From Tricholomella constricta (lineage: Eukaryota > Basidiomycota > Agaricomycetes > Agaricales > Lyophyllaceae), in NCBI GenBank assembly GCA_013368375.1, contig JAACJP010000004.1, positions 868,001 through 932,000 on the forward strand: a stretch of 64,000 nucleotides of DNA. Reading direction: 5' to 3'. Position 1 is the first letter of the stretch, and each line of letters opens with the position of its first letter. Below the pieces are notes generated by a model. That model was not told where the DNA came from. It searched no databases and worked only from the letters and a program-made list of their open reading frames with translations. A program made the position numbers and the translations under genes. Positions 1 through 64,000 of this stretch are shown here, piece after piece.

Positions 1-588
1 GCTAAGACACCGTCCGTCCGTAGGGCCTGTATAGCATGTCACACCGGAAAAACTCGATGTAGCGAAGTGCTACCCTGCCAGGTCCGCAGAGAGCTCTGCA
101 TTTGGTGTTATCTAAACTGACATCTGACCCCTTACTACCTTCAGAGCTGTATCAAACGCGGCCTGGCACAAACCTGCTCGTATCCAGATCCTGATGCACA
201 AGACCATCAGCCTCATCATACGCCTGGTATGCATCGCACAGCTTTCATGCATGATTTTGCAATCAACATGGACACAGTGCCAACCGTGCAGTCCTTTGCA
301 CCTCCACCCATGTACGCCACACTGCAAGGCACCCCCACCCTTTCACATCAACAATACTATGACTACAATGGCACCTTCACTGGTGCCTCGACATCAACGT
401 TTCGTCCTAACAAACGACCGCGCAACCTCACCGAGGAAGAGACCGCTGCCATCACACGTAACTTCAGCAGGGGGGACTTTTTCGTGGGCAACAGCGCACC
501 TGTTCGTATTGATCCTCGACTACCCGTCAGACTCACGCTTGGAGAAGGAGACCATGTTCATTTTACAGTTGGGGAGGCTTTAGTTTAA
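1..588 (+). CDS. Zn(II)2Cys6 fungal-type transcription factor, partial (5' end outside window)
   Basis: Two exons are visible, 1..81 and 145..588, joined by a 63-nt intron with a gtccgc donor and a cttcag acceptor; the frame is kept. The joined product has cysteine codons at 28, 37, 58, 76, 148 and 175, giving exactly C-X2-C-X6-C-X5-C-X2-C-X8-C, the fungal binuclear zinc cluster that binds CGG-type DNA half-sites. The second half of the cluster (CIKRGLAQTC) is highly typical. The intron splits the cluster between cysteines 4 and 5. After the cluster come only about 135 residues, low-complexity and rich in Pro/Thr/Tyr, then a short end GEALV and a stop at 586-588. No fungal-specific transcription-factor middle-homology region is seen, so this is a short factor. 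The start codon and anything upstream lie outside the window. Family assignment is firm; target genes are unknown. Confidence 0.85.
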
Positions 589-1108
589 GACCGGAAATTG
601 TTGGATTCATGTATGTATCTATATCTCATGGCTTTCCTTTTTGGCTCTTCATTTGCGTAGCTCTCCTAACGTTTTCGTCGTATTCGATCTTGTACTACCA
701 GCCTATGGACTTAATATGTTGAATATCATCATCTCTTCGTCAAATCATCGAGTTACAGTGTCAACGCCACTGCTGGGCAGCCCGGGATCCCCAGTGTTTG
801 AAATAACGATGGTGCCTACCGGTCCATGCTGTCAAATTTTGTATGTAGCGAACCAGAGGCTAGCTACCATGGTCACAATCGCCACTATCCAAGGCGTTTC
901 AATTTTAAATTCGAGGAAAGGTTGGATACCGCGTCGGTCGACAGATGTCGATCTCGATCAATCGATTGGACGCCGGTTGGACGCCGCAGCTTGGTAAAGA
1001 CTTGAGAAACAAACAGTCGGAACGTGGCGAGTCCAGTGACTTTCATTGAGTATGGTTAAACCAAGAAAAATATCCTAAAGCCAAGGACCACATCCAGAGC
1101 TCAGGGAG
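589..1108. other. Intergenic spacer, no gene recognised
   Basis: This 520-bp stretch follows the zinc-cluster gene and precedes the SIKE-like gene on the same strand, so it should hold the 3' end of one and the promoter of the other. Open frames here are short and have no recognisable protein character. Confidence 0.5.
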
Positions 1109-2227
1109 ATGGACCCAGACGCAATCAGAATATGGCAACTCGTCAACGAGTTGAGCGAACAGCTTGCGCTCAACCAGAAATTTACAGCAACCCTCCAGGC
1201 CCAGGCAGGATCGCTCAAGGTACCCAAATGCGCAACGGGTCTCACCACATAACTGAAATATTGTCTGACAGGTACAAGCCACTCACTCTGGGACAGGATT
1301 CGCGTTAAGGAGGTTCAATACCGATATTTCGAAAGGTGCGTCACTCATGTCGTGATAGCCCGCCAGCGTTTGTAGTTTGACGCGGAGAATGCAGAAATAT
1401 TTGAATCAGAATTGGAACGTATGAACGCCCAGATTATCATCGAGAACCAGACGCTATTTCATGAAAACAAGCAATTGAGCATGCTCTTGAAGGAATACGA
1501 AGGTACAATGGAGACTATCATGGCCAAATTTCGAAATCACGCGGTACGTCGAATATCAGTGCTCCGTGAAGTTAAATTCACCTCGAGCGCACGTTTCCAG
1601 CTAGCAGCACAACAACATGAACTAACACTAACTCGACATTATGAAGCGCTCCTCCACACGCGAGAAACGCAATCCATGACCTCTGATCTCGCCTCCTCCA
1701 CTGAAACGACCCAAGCCCTACAACGACTTTCGCACCACTTGCGCGGTCTCCTTCGCTCACTAGCAGGCGAAAGTCCTGACCCCTCCGATCCGATATACGA
1801 CGTGAACACAGACCCAGACTTCGAGGCAGGCGGTTTCGTCGACGTGGCTGAGCTCGAGCATCTTCTTGAAGCCCTTGACGTACGGGGAAACACTGGCTAC
1901 CTGGGGACGGATGGAAGGGATGATTGGGCTATAGAGCGGGAAAGTGAAATCGCGAGATTGGAGCGAGAGAATGAGGAGTTGCGGCGGCAGCTGGGCATCG
2001 ACGAGGAGAGCGTCGCGGCGTCTGGTGTGACCGTGGACTTGGAACGGGCGAGTGGGCGGTATTCGACCTTCTTGTCGAGCTCGTTGAGACGCAGTACAGC
2101 TGGAGGCGAGGGGTATAACCCACGACCTGCGTACTGGGAACAGCAACACCACCAGCAACAGCAGCACCATCAGCAGCAGCAGCACCAACAACAGCAACAG
2201 CACCAACAACAGCAACAGCACCAACAA

Positions 2228-2262
<35 letters not shown>

Positions 2263-2287
2263 ACACCAGCAGCAGCAGCAGCAACAC

Positions 2288-2333
<46 letters not shown>

Positions 2334-2575
2334 CTTATCCACAAGGAGGGGGAGCACCACTACAGCGAGCTTTGGATCTGCAGCCTGGGATGAGGATGGG
2401 CACGCCAGGACAGGGTCGGAGAGCGGGTATTTTTGGGGGTGCAAGAGGTGGCCGGCGAGGAGGATTGGCAGGAATTGGGCCTGTCCCCCCCGGTTGGCAG
2501 CCCTCACCGCCCGCCCCACTCGCAGACAGGCCGTGGCAGGGCCAGGGAGGCTCTGGTGTGGACCTTGCACGATGA
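1109..2575 (+). CDS. SIKE/FGFR1OP2-like coiled-coil protein, probable STRIPAK subunit (SCI1-like)
   Basis: The model is four exons, 1109..1219, 1272..1335, 1395..1543 and 1601..2575, giving 432 residues; all introns are 51-59 nt and phases agree. The first ~200 residues are helical and coiled-coil forming. They carry the block [20 protein letters not shown] followed by [12 protein letters not shown], and a second heptad block [14 protein letters not shown], matching the SIKE/FGFR1OP2 family. In animals these are small coiled-coil subunits of the striatin-PP2A (STRIPAK) complex; I recall the fungal counterpart as SCI1 of Sordaria, where STRIPAK controls cell fusion and fruiting. The C-terminus departs from the family: residues ~287-352 are a Gln/His tract, followed by a Gly/Arg/Pro-rich tail. 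The start is the first ATG opening the frame. Identification rests on motif recall, so family is fairly sure and orthology is inference. Confidence 0.72.
2137..2334 (+). repeat. CAG/CAA/CAC tract encoding polyglutamine-histidine
   Basis: About 200 bp of interrupted (CAN)n repeats made of CAG, CAA, CAC and CAT codons inside the SIKE-like gene. It encodes runs of up to ~15 Gln broken by single His. The complementary strand is open in the poly-Leu and poly-Ala frames, which explains the long antisense frames here. Such tracts are length-unstable. Confidence 0.95.
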
Positions 2576-2676
2576 GGGGAATCGTTATTCTATTATTTCT
2601 TCGTAGTTGTACTTACTGTAGACCTGTATCCATATATCCTTCTGGGAAAAAAACCAAAAAGATTACACGAACTTCC

Positions 2677-4506
2677 ATGTCAGCGCCACTTGGCGGTCTT
2701 CCCACTGAACTCTACTCGGCGATCCTCTGTCACATCCCTTATCCTTCTCTACAACAGACGGTCCTAGCGCTGTCAAGGGCCCTGCCATTTGCCCCCATCC
2801 CATTGCACCACCTTTTTCACTCGATATGCATAGCACATCCCGACCAAGCACCACGCTTGTACCAACGACTACGCTCTGGTCGCCCTAGGCCAGATGAGGA
2901 CCCGGGGAAATCCTTCGACGCTGCGTTATGGGTTCGCCACTTTTCTGTAGAGAATTGGCAGGTCGACGCCGACGTCCTTATCAATTTGCTCCGCCTGCTG
3001 CCCAACCTGGAGACGCTGAATCTATGGATCGGGCCGAGCAATTTCGCTCCCGAACATTTGGAGAGTTTGCTCAAACCTTACAGGCCAAGCTTGAAGTATC
3101 TGTCTCTAAGATTTCGACCTTAGTGGGTACTCAGGCTTTTCATGTCGGAGTTGTGGCTTGGCTAATGCGTGATACTTGAAGCGTCAAGAAAGCTACATAC
3201 TATCAATTTCTCAAAGTAAAGCCCTTATGGAGCAACTCGTTTCTCAACCAGGACATTGACATACTCATGTTAGGGATCCTATTTCGATTCCACCTTACTT
3301 GCCCTCTCCGCATGGCCTCCATCACCCCAGGGCTTGCCCACACTATCCGTAGTGCAAGATCCATTCACGCCAGACTCTGCCGATATGGTTCAACGCTTCG
3401 CCCAGCCCATTGTCTTCTTCCGACTTGACCTTCACCTCTCCCTCCTCGTCCACTCACAAGCATCCTCTGCTTCCCTCAAGTCTCTAAGGATCCGCATTCC
3501 AGCACGACCTATTGTCCAACCACTCACTGTCGCTTACTTGAATCCGAACACCCAAAATGGCTCGACGATCACTCGGGTCCCACCTCCTACTATTGAGTTC
3601 CTGGACGTCTCGACCTGCAGCGTTTCAGAAGCTGATATCGAAGCTCTCCTCATTCGCTTCAGGAACCTGCAGCATCTTATTCTCGACGGATGCACAAGTC
3701 TTCTGAGAGGAGGGTCACCGCAGGCGCTCGGCCAAGATCTACAGTGGTGGTCTGCTTTGGGAAGAAGATGTGCCCTGGCAGGTGTGAAGAAAGCAAAAGA
3801 TCGGGAGAAGGAACTCAAAGCGTGGTATGAGACGCTCATTCGCAACGCGATAGCGTCCAGCAACCCGGACGCCCCCGCAGCCGATGAGCTGCCTGAGCCG
3901 CGGCGCACGCGACGTGGCCGGCGAGGGCTTGCAACGGCAACAATCTCGCTCCGTGGATCGACTTCTCCTCCTCGCGCTGTGCCGTCCTCTTCCTCCGTAC
4001 CTTCTATCGCACTTCAAAGGACTACGGGAAAGCTCCCAGTACCTCCCAAAATACACATTGTACCCCCATTCCCGGTTCTGCGTACGCTGTCTCTGTTTCC
4101 AGCCTCAACCACGAACACGTCTGCAGCCGTGAGCCCGGACGCTCGCATCCAGATCCTCGCAGAGTTCGAAAAGGGATGGAACGAAGGAATTCGGGTCATC
4201 TGGCAGAAGAGAGCTCGGATGGGGATGACCTTCCTTCGAGATTCGGTCGAAGGGGCACCGAAGGCTAGGTTTCTGAAGTTCAGAGAAGGCAGGGAAGAGG
4301 ACTGGGGTGCAGAAGAGGAGGGCCTTGAGGGCTTGGAAGATGTGGGAGCTGGTGGAGGGCACATGTTTTTCCGACATGAGAACATGGCATCTGGTCTTGG
4401 GGATGTGCCTGTGCTTTGTCTGGCGGGGCGTGATATGGAGGCTCATGGACATGCTGGTGGATGTGGACATGTTTCTGCTCGAGATATCTGGAGGGATAAT
4501 CTTTGA
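2677..4506 (+). CDS. F-box-like / leucine-rich-repeat protein
   Basis: Three exons, 2677..3122, 3182..3215 and 3274..4506, give 570 residues with phases 2 and 0; the middle exon is only 34 nt. The N-terminus (LPTELYSAILCHIPYPSL at residues ~7-24) resembles the F-box-like helix set found in many basidiomycete proteins. LRR-like segments follow (LPNLETLNLWIG, SLKYLSLRF, FRNLQHLILDGC). This suggests a substrate receptor of an SCF ubiquitin ligase, with the LRR part choosing the substrate. The middle (residues ~320-390) is Arg/Ser/Pro-rich and probably disordered; the C-terminus is Gly/His-rich. The substrate is not known. The start ATG follows an A-rich leader. F-box assignment is by pattern only and is weaker than the LRR assignment. 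Confidence 0.65.
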
Positions 4507-5361
4507 AGGACGCTTGGTCTTGGCCGCGATAACTTGCTATCAACCCAACACCGAAACAGTTCAGGACCTTGGACGAAAAGCATCCGCGATAGTCTTTGAT
4601 TATGGTGTGTGTATCGATAGTCACTGCACATCCGCCACGTACGCAGTGAGGCTTACTGATCACTGGTCGCTTGTGCTAGGCCTCAAAACCACGCATCAGT
4701 GACTCTGAGAAATGGAACTCTGAAGCTCCACATGAAAACGCTTGTTACTGTGTTGGTCGCAAGCATCCCTCGAAACTGGTGCACAGACTAAAGATGACAG
4801 CGCGCTTTTAGGACGTACCTTGCATTGCTATGGCATAATTCTTGTCTATCTTGATCACCACGACGATGCCGCGGGATAGTGAACTCTGTGGAAAATGCTC
4901 CCTTTAGTGTCCGACCGATACAGGGTGGCTGAATGCCTGTTGAACCTTGTGAATGCTCGTAGTCATTGGGAGGGGTGTCTCGTAGGACGACCCTTGGTCA
5001 TGACGCAGCCCTTGAAGGCAAAAACTTGTAGATAGGTCAGGAAGATCCGGGCCAGCGCATGCAAGGAAAGTCTGCAATATTACAGATCCATCAGGTCTCA
5101 CACTTGCACAGGATGGCATCGTCCTCTGCGAGCTTTTTTTCCAACAAGCCAGAAGATCCGCTTTTCTTTCCCAGTGACACAGTTCGGGGATGAGAGGAGA
5201 GGGAAAGGACTCAGTTAGAACATAACCTTGATTCATTATTCTACCTTCGTTCTTCAGAACAGGCAAATGATGGTGGAGACGAGGAGCCAGCGATTAAGGA
5301 TCATAACATCTTATCTTATCTTTCATTCAAGTTAATCGCTCCGTAGTAAACGCGAGACCTC
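4507..5361. other. Intergenic spacer, no confident gene
   Basis: An 855-bp gap between two plus-strand genes. A minus-strand frame at 4904..5266 includes ADLLACWKKSS, faintly like twin-CX9C mitochondrial proteins, but the partner cysteines are not correctly spaced in any splice version I tried. I see nothing else. Confidence 0.4.
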
Positions 5362-6743
5362 TTGAATTGCAACCTGCCAATGACCTCGCCCAGCGCGCCA
5401 ACCCCGGTGCCCGAGACCACTGAAACCCATCCGTTACCGAAAGCAAAACTCACAGCCGTCTCCAGATTCAGGAACTTCGCTGGGGGGCTCAGCCTTAAGC
5501 GGGAGCCCAAGATCGTCTTCCCTCCTCCCTCCTGGTTCATTACCGACGAACCCTCTACTTCGAATTCCACGCAAGCACTCCCCAAACCGACGGGTGGGAC
5601 AGAGAACTCGGACGATGGCGGAGCTGGTATGGACGTGCCTGAGCCAACGACGTTCGCGATGAAGATCCGACAGATGATCGATTCCTTGCCGCTCCCTGCG
5701 AGTGTGAGCGCGGTCATGGGCACCGGCCCTGCTGCAGGCCCAGCGCCAGCCAACGGTGGCCCTTCGGCTCCAGTTGACGACAAGGGGCCTCCGATCCCGG
5801 ATATCGTCGACGCCCGGACGATGAGGCTGTTGTCGTCGGAGAACCTTATGAATGGTGATGACCCTGACGTACAGGGTGCAAGGAGGAAGAGCGTATGGTC
5901 CGAGCTGGAGCGGATGAAGCATGGAGAGGCGGCTTCGGGTGAGAGGGGGGCGGGCGCGTCGTCGTCGGGTGGGGACTCGGGACATGGAGACGTGATGATG
6001 TACGCGCCTCTAGAACCTACGCCCGATTCTGAAGTTGAGCTCGCTGAATCCGAGCTGGAGTACTTTGACGAACCACCCGCGGCGGCCGAAGTTGCAGCCC
6101 AGGAGAATGGGAAAGGAAAGGGAAAGGCGGCAGACACGAGTGCTCCACCTACTTCGCCTCCTGCGACGCTCGAGAAGCATTGGGTGCCCTCGACGACGAA
6201 GATCTCTGTCCTCACGACGTGGTGGGGCTACCGATTGTACCTCCCCCCACCCGTCATGGCGACCCTCGACTCTAACCAGCTGAAGGCGACTCAGCGTGCA
6301 GCGATGATCACCACCGCCCTCGGGTGGTTCTTAAGGCAAGTGCCGATGATGATCCTGCCTCCGCAGGTGAAGCCCGCGGTCAAGGTACTACGGCGGCTTT
6401 CTCCCCTGTTGGGGTACATTGGTGTGTTCATCGCATGGAGCTGGACGAGGATCAGCGCTTGTGATAAAGGTGAATGCCCTCGTTTCCCTCATTATCGTTC
6501 AGTACTAACTACGATGGGCATCTACACTCTGCACTAGGGAATGGTGTCGTACTGACCGCCACCTGGCTTCTTCCCGTCGCACTGATACCTATGGCATGGG
6601 ACGCAGGCGACATCCACGGGCCTCCCAACCGACCGCGCACGCCCAAAGTTCAAGAGCCCTCTGGTGCGGCGGCCGGACCGGATGATGGCACCACTGCTAC
6701 TCATCCGAAAGACGCGCAGAAGGGACAGAAGAAGAAGAAGTAG
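5362..6743 (+). CDS. Orphan basidiomycete protein with C-terminal membrane segments
   Basis: Two exons, 5362 (or the in-frame ATG at 5380)..6469 and 6538..6743, give 437 (or 431) residues; the 68-nt intron has a gtgaat donor and a tag acceptor. I do not recognise a family. The N-terminal ~270 residues are Pro/Ser/Ala/Glu-rich and look disordered. After ~280 the protein becomes hydrophobic, with three likely membrane or amphipathic segments (around AAMITTALGWFL, SPLLGYIGVFIAWSW and, across the intron, VVLTATWLLPVALIPMAW). It ends in a charged tail with a lysine run (KGQKKKK), resembling a dilysine-type endomembrane tail. Together this suggests a protein of the ER or another internal membrane. 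Function is unknown. The splice continuing the hydrophobic segment across the junction supports the model. Confidence 0.7.
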
Positions 6744-8622
6744 GCACGCCCGTTGCTGACTGAGATGACACTGCAGTCATTGATCTTTTTTCACGCTTCA
6801 TTCCAAAGCACCTTGCGTCGACTCTTTTTCCCGTGAGATGAACACTCGGAGTAGGAGTGCAGTGCAGTGCGGCTCTCATACATGACGGAGCCTACACTCC
6901 GGGTACACATAGATGTAATGATGTCACCAAGACGCGTCGCGTACTAATGACATCACGTGCCGCCTCTAACACGATAACGATGCGGGATAACTCCGGTGGG
7001 ACGCGATGTATTGCGCCATTTCCTCCGCCCAAGGCGTTCTGATTGCCCAAGCCCCCTTAAATCGTCACATCCCATCGATAACATTCGGGACTCCGGGGGA
7101 CACCCAGACAGAAAGCCTGAAGTGTATTCTGATAATGGACGGATGGCGGGACGTTGATAACCTATGTACATCTTTGCACCCGGTGTATTATCGTTCACTG
7201 CACTGGGCCACTGACCGATCGAAAAGAAGATAGTTGGCTGGAGATAACGGTGATTGTAATCTGAATCTATGTATCGTGATCCATCGTCTATCGCCAGGGA
7301 GTATCGATCAGGCCTCTGGCCTCAGGGTTCAGGCCCAGGAAGTGCTGGGGGAGTGTGGGGGTGGCAGCCGATCCTCCAATCCGGAGATTGGCCTGTATCG
7401 AATCGTGTGCGTAGCTCTTCTCAACAGACACCTGGCGCGTGAGCGCTGGGATTCTTCAACATGAGGCGCGATAGTAGATCTCTGTTCCCCATTTTCATCC
7501 CCTTCATGACTCGAACTCGGAGCTTAGACTGCGATGGTCAGGAGTGGCAGCCGATGCGGGACAGGCACGGGATTTACTCGTAAGTAATGCCCATCGATAC
7601 TTCTTGCAGAAGAGTGAGATGTGATCATGATCTATGCATGAGGAGCTTCTCAAAAGAACTTGATCTTAATATATGGGGTCGAAAGAGATCGATTACAATA
7701 TCGCCAAGGGTCCAGAGTGCATTGTTGGGGTACTTGTGTATCGAGGACAAGCATACAATACACGCATGCGTCGTTAAGGTACATGTACACTGGCGCCCAC
7801 ACGGCACCCCCCGTTATCGGGCATCGAGGCGAGCCCCCATCCGGATCCTGCAGGTTGTGAAGGGCGGTATGTCGTTTGTTGTATACACGAGGCGGCAACC
7901 TATGAAGGGGTTCAAGCACGGGGCGCGCCTCGAGGCTGATGGGGAGATGAGTGCTTGTGCTGGATGCGCTGAGGGTGGTATTTTGGACCGGGGCATTGTG
8001 TTCTCAGAGGTAGAGGCAGAGGGTGAGGCGAGGCAGGGTGCAGTGCAGGTAATGCGGAGGGCCGAATGCCGAGTCCCGAGAAGGTGATTTTGCGATGCAC
8101 ATGCGGTGTGTGATTCCTGTGCGGGGTTGACAATGGTAGTGTGAGATGTGCTGGCTTTTAGTACAAACTGCGGTGGGATGACAGCAGAGGCTGTATGGGG
8201 ATAGGCCGCCACCGTCGAGCAGCTCTTGAGCGCCGTCCCACGGTACGAGATGCAGACTCCCAGGAGAAAGTGAAAGAGACATGGATGCGCAAAATATAGA
8301 AACAGTTATCTCGGCGCTCGGCAAGGGGTGACAGTGTATGCACGGAAGGTTATGAATGTCCTTCCAAGTTTAACGCTGCCAGAGTTGGTGTAGCTGTTGA
8401 GAGTAGTGGTGAGCGCTGTGATGAGAAGCGAGAAGCAGGAAGCAATGGCTCGGGATGAGGCGGTGTATCAGATGGGTGAAGCCGATAAGGACGCAAATGC
8501 GATGGTTGACCGATGATAACCCGGATGGGACTGCATTCATAACTGCTGCCTCGAGGCTGATGATCTGACTTGTAACTTATATTTGACAGCACTCAGCGCA
8601 CTCCCCCATCTCCCGCCCCGCC
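6744..8622. other. Long intergenic region, no gene recognised
   Basis: 1.9 kb between two plus-strand genes. Several frames of 60-166 codons occur on both strands (the longest at 7587..8087), but their translations are Arg/His/Cys-rich, lack conserved-looking motifs and have no splice-compatible partners. It presumably holds the 3' end of the upstream gene and a long promoter for the 8623 gene. Confidence 0.45.
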
Positions 8623-11031
8623 ATGTTGGCTGTCCGCTCCCATCCGCCCCCCATGTCAATGCCTCAATGGCGCGGACGATCCCGCCAAGTATCCCACGCA
8701 GCCCTTGCACGTCAGGCCTCCGAGGAACGGCGTCGGACCAGAGTGTCAAACGAAAAGTCCGACGGTGCTTTTCAACCATCCGTCTCTCCACCACCACCCA
8801 TGCATAATGTACTCGTCACTGCACCTGTCCCCGCGCCCGCCTTTATCCCACCCTCACCGCCCACATCCTCATTGGCGCCCGACTACTACGACTCGCCGCC
8901 GCCTCCATCCACCCCCGTCTTTATTACACCCCCACCGCCCTCGTCCTCATCGGCGCCCGACTACTACGACTCACCGCCGTCGCCCCCACGCTCGCTCGCA
9001 GACCAGGTCCACGTCGCGTACGCCCTAGAGGACATGCATCTCGCCAAGGTGCTCCTGCTCCGTCTCAAAGGCATCAACGTCACGTCGCCCGACGACCCAC
9101 GCATCGCCGCCGTCAAAGACGAGGACTTTGATTTCTGCTTTGTGCCCCATGGCCGCCTAATGGACGAAGAAGACGAGAAGGCACTGAAGGAGCGGCAGAA
9201 GATGGAGCTGGAGAGACTAGAACAGAGGCAGCGGGAAGAAAGGCTGCGTGACTGTGAGCGGATATGGGAACAAGGGAAGGAGCGGCTGCGGGAGGCAAAG
9301 GCGCTGGCTGTGCGCCGGCGCGAGGCAGAACAACAACAACGACGCGCGGAGGAATCTCGGAAACACGTCTCTGCGAGACGCCCACGTACGCCGACAGCCC
9401 CGCCCCGTTCTGTAGTCACCTACAAGCTCGTCCCGTCGTCCAAGCGGCGCGAAGAAGAGCCTTTTGTCTACGATTTCATGCCCCGCCACGCTCCCTCCCG
9501 CCCGCTGATCAAGCCCCAGACTCCGTCCCGGCCCAAGTCAAAGTCGCCCTTCTCCCGGTCCCGCTTTGACGACACCCGCGCTGTCCCTTTCAGCGATGTC
9601 CTCACTAGCATGCAGGGCCCTTTGTTTCCCCATGACCGCCGTCCTTTGTCAAGGCACGACCGCGACGTTGATTTGTTGGATACGTTGCTTAGAGTCGTCG
9701 AGTGGGAGGACGATGAGCGCCGCAGACGAAAGGGGAAAGCTCCAGCCAGGCCACCTCTACGCCGCAATGGCAGCGAAAAGTCTTGTGTCATGTGTTGCGA
9801 GTCTTCTTCCTTGGCTTCTTCGTCCTCGTCATTATCATCGCTGTCGCCGACTCCCTCTCGGCGGTCGTGGTTGTCCTTCTCCAGTGCTTCATCTTCTACA
9901 TCTACAGCGGCTACAACACCATCGAGCTCTCCTCCGACATGGTTTACAAAGTCTGCATCTCCCACCCGCAAACCTCGGCCAAAACCATGGTTCCTTACTC
10001 CCTCCAGCTGCACGCCCTCTCCCCTTTCCCATCCTTGCAAACCATGCTCACACCTTACTCTCGTCTCTCCTGCTGAAAGCCCTCTCCCAATAACCTTCAT
10101 CACGGATCCCAAATACCCACATTTACAATCTTCCCACCGCCTCACCACACCCGCATCCCACACATCACCCACCCACTCTGCCGACGACCCCCACGCTCCC
10201 ACCAGCCCCGTCCTCCGCCGCCTATCCCAGTTCCTCGACCTCGCCAAAGGGTTCCAGCACGCCTACATGAACGCAACCATGTTCGCCGTCGCCGCCTCCA
10301 CCGACGCGCTCGACGACCGCCGCCACGCCGCGGCCCTCCTCGCCAGCTTCTCCGCCCGGAAGCACGCCCGAAGCCCCCGCCCGCACTCGCACCCGCTCCG
10401 CCCATCAGGGCAACGTGTACGTCCGGCCGACGTCAAAGCCTTCCTGGACTCCACTCCCCCACACCCACACTCAGACTCAGACAGCCCCACCCCCTCCTCC
10501 CCGCGCCCGATCCCACTTCGCACCCGCAATACAAATGAAGACGGAGATGGAGACGACGCGGCAGACGCAGAGCCTCCGCGCACGGTGCTCCCCGACCCGC
10601 TGCCCTACCCGATCCGGTTCAAGCCCCACCCTGCTTCCCCCCGCTCGCCGTTCCGCGTGCACGCGCACCTGTGCGGCGGCGGTGGAGAAGGGCAGGTGGT
10701 GCTCCGTGTGCGTGCGGTGGAGAATCCGCTTTATTTGAGGGTGTTGGCTGCGGGGAACGTGGCTGCGAGTCGGTATTGGAGTGGGAGCTTGGGCATGGGT
10801 GTGGGGATGGGGATTGAGGGGGTGGTGATGCACGAGGGGATGTTGGGGAGTGGGCGGGAGAAGGTGCTGCAGATTGCGTGTGAGGGGATTGGGAGGAGCT
10901 CGTTGGGGGTGGAGGTGCAGGTGCAGGTGGGGAGCGGTGCAGTTGGAGCTGGAGCTGGAATGGATGATGCGCCGTGGAGGTTTGGGGAGGCTGCGGTTCG
11001 TGGACGGAGAGGGAGGCAGGCGTGGTGGTAG
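8623..11031 (+). CDS. Large Pro/Ser/Arg-rich orphan protein, single exon
   Basis: One uninterrupted frame of 802 residues, unusual here because neighbours are intron-rich. I do not recognise a family. Residues ~60-120 are Pro/Ser-rich with a 26-residue tandem repeat carrying APDYYDSPP twice. A short ordered stretch follows (LADQVHVAYALEDMHLAKVLLLRLKGI, in two parts around residues 125-155). Residues ~180-255 are a charged helix rich in E/R/K/Q, probably coiled coil. The long Ser/Pro/Arg-rich middle is disordered. Near residues ~540-580 another ordered patch occurs (RRLSQFLDLAKGFQHAYMN), and the last ~130 residues look like a beta-rich Gly/Val domain. Codon use is GC-rich, consistent with a real gene. 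The pattern suggests a scaffold or regulatory protein, but that is inference only. Confidence 0.7.
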   Translation: MLAVRSHPPPMSMPQWRGRSRQVSHAALARQASEERRRTRVSNEKSDGAFQPSVSPPPPMHNVLVTAPVPAPAFIPPSPPTSSLAPDYYDSPPPPSTPVFITPPPPSSSSAPDYYDSPPSPPRSLADQVHVAYALEDMHLAKVLLLRLKGINVTSPDDPRIAAVKDEDFDFCFVPHGRLMDEEDEKALKERQKMELERLEQRQREERLRDCERIWEQGKERLREAKALAVRRREAEQQQRRAEESRKHVSARRPRTPTAPPRSVVTYKLVPSSKRREEEPFVYDFMPRHAPSRPLIKPQTPSRPKSKSPFSRSRFDDTRAVPFSDVLTSMQGPLFPHDRRPLSRHDRDVDLLDTLLRVVEWEDDERRRRKGKAPARPPLRRNGSEKSCVMCCESSSLASSSSSLSSLSPTPSRRSWLSFSSASSSTSTAATTPSSSPPTWFTKSASPTRKPRPKPWFLTPSSCTPSPLSHPCKPCSHLTLVSPAESPLPITFITDPKYPHLQSSHRLTTPASHTSPTHSADDPHAPTSPVLRRLSQFLDLAKGFQHAYMNATMFAVAASTDALDDRRHAAALLASFSARKHARSPRPHSHPLRPSGQRVRPADVKAFLDSTPPHPHSDSDSPTPSSPRPIPLRTRNTNEDGDGDDAADAEPPRTVLPDPLPYPIRFKPHPASPRSPFRVHAHLCGGGGEGQVVLRVRAVENPLYLRVLAAGNVAASRYWSGSLGMGVGMGIEGVVMHEGMLGSGREKVLQIACEGIGRSSLGVEVQVQVGSGAVGAGAGMDDAPWRFGEAAVRGRRGRQAWW
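8830..8990 (+). repeat. Two-copy 78-bp in-frame tandem repeat
   Basis: The segment ending in the codons for APDYYDSPP recurs after 78 bp (gactactacgactc at about 8881 and 8959), giving two diverged 26-residue units in the orphan protein. Confidence 0.8.
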
Positions 11032-12586
11032 CTTGTGCGGTTTGGGGTTTGGGGTGCGTGTGCGTATGCGCGTGGACGGGTGTGCGTGGACGTGACGTGT
11101 CGTGTTGGGGTGTGCGTGCTGCGGCCCACCTGCTTCCTTTCTTTATATGTCTCTGCTGCTTTCGTGTTTTCGGGCATTGGGTTCCTTGGTGCTCTACTGC
11201 TTTCGCTCTCTCTCTCCCCCTCTCTCCCTATCCCTCTCCCTCCCTCTCTGGCTATCATGGTCTCCTCGCGCCCTGGCGTGGGCTAATGGGCTTCCTTTCC
11301 TCATCATCTTTGATTTCCCCCTCATTTTGCATGCCTCCATTCTTACTGTCAGCGTATATCCATCTTTATTCACCATACCCTACCTCCCATGTACTTTTTT
11401 CTCTTTGTATCCCTTGACTTGTACTTGCCCGTCCTCACTGTTGTACTGGTACACACGAACATATTTAAATGTTACTTAACCGGGCTAGTTAGTGCCTGTT
11501 TGATTTGTTGTTCAGAGATACTTATAGGCAGATAATAATAGCTACGCGTCAACCATACTGTAAATGCGACTCTGCTGTTCTGTGATTCTGTGTTTTGTTA
11601 CATTACGTATTTTTGGGGACTTTTGTTGTACATCACTGTGGGTCGATCGTGATTTGTAGCATATATAGCATCAGAAACTGAGGCTGTGGGTGCAGTTAAC
11701 AAGTTCAGATTGTGGCGCAGCTTTTTTTGTATGTATTTCCTTGAGTCGCATCTCTTGCGCGCCGTCTTGCAGGATTTATTTTTCGTGAAGATAGATATCA
11801 GTGGAGATCGTTGATCAACGTCGGGCAGCGATCAGTCAGTTTAGGCAACGGACAAGTGGTTCTTCCGTCTCAGTAAGCGAAGCGGAAATCCATACGTTGA
11901 TGGATCAAGGAAGAGCGAAAAATCAAAAGTGGCCGTGTCGTACCTTTACACTTAGCCCAGAATACCAGGTTTTCTCTGCGCGCACTGAAGAATCCCAAAT
12001 CGTAAAGGACGATGGTTAACAATCAAACAGCGATAAGAGTATGGTTTCCACGTTGATATAGGTCCGCCTACATTGTCAGCTCGTTTGGGCCGAGACGAAG
12101 TACCCACAAAGCGGCTGTCAGGTCAGTTACATGCGTCAGTTGTCGAGGTGGAGTATGGGAGGCGCTTGAGGGACCATATCCTCTTTTCGGTAGATATTTG
12201 TCCTAGATGCCAAACCTTCCCATAAGTAATAGAATTGACAAAGCTTGTCTTCATAAGAAGAGTCATCGTTGAACTCGAAGGCGCGCTTAACAGCACATGA
12301 GGGACGAGTAGGCACGATAAACAGATTGCCTAGCCATGAGCGAGGAGAGGTCGTTGATGGGCCAAATTACGTTAACCGAAGCGAGTCTAAGGATGGCGCA
12401 TTTCAAGAGAGGTATCAAATTGAGCGCCATATGTGTTCGTCCAGTTCTCCTTTTGAGCGAAAAGTAAAGGGCACACAATTCCCAAGTTGCCGCGCTGATT
12501 TTAAAGACTCTATTTCGGCCGTTGATTACATTATTTCTGCTGGTTAGTACGAACAGGCACTATCGGATCACGCAAAGCGTGTCTTT
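11032..12586. other. Intergenic region between convergent genes, with CT-rich tract
   Basis: 1.55 kb between the ends of the plus-strand orphan gene and the minus-strand CCT7 gene. About 11195-11255 is a strong polypyrimidine (CT) tract, probably in the 3' UTR of the upstream gene. The frames at 11801..12019 and 12269..12547 show no recognisable protein character. Confidence 0.45.
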
Positions 12587-14525
12587 TTACCGTCCACGGC
12601 CTCGCCCTCTCAGTGCCTTTTGCGCAGCGCCAGGCGGTGCTTTCGGCCCCGGATTTTGCTTAGGAAAAGTAGAACGGTCAGAACTGACGTGAAACGTATA
12701 AACTGGTGGCACACATACCGCTTCGCTCTGTGGGTTCCTCACAGTTTCGTCCACACTGAGGATCAAAGATGCCGCCTCGGCAGCGCTGCTGATAGCATTG
12801 ACCTTGACAAGACTCGGTTCCCAAACAAAGGCATCCATGTTGTCGCGCACGCCAGTGGTGCCGTCGACATCGACGCCAAACCACTTATCCCCATTGGCAT
12901 GCTTCATCCGCAGCTTGTTGAGAACGTCGGTCGAATCTAGACCAGCGTTGTCACAGATCTGGCGGGGAATGATCTCGAGTGCCTTAGCGAATGCTGTCAT
13001 GATGAGCTGAAGTTTGCCAGGGATGGACAGCGCGTGTTTTCGGATATATGCAGAGAGTTCCATCTAAAGAACGATGAATGAGCCGGAAAATGCAAGCTGC
13101 AGCTGTAAAACACACCTCAATGGCTCCTCCTCCCGCGACAACTTCCCCGTTCCGGACTGCGCGCTTCACCACCATGATCGCGTCATGAAGACTCCTCTCC
13201 ACCTCTTCGATGAACTGGTCCGCGCCACCACGCAACACTAAAGTGCAAGTCTTGGCCTTGGGGCACTCCTCGAAAAGGTTGTACCTTTCACCACCAATCT
13301 GCCTTTCCTGGTAAGATCCGCACGTCCCAAGGTGTTCTCTGCCAATATCAGAGCAGGTGGACTGAATGGCGCCTCCAACCGCCTGAACGACTCGGCGAAG
13401 ATCACCAGCAGCTACGCGACCTGCGCAGAAAATATCGCGATCAGCGAACCATTGCGTAGCAAGATCGCCAATCGGAAGTTTGCTGAGAACGACCTTGGCA
13501 CCGGTTTTCTCGATGGCTTCCAATTTCCTGTAAATGATTTCCCACTCGGCATCGACAATAGCTTGATAGTCGGAAACGGCCTCCACTCGAACTTCAGCGT
13601 TATCTTTTTCGGCTTTCAACTCTAGCTCCACGTTAAGGCATAGAATGAGGGGGTCCTTGAACTGCTTGGGTTGTTGTTCCGCGCCAGCATACGTAAAAGT
13701 CTTTTTGAAAGCGACACCTCGCACGAGGAGAGAGTCTTGCATGCCTCCTCCAGCAACTTTCTTCACCCCGATCAGCGATTCGTCGAGATCGTCTTGATCG
13801 AGACTTTGGACGGCATCAACGACCATGTTGGAGAAGAAAGGCTTCTCGGAGTGGATCAATTTGGATGACATCGACGTCGAAGCACATTTTAGCAAAAGGG
13901 AGCGGAATTTCCTGGAAGCGAGTTAGGTGGGTTGCCAAAAACATAATCGAAAACCATACTCGGGATCCGATTTATCAATTGTTACTTGAAGTTCCTTTAT
14001 GCGGTCGATAGCCTATGATATTATTTAGAACGAATTCAATGTACAAAAACACGTTATGCGCACCAATTGAGATGCCTTCCTGAAGCCCTTCATGATAATG
14101 TGTGGGCTGACGCCCTCCTCAATATATCCACGAACCTCCTTCAAGAGCTGCGCCGCCAATAGCACCACACTGGTTGTCCCATCACCAACTTCGGCATCTT
14201 GGGCCCGAGCGATGTCAACAAGCGTCCGCGCAGCAGGATGAACGATATCGAGTAGTTTCAATATAGTCGCGCCATCGTTGGTGATCTGAGCCTCGCCACG
14301 ATCAGAGACAATAAGCTTATCCATTCCTCTTGGCCCAAGAGTGCTAGAAAGCGTTTCTGCAATCGCGAGACATGCGGAAATGTTGGAAAGCAATTGCGGA
14401 GTTCCCTGTGAGGTGTCTGTGCCCTCCTTGAGGAGGACCACAGTCGGTTGCTACGAAAATCGACGATCAGCTTAGGCCATAACAGTTTAGAAAGCGATAC
14501 ACACCATCGGTAGACCACGCTGCAT
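12587..14525 (-). CDS. CCT7: T-complex protein 1 subunit eta (CCT7)
   Basis: Six exons on the minus strand, 14505..14525, 14064..14450, 13960..14012, 13116..13911, 12719..13063 and 12587..12658, give 557 residues, the normal length for the eta subunit. CCT is the cytosolic double-ring ATP-driven chaperonin that folds actin, tubulin and other proteins. Group II hallmarks are present: [11 protein letters not shown] near the start, [22 protein letters not shown] and the nucleotide-binding [15 protein letters not shown] in the equatorial domain. [14 protein letters not shown] and [15 protein letters not shown] follow in the C-terminal half. The eta-specific central block [26 protein letters not shown] fits CCT7 better than other subunits (quoted in two parts of the family pattern). 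The tail ends in GRGRGR, as in eta subunits. The first exon encodes only seven residues (MQRGLPM). The gene is head to head with RAD5. Confidence 0.96.
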
Positions 14526-14672
14526 TTGGAGTGAGTGGATGAGATGGAGAGACGTCAAGCCGCACAATATTTCTCGGCCAGTTTGCGCTTGTTTGTCGAA
14601 CGCGTTTGACGCGTCCGAATTATGCTGAATTATGAGTCTGACAGAACGCGTCCCTGTTCACTCCCTTCTCTC
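14526..14672. promoter_or_regulatory. Shared short promoter between CCT7 and RAD5
   Basis: Only 147 bp separate the two divergent start codons, so transcription of both genes must start from, or overlap, this interval. An upstream in-frame ATG for RAD5 at 14622 would shorten it further. I saw no clear TATA element. Confidence 0.6.
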
Positions 14673-17600
14673 ATGACCGACGACGAAATCTCTGAGGGAC
14701 CTCCTAGCGGCCTTTTCTTTGCTGGATCAGATGATGAAAGCGAGGATGTGCCCATGCAACAGGCCGAGACTCCAGCTGCCACAGCATCGGGAGCCTCGTC
14801 ACCTCTCAGCCTCTTCCTGCCTGATAGCGACGACGAAGAGCAGTCTAAGGACCTGATTCAGTCGCCCCTGCCTATCAAGCGGAAAATGATTCTACCGGAT
14901 GACAGCCAGGACGATGAGATCCGGCTTCCTTCCCCAATAACATACCGTCGAGCATCGAGTGTGCGGAGCGTCAAGAAAGCTTCAGCCAAGTCGGCCTCCC
15001 CTACGCCCCTTCCGAAGCCTGTTGAAGCGGCAGGACCACCGCCCAAAAAGCGACGCATCTCACCACCCTCGACGTCCTCTATTCCAGCCTTCCCACCGAC
15101 TTACTTGGGTGAGGTTCTGGTTCCCAATGCTTGGAGTAATGTATCCGGAAAGGGCTACATCAAATCCAATGAACCAATAAGAATCTACCGCGATGACCAG
15201 GAGGAGTCCAAGCCTGATCCAAGCAAACCGGCTGCTGCACAACGGAAGAAGGGCGATGGAAAGAAGCAAATGTCACTGACGGCGATGCTAAAACCTCAAC
15301 CTTCAAAGATGAAGAAGAAAGTGAAAGGCGACAACATTGTCCGTATACTCAATGATCGAGGCACAGGTGAGCATGCACGTTGGGCTCATGCATTTGACTG
15401 ATCCAAGTTGCAGAATTTGGTCGTCTCCCGACTGACGTATCCTGGTGGGTATCAAAATTATTAGACCTGGGTACGACAAAGGGCGTGTGTCTTATTACAT
15501 ACTTATACATGCCCTGCAGGTATTGTGGAATTCCGAGGCACGATGACGGATTGTCCGGAGCGACTCACCACGGGTGCAAGCCTCTTCGTCACCCTACAAG
15601 TATACTTACTTGCATCCGCTTTTAAACCTCCCACCATTTTGAATTTGGACGAAGGACCGAACCACATGTTTAATGAGGGCCAAGAGACGTTGGACGAGAA
15701 GTAAATCCTCTTATCAGCAACTTGAGAAGGCATATTGATTGGTGCTATCTAAAAAATAGGACACTAAGGGAGCGAAAGGAGGCGATTCTACGTCTATTCG
15801 ATGTCATTGGGCTCAAGCCTCAGGCCGGTGCCAACTTCAGAGCTCCCAAGGACGAGGAAAGGATTCACGAGGAGGCCCTCAAGCGTCTCGCAAAGCATAA
15901 ATCCAAAAAGGTGACAGAAATCGTTGGGGACGATGAAGAAATCGAAGTCGACGATGCAGAGGACCTCTCGAAGAATGACATTGATGCCATCTATAAGAGG
16001 TGCAATCTAACCATCGTCTCGCATTGCAGAAGCTGACTCTTGATAGGGCTCAATGTAACGATCGAGCCATGGGGACCATGGAGCCCGCTGACACGTTCAC
16101 ATATACTCTCCGAGGGTATCAGAAACAAGCATTGCTGTATGGAAAAAATTTGCATAATCTGCCGAGACGAGCATCAATACGAGTATTTCAGGTGGATGCA
16201 TTCCCTTGAATCGGGTGAAATGGACGCCCGCGAGTCGTCTTCTATGCATCCTCTCTGGACTCAGTATGATATATGGTAAATGAATGACCAAACTCGCCTT
16301 GATGAACCTTTCTACTAGGTATATCTGCCCTCAAGAGCCCGTTTTGGATGGAGATCTTATTGACCTCACTGCGGACGACAAGCCTTTCTACATGAACCCG
16401 TATTCTGGTGAAATGAGCCTGGAATTCCCCAAGTCGGAAAGAAAATTTAGAGGAGGCATTCTCGCGTAGGTTGTATTTCCTGTCATATTCAGGGGGAGCT
16501 GACTCTGCTTGTAGTGACGGTACTTTAGTTCTATCCTGTACTTTTTTCCTACTCGCCCTAAATCTATCGTTCGCAATTTTTTTTTACAGAGAGTACGTCT
16601 TCACATTCTTTGCAAGTTCTTGAGACCTACTCACCAAATCTTCTTTAGTGGGTATGGGGAAGACAATAATGCTGTCTGCCCTTATCCACACTAGTCCCCC
16701 ATACGAGGAAGACACGGTAGCACGGCAAGCAGCGAAACCACGGCAATTAAAACTAAATAGCGCCTTCCGCCCTGCGATCCAACGCAAGCCCAAAAGACCT
16801 AGTTCCGCAACATTGATAGTTGCTCCCACTTCACTGCTAGCTCAATGGTCAGAGGAGCTTCAGCGGTCAAGTAAACCTGGAACGGTGAAGACTCTCGTTT
16901 GGCATGGTCAAAACCGGCTTGACCTGGAACCTGCGATCGAAGGCACTGACGATGATGATACGTGTATCCAAGTCGTCATCACCTCTTACGGGGTACTAGC
17001 TTCCGAACACGCAAAATCGGAAAAATCCAGCGGCAGAAAATCTCCAGTCTTTGAGAGTCTGTTGAAGTACTTTTGAGGAGGGTGTAAAAGTTGACATTTT
17101 CGTTCTAGTTGATTGGCTTCGAGTCATTCTAGATGAGGCTCATTCTTGCAAATCTCGGTCAAGTAAAACGGCGAAGGCCGTTTATGCTCTACAGGCTCAT
17201 AGAAGATGGGCTGTTACAGGTTTGTTGGATGAATTCCGGTTTCGTCGCCTCAATTTGACGATTCTGCTTCACAAAGGAACACCCATCGTCAACAAGTTGG
17301 AGGACCTATACTCCCTTCTGTCAGAAATCCTCGCGCCAGCTAAAATTGGTGATCTAACTATGATTACAGGAAATTCCTGGACTTCAAACCTTGGTCAGAC
17401 TTTGCCTTCTTTCGTTCGTGCGTCTCCTCTTCTCTGCACCACTTGACCCTTCAATATGAGTACTCCAGATTCATTACATTGCCCTTCCTGGCACGCGATC
17501 CCAAGGCCATCGAGATCGTTCAAGTCATCCTTGAAAGCGTCTTGTTGCGGCGAGAGAAAAACATGCGCGACACGGATGGCAACAAGATTCTGGAACTTCC

Positions 17601-19227
17601 CACAAAAGAGGTGCGCACCCTGGTGATGAAAATGGCAGGCTTTCAAACACGTCACTATACAGGTCGTGGTCGATATGTTGGAGTTTTCACCTCTCGAGAA
17701 AAAAATCTATGACCAAATCTACACCACTGCGAAGAGGAACTTTGAGAAGTTGAACGCCAAAGGACTTGTCAGCAGGAACTACACCCACATCCTTGCAATG
17801 CTCATGCGGTCAGTACTTGCCTATTGCGAAGGCATATCTATGCCTAATACTTCTTGAAGTTTGAGACGAGCTGTACTGCACCCAAGCCTCGTCCTCACTG
17901 CCGATGATGAGCGTGTACTCTCTCCTGGTGGCGATGGAGCAGTCGATGTCAATGAAATGATTAGACAATTTGCTGACAACGAAAGCGTCGGGGAAGGTAG
18001 TAGCAATAATTCCTTTGCAGAGGAAGTCTTGTCAAATTTGGCGGACGCTGAAGCTGAGGAATGTCCGATTTGCCTGGACGTGATGGACACGCCAATGATT
18101 ATTCCAGGCTGCATGCATCAATGGTGAGGTCAAATCATACATATTAAATACTTACTGACACCTAGTGTTCAAGCTGCAAGGACTGCATCCTCGCGCATCT
18201 GTCCGCCTGCCATGAGAAGGGCGAACAATCGCGCTGCCCAACCTGCTCACAAGGTCCTATAAAGGTGGAGTACTATAAGTTATGTTGTTCACTCGCTAAT
18301 TCTCTGCATTGACATGGTAGGCAAGCGAGCTACTTGAAGTCGTGCGTCGAAAGAAGAATCCAGAGGTATCCAGCTCTCAAGCCTCTCAGCCTGAGGTGAC
18401 TTTACGCCGGAATGACTTCACCTCTTCAACGAAGATACAGGCCCTCCTAAAAAGCCTCCGTGCGTGCTGATAAACTTTTTTTTTGATTTTCTTCACCTTC
18501 CGCCGTTTCGCGCAGAACGTCTCCGAGATCAGGATCCCTGTTTCCGAGCTGTTGTATTCTCTCAATTTACGAGTTTCCTGGATCTCATCCAGGTCGCATT
18601 ACAACGTGAACGGTATGACCAATATCGGTTTGATGGATCTATGGACATCAAGAAGAAAAACGCTGCCGTTGCAGAGTTCAAGTCACTTTCACGGAAGCCG
18701 AAGGTGCTGGTCATCAGTCTGAAAGCTGGTGGCGTCGGTTTAAATGTCATATTTCTTGTTTGATTTGTTTCCATCTTACTCATTTTGATATCTTTCATTC
18801 AGCTAACGACAGCCAATCATGTATTTATGGTGAGTCCTATAATCGTCCGACTGGGAAAGAATACCTACTCTAGTTTATTGTAGATGGACTGCTGGTGGAA
18901 TTCCGCGACAGAGAATCAAGGTAAGGTATCTCTAAAGCAAAGAACATCCCCAGCTCTGAATCTGAACTTGATAGCTATCGACCGCGTCCACAGAATTGGC
19001 CAGGAAAAGACAGTTTACGTGACGCACTTCATTGTACGTCCATTATTTCCCCTTCACCTCATCTTTCTGATCAAATAGTGCAGGTGGCGAATACGATTGA
19101 GGGCCGCATCCTGCAGATACAGAAACGGAAGACGGCCATCGTTAAAGAAGCATTCCGGGGCGCTCAGAGCGCAGGGGCTGACCCTGAAAGTATCGAGAAC
19201 TTGAAGATCATGTTTGGGGATGATTGA
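14673..19227 (+). CDS. RAD5: DNA repair helicase / ubiquitin ligase RAD5 (HIRAN-SNF2-RING)
   Basis: I could follow 23 exons with every phase consistent, giving 1129 residues, close to yeast Rad5 and fission yeast Rad8. Exons: 14673..15366, 15414..15470, 15520..15700, 15760..15999, 16047..16136, 16192..16275, 16319..16465, 16515..16519, 16590..16592, 16649..17056, 17109..17219, 17277..17319, 17370..17417, 17469..17610, 17663..17808, 17860..18123, 18174..18264, 18321..18459, 18516..18745, 18803..18829, 18884..18920, 18975..19033, 19084..19227. Rad5 polyubiquitinates PCNA and reverses stalled forks in error-free damage tolerance. Visible in order: acidic N-terminus, HIRAN block ([20 protein letters not shown]), Walker A ADEMGMGKT at residues 498-506, DEAH at 645-648, RING from 868 (CPICLD ... 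CCKDCI ... CPTC), and helicase motif [10 protein letters not shown] near 1065-1072. The gene shares a short divergent promoter with CCT7. ATG at 14673 is preferred over the in-frame 14622. Confidence 0.95.
16515..16519 (+). other. 5-nt microexon of RAD5
   Basis: Bases TGACG lie between a cttgtag acceptor and a gtactt donor. They supply the last base of the Ala codon, the Asp codon and the first base of the Glu codon in ADEMGMGKT. Without this exon the motif cannot be read. Confidence 0.82.
16590..16592 (+). other. 3-nt microexon of RAD5
   Basis: Bases AGA lie between a ttttacag acceptor and a consensus gtacgt donor. They complete the Glu codon and start the Met codon of ADEMGMGKT; the next exon begins at 16649 with TG of that Met. 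Flanking introns are 70 and 56 nt, normal for this genome. Confidence 0.8.
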
Positions 19228-19811
19228 TTGGGTAGACTATCAGCATGGCTGCTAGGAGATGCAAGCACACACACATATCTGACTGCTTCACGGAAGATCT
19301 AGGCCGCCAATGTACTCTGATGTCGACTGAGGGTCCTGTGGAGGATGAGCTCCCTTGCCATTATCATTGAAAGTACACTTTCGCGTTCAACACTTGATTC
19401 AACTTCGACTGAAGACCACTTTATTTTTGCGCCTGAGGCAAAGGAGGTAACTGTAAATTAGCCAAGATGCGTAGGAAACGGAATGAGAGGATCAAGTGGC
19501 CATCAAATTTACGCACCTGGAGGTAACTGTAAATTGGCCAAGATGCGTAGGAAACGGAATGAGAGAATCAAGTGGCCATCAAGTTTACGCACCTCGTGGT
19601 CGTAGGGCAGAGCCACAATGACAGGTTTCAGAAATCAGCTTCGCTTCCTAAATGGCGTGTCCGAGATTCATTAAAGCATATCGGCGCAGAGGCATCACTG
19701 GGAAAGCTTGTTACAGTTCATTACATAGAAGAGAAATCCATACGGGGAATGCGGTAATCACAGAATGTGTGAGAGCGTGGTACATATGTCAACTGGTACA
19801 AATTCAAAGAT
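19228..19811. other. Spacer after RAD5
   Basis: No gene seen. It holds the RAD5 3' end and the 76-bp tandem duplication described separately. Confidence 0.5.
19443..19594. repeat. 76-bp tandem duplication
   Basis: Two adjacent copies, 19443..19518 and 19519..19594, start with ggaggtaactgtaaatt and differ at only about three positions. The unit is non-coding and lies 3' of RAD5. High identity means a recent event. Confidence 0.93.
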
Positions 19812-22700
19812 ACCAAAGCCTCCCGGGCCGCGTCTCGCACATCTTTGTTGACCTACTTTCCCACTTCTCTTATGCTCTGACATCCCAAATGGACGATATG
19901 TTCAACTTGTGGTAAGTAAACGAGGCACCGGCAATTCGTTGCACATCCGTAGGCTCCGACCTGCCAATCCTTCTCCGAGTCCGTTAAAAGGATCCATCGC
20001 ATTCAAACTCGACCGTAAACACTCAGCAGTGCCCTTGGTCATCTTTTTTCAATCTTGATCATTGTTCATCTTGAGCTGGGCTTTCTTACACGCGAGCCTT
20101 CTCCACTTGGCCAGGCACTGTTCTTGTTTCGCGATCTTCCATGTCACTTGTTGCGTTTACTCTTTGTGGCTTAGGGGATGCACTCTATAATTATCCATCC
20201 ATCCTTCCGGTCTCTCCTTTTCACCGTATGGCAGCCGTTACTCCACACCAGGTTTTAAAACAGCAGAGCTTTTCAAGACCATCGTCAGCTTATCCTCCGT
20301 TGTCAATTTTTCCCATTGCCTGACAGGGAGGCCTCATGTCATTGCCAAGTTTACTCATTATCATAGTCCTCGTTGGAGTACTGGTCAGAAGGTGGCAAAC
20401 ATCTTCCGCAAGACTTCCGTATCCACCTGGCCCAGAGCCAAGCCTGATTTCGGGAAATGCTCGCGACCTCCCGGCTGAAAAGCCATGGCTCACCTACTCT
20501 CGTTGGGCCAAGCAGTACGGTAGGCAGCACATTTTATTATAGTAGCAAGGTACCACACTGACACTCAAATTTGATATCTAGGCAGTATTTTCCATCTCAG
20601 GGAGTATCATCAGCATATCATCGTGGTCAATTCTTTGAAAGATGCGATAGCACTACTTGAGAAGCGGTCTCGAATCTACTCTGATCGTCCTGCGGTGACC
20701 ATGGTCGATCTGTATGGTGATGTTGGTTCACAGTTTGTTCTTCCTTTAACCCTCCTCTGTAGCATGGGGTGGGATTTCAATGCCGGACTTATACGCTATG
20801 GCGACAAATGGCGCCGCCACAGAAGACTGTTTCAAGAGAATTTCAGAAAAGGCGCTTCGGTCAACTATCGACCCCTACAGACCAGGGAAATACACAATCT
20901 ACTTCAAAAGTTGCTTCTCACTCCGGACAATTTCATGCTGCACTATAGAACGTCAGTTGAGCAAATTCAATTTCTCTTTTCATCTTATTAAATGTCCTCC
21001 GAGACAGTGTCGCTGCTGCAATATTAATGGCCACCATGTATGATCACGACATTTCGGAAATCAATTTGGAAAGGTTTGTCACCGTTGCCGAGCAAGCAGT
21101 CAGCAAAATGGGCGACGCTTTCTTGCCTGGAGCTGCGGCTGTCAATACCTTCCCCTTCCTCCAACATCTGCCGTCATGGTTCCCTGGGACCGGATTCAGG
21201 GCCTTGGCTGAGGGGTGCAAGGTTTACACAGATGAGATGCAGAATGTTCCCTTCGAATTCGTGAAGGATAGAATGGTACGGCGGGCGAAGTTGTTTGCAA
21301 CCATGATTGATTTCAGTGACAACTCTGAAGGCTTCCGGAGCAGCGATATCGGCTCTTACAGCTACGCTTCTAGAGAGGAACAACGCTCGGGGTGGCTCAA
21401 CGGAAGCGGAAGCAGACATAAAAGCTATCACAGCAACTGCGTTTGCGGGTGAGACCCTAATTCTTGATGTATGACTTTCCTCAGGCTAACGAAACCCTTC
21501 AACCCTGACGAGCAGGAGGCGCGGACACTGTAAGTAGTCCAACTAACATCGACGTTATGTCTGTTTTGAAGCATATAGCAAGACGGTCTCGGCTTTGGGC
21601 ACTTTCTTCTATGCGATGTTGGTCAATTCCGACGCACAACGAAAGGCCCAGGAAGAAATTGATACCGTTGTTGGGACAAACCGTCTGCCGGACTACGATG
21701 ATCGCCCGACGCTACCATATATTGAGGCCATTTATCGAGAAGTCATGAGGTGGCGACCTGTCACACCTCTGAGTATCTCGCATGCTACCAGCGAAGAAGA
21801 CATTTACAATGGATATTATATCCCCAAAGGTCCGTTGTTGGTCGGCCTCTCAATCAGTTTTACTTATCCTTTCTTTAGGCTCCGTAGTCATGCCTAACGT
21901 CTGGTCTGTACAAGAGAGAGCTGGGTATGGGTATCCTCAGCCGCTGATAACGATGACAGGGCCATGGCACACGATGAATCCATATATCAACAACCCGACT
22001 TATTCCGCCCCGAGCGATTTATTGACGAAAACGGGCAGGTCAACGACGACGACCTGATTCTTTCATTTGGATTTGGCAGACGGTGAGTGAAAGCCTGCTT
22101 TTGACTGCTACCTCATGGACCAGTGGCATGTAGGATGTGTCCTGGCCGCCACATGGCAGAGGCAACTGTAAGCAAGTGTTCCTTGAAACTTTATGACACT
22201 TTCCCAACGCACTATTGACAGGTCTGGCTGACAATCGTAACCGTTCTATCCACGTTCGACATAACCAAAGCAAAGGATGAAGACGGCAACGAGATTCCGG
22301 TGGATGACGATTACTCAGATAGCGTCATAAGGTGTGCATCCCTTACATTCGCTTTGAAGCGATCTAACTCATCTTTATGGTTAGCCACAAACTTCCGTTT
22401 CAGTGCTCCATCACGCCTCGTTCAGCGGCAGCACGAGATCTGATTTTGGAGGCCAACACTACTAACGACAGTTGAAATACAATTTCTAGGTACTATCCAA
22501 CTCTCTCAGTGTGTATGTGTACGATATTAGTCGGGCGTTGATGAATACACGCATTTGACATCTGCATGCAGCGCAAGCCAAGTCTACGCGAGTTGATGGG
22601 TAGGGTGTAGTGGATAACGCGCATCACGTCGCTCCCCAGAAATATACCCGCCTCTAGCGTTACTCCGACTTGTCCATCAATGACGACGTCGACGTCACCA
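19812..22700 (+). repeat. P450 duplication module, copy A
   Basis: Contains a P450 gene plus its own upstream and downstream flanks, which are recognisably repeated in module C at 58330..61210 and, for the gene and 3' flank, in module B at 23980..26520. Upstream similarity to C begins near 19812 (ttgacctactttcccacttc); downstream similarity runs to about 22700. Boundaries are by eye. Confidence 0.75.
20336..22475 (+). CDS. Cytochrome P450 monooxygenase, copy A
   Basis: Twelve exons can be joined with no frameshift from ATG 20336 to TGA 22473..22475, about 500 residues. The protein starts with a membrane anchor (SLLIIIVLVGVLVRRW), then the proline hinge YPPGPEP. The I-helix motif is AFAGGADTT, the ExxR motif is EVMR in AIYREVMRWRP, the PERF-type motif is FRPERF, and the heme-binding loop is FGFGRRMCPGRHMAE with the Cys ligand. 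This is a microsomal class II P450 resembling the agaricomycete CYP64 / O-methylsterigmatocystin-oxidoreductase-like group; the substrate cannot be told. Apparent stops (for example near 21000 and 21450) fall in introns. The I-helix residues GADT come from a 14-nt exon (21516..21529). Copy B at 24166 is almost identical and copy C at 58590 is clearly diverged but intact. Confidence 0.9.
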
Positions 22701-22802
22701 ACAAACAAACAAACGTTAAATAGTATGTTAATGGATAATCGAATATAATATGTAGTGATTGCGACTGGCATGCAGAGGCAGCGTAGTGATACGGTAAGAT
22801 TG

Positions 22803-23711
22803 TCCTCAACTGCCCTGCGCTCCAGAGCGGCGGCCTTGTTCTCCTCGGCCTTTCTCGCATTGATCTTGGCTTTTCGCTCCGACTCAGCGATGCGTCTGAG
22901 ACGCTCATACACTTCGATGAAGTGGCCTCCAACGTCGACAAACTTCATTGATGGCCGGCCATCTTTGGTGACAAATTGAACCTTCTCCTTGGGGGTTGTA
23001 CTGTCCTTGACACGAGGCATGAGCCTGGGGTTCGACTTGTACGCCTCTTCAGTCTTGGCGTAGCGTTTGGCTGCTGTTTGCCTTGTTCGAGAGATGCTGG
23101 AACGATAGGTTCCCGAAGAAGCAGCAGTCAGCTGGCGAAACGATTCCCAAATATCACATAAAACGCGACCGGCCGTCCTCAGATACTGACTCCCAGTATA
23201 GTTGTTGATAACGTTGTCGAGCAGCGTAACGGTTCTCGTCTTCTTCGAGTTGATCAGCCTGGTGAGCATCCTTCCTGGTTAAACATGTCAAATCATGGAG
23301 AAAGTAACCTTCTGCATAACAAAAATAAGCCGGAAGAGGGTCCGTAAATGGAAGGACGCGTCGCAAAGATACAAGTACCTGAAGGATAAGAGAAAGTATC
23401 AGTAATCGAGAATCCGGAAAGATGAATGTTGTAAGAAATTCAGGCGGCCATGAAATGGTACATTTAACTATAGGTTTAGGTGTCTTAAAGAAATCGTATG
23501 AACCATCATCGAAACACAATCGCTGCGCGATAGTGAATGGAAGATAACGAGAAACCAACCATGATTCAATCAGCCGCATTATCGCATTAACACGTTTCAA
23601 GCTCAGATGATATGGTTGCGAAAGCACTCGAACGTTGTTCGGTGCGTCAGCCTTCCGGTACTTCTCACCAACAGAATGCATGAATTCATTGTAGGTCTCT
23701 GATTGCCGGCC
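22803..23711 (-). pseudogene. Decayed partial copy of the mS45/Bot1p gene
   Basis: This stretch is a truncated copy of the intact gene at 26716..28292, read on the same strand. Damage is visible at several points: the 7 bp holding the normal stop region is lost, so the frame runs on past residue RRA; the splice donor after EDGR is changed and the acceptor AG before EPIVPAS is lost; about 240 bp including the GKTLQTGF exon start is deleted; and about 190 bp including PFPMNPSFKPP is deleted. The 5' end is replaced near 23708-23713 by a piece of an unrelated gene. It lies between P450 copies A and B, so it probably arose with their duplication and cannot encode a working ribosomal protein. Confidence 0.88.
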
Positions 23712-23834
23712 TTGAGAGCGTTCCGCTCGACCATCGTCAACGCTGCCCTTCCCTCTGCACGAACAGGCGCCTGTGAAGTGCTCCCACTCAAAGACATCCG
23801 GGCCATTATACGTCCTAATTGTAGAGAGGCAATC
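23712..23834 (-). pseudogene. Fragment of the orphan gene family at 57070, fused to the mS45 pseudogene
   Basis: Read on the minus strand, about 125 bp encode DCLSTIRTYNGPDVFEWEHF then TGACSCRGKG, matching residues ~93-133 of the protein at 57070..58014 (DCLSYNQEVYGPDIWGWEQF). I judge nucleotide identity to be roughly 80-85% by eye. The fragment joins the mS45 remnant at gccggcctt and stays open across the join. Confidence 0.8.
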
Positions 23835-23871
23835 TTTGGTCTGGTCTTTCAATCTCATTCATGAAAGAAAG

Positions 23872-23892
23872 CCCAGCTCAGAATGGACGACG
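23872..23892. repeat. Short inverted piece of P450 upstream sequence
   Basis: The 19-20 bp cccagctcagaatggacga also occurs in the upstream flank of P450 copy C at about 61009..61028, and a diverged version lies upstream of copy A. Here it is inverted relative to the adjacent P450 copy B and sits directly 5' of the chimeric pseudogene. Confidence 0.6.
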
Positions 23893-23979
23893 ACCCTCTC
23901 CGCTTGGCCCCATCTGATAAATCACATGTCGCGGTTACTCAATCCTCTCACATTTGAACTGAAAGTCAATATGACTTAA

Positions 23980-26520
23980 GGAATGCATACTATAGAACAC
24001 ATGATGGTGTCAGTTGCATGCTTTTCCAGTATTCTTCCTGCTTCTCCTTCCCACCGTATGACAGCCCGTGCTCCACACCAGGTTTTAAAACAGCAGAGGT
24101 TTTCAAGACCATTGTCAACTTATCCTCCGTTGCCAATTTTCCCCATTGTCTGACAGGGAGGCCTCATGTCATTGCCAAGTTTACTCATTATCATAGTCCT
24201 CGTTGGAATACTGGTCAGAAGGTGGCAAAAATCTTCCGCAAGACTTCCGTATCCACCTGGCCCAGAGCCAAGCTTGATTTCGGGAAATGCTCGCGACCTC
24301 CCGGCTGAAAAGCCCTGGCTTACCTACTCTCGTTGGGCCAAGCAGTACGGTACGCAGAGCATCTTATTATCGAGTAGCAATGTACCACACTGACACTCAA
24401 ATTTAATATTCAGGCAGTGTTTTCCATCTCAGGGAGTATCATCAGCATATCATCGTGGTCAATTCTTTGAAAGATGCGATGGCACTTTTTGAGAAGCGGT
24501 CTCGAATCTACTCTGATCGTCCTGCGGTGACCATGGTCGATCTGTATGGTGATGTTGGTTCACAGTTTGTTCTTCCTTTAACTCTCCTCTGTAGCATGGG
24601 GTGGGATTTCAATGCCGGACTTATACGCTATGGCGACAAATGGCGCCGCCACAGAAGATTGTTTCAAGAGAATTTCAGAAAAGGCGCTTCGGTCAACTAT
24701 CGACCCCTACAGACCAGGGAAATACACAATTTACTTCAAAAGTTGCTTCTCACTCCGGACAGTTTCATGCTCCACTATAGAACGTCGGTTGAGCAAATTC
24801 AATTTATTTTTTCATCTTATTAAACGTCCTCCGAGACAGTGTCGCTGCTGCAATAGTAATGGCCACCATGTATGATCATGACATTTCGGAAATCAATTTG
24901 GAAAGGTTTGTCACCGTTGCCGAGCAAGCAGTCAGCAAAATCAGCGACGCTTTCTTGCCTGGAGCTGCGGCTGTCAATACCTTCCCCTTCCTCCAACATC
25001 TGCCGTCATGGTTCCCTGGGACCGGATTCAGGGCCTTTGCTGAGGGGTGCAAGGTTTACACAGATGAGATGCAGAACGTTCCCTTCGAATTCGTGAAGGA
25101 GAGAATGGTACGACGGGCGAAGTTGTTTGCATTATGATTGATATCAATGACAACTATGAAGGCTTCCGGAGCAGCGATATCGGCTCTTACAGCTACGCTT
25201 CTAGAGAGGAACAACGCTCGGGGTGGCTCAACGGAAGCGGAAGCAGACATAAAAGCTATCACAGCAACTGCGTTTGCGGGTGAGGCCCTATTTCTCGACG
25301 TATGACTCTCCTCAGGCTAACGAAACCCTTCAACCCTGACGAGCAGGAGGCGCGGACACTGTAAGTAGTCCAACTAACATCGACGTTATGTCTGTTTTGA
25401 AGCATATAACAAGACGGTCTCGGCTTTGGGCACTTTCTTCTATGCGATGTTGGTCAATTCCGACGCACAACGAAAGGCCCAGGAAGAAATTGATACCGTT
25501 GTTGGGACAAACCGTCTGCCGGACTACGATGATCGCCCGACGCTACCATATATTGAGGCCATTTATCGAGAAGTCATGAGGTGGCGGCCTGTCACACCTC
25601 TGGGTATCTCGCATGCTACCAGCGAAGAAGACATTTACGAAGGACATTATATACCCGAAGGTCCGTCGTCAGTCGGCCTCTCGAGCAATTCTATTCACCC
25701 TTTCTTTAGGCTCCGTAGTCATGCCTAACGTCTGGTCTGTACAAGAGAGAGCTGGGTATGGGTATTTTCAGCCTCTGATAACGATGACAGGGCCATGGCA
25801 CACGATGAATCCATATATCAACAACCCGACTTATTCCGCCCCGAGCGATTTATTGACGAAAACGGGCAGGTCAACGACGACGACCTGATTCTTACATTTG
25901 GATTTGGCAGACGGTGAGCGAAAGCCTGCTTTCGACTGCTACTTCATGGACCAGTGGCATGTAGGATGTGTCCTGGCCGCCACATGGCAGAGGCAACTGT
26001 AAGCAAGTTGTTTCTTGAAACTTCATGAAATTTTCCCAACGCAATATTGACAGGTCTGGCTGACCATTGTAACCGTTCTATCCACGTTCGACATAACCAA
26101 AGCAAAGGATGAAGACGGCAACGAAATTCCTGTGGATGACGATTACTCAGATGGCGTCGTAAGGTGTGCATTCCTTACATTCGCTGTGAAGCGATCTAAT
26201 TTATCTTTATGGTTAGCCACAAACTTCCGTTTCAGTGCTCCATCACGCCTCGTTCAGCGGCAGCACGAGATCTGATTTTGAAGGCCAACGTTACTTATGA
26301 CCGTTAAAAATATGATTTCTAGGTACCATCCAACTCTCTTAGCGTGTATATATGTACGATGACCGTGGGGCGTTGATGAATACATGTATTTGACATTTGC
26401 ATGCAGCACAAGCCAAGTCCAAGTCGAGTTGATTGATAGATAGTGGATCATTGTGGTCCCACGGCGGCCACGCACCATGCGCTACTCCGACTTGTCCATC
26501 GTGCATAAGCTTTACGTTCG
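23980..26520 (+). repeat. P450 duplication module, copy B
   Basis: A near-identical repeat of module A with a start-codon offset of 3830 bp (20336 to 24166). It has a shorter upstream flank than A and C, starting about gaatgcatactatagaacac at 23981. The downstream flank stays similar to about 26520, where the intact mS45 gene follows. Confidence 0.8.
24166..26307 (+). CDS. Cytochrome P450 monooxygenase, copy B
   Basis: Same twelve-exon layout as copy A, from ATG 24166 to TAA 26305..26307, with no disabling change. Membrane anchor, proline hinge, I-helix GGADTT, ExxR EVMR and heme loop FGFGRRMCPGRHMAE are all kept. Differences from A are scattered conservative changes (for example VLVGILVRRWQK for VLVGVLVRRWQT, and a different last few residues, ANVTYDR). 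Introns are also almost identical, so the duplication is recent or the copies are homogenised by gene conversion. The 14-nt exon is 25347..25360. Probably a microsomal oxidase of the same substrate class as copy A. Confidence 0.9.
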
Positions 26521-26715
26521 ACGACGACGTCGCCGTAAGCAACAAAAGCCGCAATTGCAACATTTTTTCGACGCTTAAAAGCCTCAAAACAAAACGTTGA
26601 ATGTAAATGGCATGTGTTGCCGTCCGAGTGGGTGTTAGCGCCATAATCGATTATTATATGTAGGAATTGCGACATGCAAAGACAGCAAATATGTAGTGAT
26701 ACGGTAAGATTGTCC

Positions 26716-28292
26716 TCAACTCCTTGCTGCCCTGCGCTCCAGAGCGGCGGCCTTTTTTTCCTCGACCTTTCTCGCATTAATCTTGGCCCTTCGCTCCGAC
26801 TCAGCAATGCGTCTGAGACGCTCATCCACTTCGATGAAGTGGCCTCCAACATCAACAAACTTCATTGATGGCCGACCATCCTTGGTGACAACCTGAACCT
26901 TCTCCTTGGGTGTCCGGGTTATACTGTCCTTAACACGAGGCATGAGCCTGGGGTTCGACTTGTACGCCTCTTCAGCCTTGGCGTAGCGTTTGGCTGTTGA
27001 TTTGGCATGTTCGAGAGACGCTGGAACGATAGGTTCCTAAAGAGGCAGGCAGCAGTCAGCTGGCGAAACGATTCCCAAATATCACATAAAACGTACCCGG
27101 CCGTCCTCAGGTACAGACTCCCAGTAAAGTTGTTGATAACGTTGTCGAGCAGCGTCACGGTTCTCTTCTTGCTCGAGTTGATCAGCCTCGTGAGCATCCT
27201 TCCTGAGCTCGGCAGACAACTGGACATCTGAAGAGTCAACGCCAAGGATATGCTCCATGCCGACAAGGAAGCCTGTTTGAAGAGTCTTTCCCTGGAGTGA
27301 CAAGGTGTGTTAGAAATCGGAATGACGATGCGACAGAAGAGCAGGGATCAGATGGGGTTGCAAAACGGTTTATAACCAGAGTCTGGGTGATGTAAGGCAC
27401 CACAGACGTCTTCCATTTCGCGAATGAATGTTTTATAATCTCATCACAGAAAGCCTGGCGGAACGTGTCGAAGAATGGAGAGAACTAACCTTCTACATAA
27501 CAAGGATAAGCCGAAAGAGGGTCAGTAAATGGAAGGACGCGTCGCATAAATTCAAGTACCTGAAGGATAAAAAAAATGAATCAGTGATCGAGAATGCGGA
27601 AAAATAGAGGTTGTAAGAAATTCAGGAGGCCATGAAATGGTACATTTAACCATAGGTTTAGGTGTCTTCAAGACTAATCGTTTAAACATCATTGAAAGAC
27701 GATCGCTGTGCGATAGTGAATGGAAGGTAAGGAGAAACCAACCTTGATCCAATCCTGCTCCATCCCTTTCAGCCGCAGTATCGCGTCAACACGTTTCAAG
27801 CTCAGATGATACCGTTGCGAAAGCACCCGAACATTGTTGTTCACTGGGTCCAGCATGTAGCTACGGTATATCATAGTTCGCACAGCATCTGAGACAGGTG
27901 CCGGGGGCTTGAAGGAAGGGTTCATCGGGAAAGGCTGAAGAAAATTTTGAGTTGGCTGATTGAGTAGGCGAAACATAGCGAAGAATGACGAACTCAACTA
28001 CTGCTCCACCGAGCCATTTGTTCGGTGCGTCAGCCTTCCGGTACTTCTCACCAACGGAATTCATAAATTCATTGTAGGTCTCTGGTTGCCGGCCTTCTTC
28101 CTCTGGGGTAGCCTCCAGCTTCTGAAAGATCTGCTCGACGGGATCCTGGAGGTCCGATTCCGTAGGAGGTTCGGGAGCAAGTTCTGAGCGAATTGAAGGG
28201 GTATAGGAAATGCTACGTCGGCCACATAGTCCAGAAAATGGTCGCGAACATGTCCGGACACATTTTGGTGCACGTCGAAGTTGGGAGAACAT
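26716..28292 (-). CDS. Mitochondrial small-subunit ribosomal protein mS45 (Bot1p family)
   Basis: The N-terminus is Arg/Ser-rich and fits a mitochondrial presequence (MFSQLRRAPKCVRTCSRPFS). It is followed by the family core: KYRKADAPNKWLGG, PFPMNPSFKPPAPVSDAVR, and VRVLSQRYHLSLKRVDAILR. This matches the fungal Bot1p/mS45 (yeast Mrps35) family, a mitoribosome component needed for mitochondrial translation. Firm exons are 28002..28292, 27743..27934, 27097..27291 and 26716..27036. Between 27490 and 27561 there may be one more small exon (VLEFMRRVLPFTDPL); whether it is spliced in is unclear. The C-terminus is a highly charged helix (AESERRAKINARKVEEKKAA). The gene is head to head with the methyltransferase at 28449. 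A broken copy lies upstream at 22803. Confidence 0.82.
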
Positions 28293-28448
28293 GGCGATTC
28301 GTAGACAAAAACTTTGAACGATTTTTTGGCTACGGCCACGTGATGTTTCTTTATGGCCGGCTTTATTAGATCGGAGCTCATTAACATTGATCAACGTATC
28401 CATCTCTCCCACTATTTCTCATTTAGCCTCAGCCTCAACTCTCCTTGA
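28293..28448. promoter_or_regulatory. Shared divergent promoter, mS45 and EFM3-like genes
   Basis: 156 bp separate two divergent start codons, so both promoters must overlap here. Confidence 0.5.
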
Positions 28449-29916
28449 ATGACTGTCAGGTTGGAACTTTTCGACATTCTTCGCGCATTTGCCTGCTTGG
28501 TACCCCCAAGTAAAATTTCGTTCCCAAGGGATCTCTCGTCTCCTAGTGTGCATGAATTTATCCTCGAACACATTCTTTTGAACCCCCATTTCCTTCGATA
28601 TCCGCCTTCTGAGCAGTATCAGAAACTGTTTTGGAAATGGGCCATTTATCACCTAGAAAATATGGCGCCTGTGGAGGCATGTACACATCAACATCGAAAC
28701 GCTGGTTCCTCGTATAATTGTATTTTGCTTCAGGACTTCGAAGTCGATCCTCGTATCTATGAACATTATCTGACTCTGTTGCCTTCTTCAGGCCTGTGTG
28801 TATCATTGCTGGTGTCTGCCTTCTTGTAACGAACTAAATCTAGGGCGCCTGGCACTGCGAAGCCAGACCACCGGGACCAAGTGTGTCCAAAAGGGCTTCC
28901 TCTTCAAAAGCCTCCAGCACCGTCCTATGTCACTCATTTTTGGAGGCCTTCTGAATGCCCTCTGACAGATAGCTGTGATCACAAGGCTCGAGTCCGAGTA
29001 GTTCAACTGGAAGAATATGAGACCATCACTTTACTCGAATCACGGACGACCATTGAGAGTGGAACGACAGGCTTGCGGACCTGGCTCGCCAGTTTTGTGC
29101 TGTCCCAGTATCTCATCGACCACACAGGTAAGATTACAGTCTACATCTGAAGATACAATACTTGAACCAGTGTCAATCGTCAAGAATTGTTGAAAAATCA
29201 ACGAATACTGGAGCTCGGTTCTGGCGTCGGATTCTTGGGGACTATCGTTGCACGCCTGCAGCAACTGGCTTCCTCTGACGCGTCGCGCTCGGCTCTCTGG
29301 TTAACGGATGTCAATGAGGATGTTCTCACAAGATGTAGAGACAATGTTCAAATGCAATGTAGTGCGTTTCCATCCAACTCCTGTTTCGATCTCCACCTTC
29401 AACGACACCTTAAAGACCGATCCTCCTCAAGCTCTAATGTTAACTATCGTTTCTTGGACTGGACTGATGCAGAGGATCCCGCTCGAGTTGCGCCTCTAAT
29501 ATCGCTCCTGCAAAACGAGATAGATGCAAACTTGATCCTAGGGGCTGATATTGTGTGTTCCACACTTCCACTTCATTGGTTTTCGGCATCTAAATACTAG
29601 GCAGATCTTTGACCCAACACTTATACGAGCTTTGACGGGCGTGTTACGTCTCGCTTTACAGCCAGGGCATGCAGGAACTCCAAAAACGGCCCTTATTGCA
29701 GCGACGATACGAAACCAAGAAACCTTCGATCACTTTGTTCATTTAGCGCAAGGCATGTTGCGTATTATTGTTTCCTCGTGTGACCACTGACTTTGAAGTC
29801 CAGGAGAGGCGCTTCAAGTGCAAGAAGTACGAATAGAGTCCCAACATACAGCATTTATGCAGGATATTGACAGCAACGCTGGTGAAAATGTCAAGATAGT
29901 CCAAATTACATTATGA
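28449..29916 (+). CDS. EFM3: FAM86/EFM3-type protein-lysine methyltransferase (probable eEF2 methyltransferase)
   Basis: Exons: 28449..28676, 28734..28795, 28844..29127, 29185..29552, 29605 onward, with a last intron ending at about 29803. The protein has an N-terminal helical FAM86-type region, then ETITLLESRTTIESGTTGLR leading to TW, the family signature. The SAM-binding motif I is ILELGSGVGFLG, the acidic loop is WLTDVNEDVLTRCRDNVQ, and a post-motif LILGADIIFDPTLI is completed by splicing. This seven-beta-strand family includes yeast Efm3 and human EEF2KMT, which trimethylate a lysine of elongation factor 2. Two introns are ambiguous: after residue ~76 and after FVHLAQ the best reading uses GC donors (gcatgt); weak GT alternatives exist. 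The gene shares a 156-bp divergent promoter with mS45. Confidence 0.85.
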
Positions 29917-30034
29917 ATTGCATCTGTGATTATGTGTGTAGATGCACTCCAGTTTCCACTCCAGTTTCCACCCTTCGTAATCCAAGATGTAGTCCACAGA
30001 TATATATAAAAAAAGCCCGCCTTGGAAGTGAACC

Positions 30035-31328
30035 TCAACTACTCATCTTCACGCTGCCACAAAATTGACACATCCAACGCTCATGGGGTATATCAGTCTC
30101 GCCACACGTCCAGCACACCCAACCCAAGCTCCTGTCGGAAGGCCGGACCGTGGAGCACGCGTCGCACTGCAGTGCCGTAGGCTGGTTGAGCAAAGTACAG
30201 ACTGGACATGGCCACTCGGGAGAGGTCTGAGAAATTTTGTTCCGAGTCAACGAACTAGAATGACCAGGGGTCAGCGCTGATGTTGTCGCAGTGCTCAGCT
30301 TGGTAGAGGTCGACGCAGATGTCCGCTTAGTCTGTGGAAGAACCGCCTTCGAAGACCCCGCCAAAGGCCTTTTCTGCGCGTCTTTTGACTCTGAGTCATC
30401 CATTGTCAGAGCAATGACACGGTCCTCAATACTCTCCTTTGCGGCTTTCGCTGCCTCGCGATCGGCTTCTGCCCCAGATGCACAACCTTTTTCGTCGCGT
30501 GCTCTGCGCTCTGCAGCCTTTCGAAGAAACATATCAATGGCCCCTCTCATATGGAAGAGCAATTAAAGAACAGTCACCTGCGCAGCAAGTTCTCTTGGGC
30601 TCAGGCCCTTGGTATTAATTCTGCCGCCCAGTCGACCACCTCTACCCAGGACACGCGAAGTCTGCCTTCGCTTCTCCGCAGCTTCGAGCGCTTTCAACCG
30701 GGCCAAATGTGGCGGCAGATCATGAGACACATCAGCACCTACGCGGTGCCCTTTCGAGAAGAATCCCTCCCCAGCGTAGCCCGACCGCTGCAGGGCATCG
30801 TACTCGTCCTGGAGTTCGGACAAGAACTTGTAAAAGTTCTCATTATGCGGGCCGTGTACGTTGTGTGTTAACTATGTGGATGATATGGTTATCTGCTTTA
30901 AAGTGATTATTTTGAGCGTAATTGACCTCGTGAAGCATTGTCTGCACGACATCGTCTTCATCATAGAATGTATCGGGTGCATGCGCTGGGCGCAAACGCA
31001 GACAGATCTTTTGTCCCATATTAATATCTTCGTGCAATGGATCAGCGATGCCTGGATAAGCTCCAGGATAAGAACTACATACTAAGGCCTGGCGGGTATA
31101 CATGCGTCGAACGTCTGTTACTCAAACCAGGGATCCACGTAGGGACAACGACCTACCTAGGAGACTTGGGTTTTCTGGAAAGAACTCAGCCAACACTGGC
31201 AGATTCCAATTATGTTTCCGCATGATTGGCTTCACCAACGACGCGATGCGCTGAAGGAATGGCAGAGCGCGATCGGCCTTTGGTTTGTCCTTGAGGTGCG
31301 TGAATGCCTGCACAAAAACTTGTGTCAT
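30035..31328 (-). CDS. WSS1: WLM-domain metalloprotease WSS1/SPRTN-like (DNA-protein crosslink repair)
   Basis: Four exons, 31157..31328, 30927..31027, 30578..30871 and 30035..30517, give 349 residues. The WLM domain covers about residues 1-150, with ICLRLRPAHAPDTF then the zinc-binding HExxH helix MLHELTHNVHGPHNE, whose motif is split by an intron (HE in exon 2, LTHN in exon 3). After it comes SGYAGEGFFSKGHRVG, typical of WSS1 proteins. The C-terminus has two RanBP2-type zinc ribbons (WPCPVCTLLNQPTALQCDAC and WVCWTCGETDIPHERWMCQFC in part), matching proteins that bind SUMO or ubiquitinated targets. WSS1 degrades proteins crosslinked to DNA. The middle is Ser/Thr/Lys-rich. The second exon start (31027) follows a 129-nt intron and is the least certain junction. 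Confidence 0.92.
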
Positions 31329-31847
31329 GGGAAATCTCTATATGATGGTACGAATGATGGTAAGATGAAGGCGGTTTAGGAAGACGTCTAGGCGCTTTGC
31401 GAAAGGGAGGAGCCAATTAATTAGACGCGTAAGCCAAATCATGTGACGTGAGTTTCTTAATTAGGACGACGCGTTTCAGCACGCGATTTCGGATGGTCAT
31501 GATCTCAATGGGGTACTTCAAACGGATAAACTTGATGTCAACAATCTAACTAATCATTCAAGCCAATGTCCATGGGCACGAGTGACAGATGTAAGATGTA
31601 AAAGGCGTTGAACATGATGGTGATGCAACATGCAATAACGTATAATAAAAAAAATCCATGATGTATGACAGCAATTATCGGTAAGAACAACATTAGCGTG
31701 TGGGTGGATGTAGACAAAAAAGACAACAAAGAAGCAAGAAATGATGTCTGATAATATGATAGGCTAACCTGAGATGCGATATTGATACAGTGGCTTGATG
31801 CTTAGTGATCGTGATTTGCGACTGGAGGGAAGGCGTAGAACTTGGCG
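31329..31847. other. Intergenic spacer
   Basis: 519 bp between the WSS1 start and the end of the upstream-lying minus-strand methyltransferase gene. AT-rich; I see no gene. Confidence 0.5.
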
Positions 31848-34800
31848 CTAGCGCAGGGGACTCGGCGGGGGGGACCGCGGGAACCTCAGCGTCGACAGGG
31901 AATACTCGCCCGTCTTGATAGCCTCGTAGACACGCAGCGTCCGCACGTGCGTGAGGTCGTCACTCTTGTAATGGTGCGATGGTGGTGGCTCAGCAGTGTC
32001 AGGTGGCATGTCAGAGATCATCATCGAGTTTCGGAAGGTGGCAGACTTGGGAGTGTCGCCGGATCTGGGAATGGGTGCGGGATTGACAGCGTCGGCATCA
32101 GGGTCGGTTGTATCCCATTCGAGAATCTCAGATGGCCAACTGAAACGACGCCGGCGGAAACTAGGGTGTTTGTACAGATCAGATCAGCTACACATGCGCG
32201 TCGAGATGGAAAAAAGAAGGACAATCACCATTCGTAATCCCAGAGTGCCTGGTCAAGACCCTCGTCGCTTTCCATCCTAGTCCCGTCTTGATTGTAAAAT
32301 GATCCAATGAAGTCTGCAAGCGCGGGTTTGCATCCAATGAGTGTATGTACGTTCTTGCAGGCATGCATCTCCAGTTCGGTGGGGGACAGAGGAATAAACT
32401 TGGAAGGCCAAACGATCAGGCCGGGTGATTGAATAGGTCCTGAAGGATTCGAGACGAGTGTCGATGACGAAGACTGGGGTCGACGGATGGAGGCCTTCGC
32501 CGAAGCTGCCGCCTCAGTTAATGCCGAGTAAGATATACCAAGGCGATGCGCTGCCTTAGCACTGAGCCTGCTTTCGTTGGCAAAATCCTGACTGTTCCTT
32601 TCAGCTATGGGAGGGGCGGCTGAAGAGATGGCAGGAGAGGGGGGCGAGGGATTCGGACAGGAGATATTCGATGTTTCCGACCCGGAGTCAGAAGCCAGGG
32701 ATGGCGATGGCGACCGCGAAGACTCTTCGCTCTTCCGTTCGCATTCACCGGACATTGGAATGCCAAGACGCAATGCAGCTTTTGCGCTGACATTTTCTGG
32801 CATACGCAAAATGACCTTGGGAATGTCCTCGCGGATGCCCAGACGGCCGGCCGCTTTTGCACTGAGGCCTTCGGGAATACGCGTATCGGGCGACAAGGCA
32901 GCCTCCGTCGTCGGTGTCGATGCCTTGTTGTGTCGCTTGAGTCGCTTCTTCTCTTCCTTGTCGAAGTCCGCATTGAACCACGGTCTTGTGATCTCGTTGA
33001 TCCTCTGGCCAACTCCCTTCGAATCCAAACCCGATTTCTCGTCCTTCTCGCTGCCTTCAAAACTTCCAGACCCGCCAATGCTCTCAAAATCCAAGTGCGC
33101 ATCCTTGGGCGCTAGCTTCAGATGGTATGTTTTCAGCTTTTCCCCGTTGCCAAACACATGTTGCATGATATCGACGATAAATTCCGATGGGCGAGAGTGG
33201 ATGCCATATTTCTTATGTAGCATGTTTTGAAATACAGTTTCCATATCCCTGGAAGCCGCCGCATCAAGAGCCCATTCCGATGGTTGAGCAGTGTCGCGGG
33301 GCTTAATCGTCGCCGCTGAAGTCGGTGTTTTTGAATCTTCAAGTGCCCTTGATGGTGAAAGAGGCCTCTCGAGGCTGTTTCTATGAGCATCGGGCCCGGA
33401 TGTGGACAATCGTGTCCGATGTTCGTGGGAAGAGGACGAAGTATCTTCGTCGCCGATGAACGTCGACTCTGTCCTCAGGGAATCGGCATCATCGTTGTCA
33501 TCTCCCACCATCTCCCTCTCATCCCCCATCTCGAAAAACGAGATTCCTCTAGTAAGAACTGGCGGTTTTGGAGTGGAAAAAGATATAGAAACTGGCCGCG
33601 GTGCCGGTGGCGGAGCGTAAGGAAAGAAGATTTGGTCGTCGATGAGCTCTAGTCTGCCATCAACTGTGAGCACGCGATGTACTTCGGCCAGGACCATCTC
33701 CCATTTGTCGTACGGGATACAAAGGGAGAGATTGGCCATCCGCACGAGGTCGAACGTCTTTTCTGGGAACGGCCAAGGGCCTCTGAGGCTGCCAGAAAGG
33801 TCAGCGTGATTACAAAAATGACAAGGGTGTCGACGTACAAATTGCCTCGACTGAAGGTAATTCTGTCGTTGTTTCGCACCTCAGGAATCAAGACGTCGAC
33901 CATGTCAAAGCCAGTTATCGAGGACTGGACCCAACAATTGGCAGCCTCCAAAAGCCAATAGCCGGCGCCACATCCTACATCGAGGACGAAGAAGGGCACC
34001 TTTCTCCCATAGTCCCGGAAAGATGGATTTTCTAATGGGTTCAGTCGTCGTAATAAGATGTTTAAATGCCGGTCACTATGATATAAACGTTGTAAGAAAG
34101 TGTTCAGCACAGATAAGAGCGGAGGAACGCACTTTTCCAAGAGAATAGGATCGTATGCTTGCATGTAGGCGGCCTGGCTTCGGAAAGTATGGACTTTCAT
34201 ATTGTATCGTTTTGTCCAAACTGTCTTCCTGCTGTTTGCCCTGGACAGTTTGGGTCTCGGGGCCTTAAGCTGGAGTTGTCGATACTCTTCCTTCCGAAGA
34301 TCTTGCTCGGCAGCTCTTGCAGCCCTGTCTTTGGTGGCTGACAAAGACGCTATCGAGGGCACGACCAGATGTGACTGGGATGCTCCGTCTGAGGAAAGCG
34401 CTCTGACAGGCCGTGGAGGCGCATGGAGGGCTTCAGTGGCCACTGATTCAGAGGCAGCGGTAAGAAGTGACGCCAGAGATCGCTTCTTTTTCAGACCTTT
34501 AGGTTTATGCAAGGAAAAAAGGCCATGCGACGAAGTAGGCCGGTCATTAAAACGAATAGTGGGAGGTGGTACGAAGCTCATAGGCGAACACGGGCGGCCA
34601 CTGGGAGGGGAGAGAGACTTGACATGGTCGGATTTCTTTCGGGGCCGACTGATCTCCGTCTCCTTGCTCTTCTCTTTGAAACCAAAACCCATGCTGGAGA
34701 ACGATGCTGACCGAAAAATCGAGCGTGAAGCACGAACTGGTACAAGGTCTTCCTCTGACGGAAATTCGGAGAGATAAGAGAAGCGCCTGAGAGTGTAGTG

Positions 34801-34923
34801 AGCCTTTCCAGGTGGTGAAAGCGATCGTCGTAGGGGCGATAAGTGATCGACAGACGAAGAAGTCGTTGGTCGAGGCGAGACTGATGGTTGAATCAGTGAG
34901 ACCGGACGAGATATTGAGGCCAT
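31848..34923 (-). CDS. Large protein with class I SAM-dependent methyltransferase domain
   Basis: Three exons, 33839..34923, 32229..33788 and 31848..32139, give 978 residues; phases agree. The first ~290 residues are Ser/Arg/Pro-rich and basic. A methyltransferase core follows: motif I FVLDVGCGAGYWLLEA (residues ~315-330), acidic strand SITGFDMVDV, RITFSRGN, then across the first intron PWPFPEKTFDLVRMANLSLC, and VHRVLTVDGRLELID. A later conserved region is MHKKYG-like (NMLHKKYGIHSRPSEFI). A long disordered segment repeats SAKAAxRLGI motifs four to five times (for example NVSAKAALRLGIP, LSAKAAHRLGIS). The C-terminus is acidic and Pro-rich. The fold resembles LaeA-type fungal regulators and other basidiomycete methyltransferases; the substrate is unknown. 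The first true ATG of the frame is 34923. Confidence 0.82.
32500..32920 (-). repeat. Repeated SAKAA-RLGI motif in the methyltransferase protein
   Basis: Read on the minus strand, four copies occur in turn: LSAKAAGRLGI, VSAKAALRLGI, LSAKAAHRLGI and a shorter SAKASIRRP. They are spaced 25-80 residues apart in otherwise disordered sequence, suggesting short linear binding motifs. Confidence 0.75.
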
Positions 34924-35353
34924 TGTCAACGAGACTGATTATATAAAGCCACAGCGAGTGGCAAAGCGTACGGAGCTAATGTCGGGTATGTCGTGGCCAG
35001 GCTGCGGGTCTTTGTGTGGTCAGAGAGCCTTTGTAGACGGACAATGGCAAGTATGGGTCAAAGCTGGTGGGCGAAAGGATGAAGGAGCATGTCCTAGTAG
35101 CATGTGGAGAATAGGAGCGTTCAACGTTCACAGCCGACACCAAGTGTGCAACGAACTCCGGTCATCGCAAGTCCATTTGGATAGTGCGTTGGGTGCAGCA
35201 GGTACAGATCTAGACATGTCTCCCATCACCAAATACCCGTAACCGGCTCATTCGATCATTACAAAACGTCCCTCGCAATGCGGCTCTATCATCTTTGATT
35301 TGATCTACTGGTCAGATGCCATACCATATATTTCTACATGTATAGTTACAAGT
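34924..35353. other. Intergenic spacer
   Basis: 430 bp between the methyltransferase start and the SF3B5 stop; should hold the methyltransferase promoter. No gene seen. Confidence 0.5.
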
Positions 35354-35902
35354 TCAGTCATCGTCTTTACGGGGAGGTGGCCCACAGGGCTGCAGCATGC
35401 GCTGTGTTGACAGGTCAGCATCGCTCCGCATGTGCCTAGAAAGGGTACCACAAACCTCGGTCATTTCAAACTTGACACGCCCCAATGCCTCACCATCTGC
35501 AATTGCAAGGTAAGACGTGAGCGTAGGGTGACCCACGATGGACGCCAAGGTATCCCGATGTTGGTGAGTGAGCCAGTCACTGTAAAGACATTAGAAGTTG
35601 GTCTTTACCACGGAGTGGAGACTTTCGACATACTACTTTGTCAGGTCCGCGTGTCCTATGAGTATGTGAGTTTACAGCTGCCTGAGAGGATAGAAGGCGC
35701 ACCAGTGCCAGTGTAACGAGCATGGACTACGGTAAGGTGTCCGGTTAGCTCCCTTGGTTTAGTAAATATGTAGAATAGAAGGCCTCACGATGCTCCAGCT
35801 GTGTATTTGCTGTGTATCTCAACTCCGATGACTATCAATAGCACCGTGCATTAGCTCAGGATATAAAAACTCAGAATTTCAAGACTCGGAATGACTGACC
35901 AT
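35354..35902 (-). CDS. SF3B5: Splicing factor 3B subunit 5 (SF3b10), highly fragmented small gene
   Basis: Six exons, 35900..35902, 35789..35831, 35703..35726, 35634..35655, 35456..35579 and 35354..35401, sum to 264 nt and encode 87 residues, against 86 in human SF3B5. The joined protein reads through TQLEHLHARYTGTGHADLTK, YDWLTHQHRDTLASIVGHP, YLAIADGEALGRVKFEM and RMLQPCGPPPRKDDD, all family hallmarks. SF3b5 is a small subunit of the SF3b core of the U2 snRNP, which recognises the intron branch site. Every junction is GT-AG with exact phase. The first exon is the ATG alone, followed directly by gtcagt; exons 3 and 4 are 24 and 22 nt. Reading frames in single exons are too short to notice without splicing. 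The gene is divergent from C1D/Rrp47 over 116 bp. Confidence 0.93.
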
Positions 35903-36018
35903 AGCAAGGAGCGTATTGACTGTTGTTTATTTCCAAAGCGTCGACTCGTTTGGTTCCGTCCTGAATTTTTTGATCTCGACGCGACGCGTAGGGAAACTAG
36001 AATTATCCAACAACCACC
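35903..36018. promoter_or_regulatory. Shared divergent promoter, SF3B5 and C1D/Rrp47
   Basis: 116 bp lie between the start codons of two divergent RNA-processing genes. Confidence 0.5.
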
Positions 36019-37128
36019 ATGACCAGCCAGACAAATAAAGCGAAAGCGAAACTGGCTACGTTGTCTTCTTCGTTTGACGATCTTGAAGCTTTACTTGAAC
36101 CACTCTTCGCGCAAACCCTTCCTGAATCCATTGTCGGGCTCGAACCTATTCAACAGGCCAAATTACAAACGGTCCTACCATACCTTGTATATGATCTCGT
36201 ATTTAGTACGTCTTTTTGATCTTATGCTATTTTAGCTAATACGATTATCAGTTTACCTCAAATCGAGGGGCATTGACCCGAAAACACACCCTGTCGTTCC
36301 AGAATTGGTATGCTGTGGTCACGACTGGGCATCTCTTCGACTCACTCGGGTTCCTTCCTGTCTCAGGATCGCGTAAAGGAGTACTTCAACAAAATTTCCA
36401 ATGCCGAGAACCCACCAGCCAGTACGTCCTTGTCTGCTCTCTAGCTGAAACTAATACATACAAAATACTCCGGTCTACCAAGAACGGACAGAAATAGACA
36501 AGGGCGCTGCACAGCGATTCATCAAGCATGCCATCGTCCAGGCAACATACGGGCAGACACCGGCAAAGGAGGCGCCTGGACCCTCGTCCTCGGTACAGGT
36601 ACAGGTCAAGATCACCAGTAAGATGCTCGAGCGACAGCTCTACGAAAAAAAGCTGAAGGAGCAAGACGCACGGGAAAGCGAAGAAGAGGGACTGGAAGTC
36701 TTTGATGGCGAGGAGGATAGAATGAACGTCGACACGAGCGCCTCCAAGAAGGCAAAAGGGAAGGCTAAGGAGGCCCCTTCGATAGAAACCGGAACTACGT
36801 CCAAGAGCAGTAAGCGCCGACGACCTGCGATCGATCCATTTGCAGGTACTGTACAATCCATCGGCAGAGCTTCGTTTCGTATTAATACAAGCATTTTCCA
36901 GGCTACGGCGACGATCTTCCCTCTTCCACTCCGGAAAACACAGCTCCCATCGAGACCACGACACCTGATCCTCAAGTTCGACGAAACAAGAAACGGGCTC
37001 TGAATGACGTGACCACCGCCTCGGCGACTCCTGGGCCAGCAACGGAAGGTGATACAGAACAAGCATTGGGAACCGGCAGTGTGAAAAAACCCAAGAAGAA
37101 GAAGAGCAGAAAATCGCTGACGAGTTGA
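36019..37128 (+). CDS. LRP1: Nuclear exosome cofactor C1D/Rrp47 (Lrp1)
   Basis: Five exons: 36019..36205, then short exons encoding IYLKSRGIDPKTHPVVPEL and DRVKEYFNKISNAENPPA, a long exon to about 36845, and a last exon to TGA 37126..37128. The N-terminal Sas10/C1D domain is complete: helical LEALLEPLFAQTLPES, then YLKSRGIDPKTHPVVPEL, DRVKEYFNKI and GAAQRFIKHAI, the strongest family motif. Rrp47 pairs with Rrp6 and guides the nuclear exosome in processing rRNA, snoRNA and other RNAs. The C-terminal half is Lys-rich and disordered (KKPKKKKSRKSL at the end), as in yeast Rrp47, where it binds RNA. Neighbouring SF3B5 is also an RNA-processing gene, transcribed the other way. Confidence 0.93.
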
Positions 37129-37397
37129 GCTGGTCCTTTCTGTCGCCACCAATGATATAGACTCCTAGTATTCAGACTTTGATATATATACAATAGGAAT
37201 TTGTTTGTAGTATGTATTGTACAGGCGTTGTCGTTGTGTCAATGATGTGGGTGGTAGTACATGTTTGTCGTCGGTCATAGTCGTAAGTGGGGAAGAGAGG
37301 CTAGAGAAAGAGGAATGAAGATAAGATACGAGATACAACTGAAGAGATTGAAGAAAAATTGTACAGCAGAGATTGTCTGTCTTACACCATGTCCATG

Positions 37398-40300
37398 TTA
37401 CATCATCCTACACCCGTCGCTGTTCATATCAGCGATGTTGAGGGGCGAGCTCCTGCCGGATCGCGGGCTTCTCCGTCCTCCCGGAGACCACCAGCGCAGT
37501 GCCCTTGCTGAACCGTCATCCAGATCGGAGCCACTCTCACTGGACGCCCGCTTCGACGCCTTGCGCCTCTTCTCCCGCGAAGCTTTGACGGCATCCACCG
37601 TCTGCCACGAATAAAACGATTTCACCACCACCCGCTTCTCATCACACTCGTCCTGCCCAATCTTCAACTCCTCCACGTTCCCATCCCTCCCATCAAGGTA
37701 CGCCAACTTCCTGAATTCATGCGCGCGCCAGCCCATCCTTGGGCGCGTCGACACCGCTAGATCCTTCACCGTGTTCTCTGATACCCCGCGACAGTCCACC
37801 ACCACCGCCTTCGCGTCCGCCATCTGCCGCTTCCGGCACTGCCGAACGAACTCCCGGAGCACAGCGCTCCCAACGCGAGTATTGTCCGCCTCGAGATGTC
37901 GCAAGCGCGTGCATCCCCGGATGAGGGAGAGGAGCGCCTCATCCGTGACTTCGGCAGCGAAGGAGATATTGAGCTGCTCTAGGGCGTGGCCTGGTTCGGG
38001 CGGAATGTCAGTGAGGCGCGACTGGGTATTACTGGGTGTGATGGCAACCAGAACCGCGTCGGTGATGTGGGAGGCGTCTTCTAGGTCGAGGCGACGAATG
38101 TAGGGAGTCGTGTTCAGCAGACGGACGAGGCCATCGTCGCCCAGATCTGCCCCGATGCCGGCCAACTCCAGGAACTCCAGGCGGGGGACGGTGTACGCGA
38201 GGTTGGAGCATGCATCGTCTGTGAGGAGGAGACAGCACGACATCGACAGATGCCGCAGGCGGGTGACACGGCGTTTGAACTTGTACTCGCTGGATTCCCG
38301 GCCAACGTCTCTCGGAGAAACGAGGACGGTCTCAACGCCTACCTGATCGTCCGCCTCGCATGCCACAAAAGCCTCCACCGCAGAGTTGTGCAGCTGCCGC
38401 GCATAGCTCACGTCTAACACCTCGAGGAATGGCGTGGCTTGCCCGAGAGCCGCCATCATGTCATCATCTATATTCTTCAGGCCGCACATCCGCAACTCCG
38501 TGAGCTGAAGATATTCCCCTCGATTTATGGCAGCGGTAGCCATCTTTCTGATGCCCTCTGCGTCCATTTTCGAACATCTGCCGATATCCAAAGAAACGAG
38601 CTGGGGGCAGTAGGTTGACAGGATGTCGCAAGTGGTGTTGGTAACAGCTGAGAGCCCCTTCACGCAGAGTTTATGCAGGGCGCGCGAGCGTACGAGAAGA
38701 TAGTGAAGAGACCGGGTTGTCAAGGAAGAACAGCCTTGGAGATTAATGCTTGTGAGCTGGGTATAGCATAGGGAGTCTATGTCAGGGCTCGAGTTCACGC
38801 AGAAATGGTCCGCCATGTCTAGTAAGGTCGCCGCAGAAATCTGGGCATGGCCAGAAATGTCTAGAGCCCTGGTACATTGGCCGCCGGTAGTGGTGAGATG
38901 CAGGACGAGTGATTCAGACACGTGGGGGAATGAGCGAAGATCAAGGTTAGCCCATAATTGACCGTCAAAAGCGAGGGTCCGCCAAGATTTTGAAACCTGA
39001 CAGTGAAGTCAATGACTGTATCACCACCGCCAGAACGGACTAGAAGGCCGTCTTACCCTGCTTAACTTGACGAGTTCGCGGACGCCTCTATCCCGCCCCA
39101 CCCATTTGTTTCTGGAAGATGACGCCTTGGTCATAGTCCAGCGCCCATTTTTGAGGGCACGAAGGTGGTCAGCCTCGTGCAGACCAACTAAAGCCTCGAA
39201 GACATGCAAGCGAAGTTCATGCGGCAATATCTCGTCGAAGTAATTTTTGATGACAAGAGGGAATGGGGCAAAGATGTCCGTCGATGGAACTGGAACAATA
39301 TCGAGGGCTGAAATTGGGAATGGGGAGGAGTTTGAGCGCCCTTTGTGTTTCAGCGGTGTCGCGTTGTAGTAGAACAAGTTGGTCGGCTTCGAGTTTATGT
39401 CATGAAGGCGAAGATTCGACAATCGAGATATAGTGGCATCCAATTCGTCGACCTTGAGCCCCGTGCGCCATGGGTCCGGGGGGGTGCTAACACCATCAAA
39501 TTCGCCGCGATTGATTGATTGGGCATTGATCAATTCAGGGCGTGACTCTGTCGACTTCCTGAACAGGAGCCTACGAGCGATACTATTGGACGTGCGCGAC
39601 GATGCGAGCTTTAGCTTCATTTGTAGCATTGAACTTGCTGCCAGAGATCGTTCGGAGCGGACTGAGAGGCTGGAAAGTGATCGGCGGCGGGATGGCATAC
39701 GCTTCGGCGGAGGAGTGACAATCTCCCGTGCACTTGGAGTGGTGGGTGGCGGAACGGAAGAGTAATCCTCTCCAAACATCTTCGCACTAGTCTCAGGACT
39801 GGTAGTGACGTGAGCTAGTGGTGGACCACAGCTGGAAGCGTAGGACGAGGGCCCCGGTGAAGAAGACCGGAATTGCGAAGATAAGGAAGGAGCATAGTGG
39901 AACTCTGTCGGTGAGAAGGTCAAAGGGGGTAGAACAGGCGGATGTTCTTTCTCCTTCCCCTTCCATTCACCGAACGTCTCGAAATTCGACTCTCCCATAT
40001 CCCGTACAAGGGGCGGCACGAGGTGCTGTTGTGTTTCATTGTAAATCGAGAAGTATTGATTGAAAGACGAAGGGGTCAGAGGTGTCAGTAGGAACGAACG
40101 GTGGGAGTCGCGGCTTGTCGAGGGCGCTGTGGAGGCAGAGTGCGCCGCATCAAAGAGATCGTGTACGGCGGTTACGGGAACGCGGATAGGCATCGGTTTT
40201 GTTACACCTTTACCCTTCCCAACAACTTCTAGAGATCCCGTCTCACATGTCTCCTCAGATGTGGATGGTCCATCATGAGAAGACATATGAGGGCTGGGTT

Positions 40301-40427
40301 CGAGGGCGTTCGAGCCCTGTCGTCCGGGCGCAGCGGTTGGGACAATGGAATGAAGTAATTCTGATTCTTCGCAAGGGTCGAAGTGGAACAGGTGTTCTTC
40401 GTTATCGATGCCATGTGTATGGCTCAT
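37398..40427 (-). CDS. F-box / leucine-rich-repeat protein (AMN1/GRR1-like)
   Basis: Two exons, 39057..40427 and 37398..38996, give 989 residues with a 60-nt phase-0 intron. The first ~390 residues are Ser/Pro-rich and disordered. The F-box lies across the intron: EILPHELRLHVFEALVGLHE, then after a loop VRELVKLSRVSKSWRTLAFD. A run of LRRs of the cysteine-containing type follows (LTSINLQGCSSLT, LVSLDIGRCSKMD, LTELRMCGLKNID, LEVLDVSYARQLH, LRHLSMSCCLLLT, LEFLELAGIG, IRRLDLEDASHIT, LEQLNISFAAEVT). This is the layout of SCF substrate receptors of the Grr1/Amn1 type. The tail is basic and Ser-rich. ATG 40427 (MSHTHGID) is the first true ATG in the frame. The substrate is unknown. Confidence 0.88.
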
Positions 40428-41369
40428 GTTCAAAAAGCCTCTGTAATTGCGGTGTCGCAAGATTTAGAATGCCAGTGGTAAGAGAAGTTACAAGATGGAG
40501 AGGAGAGAGAGGAGAAACAGAGCAAGAAGGACAGCAGAGAGAGAAGAGAAACTAAGATATAAAGATAAAGGGCAAGGTCTGAACGATCTGAACGAGGATC
40601 GCTTTCGTCAAGTACCGTCCCGAAAAGTGCGACATAAGTCACGAGGCGATCATGTGCACAACACTGACACTGAGTCTCTGACTGCCACAGGGGTCAATGC
40701 TTCACTAGTCTACGGTCTGTGTTCTGTACATTCATCACTACAACGGATAATGTTTTTCATGGCGTATCACACGCGCCTCAACTGTCCGCAGAAATCTTGG
40801 GGATGTTTTCGTGCATGATGAATGATGTGGAGCGCGACATCCTCACCTCAAGTGCCAAGTTTCGTCGTAGATTACACTGCTTACTGTTGCGAAGCATTAT
40901 TCGACATGATGACAACAGATGGGATGAAGTCATCGTTCGCCGGTGATGATACCGGTCTACCTCCATATATTGACCGAGAGCGAGAACGTAACGATCAGCG
41001 CATTGTGAAATGGCGAGGAAGGGCGATATGACAGACCTGTGGGAGTAACCTTCTGACGTACTCGTGGAAACTGGCGGTGCAGAAGTTCGAGATTCGACAA
41101 GATTGGAAACTTGTTCTCGAGGCCAAGTGATGATCATGGACGCGCCACACAGAAGCACAAAAGACACATGTTGACCACAAACTCGAACATGGTAAGAAAT
41201 GTACGATAAAATAATAAAAATATATATCAGACAGCAGGGCGGAAGCAAGATGAGAACGAAGGTGATATGTCGATCGTGGTGGTATATGCGACGCTGAGCA
41301 GCAGGGACAGAAAGAGCGGTGTGCCGATCATGGAGAACAAGACTTAGACAAGGGGACAAGAACCGAAGA
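40428..41369. other. Intergenic spacer
   Basis: 940 bp upstream of the F-box/LRR gene and downstream of the small YABBY/HMG-like gene. Frames here have no protein-like character; about 40490-40580 is purine-rich and probably lies in the 5' UTR/promoter. Confidence 0.5.
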
Positions 41370-41778
41370 CTATGCAGCCTTGTTCGGGTTTTCTTTTGCG
41401 GTCTTCCAGTTCGAGGTGGCCAGTTTGAACCTTAAAAAAATCCGACAGGTCAAGCTTCCTGCATCTTGTATGACACATGATGCACGAGTACCTTTCTTGA
41501 TGAGAAATATCAGGCTCGTCTTCCTTGAGACGCGCCATCTCTGTTTGCTAAAATAAACCAGGCGATATATCAAGGGGGAAAATTGCTCGTCAAACGTGGG
41601 GTACTCACCATGAATTTGTTGAACGCCGTGAGCTTCTTCCTGCCACCCGAACCAGACTTGGCTGAAAAAATTATTGAAGGTAGGGGGTAAAGAGCGATGC
41701 CTGAAGTGCGGAATAGGGTTGCATACCCTTCTTTGCTGGTTTTTCCGCCGCAGCCTTGGTCGCAGATCGTGGGGCCAT
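41370..41778 (-). CDS. Small YABBY/HMG-box-like nuclear protein
   Basis: Four short exons on the minus strand join to a 73-residue protein. It starts MAPRSATKAAAEKPAKKAK, continues GGRKKLTAFNKFMQTEMARL, then KEDEPDISHQERFKLATSNW and ends KTAKENPNKAA. Each intron is GT-AG and about 60 nt. The compact core, with FNKFM, a Pro before a short helix and a W-K-x-A-K-x-N-P end, is the YABBY/HMG-box-like fold seen in many fungal small proteins; the basic N-terminal tail would help DNA binding. In plants YABBY proteins are transcription factors; the fungal proteins are mostly uncharacterised. Start is the only ATG opening the joined frame. The lysine-rich N-tail suggests a nuclear site. Confidence 0.85.
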
Positions 41779-42585
41779 TTAAAGAACTATTTGTTTCGAG
41801 GTGGGGCTACAGTGGATATGGGATGGACAACACGTTGATTGTAATTGCCGAAATGTGTCGCTGACAACACCATACACGTTGGGCATGAGGTCCAGTGTCC
41901 AAGGTCGGATATCATGGAAAATAGGAGATGAAACTCACAACAGATGGAGCTCGATGAAAGTCAAGAAAAAAATACGAAGTGGGGGATGGATGGCTAAAAC
42001 GTTCGGCAGCTCATTTTGGTTCAAGCGGAACTTATACTTGCATTCGAATGACAGGGCTTCGATCGAAATGAGCCCGACCCCGATCACCCTGTTGCATTCT
42101 AGAACGCGGTGCACGACACGCACGCCGAATGCTTGGCCTCAGAGTCCACGGACCGCTGACATTCAACAAAAAAAAATACAAGTTTACACATGATACTTGT
42201 GGAAATTTGAACGTTTGAACAGCCGTCACGTCCCCGACGCACAAGGCTGACGAAATTGTTCCAGATTCTGGGAGGTCCTCGAGAGGACGAATATTGTGGT
42301 GCATGATAGCATATAACAGGTATTTAACCTTCCTTATACGGACGCCGTCCCTGCCAGGTGGCGTTCTCCGTGTGTGTCTGGGGTCCTCGTCCCGCACGGA
42401 TCCGAAGCCAAACAAAACAAACGCGTCGCGTACCCCGCATTGTTCCTTGAACAACAGAGCGCTGACGTAAACTTCAGACGGCATATGCTTCGAGCATGTA
42501 TCGAGCATGTGGTCGCCCATTGGCGTGAGAAGCGCGTGCAACGTTAATATCTATTTCGACTGATGTATTCACACAATCCCCGGGG
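41779..42585. other. Intergenic spacer
   Basis: 807 bp holding the promoter of the YABBY-like gene and the 3' flank of VPS33. A minus-strand frame at 42032..42541 has no recognisable motif. Confidence 0.45.
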
Positions 42586-45279
42586 TCAGATAACCGCAGC
42601 TTTGGCACCTCCCACTGCTTTCGCGACACCTGCAATGCCATCAACTATGCTAGCACCGCTGATTATTCCTGTTGTTGCAATCAGGAATTTCCGACCTACA
42701 TAACATCAGCAATGATCGCCGAAACCTGCCAAAAGGATTGCGCACCTCGGTTTTGTCGACCAACCCATCTCAATGCGGCAATTTCTGTGTACGTACACCC
42801 ACCCAAGAAGAATACCACAGTGATCGTCCCTTTCTCCCGCGGTTGAACTGCGCGACCTCATGGTAAGAAAGGATGGACCGCAGAATGCCCTCATGGACAG
42901 ACAACTCACGCAATGAAGCCATGGGAGGCGCTCGTCCAGCGGTGCCCTTCTGCACGATGTCGACCGTTTCTCCCGGTATAGCCGCAACCACATCCTCAAA
43001 TCCCTTCCAGCCTACGATAGGATGCGCTTGAACTTTCCCTTGTGGACCAGAGCGCTTCCCATCGGCATCGCTCGCAGCTTTTTCCGCTGGGTTGCTTATG
43101 ACGCCCCCCTTTTGGGCGATGCACTGCACTAGCCGCACGCTGATAGGCGCGTATCCGGAGTACGTGAAGCTGATGTCATTCTCGACTTCTTCCATCCCCT
43201 CGGGGGTGTCATCGATGAGCAGGCGAAGAGATTTACGTAACGTCGTAAATGGGTATTTCGAGGCTGCTAAACTGGGTGGGGCTGTCGCTGGGAGAGGGTG
43301 TGGTAATAGAATACCAAGTGGTGGCGACGCGAGGGAGAGTAAGAGTGGGAGATAGTTGTATCCATACGACTATGCCAACGAAGTTAGAGGAGTCAGACGA
43401 GAGACGTTCTCAAACATACCTGTAAAATCTCGCGCTTGATGTTATCTAGCGGTTTTGCTTTGATACCGCCAGATGTAATGCTCGCAAGGCACAACAGCCG
43501 TAGGACAACTTGCATTTCTGAACCCTGTGCTATCATCTCTTCTATAGCAGTAACCTGTGCGGTAACTTCATAGGAGGCGAGCAAGTCTGAAGAAAGGGTT
43601 AGGATGGATGAAATAGATAGAATATGATTCCATACTCTGCTGGATCTCTAGAGATTTATTGAATTCTTCTGTCCGTGTCAAGGGGACAAGTAATTCAGAG
43701 AGTCCGGTATCTGGCTTACTATGTGAGCAATGGCGAACAATAATAGCATCTCGAGAGACCCACGAAGTCGCAGAGATTGGTGCTCCGTTTGAAGACCACC
43801 TAGTTTTCCAACAAAATCACGCAGCTGTGCAACGGTCTTTGATTGCAGGTTGGTCTATACAGGGAGAAAGTTCAGCGGGAAATTCATGCAGGCGGGTCTG
43901 GAAAATACCTTGTAATCCTCGTCCAATTGACGGGCCACTCTGTTAAGCTTCCGCCCTACGGCAGAGAAATTCACATCCCTGAGTTCTTCGAAGAGAGGGT
44001 CCGTCGTAGTCGTCAGATGGTGCTTCTTCTTTGCGTCTTTCTTCAAGGAAGGCACTGGCGGGTTAGCTGTTGGAGCTGTAGTGGAAGGGCCAGCGGCGCT
44101 AGCCGCTGTTGGAGCTGGGGGGGATAAGAGGGATGCTGGGACTTCCACATGTGCTACAAATAACTGTCAAGCGATTGGACTGGCCTTTCAAGGGGTCACT
44201 TACAGTTCTTGATTCCCATCAATTCGTCGATGAGGCCCTCATATGTAAGTTGGGTCAGAAGGGGCGTGATCATATCTACACGTCTGTCTAGCACGATCAA
44301 GCTATCAGTCTTCTCGGAGGGCGTCAAGAGTGTGTCTGGGGAGGAGGAATTGGACGACGTCGGGGTTTCGCGTGTCAAGAGAGTTGCTAGACGCTATGCG
44401 ATGGTCAACCTTTGTATGTTAGAGATGGGGGTTGTACACACTGCGGCGCCGTCCCCTTTCCCAACTATCCGTGGAAACAATCCATACAGCTTCTGGAACG
44501 TGGTCAAGGCTTGCGCAGAGTCATATATGACAGTTTCATCTCCGTCCTAGTAGAATTTTAGAGTCATGCATGTGTTGCGAAACGCTATATACGCACCACC
44601 CATAGATCCTTGAAAGCACTATCATTCTCCAGGGATACAACGTCGTCCGCCAGAGGTATGAATTGAAGGTTGTACGATGATATAGTAATATCACCAAGGA
44701 CTCCTTCTTCCTCAAGTATCCGAGTGACTAGCGTTGATATCCGTGGAACGAGCAGGAGGGTGTATGTATGTTTTCGCGACTCCTTGGCGTGTCGCTTGAT
44801 GTGGTCTACGCAAGGTCAACATAGACGGACGTAGAAGCACGGCACAGACGTACCGGCAATGATTTTGACGTACTTTATCATGGGCCGGCATAGGTAGACG
44901 ATGTTCGCTGTCGTGGAGGATAATGAACCAGGTTCCAACCAAAACATCTTGTCCACCCCATGATGCTAGAAGGAAGCACTGTTCAGTAAGCTGCTCAAGG
45001 CTCAACTAACGTACTGCGATACCTTCAGAAGTGACACCTCTGTGACAAGTCCGAGAGGTCCAGCCAGCGAAGCATCCAGGACGAGTGTCTTTGCGCCATT
45101 TACCTGCGAGGTCTTCAGTGCTCGTAAGATTTCCAGACGGGCTCGACGTGACAAACCGAGTTCAAAGCGTCGACTAATGCCTTCTTTGCAATTTCCTTCA
45201 ATAGATTGACATCGATAAGGGATTCAGCGGGTTGTATTGTCGCGTGGTCGTCAGTTTCGGAGGACATGGAGGTCGTCAT
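42586..45279 (-). CDS. VPS33: Vacuolar sorting protein VPS33 (Sec1/Munc18 family)
   Basis: Many small exons on the minus strand, from ATG 45279 to TGA at 42586..42588. The N-terminus reads [15 protein letters not shown] ([18 protein letters not shown], then across an intron [20 protein letters not shown]), the usual VPS33 opening. Further hallmarks are [20 protein letters not shown] with [17 protein letters not shown]-type block [18 protein letters not shown], and near the end [20 protein letters not shown] with [15 protein letters not shown]. These are Sec1/Munc18 core motifs in the Vps33 form. Vps33 is the SNARE-binding subunit of the HOPS and CORVET tethers and drives fusion at endosomes and the vacuole. 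A Pro/Ala-rich insertion (residues ~270-310) lies between the domains. Internal exon boundaries were not all traced base by base. Confidence 0.93.
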
Positions 45280-45558
45280 CCAGAATGCATGAGCTAAATT
45301 AGAACAGACGGTGTCACCGGCCCGGCTGTTATCAAATAGTATCGAGGTTTGCTCATGAATAAGTATTGAATGCCGGCCACCGGTCCAGCTTCCCCATTGT
45401 CCTGCACTTATGCATATCAAAAGATTTTTCTCCAGCAGTAATGTAATACATGGATGCGTTCTACAGTGTTTTTATGTGCTATGTGGGCAGATATGGATGG
45501 TAAAGAGCTGAGAGTTGTGTCCGATTGCTACATTAATGCGAGTAAAATAGAGAGGAAA

Positions 45559-48500
45559 CTAAACTGAGTTCCTCCGCGCACTGCGCCCTTTCTTCCTGCC
45601 TCTATCTGCAGCCTCCTTTCCGTCTATGAAAAGAGATGGCAATCTACCTTCTTCGTCTAGTTTCTTCAGAATTTCCATTGCGGCCAAATAGCCCTTGCGA
45701 TGGATTTCCTCAAATTTGCCGAATTGTAACGTCCCATACTATGCGATGTCGTAAATAAGAGTGGAAGACAAGGTAAAATGACCAACGTACCTCATGTACA
45801 GGCATCTGAATATAGAAACATCCGTTTGCCACCTTCGCATCTTCAAGAGTTTTCACACTCGAAACGCTTGTACAAGGTCAGAGGAATTCAAGGAAGGCCA
45901 GATCAGTTAAATACATACTATGCAAGTCGACTCTGAATCTCAGTAATGGCTGGCACATGTCTCGCGTTTGAGAACGGATTCCACCGATTCAACAGAAGCC
46001 ACCATCCAGATACAGAATCACCGAAATTGCGGGGAGAGTTATCGTCAAGCTTTTGGGACGAATAAATTGAGCTTTGAATGGTACATCAATTACGGAAGAC
46101 TCACAGAGCCGACGTCGCATGCAAAGACTTCGCTCGCTCCCATGGAGAACATGGCCGACACAGGAAGATTGTCGACTGGAAAAAAGGGGCTTAGAACATT
46201 GACCTTATACAAGACTTTTACCACTTACTGTAGCCACCATCAACCAACAGATTTCCATTATCACACAGTGGGGGAAGCAGACCAACCAGTGTCATAGATG
46301 CACCTGTTCCATGACAGTCAAGACCCTATGTAGAAAGACAAAGATGTATTACCCACGGATGAATCTCCATGCATAGCCTGTTTCGTGTATCTCCATGCGT
46401 GACGTGATGATATTTGTGGTGTTGCAAAAGTATGGCAACCACATGTCTTCTATGTGGAGATCATAAAATGCCTATCATCCAAGTGAGAGGGGTTGAATTG
46501 CCAAAATTATGACGTGCTCACCTTGAATATTGCTCTGTTGAATTCATGGCCCTAAAATCAAGCTTGAGAAGCTGTCCACCAAGTACAGACGATGTCTGAA
46601 AAGGTACCGTAGTGTATGCGACGATGGGATAAGTCACGTCAGAGAGAATCCGCCAAATGTTACCCATCCTGCCGCTAAATTGCTTTGCGCGACCGGCGCT
46701 AGATATTAAATCTCCCTCACGGGCATAAAGCCCGCCAATGAGTGCACCAATACTGGTACCTGTCGGGATTCCATGTCAGTCAAACCAAACCTGTGTCGTG
46801 GATGAAACATCGACTATCTCACCTGCGATATGATCTATAGGGATGTCATATTCTTCTAGTGCACGAATAAGGCCCTAAGAAAGTGGTCAGTCTTATTAGC
46901 AGAAAATGTCTGCGAACGAGGTTACCAGGTGTGCAATTCCACGAGCACCACCTCCACCCAAGACAAGACCGATGGACTTTCCACAAATTCTTCTTGCGAG
47001 CCGGGCGAAATCGTTGACGTGGGGTGACCGTTGGGGGCGAAGGTCAGCTGTGGTACCTCGGTATTTTTGAATACCACTCTGCACTTTATCCTTGAGGTTC
47101 TTGAGAGCTGTCACAGCGTCCGGATCCTTTGGAAGCGCAGCCGACTTCGGAATCGGTAGGACAAGACCCTGAGATGCGGTGGAATCAGCGACATGTCCAG
47201 ATACAAGAGCAACCAGACTTTACAGAAAGCTCGACATGAATGTGTCGATGAACCCATGGCCGATTCTATGCAACGGTTGAGAGCAGTGTATCGAAGATAT
47301 GGACTGGACCACTGACCTTTAGCCATTCACGGGTAGAGCCAGGAGCTACTGAGCGATCCGGGTGCAAGAGAATCAGCTCTTTGCGCGCCGTTGTTTTCAT
47401 TGACAACAAAAGTCTTTCGTATTCTCCCAGGCTGGGATCATCTCCCATCCCCACAATCATGACGCAATCTGCTTGTCGAATGCACGTCTGTGTCCAAGAG
47501 CTATTGACAGGCGAGTCCGCAACGTAAAGCACCGTGCGGTACTTCTGTTCTTGGTCGGCAAGCCAACCAGCTGACTGAGAATATTCTTAAGTATAAATTA
47601 CGACACTGAGAGGACTGACAGTTGCTCACTTTCAGCTTCCCCATACGGGTGAATGCATGTCGGCCCAGGTGACTTGAGATAGAAGCTTGATTGAGGAAAG
47701 ATGTCGAAGCACCGATTCCTTCAAGTGCCGCTTGCAACTTGCGGGCAAAGGCATCGATTGGCACGTTTCTGGTGACCGGAAGGATCGCCACAGTCTTCAG
47801 GTTCGTATTGTTGCGTCCAAGGTCTGGGCCCGAGTTCCTTGCCTGTGCAGTTGTGGATGAATCGACCTCGTCCCTTACGCGCGACGCGATCATCCGCAGA
47901 AGCCTAGTAAAAAAGTTAAGGAGGAGGGAAAACTAAAATGAATCGCAGCTTACTGGGCAGTCGTTTGAGGGTTCCTGCTCATTGTCAGAGAGCAACCTAC
48001 AGGGAAGACAGGGAGTTGTTCTTACCGTGCGGAGATGGCATTGAAAAGAGTTTGTGGCATTCGGATAAGTTCAGTGTCACGAATAGCATGGACGGTGTTT
48101 CGTCGAGGGGAGCTTGTGATAACATCCAACTCCCCAACGGTGTCGCCTTGACCATATTCTCCAACAATGGTGACTGCGCCTGATTCCGACTCGGTGATTG
48201 CCCGAAGACGACCATTGATAACGATGTAGAAGCTGTCGCTGACATCCTCTGGCCTCCACAGAACTTGACCTGCATTTACTTGCATCCAGTCCAGGGAGGC
48301 GTCAATATGGAGGACTAAAAACGATTAGACCTTCCGAGGGAAAGAAATGGCGTTTGAGGCTTACCAAGAGGTGAAAGCATTGAAATAAGGCGCTTCGCAA
48401 GAGTCAGCAACACGATCGGCCGTTTTTCAAGTAATCGTTCCAGCGCGGGCGAGGATAAGAAACCAACATAGGTGTCAGTCTTCGCTGTGATATCTACGTA

Positions 48501-51088
48501 TGACGCAGTATTACAAAGTGAAGCTACACAGGGATGAGAGGAACTCATGATTTGCTAGAAACGTGGCTAAGACTCACAGAGGTAACCAGCAATGCCTCCG
48601 GGCTTTACGGTAAACAAAAGCTTTTGTTGGAGCTTGTCGCCTTTTGTCGGAGGATCAGCCTGCCCTGACTTGGTATTGCCCAGATTCCGGGCGTATGGAG
48701 CTTCACTGGGTAGGAGGATATCAAGAAACCCTTCAATCACATAAAAAAGGCCTGTGAAGGTTTTGAGTCCAGCCCTCGTCGTGGTAAAAAAAACTTCTAG
48801 TCACCAGCATTGAGTTCTCCTGCCTTCGCCAAAGTTGATCCTGCAGCAAAGAACAAAATTTCGACCTCATTATCCAATCCACTCATATAATCTCCTGAAG
48901 AAGTGACAGAGCTGGCTGTCAGGCTCGAACCGTCGTCATTGAGGTCCAACAGCGAGAGCGACCCAAATGGTGAACTCGTAAATGCATCGGGGGAAGAAAA
49001 ACGGGGAGGGTCAGTGGGGGGAATCGCTGGAGATGCTTCAACGGAGTCGCTTCCGCTCAGGGGAGGTTGCAATAGACCGATCGATTTCGCAATGCAGGAC
49101 ATGACCGCCTCTCTGAGGTCGAAATCCTCCAAAGACGAGCTGAGGGGCCTCCCAGCTTCATGCTCTTGGAAATTTCGGGTCACTCGTGGGGTGTTCAGGA
49201 TACTATATGATCGGGTAGAGGGTCGATAACTGTCGCTGGCAAGCGTTGATGGAATAAGAAGATCTCCAGCTTGAACCGTGTCTCGTGAGCCTCTGGTGAA
49301 GGGAGAAGACTGGTTTCTTTTGAGCGGCGGGAGTGAAACATTTGGGAGTTCCGTTTTGGATGAGGCTCCCGAAGCCTTGGATACAGCGTCTGAAAAGTCT
49401 TGGGATTTCAGCTTCGGTGACGTTGGTACCGAGGAGTTTGTGAAACTAAAGTAGTCATTTTCAGTGTCAGAGGACCTTCCGTCAAACCGTTGCCGTAGAT
49501 ACTGGACACCTCCAGATTCGTAGAACGAGGCTGGAAGAGGATGGCAGGCAATGTCATTGATGGCCTTTTCAGTCCGAAGCACCTCGCTGGTCAAACCGAG
49601 GTACTTATGAGCTGCATTGAAGGTGACACGAGAAAACCGGGTGAGAATTACTACAAAAGGCAAAACATTAGCGAACAAGCGGACCAAGGGATGTTCATGG
49701 CAAACCTTGTACGATATGCCCAGTTGCTTTTGGGAAGTTCTTTGTCAATCTCCGGAACGCTTCAGCTGGAATTACCGCCAATGTACTATCCTCGGTAGCT
49801 CGGGCAACGACACCGCCGCGATGCACCGTACTCGGCCGGACATTGTGATGAGAAGAGAACGAGGGCATGCGACTTGTAGCATGGCTAGTATGTGAACCAT
49901 CATGAGATGTGGGGGAGAGTGATCCCACTCTAGTTGGCGACAACATCCCGCTAGCATGAACTGTTGAAGCTGTGGATGAAACTGACGATTTTCGTGCATG
50001 ACTTCTGCGCCTGTGCTCGAGATCAAACTGAGAGACGTCAGAATTTGCTCGATGACGAAGGGGACCAGGAGCGTCTGTATCGTTCTCCGTGAAATCGGCA
50101 ATATCAGGATGATCATCCTGCCAGCTCATCTTGACATCCTCAGTAAAAAGACTGAGGATCGTAAACAAACTCGACAAGGTGCCTCCGCTTCCGACCTCGT
50201 TGAGCAGCTGGTAACCGTTCATGTCCTCGTGATCCCACAAACGTTGCTGTTCCGCGTTTTGGCCTGTCTGAGCAAAGACCTGCACCATGCCATCGACAAC
50301 GCAATAGAAACTCTTGTCCTGATCCAGAGACATGCTATCTCCTGCGATGAGCCGTCTAGTTTGTAGGTGCCTAGCGAGTTCATGGAAAACCTGGGAAAAG
50401 CTTAATCCCCAAGACCCCGAGGCAACATTTAAGATAACACATACCGGTTTTTCCAACTTTTGGAAAGGACGTTAGACGTTGGTCACTAAACAATAGCTAT
50501 AAAACTTACGAAGCCAAAGACGCGAACAGCTTGGAGGAAATCGTCGAGATAGTTATGGAATGTGGGTGGCGGATCTAAACAAGTTATTACACGGGTCAGA
50601 GAACTTCTAGAGTTGTATCAGTGAGTCTTTACCTGTGTTAACATCAGGATGGAGCTCATTGACATCCGGCTTGACCAACGGAGGTTCCTTTAGCTGTGTG
50701 TAATCGTTGAGGTACCGGAACCGTATCCAGTAGTTGAGTGCGATGGCCGACAGAACAAACAGAACAGCAAAGTTCCAAAAGTTCAGCTGGGGTGTTGAGA
50801 TGATTAGCGGTCATGCTTGGACGTAATAGAGATCAATTACGTACTGTCAAGGTCATCGAGTAGGAAAGGATGGCATAGATGTACCGAGGAAAAGATATAG
50901 TGACAAAAGCGACCAGCACCCTCGTACATGACAGCACCCAGACTAGTGCAATATGCAGCATGTCTTCAGTTCAGCTTTTCCGCCAACGTAAGGATGATGG
51001 TTGAGTACGCACGTATGACCCAAAAAGAGGCAGATACCAGACCCACAAGGGGGTGTCTATCGCCAGATTCCAGCACCTCTGCGTCCAT
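45559..51088 (-). CDS. NTE1: Lysophospholipase NTE1 (patatin-like phospholipase with cNMP-binding domains)
   Basis: A large minus-strand gene of about 1,500 residues, from ATG 51088 to TAG 45559..45561. First exons are 51013..51088, 50845..50963 and 50633..50786. The N-terminus is hydrophobic with two membrane segments ([20 protein letters not shown] and [20 protein letters not shown]), followed by [17 protein letters not shown]. Three cyclic-nucleotide-binding-like domains follow, one with [15 protein letters not shown] and [11 protein letters not shown]. The catalytic patatin domain has the oxyanion loop [13 protein letters not shown], the nucleophile serine in GTSIGAL and the aspartate in LLVDGGY. 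NTE1 deacylates phosphatidylcholine and lysophosphatidylcholine at the ER, and in yeast responds to choline supply and heat. A long Ser-rich linker lies between the first two binding domains. The C-terminal tail is basic. Confidence 0.95.
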
Positions 51089-51456
51089 GGGGGCTCCTCA
51101 GCGTATACGTTAGTGTAGAGGAATGTGGCTGCAGATGTGGAAGATAAGGGTGCAGTGCGCCGTGCAGGGTTTAAGGAACAACTTCCTGGCCATAAGGAAT
51201 TTTACAAGTAATTTGCAATTATGCCGCCTCGGCGGACGTCATTAATGCAGGTTTTACCAGTCACAGTTGATCCGATCTTATCAGCACTTTGCAGCACCTT
51301 GGTTCTTTCTACAATGTTAAGTCTACATTTGCAAGGTTCCAGAATCCAGATACATTTTCAAAGACTATATATAGTTTTACCATACAGCCGACTTCTAGAT
51401 GTACATAGATCAGCTGGGGTCGCCACGGGCAGCTACTTGAGCACAGACGCACAAAT
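51089..51456. other. Intergenic spacer
   Basis: 368 bp between the NTE1 start and the isocitrate lyase stop; NTE1 promoter. No gene. Confidence 0.5.
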
Positions 51457-53827
51457 CTAGAAGGTGTGTTCGGTAGAATCCTTTCCGATGGCAGATGTGG
51501 AAGACGATCCGGATGAGACAGTCGATAAGATCCTGTCGATATAGTTGGCACCGCTCCTAAGGGCACGAGCAGGTCAGAAGCCACGCATTTCAGATGGGAC
51601 AGAAAGACGAACCATTTCTGGTGGGTCAACACATCGCAGCCGATTTCCTTTTCCTTCCGCTGTATGAGTTCCACGTAAGCTAGCATGCCATCTTGCTTGT
51701 ATCGGGCAGCAAGTTCAGCTAGGAATGTGGAAAGTAAGCATGCGTTCCAGAGGTAAATAGGAAGGTGCAAACCAGTGACCACAGCATTGCTATGAAGTCC
51801 AGCCAATGAGATGAGCTGAAGGACGAAGCTGACAACATCACTTCAGTAAAGGAAGGTAAGGGATTGCATGAATTTACCCTTCTTTTGCCAGTTCCCACAC
51901 AAAGTTCTTCAAGTCGGTGTCTACGATGATCAGTTCAATAACAGTCCATCATGATTAGATATAAAACTACCGGAGAATCCATGTTGCGACCAGTTGAAGC
52001 TCGGGCTTAAATTATATACAAACCATCTGACGACAGTCAAATTAGATGCTAATAGAGCGAAGAGTGAATGACGAGATGAGCTTACTTCCCAGGGTACTTC
52101 TCTCTAATCTTCCTTGCAAAGTACCTGGCTTGATCAAGATCCGGTGCCTTGGTCTCCAGCCACAATAGGTCTGCATACGGCGCATATGCCATTGTGCGTT
52201 TTATTGCAGCCTAAATTCTCTGGGTTAGACGTATCGATTGCGTGACGGCTGGAAGAGATACTGACCTCGATGCCGCCAGTGTAGTGATAGTATCCCTCCC
52301 GCGTCCGTGGAACTGACACCAAGGTTCCAACTAGGTCAAAATAAGTAAAAGAAAGAACGGCTTACGATCACAGTCCCAGAAAACAGGTTCACCCAAGATG
52401 TCGGCTGCGATTGCACGGGCCTGGTTGTTCGATTTTCCAGCAACAGCAGTTAAATAGGATTTGTAAGCTTCTTCTTTGTTTCCGATGCTCGATTTCTCAA
52501 CGGCCTTCTGAACGGCTGGCCATCACGTATGAGCGAGGGTTTCGCAGACCAACGTGAACTCCAACCTTGATCAAACGTCATCATCTCATGGCTAGCAGTC
52601 CAGTCCTTTTCAAGTTGATCGACCTCGGCACCCGTTGCACCCCGTGCTTCAGCGTCTGACAAAATTTGGGCGAGGGAGTCGGTGCCTCTCTTCGTGGTAC
52701 CCAAAATATGCTCGTGGTCGGCAACATCGACGTTCGAGGAAATGAGCTTCCCAGACTCGGAGTCCGTACGAGCAATCAGGTGCATGGTCGACTTGAGAAT
52801 GTCCGTTTGGAATCGTGCAGAAATAAGCCGTGAAATGTGGGTGGAAGTTGGAACAAGGACTTTGCCTGCCAAATGACCACACTAATTTTCTAAGTGGTCA
52901 GACTCTTCATAACTTGATTATAGTATTGCAAAGACCAACCTTTTTACCGCCGTGCAACTGATCCTCGAGATGGATAGCAGACGCTCCCTGTGATCAGGCT
53001 AACTTCAGTTCGTCGAGTTCACTTCGCAAACGAAAAGTATGAATTTACAGATTCTGCGAAGAGTTTAACGAGTTTCATGACAGCCGAGAGGCCTCCATGT
53101 CTGGTACGAAGTTATTCAAGGGTTGATGTGGCGAGGCGAGGACATGGAGTATTCACCCTGTATCAGCATCCGCAATGATAGGTCGAAGATAATCAACGTA
53201 TTCCATCTTCGCCCGCTGTTCCGGAGAGGCAGCCAGACGCTCATCATAATGTTTCTTGTCGTGTAGCTGTTGCGCGCGGAATATCCGGTGCACCTGATTT
53301 GGTACAGTGGTGTATGGGTAATCACTACAGCGCATAAGTTAGCGTGGCTTTTTCGCTAAAGATTTCGGGACATACCCAAGATCCGGTCCAACTTCGTTGT
53401 TGCCTGTGGTCAGAACACTCGACGCGGCCCAACCCGAGACGTAGACCACCTCTTGATGACGCGCCATCTGAGTCATCTGCACTGGGTCAATGGCTCCCAT
53501 CGTGTGCACAGGCTTCCCTTCCTTGGCCGCTTTGGAGAAAATAGCATGAAGCTTGTCCGAGAGCAATGTAGACGGAAGAGGGAGAACAGGCATTGACCCT
53601 TGCTTCGAAGCAACAGCTGAGGCAGAATAAGTTCGCTTTATGGACTCAAACCTTGGCTGGCGAAAGAAATCCTCCATTTCCGCTGTGCGTTGCTCGAAGA
53701 GAGCAGCCTCCTCAACGACTGAAGGCGGCTGAAGCGGAAGGGTGGGTGGAGTCGACGCGGCGGAAGACATGGTTCGAAGAGTTTGACGAAGGCCAGAAGC
53801 CCTGAAGCCTGGTCGAACGGAGAGCAT
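51457..53827 (-). CDS. ICL1: Isocitrate lyase (glyoxylate cycle)
   Basis: Multi-exon minus-strand gene from ATG 53827 to TAG 51457..51459. It contains the family blocks [80 protein letters not shown] and the catalytic [14 protein letters not shown], formed across an intron. Further on come [15 protein letters not shown] and [14 protein letters not shown]. Isocitrate lyase splits isocitrate to succinate and glyoxylate and lets fungi grow on acetate, fatty acids or lignocellulose products. The C-terminus ends in HTF, not a clear peroxisomal tripeptide. The first ~20 residues ([20 protein letters not shown]) look like a mitochondrial presequence, so a mitochondrial 2-methylisocitrate lyase is an alternative; an internal ATG (MSSAAS) could start a cytosolic form. 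Isocitrate lyase fits the motifs better. Confidence 0.9.
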
Positions 53828-54197
53828 GAGAGCTATTCGTCCTCGGGCAAAGATCTTAGAGCTCAGTATTCAGCAGATGGCAGTCGGGTTCAGGAATTTA
53901 GACCCGGACCGCCGGCGTCAATTTCATTGACCGGCACGCCAAACATCAGATAAACAACGCGTCGAGGAACGCGCTGAGTCAATTTCATCTCTCACTCCAA
54001 GTTCACGCTCGAATACAAGCTGCTGTATCTGTCGTCGCTGTCCTAATAAATGTATAGTTTAGTACCTCTAGACCCCATGCATCCGATACGGCTGCTATGC
54101 TCCGGTAAGTTCTTACCACATCCGGTATTGGGCGGAGCCGAGAATGGCTGGGCAAGCAGGGTAAGACCTTGCAGCTAACCCATCACGAACCACCACC
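53828..54197. promoter_or_regulatory. Divergent promoter of isocitrate lyase and the glyoxalase-fold gene, with inverted and direct repeats
   Basis: 370 bp between divergent starts. At 53912..53934 there is an imperfect palindrome (arms ccggcgtcaat and attgaccgg), and gtcaatttcat occurs twice, at about 53918 and 53979. These could be binding sites for a carbon-source regulator of isocitrate lyase, but no known consensus is matched. Confidence 0.4.
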
Positions 54198-54806
54198 ATG
54201 ACAATCTCGCACGTTGGAATAACTGTCTCAGATGTCCAGGAGATGACGGCGTTCTATCTTGCTGTCCTCAAACCTCTTGGGTGGGTTGTCGCATCATGAA
54301 CTCGGTGCGATACTTTGCCATATGACTCACGCATCCCTTGGGGCACTACAGCTATGACAAGCGGATGGAGCCCGCGAAAGATGTAATTGGTTTGGGGCCC
54401 AAGTTCTGTGGGCCTCCGTTTTGGATTGCTCCAGGTTTAGACGCGTCGAAGGAAGCAAAAGGAGAGAAACTCCACGTTGCGTTCCATGCGTCCAACCGTC
54501 AGCAAGTCCGAGACTTTCATGCCGCCGCCTTGTATGTCTTTTCCATGTGTTTCAATCCATTTCTTTATGAACCTTGTGTACAGAAAAGCGGGTGCTACTT
54601 GCAACGGGCCTCCAGGCGTTCGGAAGCAATATTTTCCGACGTATTATGCTGCCTTTGTCCTCGACCCCGAGGGTCGTAACATTGAGGCCCATTGTATGAG
54701 CCCTGCATTCATCTCGGAGCCAGTCCAAAGAAACATACTGTTAGCAGCTGTTGGTGCTATCGTTGCCGGAATCGCGTTCTGGGCGCACACCAATAATATC
54801 TTCTGA
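54198..54806 (+). CDS. Glyoxalase/VOC-fold protein with C-terminal membrane anchor
   Basis: Three exons, 54198..54280, 54352..54531 and 54584..54806, give 161 residues. The start MTISHVGITVSDVQEMTAFY is the classic first beta-alpha unit of the vicinal-oxygen-chelate (glyoxalase/bleomycin-resistance) fold; LHVAFHASNRQQVRDFHAAA and YYAAFVLDPEGRNIEAHCM give the second half, with the metal-binding His and Glu positions (H at residue 5, E of NIEAH) kept. Such fungal proteins are common but their substrate is unknown. Unusually, the chain continues after the fold into a hydrophobic helix (NILLAAVGAIVAGIAFWAH) and ends six residues later, which would make it tail-anchored. It is divergent from isocitrate lyase over 370 bp. 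Confidence 0.85.
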
Positions 54807-55622
54807 GTGAATTGATTTCCTTTTTTTTTTCTTTTCATCTCACTATTCCAATATCAATTCTACCTAAAACTCTTACACTGACAAAAGCCCTGAAATGCCG
54901 ACACAGGTGGACTTTATTGTGACATCTTACACAGTCCGCTATCATACTTTATTATCATTCCATTGTTTTTCCAGACAGTGGAACTAATAAATGTTGCTAA
55001 ATTTCCTGAAGTTCCTCCCCATGTTCAGTTCCATCACTCCTCAATAAGTGTATCAATGGTCAGCATGGAGCGTGTTGAAGATTCCGCCGTAGCACTTGGA
55101 GTGGTTAGGCAAGAGTATACTATAAATTTCACGATCGATATCATGGATTAAAAGTCAGTTTCACTACTTATGTAGAGTGGTGGACAAGGCGGTTGAGCAG
55201 AGACAGAGGCGGTCGCGTCGCTGACTTCGAAATCCATCGAATCATCATATGAGTCAAGCTCAAGTCCGACCGTGACAGCATTGAAACGAGTCAACAGATT
55301 CGTTCACAGAAAGTTTCCATGTATGAGTGCTCTTCACCTTCTCTCATTAGACTTTGAAAGAAACGTCTGACACAAGCTTCTTCCAACGGATGCCCGCTCC
55401 ATCCAAGCTCCATCGCTGTGCCAGGTTTCATCGATCATCGCTCTTCGGACTCGGGTAAATATTCCTCGTATTCTCGCAATAATCCCGTTTCCTGGGTTCC
55501 TCCTCATACCCAATGCTACACAAGCTATCTGTTATCACTGTAAGGATGTAGAGTTCGCGGAGTCTCTGGTTCTCGCTGCTGGTATTTGTTTGGGAGGAGC
55601 CTTATTAAGGTCTAGATCGGGT

Positions 55623-55721
55623 GTACGGTGCGCCAGGAGTGCCAGCCAGGATCTGAAGTCGAGCGTTCGAATCCAAACCATGCTCAGTAAGAAGAACCCC
55701 CGTGTCGGAGTTTCAATGTCC
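55623..55721 (+). repeat. Left arm of inverted repeat
   Basis: Begins gtacggtgcgccaggagtgc and ends tttcaatgtcc. Its reverse complement is found at 56605..56626 plus 56696..56772, about 0.9 kb away. Identity in the 77-bp core is essentially complete by eye. Confidence 0.9.
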
Positions 55722-56604
55722 CACGTAAAATTAAATAGCCCCGTTTTGAGTCTTCGCACTGGTTTTGACAGTGAAGGAGAGTGTTGCATAGTGTGCTGAG
55801 ATCTTCAAGACCAATACATGGTGTGTGTGTGACCTATTGCCCTATCTAAGGAAGAAAAAAAACTTAGTTTGCCTCTGGAGGATTGACGTCTTACCCGCCG
55901 TACCGTGCCTTGTAAGTTGACCTGCTCGCTGATGCCATAAGTGGAAAAAAAATCGATTTGCCATGTCAACTTCTGCATTGAACGAGCTTGTAATGTAGTC
56001 AGGAATTAAAACTAATTTTTTCCAATCTCACAAGATTTTCGACTCCATATTCATTCCGGACATGATACAAAATACGTTGGACCTTCAATTACTTTGCATC
56101 TCATCTCTCCTCTCGCTCCATGTTTTTCCTGTCACTTAGTCTTTGTTGTTCTTTTGTCTTTCTTTTCTTTTCTTCTTCTTTCCTTGCTTTACCTCATTTT
56201 ATCTCGACGAGTATCACTACCCGATCAGGAGTTGTTGATGCTGATGTAATTAGTTGGAGATTAAAACTTCCATGAGACAGTCTGTTCCTGCTTATCTAAA
56301 TTACAGAAGCTAAGCTAGTATTGTAGGAGTCTTCAAGGACAAAATGAACCAGTACATGGGTCCCCAAAGAGGAGAGGTGAAGTTGCAAAGGTATGGGCTG
56401 ATAAAATTTAGTCCCACATCCATACGAGATAGGATGTTACATCATCAGGTAGCGATACTTCATCCAAAGGAAGTGTGGGAAAAGAGAAATGTCAACAAGA
56501 AATCAATATTCAGTATTAAAATGCGAAAGCGGTAGTCGAGACTCAAGGTAGAATGCGAATTGTTAAAGGGCAGCGATACAAAAGTGACTACTCGATCTCG
56601 CGGA

Positions 56605-56772
56605 GGACATTGAAACTCCGACACGGGATGGATGGATGGATGGATGGATGGATTACCCGCAGCGGTCCCGAAAAAGAACAAGCGGGGGCCGTACTGGGTT
56701 CTTCTTACTGAGCATGGTTTGGATTCGAACGCTCGACTTCAGATCCTGGCTGGCACTCCTGGCGCACCGTAC
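56605..56772 (-). repeat. Right arm of inverted repeat, interrupted by an insertion
   Basis: Matches the left arm inverted, but a 69-bp segment (56627..56695) with the ATGG microsatellite and a GC-rich piece splits it after 22 bp. Either the right arm gained this segment or the left arm lost it. Confidence 0.88.
56625..56654 (+). repeat. (ATGG)n tetranucleotide microsatellite
   Basis: About seven uninterrupted ATGG units. Confidence 0.95.
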
Positions 56773-57069
56773 GGGTGGCCTTCCTTTTTCTCGACGTGCG
56801 CGGTCTTCGAAGTCAAGTGCGTTGAAATTTCTAATGCCACGACGTGCGAAGTAATGGATTCTTGCTCGACAATGACTAATGGATTCTTGCCCGACAATGA
56901 CTCCTCCTCCACACCGTCTGGCCTGAGCCGCTCATACTACAACCTCACGTCACGTCAATCCCAACAACGCCACTTGCGCCCGTAACTATTTCTTGTTTCA
57001 GAGATTTGACCCACTGGGCGCGCTACTTATACCAGCCGCCTCCACAGATCCATATTCTGCTCTGATATT

Positions 57070-58014
57070 ATGCCAGAATCCGCCATCACCACCTCAAGGT
57101 CAATCCTCATGCACACATCACTTGCATATCTTTCACCGGAGCTTCAGACTTTCGACTCCATCCTCCGAGACTCCTTCGTTGGGAAGCTCACTATTATTCC
57201 GCCGAGACTGCGACTCCCAACAGAGATCCTCCTTTTCATTCGTCACCACCTCCTTCCCGCTGTCACCACGTCTCTATTCGAACGGTCGAAACATGCTCTA
57301 GCGCACTATGAGTCCTCCATTCGAAAGCTCCTCTGTCAGGATTGCCTCTCGTACAATCAGGAAGTTTATGGACCGGATATCTGGGGGTGGGAGCAATTTA
57401 CAGGCGCCTGTTTGTGCAGAGGGAAGAGCAGCGTTAACGATGGTCGAGCGGAACGCTCTCAAATTCCGGGGTACGGTGACTTTTGGAACCTGGAACAGCC
57501 GTACCCCAGCTGGCACAGTTGGCTCGAATTATACCTTTCATTCGAGTCTTCCCGTCTCACCAACTGTCAGAGGTCCTTCCACTCAATCTGGGACCTCGTA
57601 GGCATGGTTCTGGGTGACTATGGATGTTGCTTGTCGGATAACCCAACGAAACGGGACCATTCTATTCCCGTTCGAGGGATGAGGATGTCTATTGATATCC
57701 CCTCGTCTATTACCATCGTTCCCGCGGTTTCGCTCCTTGAGGCTGACGACACTCCATTCTCCGCGCTGACCATTCTCAATCGCGCCAATCGTGACCTCGG
57801 CCTATCTATCGCATACGAAAAGGGCCTCCAGTTGTGGAAGGAGCTTCCCCATCCGCGACCGCGTTTCCATACGAAAGCTCCTTTGAAATCCAATTTACAT
57901 TCACATATTATGGCCATCTGCAAGGCTATCACCACCATGGCCGCCGCCGCACTATCTCTTCCTCTCACTTTTGCCACCTTAGCGTTGATCATTATTCCCA
58001 GTCTCGGACTCTGA
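57070..58014 (+). CDS. Orphan basidiomycete family protein, putative C-terminal membrane segment
   Basis: A single exon of 314 residues from ATG 57070. I do not recognise a functional family. The N-terminal part has LRLPTEILLFIRHHLLPAVT, similar to an F-box-like helix. Next comes a cysteine motif, CQDCLSYNQEVYGPDIWGWE then QFTGACLCRG, a pattern I associate with multicopy agaricomycete proteins of unknown role. HSWLELYLSFES follows. The last ~45 residues are hydrophobic (AAALSLPLTFATLALIIIPS), so the protein may be membrane-anchored. A 125-bp fragment of a relative is fused to the mS45 pseudogene at 23712..23834, which shows the family has been copied in this genome. The gene lies between the repeat-rich gap and the inverted P450 copy C. 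Confidence 0.65.
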   Translation: MPESAITTSRSILMHTSLAYLSPELQTFDSILRDSFVGKLTIIPPRLRLPTEILLFIRHHLLPAVTTSLFERSKHALAHYESSIRKLLCQDCLSYNQEVYGPDIWGWEQFTGACLCRGKSSVNDGRAERSQIPGYGDFWNLEQPYPSWHSWLELYLSFESSRLTNCQRSFHSIWDLVGMVLGDYGCCLSDNPTKRDHSIPVRGMRMSIDIPSSITIVPAVSLLEADDTPFSALTILNRANRDLGLSIAYEKGLQLWKELPHPRPRFHTKAPLKSNLHSHIMAICKAITTMAAAALSLPLTFATLALIIIPSLGL

Positions 58015-58589
58015 GGATCCTATAGCCATTGCTGGGTTCATTCTTTCTGCTTCTCTGAACATATATGGTTTCTCGTCGCATCATTCTGGACAATCCGCCA
58101 CATCGCTTCTTCACATGTACCATATTTTTAAGTTGACATATGTATGGACTTCAAAACATGCTCTCCCTCGCATAGAATGTGACTACCGTTCGCATGTCCC
58201 TATTTCACGTCCACGGACTATACAGTATGAATTTCTTATCTATGTAATGAACCGTGACAGGCTTTTCCAGTGACGCTTCATCATTATATTCTGCGACAAT
58301 GCTCTTGGTATGCTTAACGAATGACACGCCACTTAGTACGCGAAGCTAATTTCCGACAGAACCTGTTGTGGACTGGTGGAGTCGGAGCAGCGCTGGAGGC
58401 GCGTGTATTTCTGGGAAGCGACAAGGTGCGTGGGGCCACAACTATCCATATTACACTGTTCGTCAACTCGCTTTGACCTGGCCTGTCAAACTGCATGCAG
58501 ATGTCAAATGCATGCCTTTTGAACGCCCGACCAATATCGTACACATACCTGCCAAGGGAGTTGAGTGCTAATACTAAAAAATCGAATAC
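58015..58589. other. Spacer including 3' flank of P450 module C
   Basis: 575 bp between convergent genes. From about 58330 onward it is recognisably the P450 3' flank also found after copies A and B (shared gacatctgcatgcag). No gene. Confidence 0.55.
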
Positions 58590-61210
58590 TTAACTGTCAT
58601 AAGCAGTGTTGGCCTCCAAAATCAAATCTCGTGCTGCCGCTGAACGAGGCGTGATGGAGCAGGGGAAGGGAAGTTTGTGGCTGACCGGACATTGAAGTCA
58701 ATTTGAACGCCTGAGATATAAGAGCCGATGCACACCTTATGACGCCATTTGCATAATCGTCATCCACTGGAATATCGTTGCCGTCGGAGTCTTTTGCTTT
58801 GGTTATGTTGAAGGTGGATAGAACGGTCACGATCGTTAGCCAGATCTGTCAGTCATATCAGTAAAAATTGCGACTTTCAAAGATAAAACCCTTACAGTCG
58901 CCTCGGCCATGTGGCGTCCAGGACACATCCTACACGCCGTTCCATGAATTGAGCAGTCAAGAAGCAGATATTCAATCACCGTCTGCCAAATCCAAATGTA
59001 AGAATCAAGTCGTCGTCGTTGATCTGCCCGTCTTCCTTGATGAATCGCTCGGGACGGAACAAGTCAGGCTGTGGGTATATAGATTCATCGTGCGTCATCG
59101 CCCTGTTATATGATCAATGACTGAAATGCCCTATCTCAGCTGTGCTTGTACAGACCAGATATTAGGTATAACCACGGAGCCTAAAGAAAGAGTGATTATA
59201 GAAGATGACTCTTCATTATGGATCCATTGAGAGGCTAACGGACCTTTGGGAATATAATATCCCTTGTAGATGTCGTCGTCGGTCGTAGCATGCGAAACAC
59301 CCAGAGGTGTGACAGGTCGCCACCTCATGATTTCTCGGTAAATGGCCTCGATATATGTTAGCGCAGGGCGATCGTTATAGTCCGGCAAGCGGTTAGTCCC
59401 AACCACGGCGTCAATTTCCTCCTGTGCCTTTCGTTGGGCGTCGGGGTTAACCAGCATTGCAAAGAAGAAAGTGCCTAAAGCCGCCACCGTCTTTTCATCT
59501 AATTAGAGCGCACTTATGTTGTTGTTATTGAAATTACTTACAGTATCTGCGCCGGCTGCTCTTCGGGGTTAAGAATGCTTAGTTAGAAGGGTCAAATTGT
59601 CAGTGAAATAGCCCTCGCCTGCGAAGACAGTTGCTGTAACGGCCTTGATGTCGGCTTCCGATTCCATCGAGCCACCACCAGCATTGTTCCGCTCTAGAAG
59701 CCTCGCTGTAAGTGCCGACATCTCTGCGCCGGAAGCCTTAAGTCATCATTGATATCAATTATACATGCAAATAACAGCTTCGCCCGACTTACCATTTTCT
59801 CCTTCACAAAATTGAAGGGAACATTCTGCATCTCATCCGTGTAAACCTTACAACCTGCAGCAAATGCCTTAAATCCAGTCCCAGGGAACCATGACGGAAG
59901 ATGTTGGAGGAAAGGAAAAGCGTTGACAACCATGGCTCCGGGGAAGAAGGCCTCGTTTATCTTGCTTACTGCTTGCTCAGCAACGGTGACAAACCTTTCC
60001 AGGTTGACTGTCGATATGTCGTGATCGTACATGGTGGCCATCCCGATCGCAACAGCGACGCTGACACAAGACGGGTTACAACGACGAAGAGTGAAATTCA
60101 CTTGACTTACGTTCTATAGTGCAATATGAAATCGTCTGGAGTGAGGAGCAATTTTTGAAGCAATTCGTGTATTTTCCTGGTCTGTATGGGCTGGTAGGTG
60201 ATCGCAGCGACTTTCCTAAAATTTTCTTGGTATAATTTTCTATGGCGGCGCCATCTGTCACCATAAGGCAGCAGTCCGGCATTGAAGTCCCATCCCATTC
60301 TATAAAAGAGGGTCAAGTAGATGTACGGACTGCGAATAAAAGTCGCCGTACAGATTGACAATTGCCAACACAGGGCGATCAGAGTAAATTCGAGATCGTT
60401 TCTCAAAAAGCGCAATCGCATCTTTCAAAGAATTGATGACGATGATGTGCTGATGATACTCCCTAACGTGGAAAACATCACCTGGCAATATCACGGTGTC
60501 AATGTAACCCTCCTAGTTGACGCTGGAATGTCGCGTACCATACTGCCTGGCCCAGCGAGAGTAGGTAAGCCAAGATTTGAAAGTGGGGATATCACGAGCA
60601 TTCCCTAATATCGGTGTTGGCTTTGGACCAGGCGGATATGGATATCTTGCAGAAGACATTCGCCATCGCCTAGCCACTACTCCAACGAGGACTATGATAA
60701 CGAGTAGACCTGGGAGTGACATGAAGCTCTCCACAACGGGAAAAACTGACAACAGAGGATAGGCTGACTCGGACAACAGTCAAGCCCTGTTTTTAAGTTC
60801 TGGTGAGAAGAAAGGGCTGTCATTCGGTGGGAAGGAGAAGCAGGAAAAAGCTGAAAACAATGGAGCTGATACCGTCATGTGTTCTACAGACTGAATCCCC
60901 TAAGCCACATTGTCGCACTTCAGGCAAGAGTGAACCGAACAAGTGAACGCAACAAGTGACATTGAAGACCTCGAAATAGGAACAGTGCCTGGCCAAGTGG
61001 AGAAGGCTCCCAGCTCAGAATGGACGACAATCGAGATTGAATAAAAATGACCATACCAAGGGCACTGCTGAACGTTTGCTGAGTTTACGTGCAATGGATC
61101 GCGTTTCTGCTATCGTCAGAATTACTTACCACTTGAACATATCTTCCATTTGGTATGTCAGAGCATGGGGGAAGTGGGAAAATAGGTCAAGAAATCTTGT
61201 GCGAATACAT
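58330..61210 (-). repeat. P450 duplication module, copy C (inverted, diverged)
   Basis: Gene, 3' flank and about 490 bp of upstream flank match module A in inverted orientation. The upstream similarity ends near 61205. It is more diverged than A and B are from each other, so it represents an older duplication or a separate locus of the same family. Confidence 0.75.
58590..60722 (-). CDS. Cytochrome P450 monooxygenase, copy C
   Basis: Twelve exons as in copies A and B, from ATG 60722 to TAA 58590..58592 with no disabling change. Membrane anchor (LLVIIVLVGVVARRW), proline hinge YPYPPGPKP, LMGWDFNAGLLPYGDRW, I-helix AAGADTT, ExxR EIMR and heme loop FGFGRRMCPGRHMAE are all present. The donor of the intron in the I-helix region is GC instead of GT (59617..59618), where A and B have GT, so a GC-AG intron is needed to read the gene. 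The 14-nt exon is 59542..59555. Substitutions against A and B are spread over the protein, concentrated near the N-terminus and B-C loop, so the substrate may differ. The in-frame ATG at 60776 would add 18 residues ahead of the anchor and is less likely. Confidence 0.88.
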
Positions 61211-62144
61211 CACCCGGATCTGGGACAATCAGCCCTCCTGTTACACGGTCCGGTCTTCGACTATACGACTTTGCCCTGGCGGAGCGGACCTATTCAGTTG
61301 TAATAGAATAAAACGAATAAGCGAAAAAGGGAAGACGTATCTATCCAGATCTCTCCATTGAGAATATAAGATGCAGGAACATGATTCGATCGCAAACATT
61401 TCAACAATCTAAAACCAGAAATTCCATTTTGAAGGTTCAGAGCGATGTGTTGTTTTAGAAAGTCTATCGACTCTCTGTGTGCTGAGCTATAACGTCGAAA
61501 AGTGGGTGCGTTTGATGTGAGCCTTGTTTACTCGTCATAAGACAGCACATGACAGATGAGGACAGCATGAGGACTTCACAAAAGCTTTGGGACCACAGGT
61601 CGCTTTGAAGCGTCCAAATCATTTTTCTGTGGCTGGAATCCCTTACAGAATGGATTGCGTCTACCTTTACGAGGCTATACATATATAGCCGTTGCACTAC
61701 GCCAACGGCGTTGCGCCTGTGCTCGAGGATGGTTTAGGAGCCTTGCAGGAACGATGTTGCGCCATTGACATGATCCGAAAAAACCAAGGAAAAACGCTGG
61801 ACAGTATTTTTTACGCCCACATCTTGCCCACATTATACCTTCACGCATTATGTAGACGGTTTTGATGTCGGTCATCTTCCTGTGGCGCCATGTTAAAGAA
61901 TCATACTCGACTTAAGCTTACTCCTTACACCTGGTATTAATTTGGTTTCGTTGCTTTGCCTGACTCGGACACGTGCACATGCGCGTGAATATTGTCCATC
62001 ACCGTGACGTTGACCCCCAAACGTGGACCTCTCATCTTCCAAGGACCCTCAGCGTTTTCCGTCATCTCGGGACCAATAAAGTCTTCCTGATTCTCCTTCC
62101 CATCCCTACCGACAGAGCACATACCGCTCAGCGTCGGAACACTA
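60723..62144. other. Intergenic region, P450 C upstream flank and NVJ2 promoter
   Basis: 1.4 kb between divergent genes. 60723 to about 61205 is the duplicated P450 upstream flank; the remaining ~900 bp shows no gene. Confidence 0.5.
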
Positions 62145-64000
62145 ATGACTCTTAAGGCTTTATTCTATGCATATATCCTCGGAGGGATCACGTTCATTCC
62201 TCTTGTGGTCGCCGGCCTTATCTTCTTCACCATATACACCTCGGTTCCAGTCGGTGATGACGACGTGACCAAGAAAGCGAGAGGGAGACCAGAGGCAGAG
62301 AGTGCTGAGGCGGGTGGCACATCGTCGGACACTGAGGGTGCACAGGCACTGGCGGTCGAGACAAACGATATTCCCCGCACCCGGAAAGGGTGGCTCACCA
62401 TGCGTCGGACGTTCGAGGAATCGAGCTTGGACGCCGGCTATGTTTCGGTTGTCCGTTCGTTCTTGGACGCGCGATCGAAGGATCCGAAGCGGTCGCGACC
62501 AAAGGACATGTGGTATGTGGTCTTGAAGGGCAAGGTGCTTTACCTCTATGAGGATGAAGAGATGACGGAATGCGAGGCGGCGGTGGAACTGGGCGGTCAT
62601 GACGTAGTGATCTACCCCGAGGGCCTTCTGGACGGAGAGCTATTCGCGAAGCGAAATGCAATTTGTCTGAAGCCCAAGAAACGGGAAGCGGAAAAGCTCA
62701 CGCCTAGCGCAACGAAGGAGATGAAGTTTAGAGGTGACGGTGTAGATGCAGAGGCGGAGCAGAAGACAGCGAACCCAAAACCCCAGGAGAAGGAGTGGGA
62801 AACATTGCTGGAGGCGGAGAGGACAAAGCAGGAAGAGCCTCTCAATCCGTCAACTCCGTGGTTCATCTTCGTACGCTCCAACATAGAGATGGAAGACTGG
62901 TATTTCGCGTTGGTGCACGGATCAGACCACCCCACCAAAACGCCCTCGCTGGCTCCATTGCAGCCAATATTTCTGCCTTCGGACATGAATCATCTTGTAA
63001 CGACCTTGGACGAGCAACCGGATGTCATTCCTACTCGCTGGCTGAATGCTCTTATCGGCCGGATATTCTTCAGTTATTACCGGACTCACACACTGGAGGC
63101 TAATATCATCGGTAGACTCATGAAGAAATTATCGAAGGTCAAACGCCCAAACTTTCTGACCGACATCGTTGTCACCGAAGTTTCTGTCGGTAACAAAGCG
63201 CCAACCTTGAGCAAACCGATGTTGAAGGAACTCACCAAGGAGGGCGATGCGTCGATGGAAGTCCATTTCCAATACAGAGGGGAGTTCCGGATTACCATCG
63301 AGGCGACAGCCAATATCAACCTTGGGACGTTCAAATCTTACACCGTCAAGTTGGTTCTTGCTGCTGTTTTGAAGGAGCTTGAGGGCAATCTTTTAATTAA
63401 AGTCAAGCGTCCACCGAGCAACCGCATCTGGTATGCATTCACGCAAACACCGCGAATGGTGCTAGAGGTCGAGCCTATTGTCAGCGATCGACAAATTACA
63501 TGGGGCATGATTCTGAGCACAATCGAGTCGAGGCTTAAGGAAATTGTAAGTGCAAAGTTTCAATCAAGTGAATTTGTTGCTTATTTCTTTCTAGATCCAA
63601 GAGTCGGTGGTCATGCCCAACATGGACGATATCGCATATTTCGACAGCTCAAAGCACCAACATCGTGGCGGAATTTGGCAAGACGCGTCTCGCCACGAAC
63701 GACCCGCGACTCTCCCCGCCGAGCCCGGAGCAGTTGACGACACGAAAACGGTTATCTCTCTTCCGCCATCTGACGCTCCTCCTATGGTTGACGAAATACA
63801 CCCCGCCCAGGTTTCACAATCTGCGGAAGAGCTCTCATTACCAGCGCCAATACTAGCATCCGCGCCGTCACTCTTGAATGGACCAACCATTGCTTCCGCG
63901 GAGGAGGAGGCCCCTGAGCTACCTCTTTTGCAGAATCGTCGTCGTTCATGGTTTTCTAGTGTCAGAAGCGAAGGCTCAGCTGCGCGGAAAGGCGCGTTTC
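62145..64000 (+). CDS. NVJ2: NVJ2/HT008-like PH and SMP domain lipid-transfer protein, partial (3' end outside window)
   Basis: Two exons are visible, 62145..63545 and 63595 to the window edge, about 600 residues so far. The N-terminus has one membrane helix ([18 protein letters not shown]), then an acidic linker. A PH-like domain follows at residues ~85-265 ([49 protein letters not shown]). The SMP lipid-binding domain is at residues ~300-470 ([54 protein letters not shown]). This order, TM-PH-SMP, is that of yeast Nvj2 and human TEX2, which tether the ER to vacuole or Golgi and carry ceramide or other lipids between membranes. The second exon starts with [17 protein letters not shown] and becomes Pro/Ser-rich. 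The end is cut by the window. Confidence 0.9.

What the first reader, a model, noticed from the sequence alone, without database searches (positions are those of the whole stretch)
16466..16648. Two consecutive microexons (5 nt and 3 nt) inside the RAD5 Walker A motif
Reading the SNF2 motif ADEMGMGKT requires splicing 16465 to TGACG (16515..16519), to AGA (16590..16592), to 16649. All six splice sites are GT-AG, two donors are gtac-type and one is the consensus gtacgt. The three introns are 49, 70 and 56 nt, and the phase is exact on both sides. A 3-nt exon is near the lower limit known for spliceosomal exons, and two in a row across a catalytic motif is striking. Missplicing would destroy ATPase activity, so this could make RAD5 expression sensitive to splicing efficiency.
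Basis: partly seen in the sequence, partly recalled or inferred. Interest (0 to 1): 0.82.

Follow-up and report, generated by a model that had tools for sequence, protein, structure and literature searches.

The report
Twin microexons in mushroom RAD5 gene
A mushroom DNA-repair gene encodes its ATP-binding loop in four pieces, two of them exons of only five and three bases; relatives in several mushroom orders share the arrangement, and most of the deposited protein models checked get this spot wrong.

Summary
Exons TGACG (16515-16519) and AGA (16590-16592), between GT-AG introns of 49, 70 and 56 nt, are the only enumerated reading that gives ADEMGMGKT; 0 of 20,000 shuffles gave such a two-exon reading. 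Motif I is intact in 23 of 148 genome-annotated relatives, six other SNF2 motifs in 139-146, a RING pattern in 115; 9 of 9 transcript-like relatives have it. Read-through stretches show the 3-nt exon as CAG|ARA|GT in 8 of 33 cases, nearest to Agaricales, Boletales, Polyporales and Russulales where placed; two also show the 5-nt exon. I conclude that both microexons are real, old and normally included; RNA of T. constricta itself was not available. Skipping AGA keeps the frame and shortens the P-loop by one residue, so the 'expression' idea needs changing. Exons of 1-6 nt, also in series, are already published. In passing, motif I is interrupted in 16 of 19 parsed SNF2 genes, with candidate 1-, 6- and 11-nt microexons.

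The parts
14673..19227 (+). RAD5 gene (HIRAN, SNF2 ATPase, RING, helicase C), 23 coding exons in my model; the deposited model starts 17 codons earlier
   Evidence: intron 16 corrected to 18124-18173
16319..16465 (+). exon 7, ends ..GGILA (GC of the Ala codon)
16466..16514 (+). intron 7, 49 nt, GTAGGT..TTGTAG, branch-like CTGAC 12 nt before the end
16515..16519 (+). exon 8, 5-nt microexon TGACG; also needed for the deposited reading
16520..16589 (+). intron 8, 70 nt, GTACTT..TTACAG, with a run of T before the acceptor
16590..16592 (+). exon 9, 3-nt microexon AGA; skipped by the deposited model
   Evidence: in relatives as a K or R codon (AAA/AGA type)
16593..16648 (+). intron 9, 56 nt, GTACGT..CTTTAG
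16649..17056 (+). exon 10, starts TG GGT ATG GGG AAG ACA, (M)GMGKT

Best explanation
Both microexons are genuine spliceosomal exons that are normally included, so the mature RAD5 mRNA encodes ADEMGMGKT. Three very short introns, each with its own donor and acceptor, are removed by intron definition. Because neighbouring splice sites lie 3 and 5 nt apart, the introns are probably removed one after another (inference). The arrangement is old in Agaricomycetes. An intron at GAC G|AG (intron 8) also seems present in more distant fungal relatives and is probably the oldest; introns 7 and 9 were gained 5 nt upstream and 3 nt downstream of it, leaving the microexons between (inference). One lineage probably lost all three introns later. 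Gene predictors usually miss the 3-nt exon, so most of the deposited mushroom RAD5 proteins looked at here carry a broken motif I that the organism most likely does not have. Shown: the sequence, its presence in relatives and the annotation errors. Inferred: order of splicing, order of intron gain, and inclusion in T. constricta itself.
For: A unique ADEM reading, absent from 20,000 shuffles as a two-exon parse. Motif I intact in 23 of 148 genome-annotated relatives, but motifs Ia, II, III, IV, V and VI in 139, 146, 144, 145, 140 and 145 of 148; 9 of 9 transcript-like relatives have motif I. Matched pair: transcript-like P0043 reads GGILADEMGMGKT, while the Armillaria fumosa gene model (P0048, 95.1% identical) reads GGILA-YVGMGKT (name). 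29 of 148 models read exactly LADV, the product of skipping the 3-nt exon. 23 of 23 models that read LADG continue with residues fitting a GTR donor (background 72%, binomial 0.0005). 10 of 10 models with an insert before EM have a preceding residue fitting YAG|AG (background 47%, 0.0005); 23 of 27 with an insert before V fit YAG|TG. Of 33 long stretches before V-GMGKTI, 8 (7 unnamed ORFs and the Marasmius oreades gene model P0062) contain Q[KR]V at intron distance (shuffle mean 0.011, maximum 1 in 2000 rounds); 13 of 33 show a signature in one of two frames (shuffle mean 0.33, maximum 3). P0238 (nearest Tetrapyrgos, 87% over 135 aa) and P0258 (nearest Scleroderma, 78% over 137 aa) show both microexons, with introns 8 and 9 of 68 and 52 nt.
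Against: No RNA from T. constricta was available. The same assembly's deposited protein lacks E-M and reads ADVGMGKT, although it also drops the conserved GVGLN of motif V, so it is not a reliable witness. 'Transcript-like' is my inference from uninterrupted ORFs of 1,007-1,159 aa on contigs of 3.4-4.2 kb (8 of 9) or 15 kb (P0010). The acceptor of intron 9 scores worst of the 22 RAD5 introns. 20 of the 33 long stretches show no signature, and the RING pattern, also cut by an intron, is intact in only 115 of 148 models, so motif I is not the sole weak spot. The relatives' DNA was seen only as translated ORFs, mostly of unnamed source.
Confidence: 0.93

Rival explanations
1. The deposited model is right: only the 5-nt exon is used and T. 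constricta RAD5 reads ADVGMGKT, with no 3-nt exon.
For: It is the deposited protein and keeps the frame, and 29 of 148 genome models read the same.
Against: 9 of 9 transcript-like relatives read ADEMGMGKT. CAG|ARA|GT signatures in relatives. The solved RAD5 6L8N and yeast ISW1 read ADEMGLGKT. The V is what G|TG splicing yields. The same model also breaks motif V.
Confidence: 0.04
2. The 3-nt exon is an alternatively spliced, frame-neutral switch: inclusion gives ATPase-competent RAD5, skipping gives a full-length protein with HIRAN and RING but a P-loop one residue short.
For: 3 nt keeps the frame; the intron 9 acceptor is weak; a 3-bp exon is regulated in human RPS24.
Against: No skipped form among the 9 transcript-like relatives; they are cluster representatives, so a minor isoform could be hidden.
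Confidence: 0.08
3. The locus is a decaying RAD5 copy, and the split motif is damage.
For: None found. An apparent frameshift in the RING region was my own wrong choice of acceptor.
Against: The rest of the gene reads through with GT-AG introns (compared with P0001); one match of the exon-10 protein in the assembly; 84% and 81% identity to Lyophyllum shimeji and L. atratum over the full query.
Confidence: 0.01

Closest known systems
Conserved, misannotated small microexons of plants (PMC8831610, Nat Commun 2022; abstract start and passages read), including adjacent 5- and 12-nt exons (also PMC11096116, passages)
   Same: Very small exons in conserved coding sequence, often missing from annotation, kept over long times, absent in lineages whose gene is intronless
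   Different: Plants, other genes; found with RNA-seq. Here fungi, a helicase P-loop, exons of 5 and 3 nt
One-nucleotide exon of Fusarium CYP621A (Nelson and Syed 2026, PMC12940212; abstract and passages read)
   Same: A fungal exon below codon size, inside a conserved motif, missed in gene models, needed for the frame
   Different: One exon of 1 nt, in Fusarium, with SRA reads as proof; here two exons in series, across orders of Agaricomycetes
Codon-sized microexons of Tuber melanosporum NACHT-ANK genes (Iotti et al. 2012; seen only as cited in PMC4986451 and PMC10197012)
   Same: Multiple 3-nt exons in a fungal gene family
   Different: There alternative splicing diversifies receptors; here inclusion appears constant and the residues are catalytic
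Human RPS24 consecutive microexons of 3, 18 and 22 bp (PMC12686416; passages including part of the abstract)
   Same: A 3-bp exon next to other microexons
   Different: Regulated alternative exons of a ribosomal protein gene
Microexons of Phanerochaete chrysosporium P450 genes (PMC1184071, passages)
   Same: Agaricomycete microexons among introns mostly of about 50 nt
   Different: Shortest exon given there is 6 bp; P450 family

Membership tests
Spliceosomal microexon | Exon of at most a few tens of nt between canonical introns with correct phase | tested here: met
   5 and 3 nt; six GT/AG sites; phases exact
Spliceosomal microexon | Inclusion shown in RNA of the same organism | not testable with these tools
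   no reads held; only transcript-like relatives, 9 of 9 with the motif
Evolutionarily conserved microexon | Same exon at the same position in distant relatives | tested here: met
   3-nt exon signature in 8 of 33 long stretches by the strict frame, 2 of them with the 5-nt exon as well; nearest named relatives in Agaricales, Boletales, Polyporales, Russulales where placed, P0219 unplaced
RAD5/HLTF family | HIRAN + SNF2 ATPase + RING between the helicase lobes + helicase C | tested here: met
   P0001: HIRAN 174-293, SNF2-rel_dom 432-822, zf-C3HC4 880-924, Helicase_C 969-1079, each above its Pfam cut-off
RAD5/HLTF family | Motif I DEMG.GKT | tested here: met
   only with both microexons
Regulated microexon switch | Two isoforms with condition-dependent ratio | not testable with these tools
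   no skipped form seen among 9 transcript-like relatives

The most novel reading that the evidence does not exclude
Motif I of SNF2 ATPases is a preferred landing site for introns in mushrooms, so that ATP binding in many of these enzymes depends on exact splicing, with microexons of 1 to 11 nt in four paralogs; in RAD5 the frame-neutral 3-nt exon acts as a toggle between an ATPase-competent and an ATPase-dead, RING-bearing protein.
Probability: 0.1. Interest if true: 0.75.

Novelty: new member of a known kind. Interest (0 to 1): 0.5.

Why it matters
Of the 148 genome-annotated mushroom RAD5 proteins looked at here, 125 do not match the intact ATP-binding motif; most look like gene-modelling errors, though 6 differ only by one residue of DEM (DGM three times, DAM, DQM, DVM) and could be real. 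Functional or evolutionary inferences from such models would be wrong. The locus is a clean natural test of how the spliceosome handles exons of 3 and 5 nt in series, and a good benchmark for gene finders and aligners.

Tried and rejected
Frameshift in the RING region: my first model used acceptor CCTAG for intron 16 and lost the frame; comparison with P0001 showed that TTCAAG|CTGC gives CMHQCCKDC. My query therefore had an X and a few wrong residues there. Intron 6: the deposited model leaves out four residues (12 nt) of mine; not resolved, outside motif I. The query followed the deposited form there.

Other readings of the gap: 6 frame-keeping ones, only one reads ADEM; ADVLGMGKT (TGACG + TAC) keeps the length but not the conserved residues.

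DNA of relatives from contig collections: one scan each of genome contigs and viral contigs found no relative. The careful tree did not finish; the quick tree was shown in its place, with 72 of 161 inner branches drawn open. DEAD-box control for motif I: interrupted in 4 of 21 parsed loci out of 30 (two pairs overlap; one of the four, L071, is a low-scoring parse), and only 35 of 96 candidates were scored, which favours intron-poor genes, so it is a weak control. RING control pattern: 115 of 148, weaker than the other controls. First looks at own-genome motif I by plain translation and by a stricter pattern were superseded. Paper searches: 10 used. 'microexon' + 'HLTF' gave 0 papers. Of 456 papers holding at least 3 of 'microexon', 'RAD5', 'intron', 'fungi', I saw only the 15 listed.

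Full report
WHAT IS THERE. The window lies on contig C4 of a 44-Mb fungal assembly. The protein search returned a deposited 'DNA repair protein RAD5' of Tricholomella constricta, 99% identical to my model, on a contig of 2,020,224 bases, the same length as C4; I take the window to be that species (Agaricales, Lyophyllaceae). The deposited protein has HIRAN, SNF2, RING and helicase C domains. My model has 23 exons and 22 introns of 43-70 nt, all GT-AG.

THE TWO MICROEXONS. The motif ADEMGMGKT is read as ..CTCGC | TGACG | AGA | TGGGTATGGGGAAGACA, with introns of 49, 70 and 56 nt. Of 6 frame-keeping readings with one or two exons of at most 14 nt, this alone gives the motif. Among 20,000 dinucleotide shuffles none gave a two-microexon reading and one gave a single-exon reading.

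WHAT THE DATABASES SAY. The deposited protein of the same assembly reads GGILADVGMGKT: the 5-nt exon is kept and the 3-nt exon skipped. The same protein also lacks GVGLN of motif V. I collected 157 relatives: two searches with 120 rows listed each, out of 4447 and 3458 hits, with overlap. By source I treated 148 as genome-annotated and 9 as transcript-like. The 9 are uninterrupted ORFs of 1,007-1,159 aa from sources lgn (8) or jgi (1), 8 on contigs of 3.4-4.2 kb and P0010 on 15 kb; P0010 contains what looks like one retained intron in its HIRAN region. Motif I is intact in 23 of 148 and 9 of 9; the pattern also accepts ADEV (P0015) and ASEM (P0031). The other six SNF2 motifs are intact in 139-146 of 148; a RING pattern in 115 of 148. 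The fault is therefore concentrated here. Of the 148, 29 read LADV, 22 read LADEM (one of them, P0019, breaks two residues later), and the rest read on into an intron, lose the end of exon 7, or differ otherwise. In the closest matched pair, transcript-like P0043 has the full motif and the 95.1% identical Armillaria fumosa model does not.

DNA-LEVEL EVIDENCE FROM RELATIVES. A third search with a 293-aa query listed 120 of 383 hits, all short by design. Many are ORFs that start in an intron and run into exon 10, so their letters are translated intron (my reading of them). Of 33 stretches of at least 15 residues before V-GMGKTI, among all 277 proteins, 8 contain Q-K/R-V at a distance fitting an intron 9 of 49-58 nt, that is CAG, an AAA- or AGA-type codon, then GT. 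Seven are unnamed ORFs and one is the Marasmius oreades gene model P0062. Shuffling gave a mean of 0.011 and a maximum of 1 in 2000 rounds. A further 5 fit in a second frame, 13 in all (shuffle mean 0.33, maximum 3). Twenty of the 33 showed no signature; several of these are ordinary exon sequence or only just long enough. P0254 shows the same QKVS but was outside that count because its motif is followed by V, not I. P0238 and P0258 also show S-D-G, that is AG|TGACG|GT, 68 nt before the 3-nt exon. By best BLAST match the 7 unnamed ORFs sit nearest Tetrapyrgos (P0238), Leucoagaricus or its transcript-like neighbour (P0264, P0267), Scleroderma (P0258), Pilatotrama (P0245) and Dentipellis (P0263); P0219 stays unplaced. 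Orders were looked up for Marasmius, Scleroderma, Dentipellis and Pilatotrama and recalled for the others.

AGE AND ORIGIN. In a quick tree the signature ORFs are spread through the mushroom group. Seven ORFs with an uninterrupted GGILADEMGMGKT form a group (support 89) with P0219, which has the 3-nt exon, as sister (87): probably a later loss of all three introns. P0231 branches outside the other 111 mushroom rows (97 for the joint group, 92 for the 111); it and several more distant fungi read an insert followed by EM GxGKT, as if only intron 8 were present. Another SNF2 gene of this genome (L036) has an intron at the same place, GACG|ATATG. I infer that intron 8 is oldest and that introns 7 and 9 were gained close to it. 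Support is modest and some branches are long.

HOW IT WORKS. Each intron has its own donor and acceptor. Inclusion of both exons yields the catalytic loop. Loss of TGACG breaks the frame; loss of AGA alone keeps it and removes one residue of the P-loop. Whether cells use this is not known.

NOVELTY. Exons of 1-6 nt, exons in series and widespread misannotation are all published. What I did not find in print, within the searches, is this RAD5 case.

A WIDER PATTERN. In 24 SNF2 loci of this genome (20 fetched, three, and RAD5), motif I could be parsed in 19 and contains at least one intron in 16, 21 introns in all; 5 loci gave no parse. Read by hand, motif III has an intron in 7 of 17 genes (16 parsed plus RAD5; L033 is unsure, and L040 was counted as uninterrupted although its best parse has an intron), and motif II in 4 of 13. 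Fisher p for motif I against III on these hand counts is 0.014. These are mechanical parses without RNA. Three further candidate microexons appear: 6 nt (L033), 11 nt (L043) and 1 nt (L039); shuffles gave such a reading in 11, 0 and 69 of 5000.

Noticed in passing
L039 (G000:C34:303000-306500, +), motif I at locus 2061: SNF2 gene whose motif I GLLGDDMGLGKT needs a one-nucleotide exon..GGCTTG|gtgcgt..tgtag|G|gtgagt..aactag|GCAAAACC, introns 61 and 52 nt. Such a reading arose in 69 of 5000 shuffles.
   Followed up: partly
L033 (G000:C13:129800-134600, minus strand): Paralog of RAD5 with HIRAN and SNF2 matches and a 6-nt microexon GGTTTG in motif I (ADAM|GL|GKT), introns 55 and 50 nt.
   Followed up: partly
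L043 (G000:C44:112500-116500, minus strand): RAD16-like SNF2 gene (name recalled from the motif) with an 11-nt microexon GACGAGATGGG in motif I, introns 57 and 47 nt.
   Followed up: partly
24 SNF2 loci of G000, including L036-L055: Motif I is interrupted by introns in 16 of 19 parsed genes, at many different positions; motif III in about 7 of 17, motif II in 4 of 13.
   Followed up: partly
window 18746-18802: The deposited RAD5 protein of this assembly also loses GVGLN-type residues of motif V at intron 19; the motif is intact in 140 of 148 models.
   Followed up: yes
protein P0239 (Tephrocybe sp.) and P0187 (Cerrena zonata): Gene models that end at ..GGILA or begin just after motif I, as if the gene had been split at the microexons.
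   Followed up: no
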